From the NCBI GenBank assembly GCA_024275485.1, contig JAJRZA010000075.1:1-32879 (forward strand): DNA of 32,879 bases. Direction: 5' to 3'. Both the position numbers and the translations under genes were made by a program. Origin of the DNA: Candidatus Krumholzibacteriota bacterium (lineage in GTDB: Bacteria; Krumholzibacteriota; Krumholzibacteriia; LZORAL124-64-63). Shown piece by piece: positions 1 to 32,879 of this stretch (its first letter is position 1; each line of letters opens with the position of its first letter). Below the pieces are notes generated by a model. The model saw only the letters and a program-made list of their open reading frames with translations, did not search any database and was not told the origin of the DNA.

Positions 1-83
1 CAGCGGAAAAAGTCAGGATTTTCTGGACCTCATGTATCACGGATACACCACGGTCCAGAAAATCCTGACTTTTTCCACTGCTG
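1..83. repeat. Long perfect palindrome (25-bp arms)
   Basis: Positions 5-29 and 52-76 are perfect reverse complements over 25 bp. The 22-nt loop contains a second small hairpin (33-38 with 42-47). Outside the main stem, CAGC at 1-4 can pair with GCTG at 80-83 across a 3-nt bulge, so the element may extend beyond the left window edge. There is no U-tract after the stem, so it is not a typical intrinsic terminator. A palindromic repeat family, a MITE-like relic or a structured RNA element are all possible. I cannot tell whether other copies exist in the genome. Confidence 0.85.
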
Positions 84-232
84 GCGCACCCTGACAGCTT
101 TCGCCTCAACGTGGTTTTGCATAGTTGGGGTACAATATTCGTGTTTCAATGTGCAAATGGCTAGAAAAACCGGGCACTGATCGAAGAGGTCCGGACATCA
201 CCTTGAATCACCCTCAACCTCAGGATGGCTTT

Positions 233-256
233 ATGAAACTGGTTTCCTGGAACGTT
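233..256 (+). pseudogene. Orphan copy of the exonuclease III 5' end
   Basis: ATG at 233 opens eight codons reading MKLVSWNV, almost the same as VKLISWNV at the start of the intact exonuclease III at 921 (18 of 24 bases identical). After codon 8 the frame diverges into unrelated sequence. AGGA lies 7 nt upstream of this ATG, a good ribosome binding site, whereas the downstream GTG start has only a poor one. I read this as the displaced original start of the exonuclease gene, separated from the body by the toxin-antitoxin pair. Chance resemblance is possible because the match is short. Confidence 0.5.
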
Positions 257-304
257 ATGCGTTTTTCAACAATTGGGACCGGAAGGCATTTGGGTCCAAT
301 GATA

Positions 305-332
305 TTGCTTTTTGCGGACGATCGGGTATAAT
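305..332 (+). promoter_or_regulatory. Sigma-70-type promoter of the toxin-antitoxin operon
   Basis: TTGCTT (305-310) and a perfect TATAAT (327-332) are separated by 16 bp. Transcription would start near 339, about 38 nt before the antitoxin ATG, leaving a short leader with GGAG at 367-370. Confidence 0.65.
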
Positions 333-376
333 GCTAATGAGACGATTTTAAAATTTTCATCAAGACGGAGTGCCCA

Positions 377-604
377 ATGCACGGAATGAATGACATTATC
401 AGCGCAGCAGAGTCTTTGCCGGTTCGGGAGAGGGCTTTCATCGTTGATTCTATTTTGAAAACCCTAAACAAACCTGATCCTGGTGTAGACCAGCAATGGC
501 TTGTTGTTGCCAAAGAGCGTCTTGAAGAACTCCGGTCGGGGCAAGTAGAAACAATTTCCGGAGATGAGGTCTTTGCAGAGATCAAGGATCGTTTTTCTAA
601 ATGA
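377..604 (+). CDS. Antitoxin of a RelB/ParD-like addiction module
   Basis: This 75-residue protein resembles the putative addiction module component family (TIGR02574 / PF09720). The family pattern is an N-terminal helix (SAAESLPVRERAFIVDSIL) followed by a charged C-terminal half that would wrap the toxin. In such systems the antitoxin neutralises the toxin by direct binding and usually autorepresses the operon. The ATG at 377 has GGAG 6 nt upstream; an alternative ATG at 386 is further from it. The stop overlaps the toxin start (ATGA at 601-604), the usual translational coupling for these pairs. A strong TATAAT promoter lies just upstream. Family assignment is by pattern recognition. Confidence 0.85.
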   Translation: MHGMNDIISAAESLPVRERAFIVDSILKTLNKPDPGVDQQWLVVAKERLEELRSGQVETISGDEVFAEIKDRFSK

Positions 605-894
605 AGTTTGTTTTCCATCCAGATGCCCGAAATGAATTCATCCACGCCATCGAGTATTATGAGACTTGTGAACCTTTCTTAGGTTATGACTTCTCTTTGG
701 AAGTTCGTTCATCTATTCAAAATATTTGTGATTTCCCAGATGCTTGGCCAATTCTGGATGAACCAATCAGACGGTGTCTGACAAGGCGTTTCCCCTATGG
801 CATTCTGTATTCAATTGAGTCAGACCAGATTCTAATTTTGGCCGTTATGCCTTTGCATCGCCATCCCGATTATTGGAAAAACCGCTTGAGTTAA
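601..894 (+). CDS. RelE/ParE-superfamily toxin
   Basis: This 97-residue protein has the RelE/ParE plasmid-stabilisation pattern. An N-terminal strand and helix (FHPDARNEFIHAIEYYE) is followed by a central basic stretch (RRCLTRRFPYGILYSIE) and a last strand ILILAVMPLHRHPDYW. The RRFPYGILY and H-x-R-x-P-x-YW segments are typical of the ParE/RelE proteins that pair with TIGR02574 antitoxins. Members either cut ribosome-bound mRNA or poison gyrase; the sequence alone does not tell me which. It overlaps the antitoxin by 4 bp and is clearly the second gene of the operon. Its stop (TAA, 892-894) lies 26 bp before the exonuclease III start, so both may share a transcript. Confidence 0.87.
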   Translation: MKFVFHPDARNEFIHAIEYYETCEPFLGYDFSLEVRSSIQNICDFPDAWPILDEPIRRCLTRRFPYGILYSIESDQILILAVMPLHRHPDYWKNRLS

Positions 895-920
895 ACCACA
901 AACGATTGGAACCCCAGACC

Positions 921-1673
921 GTGAAATTGATATCTTGGAACGTCAACGGCCTGCGTGCCTGTCTTAAAAAAGGATTCGCCGATTTTGTCGCGGTTGGCGA
1001 TGCGGATGTCATTTGTTTGCAGGAAGTGCGTGCCTTGCCCGACCAGGTTGATATGGAAATCCCCGGTTACACCATGATCTGGAATCCCGCCCTCAAACGG
1101 GGATACAGCGGGACGGCGTTTTTGACCCGCCGCATGCCCCTGGCCGTTTATCCAGGCATGGGGTATGCGGAACACGATACTGAAGGCCGGGTCTTGACCG
1201 CCGAATTCGAGGAATATTTTCTGGTAACGGTCTACACACCCAACGCCAAGCGCGAGTTGACCCGGCTGGACTACCGGGAGAATGAATGGGATAGGACTTT
1301 CCTGAAATTCGTGCGCAAACTTGAGAAGAAAAAGCCGGTGGTGTTCTGTGGCGATTTGAATGTTTCGCACCGGGAAATCGATTTGGCCAATCCGAAATCG
1401 AACCGGGGTAATGCCGGTTTCACCGACGAAGAAAGAGCCGGCTTCGACCGCATGGTCAAAGCCGGCTTCATCGATACCTTTCGCGAGTTCGAAACCGGGC
1501 CCGGTCATTACACCTGGTGGAGCAACCGACCGGGAGTTCGCGAACGGAACGTGGGCTGGCGTCTGGACTACTTCCTGATTTCGTCAGTCCTGCGTCCGCG
1601 GCTCATCGGCGCTTCCATCCTGGCCGACGTCCTCGGGTCCGACCACTGTCCCATCGTCGTGGAACTTGATTAG
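921..1673 (+). CDS. xth: Exodeoxyribonuclease III (AP endonuclease)
   Basis: This 250-residue protein belongs to the ExoIII/Xth family of the endonuclease/exonuclease/phosphatase fold. It cuts 5' of abasic sites in base excision repair and has 3'-5' exonuclease activity. Visible active-site blocks are SWNVNGLRA (Asn7), LQEVRA (metal-binding Glu35), CGDLNVSH (Asp and Asn), WRLDYFLIS and GSDHCPI (Asp-His). Length is close to the family norm. I chose GTG at 921 because the protein there begins VKLISWNVNG, the normal family N-terminus; the frame is open further upstream (from 873) but adds unrelated residues overlapping the toxin. No convincing ribosome binding site precedes 921, which suggests translation from read-through of the upstream operon or a start rebuilt after insertion. 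The 3' end overlaps the convergent membrane-protein gene by 90 bp. Confidence 0.93.
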   Translation: MKLISWNVNGLRACLKKGFADFVAVGDADVICLQEVRALPDQVDMEIPGYTMIWNPALKRGYSGTAFLTRRMPLAVYPGMGYAEHDTEGRVLTAEFEEYFLVTVYTPNAKRELTRLDYRENEWDRTFLKFVRKLEKKKPVVFCGDLNVSHREIDLANPKSNRGNAGFTDEERAGFDRMVKAGFIDTFREFETGPGHYTWWSNRPGVRERNVGWRLDYFLISSVLRPRLIGASILADVLGSDHCPIVVELD

Positions 1674-2654
1674 TTCTTCATGCGGTGGGCCACCAGGGCC
1701 ATCATGAACGGGTGCGAGCAAGCGGTAGTCGTCGCCAAACTGGCCCAGGAAATCCAGGGTAAAATACCTCAGTGTCACCGAATAGGGCAGGGTGACAACG
1801 CTGCCGATATACGGAATCACCATCAACAACAATCCCAGGCAACAGGTCACCGCTCCGCCAATGAGCAGGGCAAGGCCACCCAGGATACTGATCAACAGAT
1901 AAAACATACCGCTCAGCACAAAGCTGCCGGGATGCTCCCGAAAGAGCCCCAGGAAATGTGACCAGCCCTGCATGGTGCCGCATCGATTCTTGTGCATGAT
2001 TGGGACAACAAAAGCAGTCAGAAAATACTCCACATACATTAGGGCCACAAAGAACATGAAGGCGATGGTCCCTGCGAGAATAGCCAGTGGGGCAGTAATT
2101 ATCCAGCCCACGTCTCCGGCCGCCAAGGGGACAAAAACAGCAAAGCCAAGCAGGGCGAGAAGTCCCAGAATGGTTATGGTCGCCAGAGTGTACACCAATT
2201 GCCAAAGAAAAAGTGAGTCGGCCTGGGGTGCAAACTCACTCCAGGGTTGGCTGACTTTGGTTCGATTGTGCACCAGATTGTCCAGAAACATGAATTTACC
2301 CCGGCAGCTCAACCACAAAAACAGCAGCAGCAGGAAAAGCCCGACAAACAGGAGGAGCAAGACCAGGCCCATGCCCAACCCCAGCCAGGGCCCGTTAGCA
2401 GAATCCATGATACTGCCGAAGGCCTCTTTGAGACTGGAAGACAAATCACCGAGACCCGGGTCTTCAAGGTCAAAATTAATACTATTGTGCCAATTGCTTC
2501 CGCTACTGCCACCGCCACTGCTGCCTTCGGCCAGGGATATCAAAAATGCGGAAAACCCCAAAACAAACCAGGCTCCGATGTCGAAGGGTCTGAACAGCAG
2601 AATTTTCATGCGCAACCAGGCGCGGGACAGAGGTTCGGAATATCTGATGGTCAT
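1584..2654 (-). CDS. Polytopic membrane protein of unknown function
   Basis: This 356-residue protein begins MTIRYSEPLSRAWLRMKILLFRPFDIGAWFVLGFSAFL. A Gly/Ser-rich acidic segment (about residues 43-85) follows, then long hydrophobic stretches (GLGMGLVLLLLFVGLFLLLLFLWL and at least four more) giving roughly five to six membrane segments, and a hydrophilic acidic C-terminal tail. The organisation recalls DUF975/DUF7544-like glycine-rich membrane proteins, but I do not recognise a specific family. ATG at 2654 is chosen over the upstream ATG at 2717 because AGGA lies 7 nt before it and the upstream 21 residues are not conserved-looking. The 3' end runs 90 bp into the 3' end of convergent exonuclease III, so the last ~30 residues share DNA with it. 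Confidence 0.75.
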   Translation of the reverse strand: MTIRYSEPLSRAWLRMKILLFRPFDIGAWFVLGFSAFLISLAEGSSGGGSSGSNWHNSINFDLEDPGLGDLSSSLKEAFGSIMDSANGPWLGLGMGLVLLLLFVGLFLLLLFLWLSCRGKFMFLDNLVHNRTKVSQPWSEFAPQADSLFLWQLVYTLATITILGLLALLGFAVFVPLAAGDVGWIITAPLAILAGTIAFMFFVALMYVEYFLTAFVVPIMHKNRCGTMQGWSHFLGLFREHPGSFVLSGMFYLLISILGGLALLIGGAVTCCLGLLLMVIPYIGSVVTLPYSVTLRYFTLDFLGQFGDDYRLLAPVHDGPGGPPHEELIKFHDDGTVVGPEDVGQDGSADEPRTQD

Positions 2655-2858
2655 ATTGTATCCTGTCGCTGTTCCTAAACGCGGGGGAAAGTCGGGAGTA
2701 GTGACTTTCATACCCAAGGCGTGAAGTTTTATTCAGATCAGTCTAGAATGCCAGAGAGGGATGGTTCTTTCCAGGTGAAAATCCGATGTCCATGAAAATC
2801 GTGGCAGCCTCGTTCTTGGCGGCTCCAATCAAAACAGCCCGGTACCGCAGCCGGTCAT

Positions 2859-3530
2859 TTACTTGTTGTCCAAAGTAATTCTAACCGAGACCGCAAATGG
2901 TTCCCCGCTCATCAGGTTGGTGCACAGCCCTTCAACAATCTCAATCTTCAGTTGGTTCTCTCCGTTGGCAAAAGTATAGGTGCCCATGGGAGATTCCGGA
3001 TCCAGTTGCCCAGTCTTCAGTCCTGGGAATTCCCGACTTTCTTGTCCCATATCCGAGATAAAAATCACTCGCTCCCGGCCCATGACCAGATTCCAGGACG
3101 GTTCGTTGCCGACCGCCCAAAAGTCGGCTCCACTGAGCCAGGCTTTGGCCAGAATGGGCTGCAAGCCCGACACCTGGCAGGGGCCCACTCTTTTGCCATC
3201 TACTTCCATGATGATGTCTTCGCCTTTGAGCCAAATCATGAGGCGGTCATCAGCATATTTGGTTCCTGATGCGACAGGCACCAGAGCCAGGGGCCGGACC
3301 TCGTCGTGGGTGAAGATGGTTGCTCCCAGGTCGGGGCCGTCAAAATGAACCAGGTATCGGTTCCCTCTAGCTCCATCAAAAGAGAACACACGGAAGAGTT
3401 CACCTTTGGCTCGGTGTTCCATTGTGTTTCCAGGAACGTTTTCCTTTTGCTTGTCCTGCTGCTTGCCGCAGCCTTGTGTCAAAAAAATGACTGTCAGGAT
3501 CATAATGGAAATCAGTTTTTGGTACCGCAC
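2859..3530 (-). CDS. Lipoprotein with MliC and COG3650-like domains
   Basis: This 223-residue exported lipoprotein has the signal peptide VRYQKLISIMILTVIFLTQG followed by lipobox Cys21 (LTQGC), so it should be lipid-anchored. Residues ~43-119 fit the MliC family of C-type lysozyme inhibitors: F-x-V-x-F near the start, VASGTKYADDRLMIWLKGED and a closing Cys118. Residues ~136-220 fit the COG3650-like domain often found with MliC: FWAVGNEPSWNLVMG ... LCTNLMSGEPFAVSVRITL. Lysozyme inhibition protecting periplasmic murein is the expected role by family. The start is GTG at 3530, with AGGAG 5 nt upstream and the signal peptide immediately after; the frame stays open far upstream but that part is antisense to the next gene. 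It is divergent from the LysM protein, so both may deal with cell-wall polymers. Confidence 0.8.
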   Translation of the reverse strand: MRYQKLISIMILTVIFLTQGCGKQQDKQKENVPGNTMEHRAKGELFRVFSFDGARGNRYLVHFDGPDLGATIFTHDEVRPLALVPVASGTKYADDRLMIWLKGEDIIMEVDGKRVGPCQVSGLQPILAKAWLSGADFWAVGNEPSWNLVMGRERVIFISDMGQESREFPGLKTGQLDPESPMGTYTFANGENQLKIEIVEGLCTNLMSGEPFAVSVRITLDNK

Positions 3531-3725
3531 GTCGGCTCCTAGGTTGGGTTGGTGACACCCCATTCTGCCACGCCACAGAGAATGTGTAAATACCAAGGGG
3601 GGCTCCGGGTGTGCTGAGGTAGACATTTTCCATCGCACTCCTGGGCCCGGCCTTTGCTGAATTCCTGATAAGGGGAACAAATCACTGTTTTTCATTGGGT
3701 TACGCAAGATTGGGCAGGGAAGATC

Positions 3726-5222
3726 ATGCAGAATGCAAAGTTCGGAAAACAAAATCGATGGTTGTGGAGTATCCTTGCTTGTTTGCTGACGCCTATGGTT
3801 ATTGTTTCTTTCGCCACCGCCCAGACTGCCATCTCCACTGCCGATACTCTGGACTACACGGTCCAAAAGGGTGATTCCCTCATCAAAATTTGCGGCCTGT
3901 ACCGAGATCAGACCAACCACTATGCCATCACTGATTTGTTGACCGATATTCGACAAACCAACAATTTGCAAACCAATCTGCTGCGCATTGGCCAAAAACT
4001 GAGAATTCCCGTCCTGCCGGTGCTGGACTGTCCCACGGTTCAAACCAACGTTTTCGATGGAGCCGAAATGCGGGGAATCTATTTGACGGGACCCGCCTGT
4101 GGTGTTGCATCGGTGCTGCGCCGGGTCGATGGATTCATCGAAGCGGGCGGCAACGCCGTAGTTTTTGACGCCAAGGATATCGACGGGGGCGTTTCTTTTG
4201 CCAGCGCCCACGTGCTTGCCGATTGGGGCAAAGGCCGGGCGGCCCCGGTGATTTCATCGCTGAGCGACATGATGTCCCGCTTCGATCGCCGGGAACTGTA
4301 TGTGGTGGCCCGCATCGCCTTGTTCCTGGATGGAGAGCTGGGCCGGCAGCGGCCGGATCTCGCCCTGCATGATGCCGCTGGAAATCCCTGGAACGAGCGG
4401 GGATGCTTTTGGATGGACCCCGCCAATCCCGAGGTGCGGCAATACAATCTGACATTGGCGGCGGAGCTGGCCCGGGCCGGGGTCGATGAAATCCAGTTCG
4501 ACTATGTGCGTTTCCCCACCAACGGCTGGCAGGAAGACTGGGGCGACAGTGCCGAAGTGGACTTGGGTTTGGTAGCCCAGCGTCGCAGGTCGGTCATTGC
4601 CTCGTTCCTGTCCGAAGCCAGCGATACCCTGTCGGCGTATGATGTGCGCATCTCGGCAGACCTTTTTGGAATCATGGCCTGGGGGCGAGTGGAAGATCTG
4701 GCCCTTACCGGTCAGCACGTTCCTACTTTTGCCCAGTATGTGGATATCATTTGTCCCATGATTTATCCATCACACTTCGGTCCTGGTTTCGAAGGTCGCA
4801 AACGCCCCGGCGACGATCCCGAGTATTTCATCGGCGAAGGCACCCGGCGTTTTGTTGAGTTGGCGGCTGGAGAGGCCGAAATTCGCCCTTGGCTGCAGGC
4901 TTTCCCTTATCGAGTGAGCAATTACAACGGCCAATATGTCGCTACCCAAATCACCGCAGCCCGCAAAGCCGGTGGCGATGGTTGGTGTTTGTGGAACCCA
5001 GGGTGTCGCTACAGCGTGGCCCTGGCAATCCTGCCGGAACTGTGCCCCACCCAACCTATGGATCCTGTTTTACCTGTCAACCCGGTATTGGTGGCAAAAG
5101 GCGGGGAACCAATTTCATTGAAAACTCCACCGGTCTCCCTCAAACCGGCAGCCCTGATGGGATCCATGGTTTCAGAACGACAAATCCTGGAACAAAATCA
5201 GAATCCCGGCAAAACACAGTAA
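3726..5222 (+). CDS. Exported LysM / DUF4015 glycoside hydrolase-like protein
   Basis: This 498-residue protein has an N-terminal signal sequence (hydrophobic core ~13-32). A LysM peptidoglycan-binding domain follows (about 42-96: TLDYTVQKGDSLIKICGLY ... LLRIGQKLRIP). A TIM-barrel-like domain of the PF13200 (DUF4015) putative glycoside hydrolase family then starts at MRGIYLTG (~115). Its hallmarks are FDAKDIDGGVSF, the conserved DEIQFDYVRFPTNG (254-267), ADLFGIMAWG, CPMIYPSHFGPG and WLQAFPY. LysM targets the protein to the cell wall; the catalytic activity of DUF4015 proteins is inferred, not proven. The C-terminal ~60 residues are Pro-rich and probably disordered. The start at 3726 gives a standard signal peptide, though its ribosome site is weak (GGGAAGATC). 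The 195-bp upstream gap is shared with the divergent lipoprotein gene. Confidence 0.85.
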   Translation: MQNAKFGKQNRWLWSILACLLTPMVIVSFATAQTAISTADTLDYTVQKGDSLIKICGLYRDQTNHYAITDLLTDIRQTNNLQTNLLRIGQKLRIPVLPVLDCPTVQTNVFDGAEMRGIYLTGPACGVASVLRRVDGFIEAGGNAVVFDAKDIDGGVSFASAHVLADWGKGRAAPVISSLSDMMSRFDRRELYVVARIALFLDGELGRQRPDLALHDAAGNPWNERGCFWMDPANPEVRQYNLTLAAELARAGVDEIQFDYVRFPTNGWQEDWGDSAEVDLGLVAQRRRSVIASFLSEASDTLSAYDVRISADLFGIMAWGRVEDLALTGQHVPTFAQYVDIICPMIYPSHFGPGFEGRKRPGDDPEYFIGEGTRRFVELAAGEAEIRPWLQAFPYRVSNYNGQYVATQITAARKAGGDGWCLWNPGCRYSVALAILPELCPTQPMDPVLPVNPVLVAKGGEPISLKTPPVSLKPAALMGSMVSERQILEQNQNPGKTQ

Positions 5223-5302
5223 TTTCCCATGGCATCAGCTCGCAGTGGCGGTTAGATTTGGAGGAAGATACCATCCGGGATTTCCGCCAAAGGACTGAGC
5301 CA

Positions 5303-6511
5303 ATGTCTTTCAGCAAAATTGCCAATTCCATAGGCGCTTCCGCTACCTTGAAACTTAACGCCGAGGCAGGACGCATGCGCGCCGCCGGGCAACCGGTCAT
5401 TCATCTCGGTGGTGGGGAGCCCAAGAGCAAAGCGCCGCAATCGGCCATTGAGGCCGGCATTGAGATGCTGCGCAGTGGTGAAATTCGCTATACTCCCGCG
5501 TCCGGCACGTTGGCCATGAAGGACGCCATCATCAACTACACCGCCAATTACTATGGCCGCCAGGTGGAGCGGGCCAATGTCATTGCCTCCGCTGGAGCCA
5601 AACAAGCCATCATGGTGGCCTTGATGGCACTGGTTGATCCCGGCGATGAAGTGGTTTATCCGGTTCCCTATTGGGTGAGCTACCCGGAGATGGTGCGCCT
5701 GGCGGGGGGCAATCCAGTGGCAGTGTACGCTGCCGATGGGTCTTTCCAACCCACGGTCCAGGAGATGATCGACGCCTTCGGCCCACGCACCAAAGCGGTG
5801 TTGCTCAACAGTCCAAACAACCCCAGCGGACGGGTTTTTGACCGTGATTTCCTGACGGGTCTCATGGAGCATTGCCAGCAGCAGGGTGTCTTTTTGTTGA
5901 TGGATGACATCTATCACCGTCTTGTTTTCGATGGTCGCATACCGGTGCCCTGTTACGATTGCACGGATTTGTCTGTGGACGATGCCAACCTGTTGGTGCT
6001 CAACGGAGTCTCCAAACAATACGCCATGACCGGCTTCCGCATTGGTTGGGCGGTGGGGCCCCGGGATCTGATCAAAGTCATGAGCAACATCCAGTCGCAC
6101 CAATCGGGAAATCCCTGCAGCTTGTCCCAGCAGGCAGCCGTTGCCGCCCTTGAAGGCGCTCAGGGATCGGTGAGTCGACTGGGCCAGGAACTGGAAAATA
6201 ATCGTGATGAACTGGTGAGCCTCTTACGGGAAATCCCCGGCCTTAATGTGAACAGTCCCGAAGGCACCTTTTATTGCTTCTGTAATTTCAGCGCATTTGA
6301 TGAAAATTCCACTCGCCTGGCAGCTTTTCTTTTGGAAAAAGTTCAGGTGGTCACCGTACCCGGCATTGAATTCGGAATGGAAGGATTTTTGCGGTTGAGC
6401 TATTGCGGAGATATTGAAGATGTGCGTGAGGGCGTTCGCCGCATCAAATGGATTCTCGATGAGGCGGGGTCCAATGAGCTGAAGGTGGGCGACACCGTTT
6501 TCACTCGCTGA
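5303..6511 (+). CDS. Class I aminotransferase (aspartate aminotransferase-like)
   Basis: This 402-residue PLP enzyme of fold type I transfers an amino group between an amino acid and a 2-oxo acid. Visible family blocks are VIHLGGGEPKSKAP, YTPASGTLAMKDAI, ASAGAKQAIMVALMALVDPGDEV, YPVPYWVSYPEM, LLNSPNNPSGRVF, LLMDDIYHRLVFDG, the PLP-lysine motif LNGVSKQYAMTGFRIGWAVG (Lys238) and FLRLSYCGDIEDVREGVRRI. It is most like the aspartate/tyrosine/aromatic aminotransferases of the Igamma type; exact substrate cannot be set from motifs. The chosen ATG at 5303 has AGGA 8 nt upstream and gives the usual N-terminus; the frame is open upstream only as a shadow of the preceding gene. Ten base pairs separate it from the next gene, so the two are likely co-transcribed. 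Confidence 0.93.
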   Translation: MSFSKIANSIGASATLKLNAEAGRMRAAGQPVIHLGGGEPKSKAPQSAIEAGIEMLRSGEIRYTPASGTLAMKDAIINYTANYYGRQVERANVIASAGAKQAIMVALMALVDPGDEVVYPVPYWVSYPEMVRLAGGNPVAVYAADGSFQPTVQEMIDAFGPRTKAVLLNSPNNPSGRVFDRDFLTGLMEHCQQQGVFLLMDDIYHRLVFDGRIPVPCYDCTDLSVDDANLLVLNGVSKQYAMTGFRIGWAVGPRDLIKVMSNIQSHQSGNPCSLSQQAAVAALEGAQGSVSRLGQELENNRDELVSLLREIPGLNVNSPEGTFYCFCNFSAFDENSTRLAAFLLEKVQVVTVPGIEFGMEGFLRLSYCGDIEDVREGVRRIKWILDEAGSNELKVGDTVFTR

Positions 6512-6521
6512 GGGGACCATC

Positions 6522-7067
6522 GTGAATTTTCCCCCTGAGATTTCCCCGAAAATCCTGACCCTGGTTAGCCGCTTGCAGGAAGAAGTCAGCCGTCGGGCCG
6601 AAAAAATTTCGGATAGGCTGGACCCTCTCCTGGTTTGCCGCCGTGGTTGCCACGATTGCTGCGTGGACAACATCTCGGTTTTCCCGGTGGAGGCGGAAGT
6701 TATTCGTCACCACTGCCACTCCCTGTTGACATTCGACCAACCCCATCCCAAGGGAAAGTGTGCCTTCCTGGATACCGGCGGGGCTTGCAGGATTTATCCC
6801 TGGCGGCCTTATGTGTGCCGAACCCAGGGGTTGCCGTTGCAATGGCTGGAGCGGGACGATGGCGGAGCGGAAATTGAGGTGCGCGATATTTGTCCCTTGA
6901 ACCTCATTGAGTTAGCGAAACAGGAAGTAGACCTGGTTGGTGTTGCATCCGACAACTGCTGGACTCTAGGGGATGTGGAAAGCGCCTTGGCCGGATTGCA
7001 GGTTCAAGCCCTGGGCGGTTTTCAGGAGACCCTGCCAAGGGTTTTTCTGCGTGATCTGTTTCAATAA
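6522..7067 (+). CDS. YkgJ-family cysteine-cluster protein
   Basis: This 181-residue cytoplasmic protein has the YkgJ / Fe-S oxidoreductase-like cysteine signature (PF03692). C39-x3-C43-x2-C46-C47 is followed by C80 (GKCAFL), C89 in ACRIYPWRPYVCR with C99, and C124 in RDICPLN. These residues probably bind zinc or an iron-sulfur cluster; the biochemical role of the family is not settled. Start is GTG at 6522 with AGGGG 6 nt upstream, only 10 bp after the aminotransferase stop, so this is the second gene of an operon. An A/T-rich stretch with a 10-bp hairpin (7091-7115) follows the gene. Confidence 0.85.
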   Translation: MNFPPEISPKILTLVSRLQEEVSRRAEKISDRLDPLLVCRRGCHDCCVDNISVFPVEAEVIRHHCHSLLTFDQPHPKGKCAFLDTGGACRIYPWRPYVCRTQGLPLQWLERDDGGAEIEVRDICPLNLIELAKQEVDLVGVASDNCWTLGDVESALAGLQVQALGGFQETLPRVFLRDLFQ

Positions 7068-7090
7068 TATCATACAAAATTAATAGGAAA

Positions 7091-7115
7091 TAACTCCTTA
7101 ATTGATAAGGGGTTA
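7091..7115 (+). terminator. Hairpin after the YkgJ-type gene (possible weak terminator)
   Basis: TAACTCCTTA (7091-7100) pairs with TAAGGGGTTA (7106-7115) over 10 bp with one G-U wobble and a 5-nt loop. It is not followed by a U-run, so termination would be weak or factor-assisted. It could also be part of the regulatory leader for the cytochrome gene in this A/T-rich 190-bp gap. Confidence 0.4.
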
Positions 7116-7260
7116 AGAAGATAATATTTGGACTTCACAGATCTGTTGATTAATGTTGTGACAAATGCATGACTTTTCTCCGAGAGGATTGATGCCATGC
7201 ATGTACATTCCATCCGGTTGCATCATTGTGCTGTGGCTCATCGGAGAGAGGTACCAGGAA

Positions 7261-9171
7261 ATGTTCCGTCGGCTGTTTTTCTACATGGCTCTGCTTCTTG
7301 TGTTTGGATCACCCGATCTGGTGCTCGCCGACGATTTTCCCGATTGGATCTGTGCTGATTGTCACTCCAATACGGGAGGCGAACCCACCGAGGTGGATCA
7401 CTCCCATTTGGGGGGCAGCATGCATGAGGATCTGGACTGCACCGACTGCCACAGCGACATCACCCAACTGCCTCACAAAGATTCCCTGGCCGTTGTGGAT
7501 TGCTCGGAATGTCACGAAGAAGTGTCCGCCGAATATGTGCAGCATGGTCGGGGAGTTGTTGGTATCAGCGTGCACGTTCCCTCTTGCAAAAATTGCCACG
7601 GAACGCACCAGATTCTTCCCACCACTGATGTGAACTCCCTTGTCCATCCTTCCAACCTGCCGGTTACCTGTGGTGTTTGCCATGAGGATCAGGATTTGTT
7701 GAAGGAGATGGGGATCAAGTTCAAGCACCCCATTGAGGTATACCAGAAGGGCGTTCATGGCCAGGCTACGGCCGGGGGCAAGGACACGGCGGCATCCTGC
7801 AACGATTGCCACTCCACCAGCGGTAATGCCCATCGCATATTGCCTCCAGGAAATATTGAATCGACCATCAACTACTTCAACATTTCCAAGACCTGCGGCA
7901 CCTGTCACAGCACCATTCAGAGTGAATACGAAGAGGGAATTCACGGTGAACTTGTTTCTCGTGGTGAAGTGGATGCTCCCACCTGCACCCAATGTCACGG
8001 TGAACACGGAATCCTGGCCACCGATGATCCCCGGTCGCCGGTCAGTCCCTTCCGGGTGGCCGAAGCCACCTGCACGCCTTGTCACGATTCGGCCAAGCTG
8101 AATGAGAAATACGATCTGCCTTCGGGTCGTCTGCAATCGTATGTGGATTCCTACCATGGGTTGAAGAGCCGGACCGGGGATAAAACCGTTGCCAATTGCT
8201 CTTCCTGCCATATGCCTCACTTGGTATTGCCGTCGGATAACCCCAAGTCGTCTGTCAATCCAAACAACCTGTTGAAAACCTGTGGTGGCTGCCATGTGGG
8301 AATGTCGGCCGAAACAGCGTCCAAAACCAAGATCCATGCTTCCCTTGCCGGCCATGAAACTGGTTGGCCTTATTATATAAAAATCATTTACCAAATCCTG
8401 ATCTTTGGAGTCATCGGTGGCATGGCCGGTTACTGCCTGTTGGATTATTTGCGACAGGTGCGCAACCTCTTGCGCAAAGAACAGGTCCGGCGCATGGAAG
8501 CCGACGAAGTGGTGCAACACACCGTTCTGGCCATCAGTTTCTCCGTACTCGTTGTGACCGGGTTCAGCCTACGCTTCTACGATGCCTGGTGGGCCAAGAT
8601 GATCTTCGGGCACGAAGGTGGCGCGGCAGTGCGTGGGCTCATTCACCGTGGCGCCGCTGTTGTCATGACCCTGGGGTCCGTGTGGCATCTCTTCTACCTG
8701 TTCACTCTCAAGGGCCGGATCTTCTTCAAGGACATGTCCCTCGGGATTCTCGATGCGAAACAATTCTACGGCATGATGCTGTACAATCTGGGTCGCAGTG
8801 ATCGTCATCCGCAAATGCGTCGCTTCTCCTTCGTGGAAAAAGCAGAGTACTGGGCCTTGATCTGGGGCACCATCGTGATGGCAATCACGGGATTTGCCAT
8901 GTGGTTTGAACCCTACATTGTGGAAAACCTTGGCAAGGGAGTCCTTGAGGTCTTCCTGGTGATTCACTATTACGAGGCATGGCTGGCCTTCCTGGCCATT
9001 CTGGTCTGGCACATGTACGGGGTGATCTTCAACCCTCACCTGTATCCCATGAACCCCTCGTGGCTGACTGGCAAGATGCCGCGGGAAATGTTCGAGACCG
9101 AGCATCCTGCGGCGAAGTCGCCAGGCAACGTGGATAAAGCCAAACGATTGGGTCTGGAGAGAGACGTCTAG
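7261..9171 (+). CDS. Undecahaem cytochrome c fused to a cytochrome b membrane module
   Basis: This 636-residue protein has a signal/anchor at residues 1-23 (MFRRLFFYMALLLVFGSPDLVLA). An extracytoplasmic part with eleven CxxCH haem-c sites follows: CADCH (Cys31) through CGGCH (near residue 341). After a first membrane helix (~370-392, IKIIYQILIFGVIGGMAGYCLLDYL) comes a cytochrome b561/FdnI-like domain. Its histidine-bearing helices are VVQHTVLAISFSVLVVTGF, LIHRGAAVVMTLGSVWHLFYL, WALIWGTIVMAITGF and VIHYYEAWLAFLAILVWHMYGV, ending with NPHLYPMNPSWLTGKMP. The likely role is electron transfer between the quinone pool and periplasmic partners, as in formate dehydrogenase gamma or thiosulfate/tetrathionate-type b subunits. 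I chose ATG at 7261 for its signal sequence and GAGAGG upstream; an open frame from 7165 adds 32 unlikely residues. It appears to be monocistronic, with a terminator at 9194. Confidence 0.9.
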   Translation: MFRRLFFYMALLLVFGSPDLVLADDFPDWICADCHSNTGGEPTEVDHSHLGGSMHEDLDCTDCHSDITQLPHKDSLAVVDCSECHEEVSAEYVQHGRGVVGISVHVPSCKNCHGTHQILPTTDVNSLVHPSNLPVTCGVCHEDQDLLKEMGIKFKHPIEVYQKGVHGQATAGGKDTAASCNDCHSTSGNAHRILPPGNIESTINYFNISKTCGTCHSTIQSEYEEGIHGELVSRGEVDAPTCTQCHGEHGILATDDPRSPVSPFRVAEATCTPCHDSAKLNEKYDLPSGRLQSYVDSYHGLKSRTGDKTVANCSSCHMPHLVLPSDNPKSSVNPNNLLKTCGGCHVGMSAETASKTKIHASLAGHETGWPYYIKIIYQILIFGVIGGMAGYCLLDYLRQVRNLLRKEQVRRMEADEVVQHTVLAISFSVLVVTGFSLRFYDAWWAKMIFGHEGGAAVRGLIHRGAAVVMTLGSVWHLFYLFTLKGRIFFKDMSLGILDAKQFYGMMLYNLGRSDRHPQMRRFSFVEKAEYWALIWGTIVMAITGFAMWFEPYIVENLGKGVLEVFLVIHYYEAWLAFLAILVWHMYGVIFNPHLYPMNPSWLTGKMPREMFETEHPAAKSPGNVDKAKRLGLERDV

Positions 9172-9193
9172 CCTTCTGGCCGGTCGAGTATCC

Positions 9194-9224
9194 AACCTGC
9201 TCCCTTCCGGGGGCAGGTTTTTTG
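9194..9224 (+). terminator. Rho-independent terminator after the cytochrome gene
   Basis: AACCTGC (9194-9200) pairs with GCAGGTT (9213-9219), with further C/G pairing inside. A run of Ts (9218-9223) follows. It sits 22 bp after the cytochrome stop codon. Confidence 0.85.
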
Positions 9225-9333
9225 TTTGTTGGAGCCTGGGAGCGTATCGAGAAACCCGGAAATCAGTCAATATTTCAGCAAGTCGGCCGAACCAAAGGAT
9301 GAGATAAAGTATCCTTGTCCTTTGGAGAAGACC

Positions 9334-12261
9334 ATGGCCTTCGTTGAAACACTTATTTTTGGAACCCCTGTCGGCAGCCCCGGTTCAGCCCCGGAAATTC
9401 TCGGGCGTTCAAACGGGATCAACCAGGATCTGGCAGAAGAAATTGTCCGGTTGTGCACGGGATGGGGACAACCACCGTCGGGGGAGAATCCACGGCCGGT
9501 TTTCATGTCGTTTCCCTTGAAGTCAAGAAGCAGCAGGGCATCCAGTGGCGCCAATGTCGTGATCAAGGTGGAAGCGGGAACCCATCTCAGTTTCCAGGCG
9601 GTGGTAATTGCCGGATCAGACTATGCAGCCTTTGGCTACAATCCCTTTGCCCTTGCCGAAGCGGGAGCGTTTCCTGCCTGGGATCCGATGGCCATTACCG
9701 GCCGCCGAACCCTGAATCCCAACTCGGGTCCACTTCTTGTTAACCCTCCGCCATCATCTGAAGATGTGGGACTGATCGACGAGGCCCTTCACCAGATCCT
9801 GGCCTCCCATAAATTGTATCTGCCCATTGAACAAGCCTCCGACGATAGCGATCGTTGTTTGGCTCTGCTGTTGGAAGTGATCCCGGAAGCACTGAAGAAA
9901 CAGTTGCGTTTTGCCTCCTTCGCACCGAGTCCGGCCAACAACTACCATCTGGCTGCCACCACCACCGAGGGGTGTGAATTTTCCGGATGGAAACGCCTGA
10001 TGATGACATTGGTGGGTGGAGCCTTGTCTGAGAATCTGGAGAAATATGTCAAAAAAGTCAGGGATTGTCTGGCTTTTGGCGACGTCGGAGTATTGTGGGC
10101 AGAGAACAGGCAGTTAACCCTCGGGGCAAAACCAAAAGATCCAGGAAACACGGCCATTCCCCGTTCCCGGACGGCATCGGTGAACCAAGTGATTCCTGCG
10201 GCGGCGACAACCGTTGCAAGCTCCGGTCCAAAGAGCCATCCCCAGGTCGGACTTTCGTCGCCCAGGTCAACTATCAGGGAAAAATCACCCAGGGAAGTTC
10301 CTCAACTGGCGCACTTGCGAGGTGGACGCCGTCAACTTTCCGGAGCGGTTGTGGCTTTGCTTGTCCTGGTCCTGACAGTAGGTGGTGGGTGGACCTATTT
10401 GGAATTTTTCCATGGCGGCGGCATCCTCTGGCAGAATTTGATTTCCTGGCATTGGTTTGCTGGTGACCAGACCGAAACCCGGGTGGCTTCTCTTCTGGAG
10501 GTGCCCAATGTTGGGGCTGTTTACAACAAGCAAGTCACGAGAATTCATCTGGGGGGAATGATCCTGGGTTTGAACTCGGAAACGGACCAGCGCCGCGGTT
10601 TGGTTCAGTTGAAAAGTGAAGCCGCAGTTCCCTTGTTGCAGCAGGTGGATTTGTTCCTGGAATTGGCTGCTGGTGGAATCAGGCAGGGGAAACGGCCGGA
10701 CCGGGAAAGTGAACGTTTGCGCTCTCTGACGGTTCAAGGGCAGGGTCTGGCTGTGGAATTGGATCGCCTTGAACTGGCTTGGCACAGCTTGTCCCTGGCA
10801 GTGAACTGGCGGGATTTGGGAAGTTTGTCCGACTCCGCCGTATTTGCTCGCCGGGACTCCCTGCAAAAAGTATCGGCTGCTTCCCTGCGTGTTGCCGCCG
10901 GTGACATGAAATTTGGGCATCGGCGGAAAAGATTGCTCTATTCCCTGGAGCAGACCAAAGGCATGAGGCAGTTGCTTTCACTTTTCCAGGCCAACCAATG
11001 GTCAGATCAGTGGGGCAAGCAATTGTATGGGGCTGCGGAGGCCGTATCGCCTTCGGCAAGTCCAATGACCAGGGCCTACCGGAACAGCGCTTTTTCCCTG
11101 GTCCGTCTGAAAAATGCCGAACATCTGCCTGCTTTTGAAGCCGGGGCGTTTGCTGACCAGGTGAAAAAAGGAATTTGGCTCTGTCCGGAAGTGGCAGACA
11201 TTTTGCCTGGATTGCGCAAACAGGTGGGTAAATTTGGCCACAACGACGCGCCACCTCTGTTGGCAGGCACTCTGGCTCTGTACAAGATTCTGGAGGACCC
11301 GGAGCCCACCGTGGGTGATCTGGCAGTGGGGAATATTGCCATGGAGCAAATGCATGATAACGCCGCAGTGCGGTTTGATCCCGCCGCATATGAAAATTAT
11401 CTGCAACGATTGCGATATCAGGCCCTGCAGGAATGTGTTCGGATGGGGAAGTCGTGTTCGGCCCTTGGTGATGAAGATGCCTTGGCCAATCTGGAATCAT
11501 TTGCCCAGATCAAATCCCAAGGCCTGAACGGGGATGAGTGGGCCGCCTGGTCCGATCAGCAGAATGATCCTTTCCTGAAAAGATGGGCCCATTATGAAAC
11601 TGGCAGGGTCCAACAGATCCTTCAGGCCAAGATGTATGAATTTGATGGCATTTGGCAAGTTGTGTGGACTCAGGTGGAGCAGCTAAGGGTCTTGGCATCA
11701 CAAGGCGAGGACTGGTCGGCGAAATGGGTGTCGCTGGACAAGGAACTGAATGCAGGGTTGGCCGCAGGCAAGGCTTTGGCGGGCCAGGGGGCCTTTGTTT
11801 CCCGGCGAATCGAAGATCTGCAAAACCTCCGGGGTTCATTGGATAAATCCCGTCCATTGGACCTGGGGGCGGTGACTGTTCGTTTGGATCAGGATCGTTT
11901 GAAAAACCCCGTCGAAGTATTTTTTGAATTCCGAATTCTTCCCCAGGGCAGGATCCAGCGCAGTCAACCATTTACCATCGGCCCGGCTGCACCCGCAGGC
12001 AGTGGCTGGGTTGGAACCGTTGTTTTGGATAGAAAATCCAATCTGGCTTGCTGGGCAGGATTTCAGGGTTCAGTGCGTATGGTGAATGGTGGTCGCAAAT
12101 TGTTGACGGTGGATTACCCCTCGTTGGGTGACGGTGTTGGGCCCGGTGCCCTGATCAGGCCCAGATCTGTCCCGGGTGGAAGCCTGAGCATAAAAACAGG
12201 CGACAGCTGGTGGCGCGACCTCCAGTTGCCGGACCAATCCGATGGAGCAGGGGCCTCGTAA
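9334..12261 (+). CDS. Large single-pass membrane protein of unknown function
   Basis: This 975-residue protein is not one I recognise with confidence. Residues ~1-300 form a globular cytoplasmic part containing ILGRSNGINQDLAEEIVRLC, FQAVVIAGSDYAAFGYNPFALAEAG and LLLEVIPEALKKQLRFASFAPSP. The order 'RS-x-GI ... NPF-x-L' loosely recalls GTPase-associated GAP1-N-type domains, which is only a hint. A basic, Ser/Pro-rich linker (~265-330) leads to one membrane helix at ~337-358 (GAVVALLVLVLTVGGGWTYL). The remaining ~610 residues are mostly helical, Leu/Ala/Gln-rich and presumably periplasmic, ending in a beta-rich segment. Start: ATG at 9334 with GGAG 6 nt upstream; an upstream open extension to 9226 overlaps the preceding terminator and is rejected. 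A strong terminator at 12298 separates it from the next gene. Confidence 0.8.
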   Translation: MAFVETLIFGTPVGSPGSAPEILGRSNGINQDLAEEIVRLCTGWGQPPSGENPRPVFMSFPLKSRSSRASSGANVVIKVEAGTHLSFQAVVIAGSDYAAFGYNPFALAEAGAFPAWDPMAITGRRTLNPNSGPLLVNPPPSSEDVGLIDEALHQILASHKLYLPIEQASDDSDRCLALLLEVIPEALKKQLRFASFAPSPANNYHLAATTTEGCEFSGWKRLMMTLVGGALSENLEKYVKKVRDCLAFGDVGVLWAENRQLTLGAKPKDPGNTAIPRSRTASVNQVIPAAATTVASSGPKSHPQVGLSSPRSTIREKSPREVPQLAHLRGGRRQLSGAVVALLVLVLTVGGGWTYLEFFHGGGILWQNLISWHWFAGDQTETRVASLLEVPNVGAVYNKQVTRIHLGGMILGLNSETDQRRGLVQLKSEAAVPLLQQVDLFLELAAGGIRQGKRPDRESERLRSLTVQGQGLAVELDRLELAWHSLSLAVNWRDLGSLSDSAVFARRDSLQKVSAASLRVAAGDMKFGHRRKRLLYSLEQTKGMRQLLSLFQANQWSDQWGKQLYGAAEAVSPSASPMTRAYRNSAFSLVRLKNAEHLPAFEAGAFADQVKKGIWLCPEVADILPGLRKQVGKFGHNDAPPLLAGTLALYKILEDPEPTVGDLAVGNIAMEQMHDNAAVRFDPAAYENYLQRLRYQALQECVRMGKSCSALGDEDALANLESFAQIKSQGLNGDEWAAWSDQQNDPFLKRWAHYETGRVQQILQAKMYEFDGIWQVVWTQVEQLRVLASQGEDWSAKWVSLDKELNAGLAAGKALAGQGAFVSRRIEDLQNLRGSLDKSRPLDLGAVTVRLDQDRLKNPVEVFFEFRILPQGRIQRSQPFTIGPAAPAGSGWVGTVVLDRKSNLACWAGFQGSVRMVNGGRKLLTVDYPSLGDGVGPGALIRPRSVPGGSLSIKTGDSWWRDLQLPDQSDGAGAS

Positions 12262-12297
12262 ATAAGTGGAAACCTTATTCTGTGTTTCCTCGTAGAA

Positions 12298-12330
12298 AGG
12301 GGACGGAAATTATCCGTCCCCTCTATTTTG
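12298..12330 (+). terminator. Rho-independent terminator after the 975-residue protein gene
   Basis: AGGGGACGGA (12298-12307) and TCCGTCCCCT (12313-12322) form a perfect 10-bp stem with loop AATTA. CTATTTTG follows. The hairpin ends just 12 nt before the next gene's ribosome binding site, so it could also act as an attenuator between the two genes. Confidence 0.75.
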
Positions 12331-12344
12331 GACCGGAGGCCCTC

Positions 12345-12866
12345 ATGAAAAATCCAACCAAACCGACTTTTTCCACCATGTTGGCCCTGGTCCTGTTGAC
12401 CTTGGCAGCTACCGGGGTCCTTGCCGATGACAAAATAACCTTTAAAAACGGCCAGGTGACCATAGAAAGCCAGGACAACGAAAAGCTGATCGTTCTGAAC
12501 ACCGATGGCATGCAAGACATGATTTCGGAAATCCTTCACGAAGCCATGGATGACATGAACGATGTCATGGCCGAGTTGGACGATATGCAGCTGGAAATTC
12601 GCCTGGGTGAAGACAACCAGCTGAGCGTTGAAACCGATAATCAAATGTGGGAAATGAATCTGGACCTGATCTTCAGGGAAATCGGCACGGCTCTGGAAAC
12701 GGCCTTCGAGGAAATTGATACGGACGGCTGGACTGCCCATGAACGTTGGGAAATTGATACCACCGACGACGATTTCAGCGATGAAGACCTGGTTGAGGAA
12801 TTGGATCGTCTGAAAGACGAATTGCGAAAACTCCAAAAGGAAATGGAAGCCCTGAAGGAGCTCTAG
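12345..12866 (+). CDS. Small acidic exported protein with C-terminal coiled coil
   Basis: This 173-residue protein has a clear signal peptide (MKNPTKPTFSTMLALVLLTLAATGVLA, cleavage near residue 27). A very acidic mature part rich in Asp, Glu and Met follows (for example EAMDDMNDVMAELDDMQLE). The C-terminus is a heptad-like coiled coil (EDLVEELDRLKDELRKLQKEMEALKEL). I recognise no family. The start is well supported: GGAGG sits 5 nt before ATG 12345. It may be co-expressed with the upstream 975-residue protein if the hairpin at 12298 is leaky, but nothing else ties them together. A terminator follows at 12920. Confidence 0.78.
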   Translation: MKNPTKPTFSTMLALVLLTLAATGVLADDKITFKNGQVTIESQDNEKLIVLNTDGMQDMISEILHEAMDDMNDVMAELDDMQLEIRLGEDNQLSVETDNQMWEMNLDLIFREIGTALETAFEEIDTDGWTAHERWEIDTTDDDFSDEDLVEELDRLKDELRKLQKEMEALKEL

Positions 12867-12919
12867 AACTCCCCGCCACAAACCAGGCTATCCCCCTGAG
12901 GCACCACACATACGGCCTC

Positions 12920-12955
12920 CCCCTTGGCCTTAGGTGTCGCGAGGGGTTTTTTTTT
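12920..12955 (+). terminator. Rho-independent terminator after the acidic exported protein gene
   Basis: CCCCTTG (12920-12926) pairs with CGAGGGG (12940-12946), including one wobble. Nine Ts (12947-12955) follow at once. The convergent selenoprotein candidate ends 7 bp further on. Confidence 0.75.
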
Positions 12956-12961
12956 GAGAAT

Positions 12962-13186
12962 TTACCGCCGGGTGTCAATCAACCCAAGGATTTCATCCGT
13001 CTCGGGAAAACGATCTTCGGCTTTCTTGGAAAAGACCAGATCTCCATCGATTTCCACTTCAAAAACTCCGCCACCCGAAGCGATGAGTTCACTTTCCTGG
13101 CCACAATGTTTTTTGATGGCGGCCGCCAGACTGATGGCCGTTGGTTTATAGTTTCAAACCTGGCAGTATTCGATGCTGATGCGCAT
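12962..13186 (-). CDS. SelW/Rdx-family selenoprotein candidate (in-frame UGA = Sec11)
   Basis: Reading from ATG 13186 to TAA at 12962 gives 74 residues if the TGA at 13156-13154 (codon 11) is read as selenocysteine. The N-terminus is MRISIEYCQVUNYKPTA, the Rdx/SelW redox motif Y-C-x-x-U-x-Y-x-P-x-A. The rest continues with the family C-terminal block GGGVFEVEIDGDLVFSKK and RFPETDEIL. Length and domain order match bacterial SelW-like proteins, thioredoxin-fold thiol/selenol redox proteins. The frame is otherwise open on both sides of the UGA, and no in-frame Met follows it closely, so the UGA is internal to a conserved protein. AGGAG lies 4 nt before the ATG and overlaps the stop of the upstream dehydrogenase gene (7-bp gap), indicating an operon. 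The selenocysteine machinery itself (selA, selB, selC, selD) is not in this window. If the genome lacks it, this is a nonsense-mutated Cys homologue. Confidence 0.85.
13120..13140 (-). promoter_or_regulatory. Candidate bacterial SECIS hairpin
   Basis: On the mRNA, 14 nt after the UGA, CGGCC can pair with GGCCG (5 bp, 11-nt loop). Alternatively GCCA can pair with TGGC around a 6-nt loop. The apical segment reads CAGTCTGG, similar to the AGGTCT-type loop of the E. coli fdhF element, and a loop G lies 23 nt after the UGA. Position and size fit bacterial SECIS elements, but the G is not within the first two loop bases, so the match to the usual rule is imperfect. Confidence 0.45.
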
Positions 13187-13193
13187 GTCGCTC

Positions 13194-14369
13194 CTAAAAC
13201 TTTATCAGGGGCTTCGGCCAGGCTTTCAGGGTGTCTTCAAAGGACTCGGGATCGAATTCATTGATGTGCACCACGGAGCTTTCGCCGCCACCGAGAATGA
13301 TGTTGCTGATTTTATCCTGGATGCCGTTGGATTGGTCTTCCAGGAGATTTCTCCCAATATACCAGGTTTCGAATATTCTGCGACCAATCACGCTGTGCAG
13401 GGTGATGCCGTTGACGATCAGCCGATCGAAGGCCTGGATGTGGAAGTTGCCCTGTTTCAAACCGAACAGGATGACTTCGCCACCGCGACGAGTGGATTGG
13501 ATTGCGTTGTTCACGCTGCTGTTGAAGCCGGCCATTTCCATGGAAACATCCGCTCCGATGCCGCCAAAGGCCTGGCGAACCTCCGCGACCAGGGCTTTGT
13601 CGGCGCTCCAGGCGTGGGGGGCCGATCTGGTGAGGTCGAGCTGGATGACATCGTCGGCACCCAGCTGTTTGGCCATCTGCACGTTGGCTGGATTCGGTTC
13701 AATGCCGATGACTCTGGTGGCGCCGAGGGCCCGGGCAACCATGATCACAAAAAGGCCGATGGTGCCGCAGCCGAACACGGCCACGGATTTTCCACGCAGA
13801 TCGGCAGTGGTGCAGGCATGAACTGCGTTGCCGAATGGTTCCTGAAGAGCGGCCACCCTCATTTTGATTTTGCGGGGATCGGTGGGCCACAAAACATTGG
13901 CCGGCAGCTTGAGGTATTCGGCAAAACAGCCGTCTCGACCGATGCCGATGATCACATCCTGACTGCAGATGTGGGTCTGACCAATGCGGCACTGGTAGCA
14001 GTTGCCACAAATGATATGACTTTCAGTGGAGACGATGTTCTTGGGTAGGTACCCATATCGGGAGGTGACCTTGGAACCAACCCCGACAATCTCCCCGACC
14101 ATTTCATGGCCGATGATGCGGGTGGTGCTCTTTTGCTTCTTGAGGCTGTCGAAGATCATGCCCTTGAAAGCGGTGCGATTCCATATGCCCCGGTCGCTGC
14201 CGCAAAAACCGGCGTAGACAACCTTGACCAGGACATTTTCCGAGTCCTGAGGATCCTTCTGCTCATCCAGGACAGGGGTGGGCATTTCCCGCATTTGGAA
14301 GCCGCGGGTTTTGTCCCAGGGCATGCTCGACTTGTCGTAGACAAGGCATTTCATCATCTGCGCGGCCAC
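13194..14369 (-). CDS. Zinc-dependent medium-chain dehydrogenase (threonine/sorbitol dehydrogenase-like)
   Basis: This 391-residue MDR-superfamily enzyme oxidises a secondary alcohol with NAD(P). The catalytic zinc ligands appear as Cys56 (GFCGSD), His88-Glu89 (IIGHEMVGEIVGVG) and Glu177 (LQEPFGNAVHA). The structural zinc lobe is C121-x2-C124-x2-C127-x7-C135. The Rossmann motif is VFGCGTIGLF (200-205) with Glu after strand two (VIGIEPNP), which favours NAD over NADP. EPFGNAVH is most like L-threonine 3-dehydrogenase, but the substrate is not certain. I chose GTG at 14369 because GGAGG lies 7 nt upstream; the ATG pair at 14357/14354 is too far from it. Its stop overlaps the ribosome site of the SelW-type gene, so the two are translationally linked. 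Confidence 0.88.
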   Translation of the reverse strand: MAAQMMKCLVYDKSSMPWDKTRGFQMREMPTPVLDEQKDPQDSENVLVKVVYAGFCGSDRGIWNRTAFKGMIFDSLKKQKSTTRIIGHEMVGEIVGVGSKVTSRYGYLPKNIVSTESHIICGNCYQCRIGQTHICSQDVIIGIGRDGCFAEYLKLPANVLWPTDPRKIKMRVAALQEPFGNAVHACTTADLRGKSVAVFGCGTIGLFVIMVARALGATRVIGIEPNPANVQMAKQLGADDVIQLDLTRSAPHAWSADKALVAEVRQAFGGIGADVSMEMAGFNSSVNNAIQSTRRGGEVILFGLKQGNFHIQAFDRLIVNGITLHSVIGRRIFETWYIGRNLLEDQSNGIQDKISNIILGGGESSVVHINEFDPESFEDTLKAWPKPLIKF

Positions 14370-14404
14370 GATGCAACCTCCGCGTCCGGAAATTCTGGAC
14401 GAAG

Positions 14405-14434
14405 AAAAAGGACCAGCCGCCATCGGGCGGTCCC
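14405..14434 (-). terminator. Rho-independent terminator behind the ParA-type gene
   Basis: On the minus strand GGACC-GCC ... GGC-GGTCC forms a stem (forward 14410-14414 with 14429-14433 plus inner GC pairs). TTTTT (forward 14405-14409) follows. It lies between the ParA-type gene and the dehydrogenase gene, so the dehydrogenase probably has its own promoter. Confidence 0.7.
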
Positions 14435-14462
14435 GGACGGAACCATGGTGATGGCCGACGTA

Positions 14463-15686
14463 TCAATTTGGTCGGTGGTTCGAATCCGGATCGCCCGAAT
14501 GGAAGTCCGTATCCCATTCGTCCCACGTCTTCCTTGAAGAATGTGACTGATTCTCTTCCTCGGCAAGAAGATCATCCAGGGAAACCATTTCGGGTTCGTG
14601 GGGCTCTTCGTAGTCAGGGATATCAGGAGCAGTTGCCGGGGCCCCTCCCAACTCGGCAAGGAAGCGGGTTAAATCGCCCAAACCATCCAAACTTTCAGTC
14701 GAAGCACGACTTTCCTTGCTGAACGATGAATCGGAAACAATTTCCTGGGTAGTTTTCAAGGGTCTGAAGGAATGATCCTCAGGAAAGTTGTTGCCATCCA
14801 GAAAACGTTGCACCAGTTCATCCGCCAGGTCGAAATAGGCGCGGCTGCCTTTGCTGCGGCGGTCGTAGATCACGGTGGGTTTAGCCTTCAGGGCCATTTC
14901 ACTGAGGCGGGTGTTGCGGGGGATCCCTACCTTGAACATCCACTGGCCGAAATCTTCGTCAACACGGGCTGCCACGTGACGGCCCATGCGGGTTTGGCTG
15001 CTGGACATGGTCAGGAAGAGGCCTTCCAGGGCCAGGGGCATGACCAGGGTGGTGGTGGGGCTCTGGTCTTCATCCTGATTGGGAGTATTCGGAAAAAATC
15101 TATTTCGGAAGGTATCAACAAACTCCAGCAAGGATTCCACTGATCCGCGGCAAAGTTCTTCTGCCTGCACGGGAACCAGATAACTGTCGGAAGCCAGCAG
15201 GGCGGCCTGGGTCGCTGCCCCCAGACTGGGCGGGCAATCGATGAGGATGGTATCGTAAAGGTTGCGAGCGCGGTCGATTTCAGCAGCGAACAGATCCGCT
15301 TTCAGGGTCATGTTTTCCAGATAGAGTTCTTCTTCTTCCAGGGAGGATATGTTGGGGGAGAGGAAGAAGAGTCCATCGAGAGACGATGGCTGGGCCAGAT
15401 CCGTCAGGGAACCATGACCTGCAAAAACCTGATTGAGTCCCGATACGAGGTCATCGGATCCTTCAGCCAGGGTACGGCATATTCCACAATGGGGGTCGGT
15501 GCCCACGATCAGCACGTTGTGACCGGACAGGGCCAAGGCCGCACCCAGATTAACAGCCGATGTGGTTTTCCCCACACCACCCTTGCGGCTGACCAGGCTG
15601 ATGACCCGGCCTTCCACGGTGTTCCAGGGAGTGCGTCGTTTGGGGGCGGCCTGGGGTTCAGCCCCCGGGACTAGAGTATCGTCCAT
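14463..15686 (-). CDS. ParA/MinD-family ATPase, stand-alone
   Basis: This 407-residue P-loop ATPase has a deviant Walker A motif KGGVGKTT (35-42) with the extra Lys typical of ParA/Soj/MinD. Walker A' is VLIVGTDPHCGI and Walker B is YDTILIDCPPSL (~144-155). Later ParA blocks are VPVQAEELCRGSVESLLEFVD and IPRNTRLSEMALKAKP. Proteins of this type form ATP-dependent dimers on DNA and position chromosomes, plasmids or protein clusters. About 110 C-terminal residues after FDLADELVQRFLDG are acidic, low in complexity and not part of the fold. No parB-like gene is adjacent, so this is an orphan ParA and need not be the chromosome-segregation copy. ATG at 15686 has GGAG 7 nt upstream. Confidence 0.87.
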   Translation of the reverse strand: MDDTLVPGAEPQAAPKRRTPWNTVEGRVISLVSRKGGVGKTTSAVNLGAALALSGHNVLIVGTDPHCGICRTLAEGSDDLVSGLNQVFAGHGSLTDLAQPSSLDGLFFLSPNISSLEEEELYLENMTLKADLFAAEIDRARNLYDTILIDCPPSLGAATQAALLASDSYLVPVQAEELCRGSVESLLEFVDTFRNRFFPNTPNQDEDQSPTTTLVMPLALEGLFLTMSSSQTRMGRHVAARVDEDFGQWMFKVGIPRNTRLSEMALKAKPTVIYDRRSKGSRAYFDLADELVQRFLDGNNFPEDHSFRPLKTTQEIVSDSSFSKESRASTESLDGLGDLTRFLAELGGAPATAPDIPDYEEPHEPEMVSLDDLLAEEENQSHSSRKTWDEWDTDFHSGDPDSNHRPN

Positions 15687-15765
15687 GATGTTTCTCCTTG
15701 ATGTCTGTCGCAACAATACAATGAAGTGAGGAAAAAATACCCTACCCAAGGGGAGCTGATCAAGG

Positions 15766-15800
15766 AAAAAACCACCCATTCAGGTTCATTTGCCCTGAAT
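15766..15800 (-). terminator. Likely intrinsic terminator behind elbB
   Basis: On the minus strand ATTCAGG pairs with CCTGAAT (forward 15794-15800 with 15778-15784). GGGTGG and then TTTTTT (forward 15766-15771) follow. The U-run begins 6 nt after the stem, a little far for an ideal terminator. Confidence 0.5.
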
Positions 15801-15817
15801 TTGTTGTTTTGATCAAG

Positions 15818-16483
15818 TCATTTTGGGCATAGCCGCAGCAGTTTTTCCACAAAACCAATGGCGCCGGTAAAGACATCTCCAATGTTGTCGGCCAGCATGT
15901 AGGCCGGAGTGGTGACCATGAGGTTGGTTTGGTCCACCACCGTTTCAGCTACTTGGCAATTTTTGTGATTGGCACCCATGTTCTGCACCAGGGTGGCGGT
16001 GGCCGGGTCGTTGCCTATGGTCAATTCCGGGTGCAGGTCGGAACCGAAAATCCTGGCCAGGATGACCGGGGCGATGCACATGGCGCCAATGGGTTTGCCT
16101 ATGGTGTTGGCTTCCCGCAAAAATGCTTCCACTTCCGGATGCACCGTGCACTGGTCGCCTTCGGTGGCGAAGTTGCAAAGGTTTTTGGCGGCGCCAAAAC
16201 CGCCCGGCAGAACGATGGCATCGAATTCAAGGGGATCGAGGTCGGCCAGGGGTTTGATTTCGCCACGCATGAGGCGGGCTGATTCGGTCAGGATGTCGCG
16301 GCTCTCTCCGGCCGCAGGTTCGCCCGCCAGGTGGTTGATGACGTGCATCTGTGGGCCACTGGGGGCGCAGGCGGTAATCTGGGCATCGGCACGATGCAAG
16401 GCCAACAGGGCCGCGCAAACTTCGTGGATTTCCGACCCGTCGTAAACACCGCACCCGCTGAGTATGAAGGCAACCTTCTTCAT
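15818..16483 (-). CDS. elbB: ElbB-type DJ-1/PfpI family protein (glyoxalase-like)
   Basis: This 221-residue protein is close in length to E. coli ElbB. It carries the family blocks VAFILSGCGVYDGSEIHEV near the N-terminus, ESARLMRGEIKPLADLDPLEFDAIVLPGGFGAAKNL, and GKPIGAMCIAPVILA with the nucleophile-elbow Cys. It ends with the EVVVDQTN-like segment (ETVVDQTNLMVTTPAYMLADNIGDVFTGA). ElbB has glyoxalase III-like activity and was first noted for an effect on isoprenoid synthesis. ATG at 16483 is preceded by AAAGGA about 8 nt upstream. It is divergent from the ACT-domain gene across a 238-bp gap that contains three 11-bp tandem repeats. Confidence 0.92.
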   Translation of the reverse strand: MKKVAFILSGCGVYDGSEIHEVCAALLALHRADAQITACAPSGPQMHVINHLAGEPAAGESRDILTESARLMRGEIKPLADLDPLEFDAIVLPGGFGAAKNLCNFATEGDQCTVHPEVEAFLREANTIGKPIGAMCIAPVILARIFGSDLHPELTIGNDPATATLVQNMGANHKNCQVAETVVDQTNLMVTTPAYMLADNIGDVFTGAIGFVEKLLRLCPK

Positions 16484-16584
16484 CTTTCATTTCCTTTCCA
16501 TGGGGGAGTACCGACGAGTCACCTCTTTTGGGAGGTAGTTCTGACCCTTTGCTTGTATCGCCTGGGGAGAAAAATGTCAACCAT

Positions 16585-16617
16585 GGTCCAGCAATGGTCC
16601 AGCAATGGTCCAGCAAT
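16585..16617. repeat. Three tandem 11-bp repeats (GGTCCAGCAAT)
   Basis: GGTCCAGCAAT is repeated exactly three times without spacing (16585-16595, 16596-16606, 16607-16617). The unit length is about one helical turn, so a protein could bind all copies on one face. They lie in the divergent region between elbB and the ACT-domain gene, about 100 bp from each start, where an operator would be expected. Confidence 0.9.
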
Positions 16618-16721
16618 TTGCACTGGATTCCTTTATTTCCTCGCCCAACCCTTTTAAGTTTAACGCCTGAGGGGAACGGGCGCCAAAATCAAGGGAATGG
16701 AATCCAACAGGGAGAGGCACC

Positions 16722-17198
16722 ATGACGGGAAAGATCGCAGTGGGTGGAATCACCAGAACCGACAATCTGGTTTTGATCCGCATTCTGGGGGCTTCGGCCG
16801 GGCACAGTCTTTCAGGCCGGGCTCTGAGCGCACTGGGGAACAAAGGCATCAACGTTGCCTGCGTCACTTCGTTCATGGACAAGGACGGTCTCAACAACAT
16901 CTGCTTTGCCGTGGGTTTAGATGATCTCGATCAGACCCTGGGCCTTTTGCAAAGCCTCGAAGACCATATCCAGGCCCGCAGCATCGAATACGAGCGCCGT
17001 TGCAGCGCCGTTTCCATTTACGGTCCCCATTTTGCCGAACGGCCCGCCATTGCCGGCAGGGTGTTCGACTCCATGGGGGATGCCGAAGTGGAAATCCTGA
17101 TGATCAGCACCTCTTTTGCCACGGTCTCATTTGTGACCCATGAAGATCAGGCGATCCAGGCTGTGACCAAGCTGAACGACGTTTTTCTCGTCCCCTAA
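16722..17198 (+). CDS. Stand-alone tandem ACT-domain protein
   Basis: This 158-residue protein carries two ACT-like repeats, similar to the regulatory part of aspartate kinase. The first is around residues 15-85 (VLIRILGASAGHSLSGRALSALGNKGINVACVTSF ... ICFAVGLDDLDQTLGLL). The second is around 95-158 (AVSIYGPHFAERPAIAGRVFDSMGDAEVEILMISTSFATVSFVTHEDQAIQAVTKL). No kinase domain is attached. ACT pairs bind amino acids at a dimer interface, so a role as amino-acid sensor or as a detached regulatory subunit is likely but unproven. GGGAGAGG precedes ATG 16722. The 3' end is convergent with and overlaps by 4 bp the protease gene on the other strand. Confidence 0.82.
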   Translation: MTGKIAVGGITRTDNLVLIRILGASAGHSLSGRALSALGNKGINVACVTSFMDKDGLNNICFAVGLDDLDQTLGLLQSLEDHIQARSIEYERRCSAVSIYGPHFAERPAIAGRVFDSMGDAEVEILMISTSFATVSFVTHEDQAIQAVTKLNDVFLVP

Positions 17199-20100
17199 CG
17201 AACCAGTGTCATTTTGCTGACCAAAGATTCTCCCTTGGTTTTCAATCGGAAGAAATACACGCCACTACTTGCACTTCGACCAAACGAATCCTTGCCGTCC
17301 CATACAATTTCATGACGACCAGCCGGCAGCACATCCATACCGAATGACCGCACCTTCTGCCCCCTCACATTGAAGATGGCAATTTCCGCCATGCCTTCTT
17401 GGGCCAGTTCAAACTTTACGGTGGTGCGCGGATTGAAAGGGTTGGGCATATTGCCAAGAATCCGAGTCACGGCCGGAATATTGTCATCGGCTGCTGACAA
17501 TCCTGCCCCAACCTGCATATTGATTCCCCAGGTATGCCAGGTGCCCATGGCTCCCCAACCCGTGTCCGCCACCTTCATCTGCCAAATGCCCAGGGCCGAC
17601 TCACCAAGGAAATCAGCCAGTTCGCCAGGGCCATCGACGATGAGGTTTTGGGGCCAGTTGCCAATCAGGTCATCCGACAAATCGCCGGTGTTGTCATGCA
17701 AGCGAACTGTGGTTCCCGAAGGACTGGTCAAACTGACCTCAAGATGGCCGATGGATGGATGAGTAATATTGATATCGATGTTGATAGCCTGCACCAGTCC
17801 CGGCTCCAGCACCTGGATTTCACGAACAATACCGGCGCCGTCGTTGTCCGGAATGGGCATTTCGGGAGAATCCGTTAACTGCACCAGCACGGTGGGCGAC
17901 AATGTCAACTGCAGGCCGGACAAATCCTGGTCCGCGGCCAATACAACGGTCAGGCTTTCAGTTCCATAACCCTCAAGGGAAGCGGTGAGGGTGTAGGTGC
18001 TGCCGTGAAGACCATCAAGCAGGAAATGGCCGCCGGAACCCGTAACCATGCTGTGGTCGTCATCAACTTGGACCACAACGCCGGAAGCATCGAGCGAATC
18101 AGCCAGCGTGATCGTTCCGCTGAGTGAAGAATTGCCCGGAGCTTCGCGGCTCAGCAGATAAGCCAGGCTGTTTTCAAGAAGGGGCCGGGCTTGGTTTTCG
18201 GGCAGGTACCCCAGATCGATGCTCATGAAAACGATTTGCCCGGCTTCCACACCGGTGTTGTTATCATGCAGGACCACCCCGCCACGACTGCTGAAGTAAA
18301 GGGACGACATGATCAGCATGCTGTCCTGGTCCGGTGTTACAACATCGCTTGCTCCGTAATCATTTGGGTTGGGTGACATGTCCAGTTCCATCACATCGGG
18401 AAGGGGATTGGGTCGGGTTCTGAATGAATGCCTTTCGTTCCCTGCGCTGGCAATCATGGGCCCGACAAAGTCGCCAAAAAACTCCGACGAACGAAGCACT
18501 GATGTGGCAAACTCAATGTATTGGGATTCATAAAAACAGGTTGCCGCCAGTTCGCCTCCTTCAACGAGAATTTTTCCGCCGTTGTCGGCAAAATTGATCA
18601 AATTGGCTCGCAGAAGCGAACTCCCGACAGGGTAATAATTGTTGCCACAGGTCAGGAAAACGGCATCGGCCGCTTCAAGATGAGCCCCAGTGACCGCATT
18701 CGAATCTATGACTTCGATGACGTATCCCGCATCGGTGAGCCATAGATCGAAATCTGCCGTCAGGTTCCTGGAGCCATCCTTATCCTTGCCTGATTCCAGG
18801 TCATCGATAATCAAGACCAGACCCAGATTTTCCAGGATTCTGACCTCATGGGGCCCGCTGGTGGTGGTATTGGGAGTGCCGGCAATATCAATGGCCCGCA
18901 CTTCATAGGAGATGATATCGCCCACGGCAATCTGCGATAATTCCAAGGGGAATTGCAGTTGCCAGGCCTGGCCGACTTGAATAAAAAGTACCGGACCCTG
19001 GACCATTCCGCCATTTACGGAGAATTCCAATTCAACCCTGTCAATGCCATGCTCATCGGCAGCTTCGGCCATCAGAACAGGAGGCCAATTCCCGAGGGTT
19101 TGGTCGATCAGGGCCATGTGGAAGAGATAGGGATCGGTTGTATCGACACCGACTTCAAAGGACCATGGATTGCTTGATCCATTGTGTGGGGTGGTGATCA
19201 CATATTCGTTTTCATCGCCCGCCTCCAGGTAATATTCAATCTGTCCTCCCATATTGGCACCCGGAATGAGACCCATGAATTGGTTCCCGCCCTGGGAGGT
19301 CAGGGACTCCCGCTACCAATTGCCGCCATCAAGGCGCCAGTAAAGAAACAGGGTACTGTTATCCAGCAGGGCGCGGTCGGTAATAGTGGACACAATCTCA
19401 TAGGGGCCTACGGTGTTCTCGGTATTGGGCAACGGTTCGTGGGTAATTGTGGGACCCCAGTAACTCATGGCTGCCACTGCATCGATGATTCCCCAGCCCA
19501 TATCATTGTCCGGGTCCCTGTTCTGGCTGGCGCCTTCCCTCAAGGCGTCGCGAATCTGCATGGGGGTGAGGGTTGGAATTCGCTCCAGCATCAGGGTGGC
19601 CACTCCAGCCACCTGGGGAGCGGCAAAGCTGGTTCCGCTGACACTCATGAAAGAGTGGTCGTCGAAATAGGCCGCCACGCGGTTGCCCACCCCAAGGGCG
19701 CAAACATCTGGTTTGATCCGGCCATCATAAGTTGGTCCGGGGGAACTGAAACTGGCAACTGTTCCGGAGAAATCAACAGCACCCACCGCCACGACGCTGT
19801 CGCCGTCGGCAGGGGCGGTGAGGTAACCCCATTCGGGATTGTTGCGTTCGTTGCCCGCGCTGGTGAAAACAGACATCCCCCAACCAACAGCCATATCGGC
19901 GGCTCGGGTGATCAAAGCCGTATTTCCATCCAGATCGCTGTAGTCGTACCAGTAATAGTAACCAAGACTTGAGGTAACCAAATCGGCACCCAGAGACTCC
20001 ACCCATTCCACCGCCGCCACCCAGTTGTCTTCCTCAATGGGAGTTTCATCGCCAGTGTCTTCGGTCATGGCCAAAATCGTCGACGCACCGTAGGCGGTCC

Positions 20101-20893
20101 CAATAAGGTTGCCTTGACTGAAGCCCATGATGGTGGAAAGGACTTGGGAACCATGGCGGTTTTGCCATTCATGATCTCCTGGTTCCCATTCGACGTTGTC
20201 ATCATCGTGCACGAAATCCCATTGGGCAAGGATAGGTATATTTTGCAGGCTTTCGTGGGAAAGCGTGAATCCCGCGTCAAGAACTGCCACCACGACACCA
20301 TCACCGGTCAGGCCCAAATCGTGGACTGGTGGCAGATTGATCAGCTCCGCAGCTATCAAACTGGCCCCATAATTGAGATTCCAGCGTTCTTCTTCAGCAT
20401 TTTTGTCGTTTTCAGGCAATTCGATTTCACTTTCCGGGAAAACCGGAGGGATGGAGCGAAGGAATTGAGCCACCAAATCAACACTTTTGACGTAGGGAAG
20501 GTTGGATATTTCCCTGATCTGTTCATTCGTTGCGTTGAAGCTGCCGGCGTTGAACCAGCGGGAAATACGTCGGGGTTGGGCCCCGGTGGCCTCTACGCCT
20601 GACAGGTATAGGGTCGAGAGAGGCAAATCGCGGCCATCGATCACCGGTTGACCGGCATCCAGAACCCGCAAGCGCCGAGTCAGTGTTTTTTGAGGCAAAA
20701 TGGCCTCCTGGGCGGCCAAGGCAGCCGCCATATCCTTTTCAGCAATACCTTTATCATGAAATTTCACCCAAACGCCCAGGGTGGGCGCATCGGATTGGGA
20801 CATGGCCCGTTCCAGAACATGGGAAATTTCACCTGCCTGCGCCAAGGCCGGAACCAACAGGATAATCAGGATAAACAGGCCGACTGACTTCAT
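17195..20893 (-). pseudogene. Secreted subtilisin-like protease interrupted by one amber codon
   Basis: One continuous frame of 1232 positions is broken only by TAG at 19315-19313 (codon 527). The N-terminal part has a signal peptide (MKSVGLFILIILLVPALAQA). It then has a propeptide and an S8 domain with Asp206 (VVVAVLDAGF), His247 (QNRHGSQV), Asn348 (TSAGNERNN) and Ser422 (VSGTSFAAPQVAG). An Ig-like segment spans the amber (FLYWRLDGGNW, stop, RESLTSQGGNQF) and continues to IEYYLEAGDENEY. Downstream come a Rossmann-like segment (VLIIDDLES ...), a carboxypeptidase-regulatory-like beta domain, a P-domain (EVSLTSPSGTTVRLHDNTGD) and a FlgD-type Ig sorting module (NMPNPFNPRTTVKFEL ... SSGVYFFRLKTKG). 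ATG 20893 has AGGAGG 8 nt upstream. The part after the stop has no signal peptide and no good ribosome site, so it is not a separate gene. A recent nonsense mutation, a sequencing error or amber recoding would all fit. Confidence 0.85.
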
Positions 20894-21207
20894 TTGCTAA
20901 TCCTCCTAGGGATTGGAACCTGTTTCGAAAAGCCGAATCAGGATGATGGAGGAATGATAAAGGATACAAATTTTTGCCGCTAACGTACCCGTTACCATTA
21001 CTGTCTCAGGTGTTCCAAATGAGCTTTTTTGTCCTTTTGACGATTTTGGACCAGATGGAACACGCCATGGAACATCAGCACAAAACTAAGGGGTAGGGTC
21101 GTTAGCGAAGAGATGGGGCATTATAGTATTATTTCCCTGTTGATACGCCGCCCTACCCGAATTCCCGGATTAAGGCCGCAAACCCTAAATTGCCCAGGGA
21201 GAAGAAA
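20894..21207. other. 314-bp divergent intergenic region
   Basis: This gap separates the minus-strand protease gene from the plus-strand exported-protein gene and should carry both promoters. I see a small inverted repeat TAACG-TACC-CGTTA (about 20981-20994), which could be an operator, and a TATAGT (21122-21127) that could be a -10 box without a good -35 partner. I see no RNA gene or convincing small reading frame. Confidence 0.4.
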
Positions 21208-21852
21208 ATGAAAACCCAAATGACAAAGCTCAGCCTGATCGCTCTCGCCATGACCATGTTTCTGGCAACTTCAGCCGGTGCAATCGTCCTGTTGGACCAG
21301 TCCGACTACGACGCCGGCGTCCCAGGATTCCTGAATGCTGTAGCCGGAGGTCCTCCGTTTGGTGGTACCAGCTATTCTGTCAATGACATTACCGTTGATG
21401 GTACGGGATGGGTCATTACCGATATATCGACCTACTACAATGGTACTGGTTTCTTCGAGTCAGTTTCCGAAGGTTACTTGAACATTTCCCCCAAGACCGG
21501 TGACCTACCCACCGAAGACCCCAACAACGACGTATTGGTTGCCCTGACACTTACTCTTGTTGCCCCTGATACCTACGAAGTTACCGCCAGTGGTTTGAAC
21601 ATCGAACTGGAACCCGGTGAGTACTGGATTGGTGTGACTCCCATTGCCGGTGATCTTTACGATGGAATCCACATGGCATCCGCCACCCTGTTCGGTGCAG
21701 CCACTCCCAGTTTCGACCCCAATGGTTTCCCCTCTCCCATGTGGACAGTCTGGAACCCGGGTGTTGATGCTTCCATACTCATCATCGGTCTGGACGACGT
21801 TGTCGCTACCGAAGACATGACCTTGGATGCAGTGAAATCCCTCTACCGCTAG
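21208..21852 (+). CDS. Exported protein of unknown function
   Basis: This 214-residue protein has a signal peptide (MKTQMTKLSLIALAMTMFLATSAGA). A beta-rich mature domain follows, with many Tyr, Gly and Asp residues (ITVDGTGWVITDISTYYNGTGFF, LELEPGEYWIGVTP-like strands). It ends TEDMTLDAVKSLYR. That tail, an aromatic/Leu-x-x-(V/I)-K-x-L-(Y/F)-R end after an acidic stretch, looks like a short terminal motif rather than the NPFNP module of its neighbours. The start at ATG 21208 has AGGGAG 6 nt upstream; a TTG at 21190 in the same frame is less likely. A 10-bp hairpin follows the stop and precedes the HAF-repeat gene, so the two may be co-transcribed. Confidence 0.78.
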   Translation: MKTQMTKLSLIALAMTMFLATSAGAIVLLDQSDYDAGVPGFLNAVAGGPPFGGTSYSVNDITVDGTGWVITDISTYYNGTGFFESVSEGYLNISPKTGDLPTEDPNNDVLVALTLTLVAPDTYEVTASGLNIELEPGEYWIGVTPIAGDLYDGIHMASATLFGAATPSFDPNGFPSPMWTVWNPGVDASILIIGLDDVVATEDMTLDAVKSLYR

Positions 21853-21863
21853 TTTCAATCAGA

Positions 21864-21892
21864 GCCGGCCGACCATAAAAGTGTCGGCCGGC
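21864..21892 (+). terminator. Strong 10-bp hairpin without U-tract between two exported-protein genes
   Basis: GCCGGCCGAC (21864-21873) pairs perfectly with GTCGGCCGGC (21883-21892) around a 9-nt A-rich loop. No T-run follows. It may be a pause or processing hairpin, an mRNA 3'-end stabiliser, or a terminator that does not need a U-tract. Confidence 0.5.
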
Positions 21893-21940
21893 ACTAAGAA
21901 CCCAAACCAACAATCTCTGTTAACGACGGGAGTCGAAACA

Positions 21941-23350
21941 ATGAAAACCAAGAAACAGATCACCCTGGTCATGCTTTTGGCCCTTCTACTGGCTGGCACG
22001 ACGGCCCAGGGACAGGTCTCCCTGGAATTCATCTGCGAAGGTGCCGCCACCGGGATCTCCCACGATGGGTCCGTGGTTGTTGGCAATTCCAGTGGTGTTT
22101 ACGAAACATTCCGTTGGACCAGGGCAACAGGAATCCAGTATCTTGGCCGGGCAACCACTCCCGTTTTCGGTACCGGAGCAGGGGGACCGGATGTTTCGGA
22201 TGACGGCCAGTTCGTTTCAGCAACAATCCTGGGCGAAGACGAGACCTACGGAACCATCGGGCGCTGGTCCGAGGCCTTGGGATGGGAAGAAGCCATGCCC
22301 CCCACCCTACCCGATGGCGGCATAATGTCGGATTTCTATGGCTCAAGCTGGGGAATATCCGACGACGGATCCACCCTGGTTGGCCTTTACTGGCGCCCCG
22401 GGGCTTCCGATGGAGGTGCTAATGGGATAGCTTGGAACGATGAGACAGGGTTGGCCGGCCTCGGCTCCACCGGCGGTAACAGCCGAGCCAATGATGCCAA
22501 CTCCGACGGTAGCGTCATTGTTGGTTGGGATGAAGCTCCTTTTGGTTTTTGGCAGCCAACAGTATGGGAAAATGGTGTATTGACCCATTTGGCCGAGCCC
22601 GAAGCCTGGTGTATGGCCGACGGCATCACACCCGACGGAAACATGATTGTCGGTTCTTCAGCAGTTGCCGAAACCAATTGGTTGCGCGAAGCAGCCGTCT
22701 GGATCCGCAACGGCGACAGTTGGGATGAACACCTTTTAGGGGTCCTGCCCGGCACCACCCAACCTTTCGGCAACTCCCTTGCTAGAGACGTGTGCGATGA
22801 TGGCAGCATTATCGTAGGCTTCAACGCCTGGAATCCTGGTAGTTTTGCCGGTATTATCTGGACTATGGAAGACGGCCTGATGAACGTCGTGGATTTTCTG
22901 GCGGACCACGGCATCACCATTGACAATACCCTAACCATTGTCGGCTTGAATGCCATTTCCGGGGATGGAAATCACATCGCCGGCATCGCCCAGCAAACTG
23001 TCTGGCCCTTCAACTACGAATCCTTCATCATCCACTTGATAGATCTGTCTCCGGTTCAGGAAACCCCCGCTCCCTTCCAGCTCGGCTCCAATTACCCCAA
23101 CCCCTTCAATCCCCAAACAACCATCCCGGTGTCCATGGTTCGAAGTGGCCAGGCCAGCCTTGAGGTTTTCGATACGGCCGGACGTCTGGTGCGCACCCTG
23201 CACAGTGGGATGTTGAGCGAAGGTCGTCATGAGTTCATCTGGAACGGCCGGGATCGCCAGGGAAACCAAGTGTCCAGTGGAGTTTATTTTTCACGGATCT
23301 CCGACAGTTCGGGTCAAAGTCTCAACCAGCGTATGGTTTTGGTCAAATAA
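21941..23350 (+). CDS. Secreted HAF-repeat protein with C-terminal FlgD-type sorting module
   Basis: This 469-residue protein has a signal peptide (MKTKKQITLVMLLALLLAGTTAQGQ). About seven repeats of the HAF type (TIGR02913) follow, each of the form 'A-x-x-I-S-x-D-G-S-x-V-V-G ... W-x-x-x-x-G-x-x-x-L-G', for example GISHDGSVVVGNSSGVYETFRWTRATG and GISDDGSTLVGLYW. These should fold as a beta-propeller-like surface protein. The last ~90 residues are a FlgD Ig-like module with NYPNPFNPQTT, VFDTAGRLVRTL and SSGVYFSRI, ending in MVLVK. Such modules direct secretion or surface attachment in FCB-type bacteria. ATG 21941 has GGGAG 8 nt upstream. It is in the same direction as the following HAF protein and probably arose by duplication with it. 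Confidence 0.87.
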   Translation: MKTKKQITLVMLLALLLAGTTAQGQVSLEFICEGAATGISHDGSVVVGNSSGVYETFRWTRATGIQYLGRATTPVFGTGAGGPDVSDDGQFVSATILGEDETYGTIGRWSEALGWEEAMPPTLPDGGIMSDFYGSSWGISDDGSTLVGLYWRPGASDGGANGIAWNDETGLAGLGSTGGNSRANDANSDGSVIVGWDEAPFGFWQPTVWENGVLTHLAEPEAWCMADGITPDGNMIVGSSAVAETNWLREAAVWIRNGDSWDEHLLGVLPGTTQPFGNSLARDVCDDGSIIVGFNAWNPGSFAGIIWTMEDGLMNVVDFLADHGITIDNTLTIVGLNAISGDGNHIAGIAQQTVWPFNYESFIIHLIDLSPVQETPAPFQLGSNYPNPFNPQTTIPVSMVRSGQASLEVFDTAGRLVRTLHSGMLSEGRHEFIWNGRDRQGNQVSSGVYFSRISDSSGQSLNQRMVLVK

Positions 23351-23476
23351 TATAGGCGTCGTTCCGGGTCCGGTCCTGAAAATCGCTTGAAAGAGCTTTT
23401 CCTTCCCACTCACACCAAAGAAGAGGGGCGGACCCGGTTGCCAAATAATAAATATTACCCGGAGGATACGGATTTC

Positions 23477-25063
23477 ATGTGGCGTGTCGGAAACATTATA
23501 TTACTAATTCTGACCCTGACGGCCACCACCGTTGGGGCGGCAACCTTTGAGTTTTTCAAAGATCCCCTGCCGTCCACCTGGGCCAGTTTTGCCTTCGATG
23601 CCGATGGAGACAAACTGGCCTGCAACTATGGCGGCCACCTCTTCCTGTGGTCACCCGAAAGTGGTTTTAAAGATCTCGGCGACGGGCATCCCCAATCCGG
23701 CAGCATCGGAATTTCCGCCGACGGCACCACCATCTGCGCCACACGGGTTCGACCCGCCGACGGCTACCTCAATCCCGCCCTTTGGTCCATGGAAAATGGT
23801 TGGGTTGATTTGGGCCACACCCTGGACGGATTTGTGGAAAACGGTAGCTGGGGCAGCGGTTTCGATTTGAGTGACGACGGCACCGAAGTGGTGGGGCTGG
23901 CCTGGACCAACCAGGGTGGCCAGGCTTTCCACTGGGCCAAAGGCCAGGGTATGAATCGGCTGGCCCCCAACGAAACCGGAAGCACCAGCCGGGCCACGGC
24001 CATCGCCGGCAATGGTTCCCTGATCATCGGGTTTCTGGAGCACCCCCAACACGGCTGCCGACTACCTGTTTTGTGGTTCGCGGACGACCCCAACACTCCA
24101 CTTCATTACGCGGGCCCGGAAGTTAGGGGTGAAGCCCTGGCGGTCAACTCCCAGGGGACCATGGTCGTGGGCTATCATGTTTCCAACCAGGTTGAACAAG
24201 CCCATTACTGGACACCGGTCGACGGTATGGTACCTCTCGGCAACCTGAGCCGTTCCTCCTGGGATCCGAGCCGCGCCACCCATGTCACCGACAACGGAAC
24301 CGTTCTGGGCACCAGCACTCAAACCACCTGGAATGTCACCGAAGTCTTTTTCTGGGATCCTTTCGACGGCATGGTTCGTCTGCAGGATCTTTTGGTTGAG
24401 CAGGGGGCCATTATTCCTGACGATCTCTGGATAAACCAGGTTTTGGCTGTTTCAGGCGACGCCACCAAGCTGTTGGGCTCCTGGCGAAATGCCCAAAATG
24501 AGCAGGGATACTGGATGGCCCAGGCCGACACACGCCAAAAGGGAAGAATCCGCGAATGCCTTGCCAGTCTCGATGGATCCCGACTGGATCTGGATTTTGA
24601 GCTGGCTTTGGCGGACACCGCCCTGCGACCGATTCTGATTGCCGACCGTGATGGCCACCGGTGGGATGTTCCCCTGACTTTCAAAAACCTGACCTGCCGA
24701 GGTACCGACCACGAGGCCAACCTTGGTCGAGCGGGTGAAGTGGTCTATGAATTGACCCTTGAAAGTGAAGGAAAAACGGAAGTTCTGGAACGCTTTTCCA
24801 TTTGGACCGAGAACCCATCGACAGTGAAAAACAGCCTGCTGGGTTCCCTTTCTCTCCAGACCCAAAACAATCAGGCCCTGAACATCAGAATTCAGGGGAA
24901 CGATCACCTGGTTATTTCCAGCACGGACGAATCCGGCCGCTTGATTGTACCTTTGAGCAACCGTGTCTTCGAAGCGGGTTATCACCGAATTCCCTGGAAA
25001 GCACCTGTCTATCGAGGCGCGGGCAAGGTGCCGGGACAATACATCCATATTCAGTGGCAATAA
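23477..25063 (+). CDS. Second secreted HAF-repeat protein
   Basis: This 528-residue protein has a signal peptide (MWRVGNIILLILTLTATTVGA). HAF-type repeats occupy residues ~25-350 (IGISADGTTICATR, FDLSDDGTEVVGLAW, TAIAGNGSLIIGF, LAVNSQGTMVVGYH, HVTDNGTVLGTS, LAVSGDATKLLGSW). A C-terminal beta region of ~160 residues follows. Its end (ESGRLIVPLSNRVFEAGYHRIPWKAPVYRGAGKVPGQYIHIQW) keeps the layout of a FlgD-type Ig module but lacks the NPFNP entry motif, so it is a degenerate or divergent version. ATG 23477 is favoured because a full signal peptide starts there; GGAGG lies 11 nt upstream, a little far. An open frame begins upstream at 23387 without a Met start. A 9-bp inverted repeat (23364-23372 with 23429-23437) lies in its leader. 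Confidence 0.85.
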   Translation: MWRVGNIILLILTLTATTVGAATFEFFKDPLPSTWASFAFDADGDKLACNYGGHLFLWSPESGFKDLGDGHPQSGSIGISADGTTICATRVRPADGYLNPALWSMENGWVDLGHTLDGFVENGSWGSGFDLSDDGTEVVGLAWTNQGGQAFHWAKGQGMNRLAPNETGSTSRATAIAGNGSLIIGFLEHPQHGCRLPVLWFADDPNTPLHYAGPEVRGEALAVNSQGTMVVGYHVSNQVEQAHYWTPVDGMVPLGNLSRSSWDPSRATHVTDNGTVLGTSTQTTWNVTEVFFWDPFDGMVRLQDLLVEQGAIIPDDLWINQVLAVSGDATKLLGSWRNAQNEQGYWMAQADTRQKGRIRECLASLDGSRLDLDFELALADTALRPILIADRDGHRWDVPLTFKNLTCRGTDHEANLGRAGEVVYELTLESEGKTEVLERFSIWTENPSTVKNSLLGSLSLQTQNNQALNIRIQGNDHLVISSTDESGRLIVPLSNRVFEAGYHRIPWKAPVYRGAGKVPGQYIHIQWQ

Positions 25064-25160
25064 TTGATCAACCAAATATTCACTGTTTTTGCTGGACGCA
25101 TGGTATAAAGTCTTCCCATGGTCACGGCATGTTGAAAGTAAAAATTCCCGGCAGGTGTTC

Positions 25161-28100
25161 ATGCGTTGGTTGTTATTAACATTGTTTTGGGTCTTGATCC
25201 TCGCTTTGCTGGTGTCGTCATCCTTTGCCTTGACGCCCCGGTTTGAGCACCTGACCACCGACGATGGTCTGCCCGAAAATTCCGTCCGCTCCATTTTGCA
25301 GGATCACCACGGCTTTCTCTGGTTCGGCACCCACAACGGCCTGGCCCGATACGATGGCTACGGTATGGAAGTCTTCCTCCCGGACCCCGAGGATTCCAAC
25401 AGCATTTTCCCGCGCTTCCTGGTGGCTCTGGCCCAGGATGATACAGGCATGATCTGGGTTGGGTCCTACTCCAACGGTTTGTCCCGGCATGACCCCAGCA
25501 CTGGCCGATTTACCAACTATCGGCCCGATCGCTCCAATCCCGGAGCCCTTCCAGGGGTAAAGGTTGAAAAAATTTGTCCCGCCGACGATGGACTCTGGTT
25601 GGCCCTGGGTGATGCGGGTCTGGTCCGGTTTGATGGTGAAAATTTCCACAGGGTGCCCATCATGCTTCCAGATGGTCCCATGGATCTGGATTCATACCCC
25701 GAACTCTCTTCCCTTTTGGTCACCGAAGACAAAATTTGGGCCGGCACGGTGAATAAAGGGTTGGCCGTTCGCAACCGCAAGGGAGGCAGTTGGCGTTTGC
25801 TTCGCCACGACCCTCAGGATCCCCGCAGTCTTCCCTCAGATTGGATCACAGATATTTTCAAGGACCTGAGCGACCGCATCTGGGTGGCTACCCGTTCCGG
25901 TCTGGCCCTGTATCGTGGTGACGACGGTTTTGAAATCTTTCAGCCCGAAGATCCCAACAGCCCTCAAACTGCACGCAATTATCTGGTAAAAATCGACGCC
26001 GACCAAGGCGGTGACCTGTGGATCGGGTCAGCTGTTGGACTGTATCATTTCGCCCCAAACACCGGCCGGTTCACCCATTTTCCCCACGATCCCAAACACC
26101 CGTCTTCGCCTGTTTTGGGCCCTGCCCTCAGTGTGTTGGTGGATCGCTCGGGCATCATCTGGGCCGGCTCCTGGCACACGGGTCTGAACAAGTACGACCC
26201 CTGGAGCCAAAAATTCGACGTTCTGTTGCATGATGATGAAGATCCGGGCAGCCTGGATGACGATGCCGTCGTCTCCATTTTCGAAGATCGCCAGGGAGTT
26301 CTTTGGGTGGGAACCGGCAGCATGTCTTCGGGCGGAACTTCCGGCGGATTGAATCGGGAAGCCCCAGGTTCCGATCACTTTGAACACATCCCCATGACGG
26401 ATGATCCCACCGTGGGCGTCCATCGATTCAACGCCATTGTCGAAGACCGGGAAGGGCGTTTGTGGCTGGGCTCCAACAAGGGGATTTGGAGGCTCAGCGA
26501 CGACGGGGAAAAGATTATTCGTCCTCCCGAAATTGACCCGGAAATCAAACAACTCAGCCAGGGCTCGGTGATCAGTTTGCTGTTGGATCTGTCGGACCGG
26601 CTTTGGGTATCCATGTGGAACGGCGGCCTGCACCGTTATGATCCACGGACCGAACACTGGGTATCGTACTGGCACGACCCTCGCGACAGCACCTCTTTGA
26701 GCAGCAACGAATTGAGTGCTCTTTGCCTGGATGACCTGGGTCGGGTCTGGGTTGGCACGGACCAATCGGGTCTGCATCTGTACAACCCCGAAACCGATAG
26801 TTTTCGTCGCTTCGCCAGCACCGTGTCTGGTTCCGAAACCGCCACTTCCCTTTTTCCCGCCACCGAAGGCCGGGTATGGGTTGGTTCGTCTGCGGGCGTC
26901 CTCTTGGTATCGGAGGAAAATTGGATTGAGTGGTCGTTTACTTCCCACGATGGTCTGCCATCTGATTTCCTGGGCCGCATCCAGGCCGACAATCGGGGCA
27001 ACCTGTGGGTTTCCACTGCCAAGGGATTGGTCGTGATGAACCCCGATTCCAGGCAATTCACCATCTTTGACCGCCGCGATGGTTTACCCCGCAACGAACT
27101 TTATTTTGCCTCCCATCTGCGGTCCGACGGCCGAATGATGTTCGGTGGACACCACGGCATGATCTCCTTCACTCCCAGCGATGTTCAAAGCAATCCTTAC
27201 CTTCCGAATGTGGTTTTGACCGATTTGGAAGTCGACGACATCAGCCTGGAAATCGGCCCGGGTTCCCCCCTTAAAACCAGTTTGCAGGAAACCAGCGAAG
27301 TGATTTTGCAGCACCAGCAGAACAACATTTCCATCACCTTCAGCAGCCTTCATTTCGCTCACCCCGAACGCAACTCCTACCACTTCCGCCTCGACCCCGA
27401 AGATGAAGATTGGCGCATTGCCGATGAAAGTCACACAGCCCACTATACCAACCTTGATCCGGGCCGCTACCGGTTCGAGGTCAAGGGCAGTAACTCCGAC
27501 GGTGTCTGGAATCCCGAGCCGACCCAGCTGCTGATCACCATCAACCCACCCTGGTGGCAAACCAACCAGGCCGTGGCCCTTTACTTGGTTCTGATTGCCC
27601 TGGTGATCTTTGGGATCTATCGGCAAATCGTATCCCGTGAGCGCATCAACGCCAAGCTTGAGATCAAACGCATGGAAGCGCGCCAGCTCCAGGAACTGGA
27701 CCACCTGAAATCGCGGTTTTTTGCCAACATCTCCCATGAATTCCGCACTCCGTTGACCCTGATCAAGGCTGGAGCCCAGCGTCTCTGGGAAGATTCCGAC
27801 AATCAGGACGACGAGTTGCACGCCATCATGAACCGGAACGCCAACCGCCTCAGCCAACTGATCGAGCAGTTGCTGGATCTTTCCCGGCTGGAGTCGGGGC
27901 ATCTGCCGGTGCGATGGCAACACGGGGACTGGTGCGCTTACCTGCGGGATCTGGTGTCATCCCACAGGACCCTGGCGACCAGCGGGGAAATCGACTTCAA
28001 AACCAGCTGGCCGGACAATCCCGGCCATGGCTGGTTCGATCCTGATGTTCTTGAAAAAGTTGTCGGCAATCTGTTGACCAATGCCCTGAAATTCACGCCT

Positions 28101-29306
28101 CCCGGTGGTGCCATCGAGGTACTTGCCACGGCCGATAATCCTGTTGAGCAAACGGCAGTACCATGCCCCCTCGCATTGCCTGGTGACGAGCCGAAAGAAC
28201 TGCCTGCCCACCGTATCAACCTTGTAGTTCGCAACACCGGGTCATTTATTCCACCCGATCAATTGAACCTGATCTTTGACCGATTTCATCAAATCGCCGG
28301 GCCTGATGGGGGCGACGGCCGGGGCACAGGCATTGGCCTTTCGTTGGTCAAGGAGTTACTGGAGTGGTACGGCGGGACCATCGGGGTATCGAGCGACCCC
28401 GAATCCGGAACCATCTTCAAACTGGTGATTCCTGTTTTTGTGGAAGCGCCCGGGGCTTTCGAACCAGTGGAATATTTTTCTCCTGAAGCATTCACCGATG
28501 AAATCGAGGGGAATGATGAACTCATTGATCTTGATGACAAGGAAAAAACCGACCGACCCACCATACTGGTCGTAGAAGACCATCCGGATTTGCGGACCTT
28601 GATACGGCGGGAACTGTCAGCCGACTACGACCTGTTGGAAGCCCCAGATGGAGCCGTGGGGCTGGAATTGGCCCGTGCGGAAATCCCCGATCTGGTTCTG
28701 ACGGATATCATGATGCCTCAACTGGACGGATATGAACTGTGTCGGCGGCTGAAAACCGACGAACGCACCAACCACATCCCCGTGGTGATGCTGACAGCCA
28801 AAACCGATTCGGAAAGCCGGCTCGCCGGGTTGGAAATTGGTGCCGATGATTACCTGACCAAACCCTTTGAAGTGGCCGAACTGAAGATCCGCCTGGCCAA
28901 CCTGCTGGAACAAAGGCGCCTGCTGACCGAACGCCTTGGCCGCTGGGCGATGGACCCCAAGCGCAAACTTGAGCCGGTGGAATCGGCGGATGAAATATTC
29001 ATTGAAAGAGCAAAGGAAGTGATGGCCGCCAACCTGGAAGACAGCGAGTTCCGGGTGGATGATTTTTGCCGATCCCTGGCCATGAGCCGGACCCAACTGC
29101 ATCGAAAACTGAAAGCCATCACCCATCAGAGCACCGGGGAGTTCATGAGAACCCAACGGTTGTTGCGGGCTGCCGAGTTGTTATCCGGGGGCAGCGGGAA
29201 TGTCACGGAAGTTGCCTACTCGGTTGGCTTCAAGAGCCTTTCCCATTTTGCCAAGGCGTTTCGGGAACAGTTTGGGGTTTCACCATCCGAGTATGGCAAG
29301 TCGTAA
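25161..29306 (+). CDS. Hybrid two-component system protein (sensor kinase, receiver and AraC output in one chain)
   Basis: This 1381-residue protein has the full HTCS layout. An N-terminal signal/anchor (MRWLLLTLFWVLILALLVSSSFA) precedes about 13-14 Reg_prop propeller blades (for example QDHHGFLWFGTHNGLARYDG), enough for two seven-bladed propellers. A Y_Y_Y domain follows (~690-795, ending GRYRFEVKGSNSDGVWN), then a membrane helix (~803-822). The HisKA domain has phospho-acceptor His859 (FFANISHEFRTPL). The HATPase domain has an N-box (NLLTNALKFTPPGG, ~970) and GRGTGIGLSL (~1054). A receiver domain has phospho-acceptor Asp1182 (VLTDIMMPQLDG), and an AraC HTH occupies residues ~1285-1380. It should sense a periplasmic ligand, often a glycan breakdown product in Bacteroidetes, and activate transcription directly. 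I chose ATG 25161 for its signal sequence, with a modest AGG upstream. It lies 97 bp after the HAF gene. Confidence 0.93.
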   Translation: MRWLLLTLFWVLILALLVSSSFALTPRFEHLTTDDGLPENSVRSILQDHHGFLWFGTHNGLARYDGYGMEVFLPDPEDSNSIFPRFLVALAQDDTGMIWVGSYSNGLSRHDPSTGRFTNYRPDRSNPGALPGVKVEKICPADDGLWLALGDAGLVRFDGENFHRVPIMLPDGPMDLDSYPELSSLLVTEDKIWAGTVNKGLAVRNRKGGSWRLLRHDPQDPRSLPSDWITDIFKDLSDRIWVATRSGLALYRGDDGFEIFQPEDPNSPQTARNYLVKIDADQGGDLWIGSAVGLYHFAPNTGRFTHFPHDPKHPSSPVLGPALSVLVDRSGIIWAGSWHTGLNKYDPWSQKFDVLLHDDEDPGSLDDDAVVSIFEDRQGVLWVGTGSMSSGGTSGGLNREAPGSDHFEHIPMTDDPTVGVHRFNAIVEDREGRLWLGSNKGIWRLSDDGEKIIRPPEIDPEIKQLSQGSVISLLLDLSDRLWVSMWNGGLHRYDPRTEHWVSYWHDPRDSTSLSSNELSALCLDDLGRVWVGTDQSGLHLYNPETDSFRRFASTVSGSETATSLFPATEGRVWVGSSAGVLLVSEENWIEWSFTSHDGLPSDFLGRIQADNRGNLWVSTAKGLVVMNPDSRQFTIFDRRDGLPRNELYFASHLRSDGRMMFGGHHGMISFTPSDVQSNPYLPNVVLTDLEVDDISLEIGPGSPLKTSLQETSEVILQHQQNNISITFSSLHFAHPERNSYHFRLDPEDEDWRIADESHTAHYTNLDPGRYRFEVKGSNSDGVWNPEPTQLLITINPPWWQTNQAVALYLVLIALVIFGIYRQIVSRERINAKLEIKRMEARQLQELDHLKSRFFANISHEFRTPLTLIKAGAQRLWEDSDNQDDELHAIMNRNANRLSQLIEQLLDLSRLESGHLPVRWQHGDWCAYLRDLVSSHRTLATSGEIDFKTSWPDNPGHGWFDPDVLEKVVGNLLTNALKFTPPGGAIEVLATADNPVEQTAVPCPLALPGDEPKELPAHRINLVVRNTGSFIPPDQLNLIFDRFHQIAGPDGGDGRGTGIGLSLVKELLEWYGGTIGVSSDPESGTIFKLVIPVFVEAPGAFEPVEYFSPEAFTDEIEGNDELIDLDDKEKTDRPTILVVEDHPDLRTLIRRELSADYDLLEAPDGAVGLELARAEIPDLVLTDIMMPQLDGYELCRRLKTDERTNHIPVVMLTAKTDSESRLAGLEIGADDYLTKPFEVAELKIRLANLLEQRRLLTERLGRWAMDPKRKLEPVESADEIFIERAKEVMAANLEDSEFRVDDFCRSLAMSRTQLHRKLKAITHQSTGEFMRTQRLLRAAELLSGGSGNVTEVAYSVGFKSLSHFAKAFREQFGVSPSEYGKS

Positions 29307-29339
29307 GTTGTGTGAAGATACCTTCAGCACAACCCAGGA

Positions 29340-31535
29340 TCAACAGTCGATGAGTTCATCTTCTTCCAAACAGACCACCCTATCAGATTCTACTCCTGAA
29401 ACGCCCGGTCGGGGATCGTTGGGGGAACGGGTATAAGTTTGCACTTCCATGGAATGAGATCCAGTCTCCAGGGGGAAGCTTTTCTTGCCCTCAACAATTT
29501 CAACCAGGACATTCACCACCGAATACAAAGCCGTGGCCTGGGCGGAGAGTTCCTCGCTGGTTGAGGCGGTCTCTTCCGAGTTCGCGGCATTCGACTGGGT
29601 CAATTGGTCGATCTGGCTCACCGCCTGGGAAAGTTCTCCCATGTTGTTCGACTGTTCGGCGCTTGTCGACTTTACCCGGGAAATCAAATCCCTGAACTCG
29701 GTAACCCCGGAGGAAACTTCTTCCAGAATTTTGCCGACATTGTCGCAGGCAACAAGTCCATTATCACTGTTGGTATTGGATTCATCAATGAGGGTTGCTG
29801 TGTCTTTGGCAGCTTCGGCACAACGACCGGCCAAACTTCGGACTTCTTCGGCCACAACAGCAAACCCCTTGCCGGCATCCCCGGCCCGGGCGGCCTCGAC
29901 GGCAGCGTTAAGGGCCAGAAGGTTGGTCTGGAAGGCGATCTCATCGATTACCTTGATGATTTTTGCCGTCTCCGCCGAAGATTCCTTGATGGACTCCATG
30001 GCCTGGTTCATGCCGGTCATGGCTTCCTGGCCACGATTGCTGACCTGGAAAACCTTGCTGGCCACTTTTTCACCCGACATCGAATCTTCGGCGTTGCTGC
30101 GAGCGGATGAGGAGAGCTCTTCGATGGTTGCGGTGGTCTCTTCCAGGCTGGCAGCCTGCTCCGAGGCACCGGACGCAAGTTGCTGGCTGGCTTCGGACAT
30201 TTGTGCCGAGGCGGAAGAGATCTGACTGGAGCCAGAGCGCAGGGACTCGATGACCTGGTAAATAGGTTTGGTGATCGCCCGGGTCAGGAAAATTCCAATA
30301 CCCATGCCGAGGATTACGGCAATGCCACCGATGGTAATCATTCCCATGGTCTTGGAGGCGGCCATGTCGCTCATTTCCTTCATGGCCGAATCATTGGCTT
30401 CCTTGGCCAAGGTCATGACTTCCTGGGTGAGTGGCTCCACCTTGTAGGAGGCTGTCCGCATTAGGCCGGATAATTCCTGGATGTTGTCGTCTTCAGCCAC
30501 CATTGCATCGAAGGCCTTGGAGTACTGACTCAAGAGTGAATTGATGGTGGCAGAGTACCGATCTTCAAATCCGAGGTCGCCCGCATCAGCACAGCCCTTC
30601 CGCAGGCTTGCGATGGCCTGGTGGGTTTTGTTGACATATTTATCGCGGTTGGAATATTTCCCCTCGGCATCCTTGAAGGAGTACCGCAACATGTAATCCT
30701 TTTCCTGCTTGCGGATTTCCAGTAGAAGGGCTTTTGCTTCCGGTAGATTGGAGGAATTAATGGCCGCTTCCATATCATGGGCCAAGGATCGAAGTTCCTG
30801 GTATGTGGCTTCCTTTTCTTCCGCACCCTTGGCCGAGGCCATGATCGGGATCAAGCTTCGATAGGAATTCAGGGCTGTTCCCTGGATATCCTTCTTCTCT
30901 TTCAGGCACTTGCTGGTGCCCAGAAGTTCGGCATATTTTTCGACCGCACCTTCCCACTTGCCCAAGTATTTGTCCTTACCGGTCAGCTTGTAGTCTTTCT
31001 CGTATCGGCGCACCATCAGAAGGGCCAGCTTTAGATCTTCCAGTTGATAACCGGCCAATTCCTTGGATAGATCATGGGCTGCCTGTCTGAATTCCTTTTG
31101 GCGCCCTTCGTTGTGGGTCAAGCCTTTGCGCTGCCATCCTTCCGCGACTTTGTGAAAAGCCACCTGGTAGTCACCAACCGCAGTTTCGATTTTCTTGGCA
31201 AGAGCGCCCACTTCATCCAAACCGCAAAGGGCGGCGTACTTTTCAATTTCAACTGTGTGGGCGACGAGTGCAGCTACGTTGGCATCCAGTTTGCCTCTGT
31301 ATTTCATGTCACGTCGCGCCAGAAAATCTTTTTCGTTCCTCCGGCATTCCAGAAGTCGACTGTTGACTTTCAGAGCTTGCGAAACGATGGGAACTGATTC
31401 GGTTGTGAGGCGGGTGTAACCGGAGTTGAGTTGAGTAATTCCTTGCCAGCTAATGAAAACCACTACTGCGAGCAGAGTGAGAACCACTGCAAATCCAAGC
31501 ATCAAGCGGGTACCTAGTTTCATTTTTTTCAGCAT
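29340..31535 (-). CDS. Methyl-accepting chemotaxis protein with a helical bimodular-like sensor
   Basis: This 731-residue chemoreceptor has TM1 at residues ~10-30 and a large periplasmic helical sensor (~31-396). TM2 is at ~397-418, followed by a HAMP-like/linker segment and the cytoplasmic signalling domain with the conserved hairpin tip [36 protein letters not shown] (531-566). The sensor contains three copies of the R-[RK]-x-E-K-D-[FY] motif at 65-71, 176-182 and 275-281, which recalls HBM sensors that bind TCA intermediates or related small acids; three copies exceed the usual two. Methylation-helix pairs ([24 protein letters not shown]) are present. The C-terminus (DELIDC) is not a CheR-tethering pentapeptide. 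ATG 31535 has AAAGG upstream. A sigma-28-like promoter lies at 31592-31618. Confidence 0.93.
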
Positions 31536-31591
31536 GTCTAAACCTTTCGAACTTGCGCAAACCCAACATCCTCAAAATTGTCCTAGAGAAT

Positions 31592-31618
31592 ATTTCGGGT
31601 TTTCCAGGCCAGACTTTA
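31592..31618 (-). promoter_or_regulatory. Sigma-28 (FliA)-like promoter of the chemoreceptor gene
   Basis: On the minus strand TAAAGTCT, 11 bp, then CCCGAAAT matches the FliA consensus TAAAGTTT-N11-GCCGATAA at 7 of 8 and 5 of 8 bases with exact spacing. It lies about 57 nt before the ATG of a chemoreceptor, the gene class normally read by this sigma factor. Confidence 0.6.
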
Positions 31619-31711
31619 ACAAAATTTCTGTCAAATACGTATTTTCATTACCTCCTAAATCAAGGTATCATAACGTGTTGTTGCCGTTGGTGTTAGGTTG
31701 TCATTATCGTT

Positions 31712-32074
31712 ATGCTCATCCCTACTTGCCAGATAGCCGACCATCCAGGTGGAGGATTGACCAAAGTCGTCGTTGCCTGGAACAAGCGGGGGATATGGGC
31801 GACAAGTCTCCCTATTGAGGATGCATGTTCCAAGTTGTTTTTCGAAGGAGATAAGTTGGCGGGCCTTGAATTCGAATTCAGCACTGGGGACTCTATATCC
31901 CTGCCGAAAACACCACTGGGAGGTGATCAAGGCTCTCTTTTGCATATTTCAGGAATCGGTTATCCACGCCCTGAAGACCGGTTGAGCCGGTCACCCCAAT
32001 TGATTGCGGTAATAAAATTCAATGCTATGATATGGGCAAGTGCATTCAAAACACCACGGCCAAATGGCCGTTGA
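31712..32074 (+). CDS. Doubtful small open frame
   Basis: This 120-residue frame from ATG 31712 includes GGLTKVVVAWNKRGIWATSLPIEDACSKLFFEGDKLAGLEFEF, which looks moderately protein-like. There is no ribosome binding site, a stop codon lies shortly upstream in frame, and the 3' end runs through the sodB promoter and leader hairpin. I recognise no family. It may be a decayed gene or a chance frame. Confidence 0.2.
   Translation: MLIPTCQIADHPGGGLTKVVVAWNKRGIWATSLPIEDACSKLFFEGDKLAGLEFEFSTGDSISLPKTPLGGDQGSLLHISGIGYPRPEDRLSRSPQLIAVIKFNAMIWASAFKTPRPNGR
32004..32031 (+). promoter_or_regulatory. Extended -10 promoter of sodB
   Basis: TTGCGG (32004-32009), a 16-bp spacer and TATGAT (32026-32031), with TGC directly before the -10 box (extended -10). 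Transcription would start about 60 nt before the sodB ATG. Confidence 0.5.
32056..32071 (+). promoter_or_regulatory. Hairpin in the sodB leader
   Basis: ACGGCC (32056-32061) pairs with GGCCGT (32066-32071) around loop AAAT. It lies within the predicted sodB 5' leader, 27 nt before the start codon. It could influence mRNA stability or translation; no specific regulator is recognised. Confidence 0.4.
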
Positions 32075-32098
32075 ACGGAAACCTATGGAGGCGCCATC

Positions 32099-32683
32099 AT
32101 GGCCCATGAACTGCCACAACTGACATTTGAAAAGAACGCCCTGGAACCCCACATCTCGGCCGAGACACTCGAATACCATTACGGCAAACACCACGCTGCT
32201 TATGTGAACAACCTGAATAATCTCATCCCAGGTACCGAATTCGAAACCTTGGGTCTTGAGGATATCATTAAGAAAGCTCCAGCTGGTGGAGTCTTCAACA
32301 ATGCTGCCCAGATCTGGAACCATACCTTCTACTTCACCGGCCTGAGTCCCCAGGGCGGTGGCGAACCCACCGGCAGCCTGGCCGACGCAATCAATAGCTC
32401 CTTCGGCTCTTTTGCGGAATTCAAGGAGGCCTTCAGCAAGTCCGCCGCCACTAACTTCGGCAGCGGTTGGACTTGGTTGGTCAAGAAGGCCGACGGCAGT
32501 CTGGCCATCGTCAATACCAGCAACGCCGGCACTGTGCTGACCACCGACGATACGGCCATCCTGACCATCGACGTGTGGGAACACGCCTACTACGTCGACA
32601 AACGCAACGCCCGTCCGGCCTATATCGAGGCCTGGTGGAATGTGGTGAACTGGGAGTTTGCCGGAGCCAACTTCGGCGGTTGA
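32099..32683 (+). CDS. sodB: Superoxide dismutase, Fe type
   Basis: This 194-residue cytoplasmic enzyme disproportionates superoxide to oxygen and hydrogen peroxide. Metal ligands are visible as His27 (EYHYGKHHAAYV), His75 (IWNHTFYF), Asp158 and His162 (IDVWEHAYYVDKRN). Residues FNNAAQIWNHTFYF and AATNFGSGWTWLV favour iron over manganese. Length matches E. coli SodB (193 residues). GGAGG lies 7 nt before ATG 32099. It is followed by a strong terminator and then by a likely group II intron. Confidence 0.96.
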   Translation: MAHELPQLTFEKNALEPHISAETLEYHYGKHHAAYVNNLNNLIPGTEFETLGLEDIIKKAPAGGVFNNAAQIWNHTFYFTGLSPQGGGEPTGSLADAINSSFGSFAEFKEAFSKSAATNFGSGWTWLVKKADGSLAIVNTSNAGTVLTTDDTAILTIDVWEHAYYVDKRNARPAYIEAWWNVVNWEFAGANFGG

Positions 32684-32705
32684 TTTTTGATCGATTTCGA
32701 GGTGG

Positions 32706-32737
32706 ACGGCGGCTTCCGCAAGGAGGCCGCCGTTTCT
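32706..32737 (+). terminator. Rho-independent terminator of sodB
   Basis: ACGGCGGCTTCC (32706-32717) pairs with GGAGGCCGCCGT (32722-32733), with one wobble, around a GCAA tetraloop. TTTCTC follows. It lies 22 nt after the sodB stop codon. Confidence 0.85.
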
Positions 32738-32738
32738 C

Positions 32739-32879
32739 GTACGCCCGGCATGGGCATCGTCTTGGAGGTGCAAGTCCTCCCCTAAGCAGGTCATAGCGAA
32801 GGAAGGGAAGCGCAAGGGCGGAAGGGCGACCGACCGTCTGAAGGAAGCGTGAAACGAATCCGCGGGCTGATGAACAAGA
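32739..32879 (+). mobile_element. 5' end of a group II intron (truncated by window edge)
   Basis: Starting with GTACG at 32739 (compare the group II 5' consensus GUGYG), the sequence has features of the 5' domain I of bacterial group II introns. These include a GGAGGTGCAAGTCCTCC stem-loop (32765-32781), then GCGAAGGAAGGGAAGCGCAAGG, GACCGACCGTCTGAAGGAAG and GTGAAACGAATCCGCGGGCTG. No protein frame is evident. It begins only a few bases after the sodB terminator stem, the site type preferred by group IIC introns. The intron-encoded reverse transcriptase and domains V-VI would lie beyond the window. Recognition is from memory of intron sequences, not a covariance search. Confidence 0.6.

Follow-up and report, generated by a model that had tools for sequence, protein, structure and literature searches.

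The 32,879-nt stretch of DNA analysed here (the window), contig 59 of a Candidatus Krumholzibacteriia MAG (3.98 Mb, 106 contigs, 96% complete), very probably carries a functional selW-like selenoprotein gene, in which selenocysteine (Sec) is inserted at codon 11 of a small Rdx redox protein. This selenoprotein gene is genuine and belongs to the SelW-like family, which has long been known. The SelW-like CxxU selenoproteins of bacteria have been catalogued (PMC1088965, PMC1794560, PMC13188914), rank first or near the top in abundance in marine samples (PMC1088965, PMC9312934), and, as PF10262 proteins with CxxU, appear in a 2026 review under 'predicted with high confidence' (PMC13188914). The family itself is therefore not new, and what is new is confined to the lineage and to a conserved dehydrogenase neighbor.

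Read directly on the minus strand from 13186 to 12962, the gene consists of ten codons from the ATG, TGA as codon 11, 63 further codons, and the stop TAA. The initial annotation described this frame, including its AGGAG, exactly as it is read here and gave the correct coordinates; it left the strand unstated, and translation of the same interval on the plus strand gives a meaningless, unrelated sequence. With TGA as U, the product is MRISIEYCQVUNYKPTAISLAAAIKKHCGQESELIASGGGVFEVEIDGDLVFSKKAEDRFPETDEILGLIDTRR, and the UGA does fall, as proposed, at the second redox position of the SelW motif. A terminator-like site inside the gene (13083-13068, minus strand) was rejected, as it did not rise above shuffle expectation. 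Features of the locus are collected in Table 1.

Table 1. Features of the selW-like locus, in window coordinates.
Feature	Position	Strand	Remarks
selW-like (Rdx) selenoprotein gene	12962..13186	-	74 residues, Sec at 11; Pfam, NCBIfam, homologues
bSECIS-like hairpin	13120..13140	-	nt 17-37 from the U of UGA; -10.7 kcal/mol
In-frame UGA, read as Sec	13154..13156	-	second redox position, Cys8-x-x-Sec11 (C8-Q-V-U11)
Shine-Dalgarno AGGAG	13191..13195	-	4 nt before the selW ATG; overlaps dehydrogenase stop TAG 13196-13194
Zinc-binding dehydrogenase, L-threonine-dehydrogenase-like	13194..14423	-	directly upstream of selW; conserved neighbor in family f1
ParA/MinD-type ATPase	14463..15779	-	next gene upstream; often upstream in relatives too; no functional tie to selW claimed
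ElbB-type glyoxalase	15818-16483	-	NF008747, 289.9 bits vs 180; further upstream than the ParA-like and dehydrogenase genes

Assignment to the SelW/Rdx family, as first suggested, is borne out by profile matches far beyond chance: the product matches Pfam Rdx PF10262 over residues 2-71 with an E-value of 1.2e-20 (73.9 bits vs a cut-off of 22.6), NCBIfam NF041051 (SelT/SelW/SelH family (seleno)protein) with 95.8 bits against a curated cut-off of 88, and TIGR02174 with 64 bits against a cut-off of 34.2. This gene is the only Rdx match in the host genome. A thioredoxin-like fold is predicted from matches to solved Rdx/SelW chains, and the product matches two proteins of the same Rdx family, MIEN1/C17orf37 (PDB 2ljk) at E 1.4e-11 and selenoprotein W (PDB 2npb) at E 8.6e-3; where MIEN1 has CxxC (EYCEPC in the alignment), the window protein has CxxU. 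With the bacterial SelW-like proteins (SELENOW-like; PF10262/TIGR02174/NF041051) it shares its length, the CxxU, and the GGxFEV...D..L.FSKK...RFP block, and the genes share a bSECIS directly downstream of the UGA (PMC1088965, PMC13188914), unlike eukaryotic genes, in which the SECIS lies in the 3′ UTR (PMC1088965). The window gene differs from these only in its lineage, Krumholzibacteriia, and in its fixed zinc dehydrogenase neighborhood. Standard calling does split the frame, as had been anticipated, and ordinary gene callers can miss selW, making the corrected gene model useful; the further expectation of a lost gene holds only in part, since NF041051 models this very (seleno)protein.

All four components of the Sec machinery that the initial annotation proposed to look for, selA, selB, selC (tRNA-Sec), and selD, are present in the host genome. 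The tRNA-Sec (G000:C51:92769-92862) scores 69.5 bits against an Rfam cut-off of 47 and is called by ARAGORN as tRNA-SeC with anticodon tca (UCA). The selB gene, a 666-aa frame, scores 330.6 bits against a cut-off of 242, selA scores 449.5 bits, and selD scores 366.5 bits and has one in-frame TGA of its own, reading SAGUAAK. Across the class Krumholzibacteriia, selA was found in 78 of 80 genomes.

The UGA is invariant in every homologue sampled. Rdx occurs in 49 of the 80 class genomes, and each of the 50 matches contains exactly one in-frame TGA. When a genome collection was scanned using a peptide pattern from which the Sec column was left out, 362 relatives were obtained, of which the best 80, from Planctomycetes, Acidobacteria, Zixiibacteriota, KSB1, Marinimicrobia, Deltaproteobacteria, and others, have TGA at that column without exception (80/80); Cys forms may occur among more distant relatives, beyond these 80. 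After removal of identical copies, TGA occupies the CxxU column in 109/109 homologues from many phyla (relatives being the best 80 of 362), which answers in favor of U the question, raised at the outset, of whether homologues have U or C there. One of these sequences, L070, was put in register, as an apparent GGT at its Sec column was due to a one-codon alignment shift and the real codon is TGA. Cys forms are known, with 7 Cys against 48 Sec among SelW-like proteins of the Sargasso Sea (PMC1088965), and few or no Cys homologues have been reported in Sec-using bacteria (PMC1794560), in agreement with the sample here. The poorly studied class Krumholzibacteriia includes members with a SelW that is predicted to contain Sec, which was never swapped for Cys in this sample.

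Codons downstream of the UGA are under purifying selection. In a comparison of this part of the window gene with that of its closest relative, 5 of 134 nonsynonymous sites and 13 of 40 synonymous sites have changed, a dN/dS of 0.09, and nine other pairs gave 0.11-0.49. Over the ten pairs (0.09-0.49), the downstream codons have thus not drifted without constraint; such drift in close relatives was what the initial annotation had named as counting against a selenoprotein.

A hairpin of the bSECIS type is conserved after the UGA. In the window it comprises 8 pairs with one internal mismatch and an apical loop GUC (13131-13129), closed by A-U and spaced 22 nt from the UGA. The published bSECIS model (PMC13188914) fits 99 of the 109 homologues (relatives again the best 80 of 362), as against 39.6 +/- 4.1 (maximum 48) after synonymous redraws. 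Two tests independent of the protein concern the stem and the loop, and their binomial and shuffle figures ignore relatedness and are therefore inflated in size. When both nt 21 and nt 33 are fourfold degenerate, they are paired in 89/94 sequences (shuffles: mean 53.3, maximum 66), using CG, GC, TA, AT, GT, and TG, so that these two positions co-vary while keeping a stem pair. The loop codon, when it encodes Gly, is GGT in 41/42 cases, a codon that makes up 19% of Gly codons elsewhere in the same genes, and, when it encodes Ser, is AGT in 51/52, compared with 6% of Ser codons elsewhere. The folding-energy signal of the whole element is modest: a 30-nt segment that begins 12 nt past the first base of the UGA folded more strongly than its synonymous permutations, with a mean z of -0.96 (s.e. 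0.14, n=30, none above +1), with -1.7 for the window sequence alone, and control windows further downstream had no comparable folding signal under the same permutations. The E. coli fdhF SECIS, a 40-mer verified against E. coli records that also passes the same bSECIS model, likewise presents an apical GGUCU in a hairpin just after the UGA. The commonest loop among the homologues is also GGUCU, whereas that of the window gene is AGUCU, and selW has a shorter stem than fdhF, with the loop set back from the UGA by roughly one more codon.

Other readings of the TGA were weighed against these data. CxxC Rdx proteins exist, as the matched solved Cys forms attest, and TGA is one base away from the Cys codons TGC and TGT, making it conceivable that a nonsense mutation or a sequencing error has interrupted an ordinary CxxC gene. 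This is already refuted by conservation of the TGA and by constraint on the codons after it, and must be considered highly improbable: the codon is fixed in all 109 non-identical homologues across many phyla (relatives being the best 80 of 362), purifying selection continues beyond it with no other stop in frame, and the Sec machinery is present in the host genome. A genome-wide reassignment of UGA, for example to Trp or Gly, is known from some bacteria and would make the TGA an ordinary sense codon, yet 6 of the 21 predicted genes in the window end in TGA, so reassignment is not the reason for the open frame; as residue 11 also lines up with Cys/Sec and tRNA-Sec, selA, selB, and selD are all encoded in the genome, the probability of this reading is vanishingly small.

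It might also be argued that UGA acts as a stop in practice, with the downstream frame rarely translated and the ten-codon peptide or the hairpin being what matters. Decoding that depends on a bSECIS is generally incomplete, and some 10-residue product is to be expected; however, the whole Rdx domain lies downstream of the UGA and is conserved at the protein level, and selection acts on the stem-loop and its GGU/AGU loop over and above the protein sequence, leaving very little likelihood for a peptide or hairpin function of this kind. Taken with tRNA-Sec, selA, selB, and selD, the invariant TGA (109/109, relatives being the best 80 of 362), the purifying selection, and the bSECIS-type hairpin, the UGA is almost certainly decoded as Sec, as the initial annotation had proposed, judging from sequence. 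Under this selenoprotein reading, SelB and tRNA-Sec, together with the mRNA hairpin right after the UGA, would lead the ribosome to insert Sec at codon 11, and the product would be a small Rdx (thioredoxin-fold) protein in which Cys8-Gln-Val-Sec11 forms a selenol/thiol redox center. The protein is predicted to have thiol/selenol oxidoreductase activity, with a putative role most likely in thiol-disulfide or peroxide defense, and possibly in protecting or regulating the co-encoded dehydrogenase.

The context of selW, with that dehydrogenase next to it, is less ordinary than the gene itself. Only 7 nt separate its stop TAG from the selW ATG (13186), and the overlap of the selW Shine-Dalgarno sequence with this stop suggests translational coupling, so the two genes are probably co-transcribed and translationally coupled. 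The dehydrogenase gene lies directly upstream of selW, with the UGA 40-94 nt after the end of the dehydrogenase alignment, in 35 of the 36 selW-bearing genomes of one bacterial family (f1), and in the 36th the contig extends only 85 nt upstream. The apparent absence of Rdx from a further f1 genome, G037, is explained by a contig that ends inside the gene, and the dehydrogenase-selW pair is present there with selW cut short (CRVUNYEPRAAGLAEA). Among the 80 class genomes searched for Rdx, the pair was not seen outside f1. A TDH-like zinc dehydrogenase occurs in 37 of 38 f1 genomes, and in families f2 and f8 it occurs without a neighboring selW. The best match of the upstream gene is L-threonine 3-dehydrogenase, tdh (NF003808, E 5.1e-74; PDB 2dfv, E 3.7e-51), and its profile scores lie below the tdh equivalog cut-offs (232.9 vs 458.35 bits and 249.2 vs 380), placing it outside the tdh equivalog.

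Because the two genes occur together in essentially every f1 member, and the selW ribosome-binding site overlaps the dehydrogenase stop in the window, it is conceivable, though on balance rather unlikely, that the Sec-containing SelW serves as a dedicated redox partner of the TDH-like zinc dehydrogenase in this Krumholzibacteriia family. SelW-Prx operons have been reported (PMC13188914), and a literature search on SelW and threonine dehydrogenase found no paper on a SelW-dehydrogenase operon. If such a partnership were true, bacterial SelW would gain a defined client enzyme, and a neighboring gene conserved over a whole family offers a testable lead to the function of bacterial SelW-like proteins, given as unknown in PMC13188914.

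On the other side of selW, a convergent gene on the plus strand (12210-12866) encodes an acidic protein with no Pfam match; an inverted repeat and a T-run lie in the 95 nt that separate its end from the selW stop. Elsewhere in the host genome, a sample yielded further candidate selenoproteins. Two AhpC/TSA-type domains have U-x-x-C motifs, FFANWUPVCGPEFSD at G000:C105:32887-33249 and FFANLUPVCGPEFSD at G000:C20:11393-11668; the former sits within a long frame, preceded by an Ig-like (HYDIN/ASH) domain and followed by a PNPFNP FlgD-like C-terminal domain, and appears to belong to a secreted selenoprotein whose tail is of the sorting type. A redoxin-like protein at G000:C57:42062-42415, with an apparent signal peptide, a GFGUGGC motif, and a PNPFNP tail, is another candidate secreted selenoprotein, and in a peroxiredoxin at G000:C53:1165-1545 (DFTPTUSMEIPG) Sec occupies what is likely the peroxidatic position.
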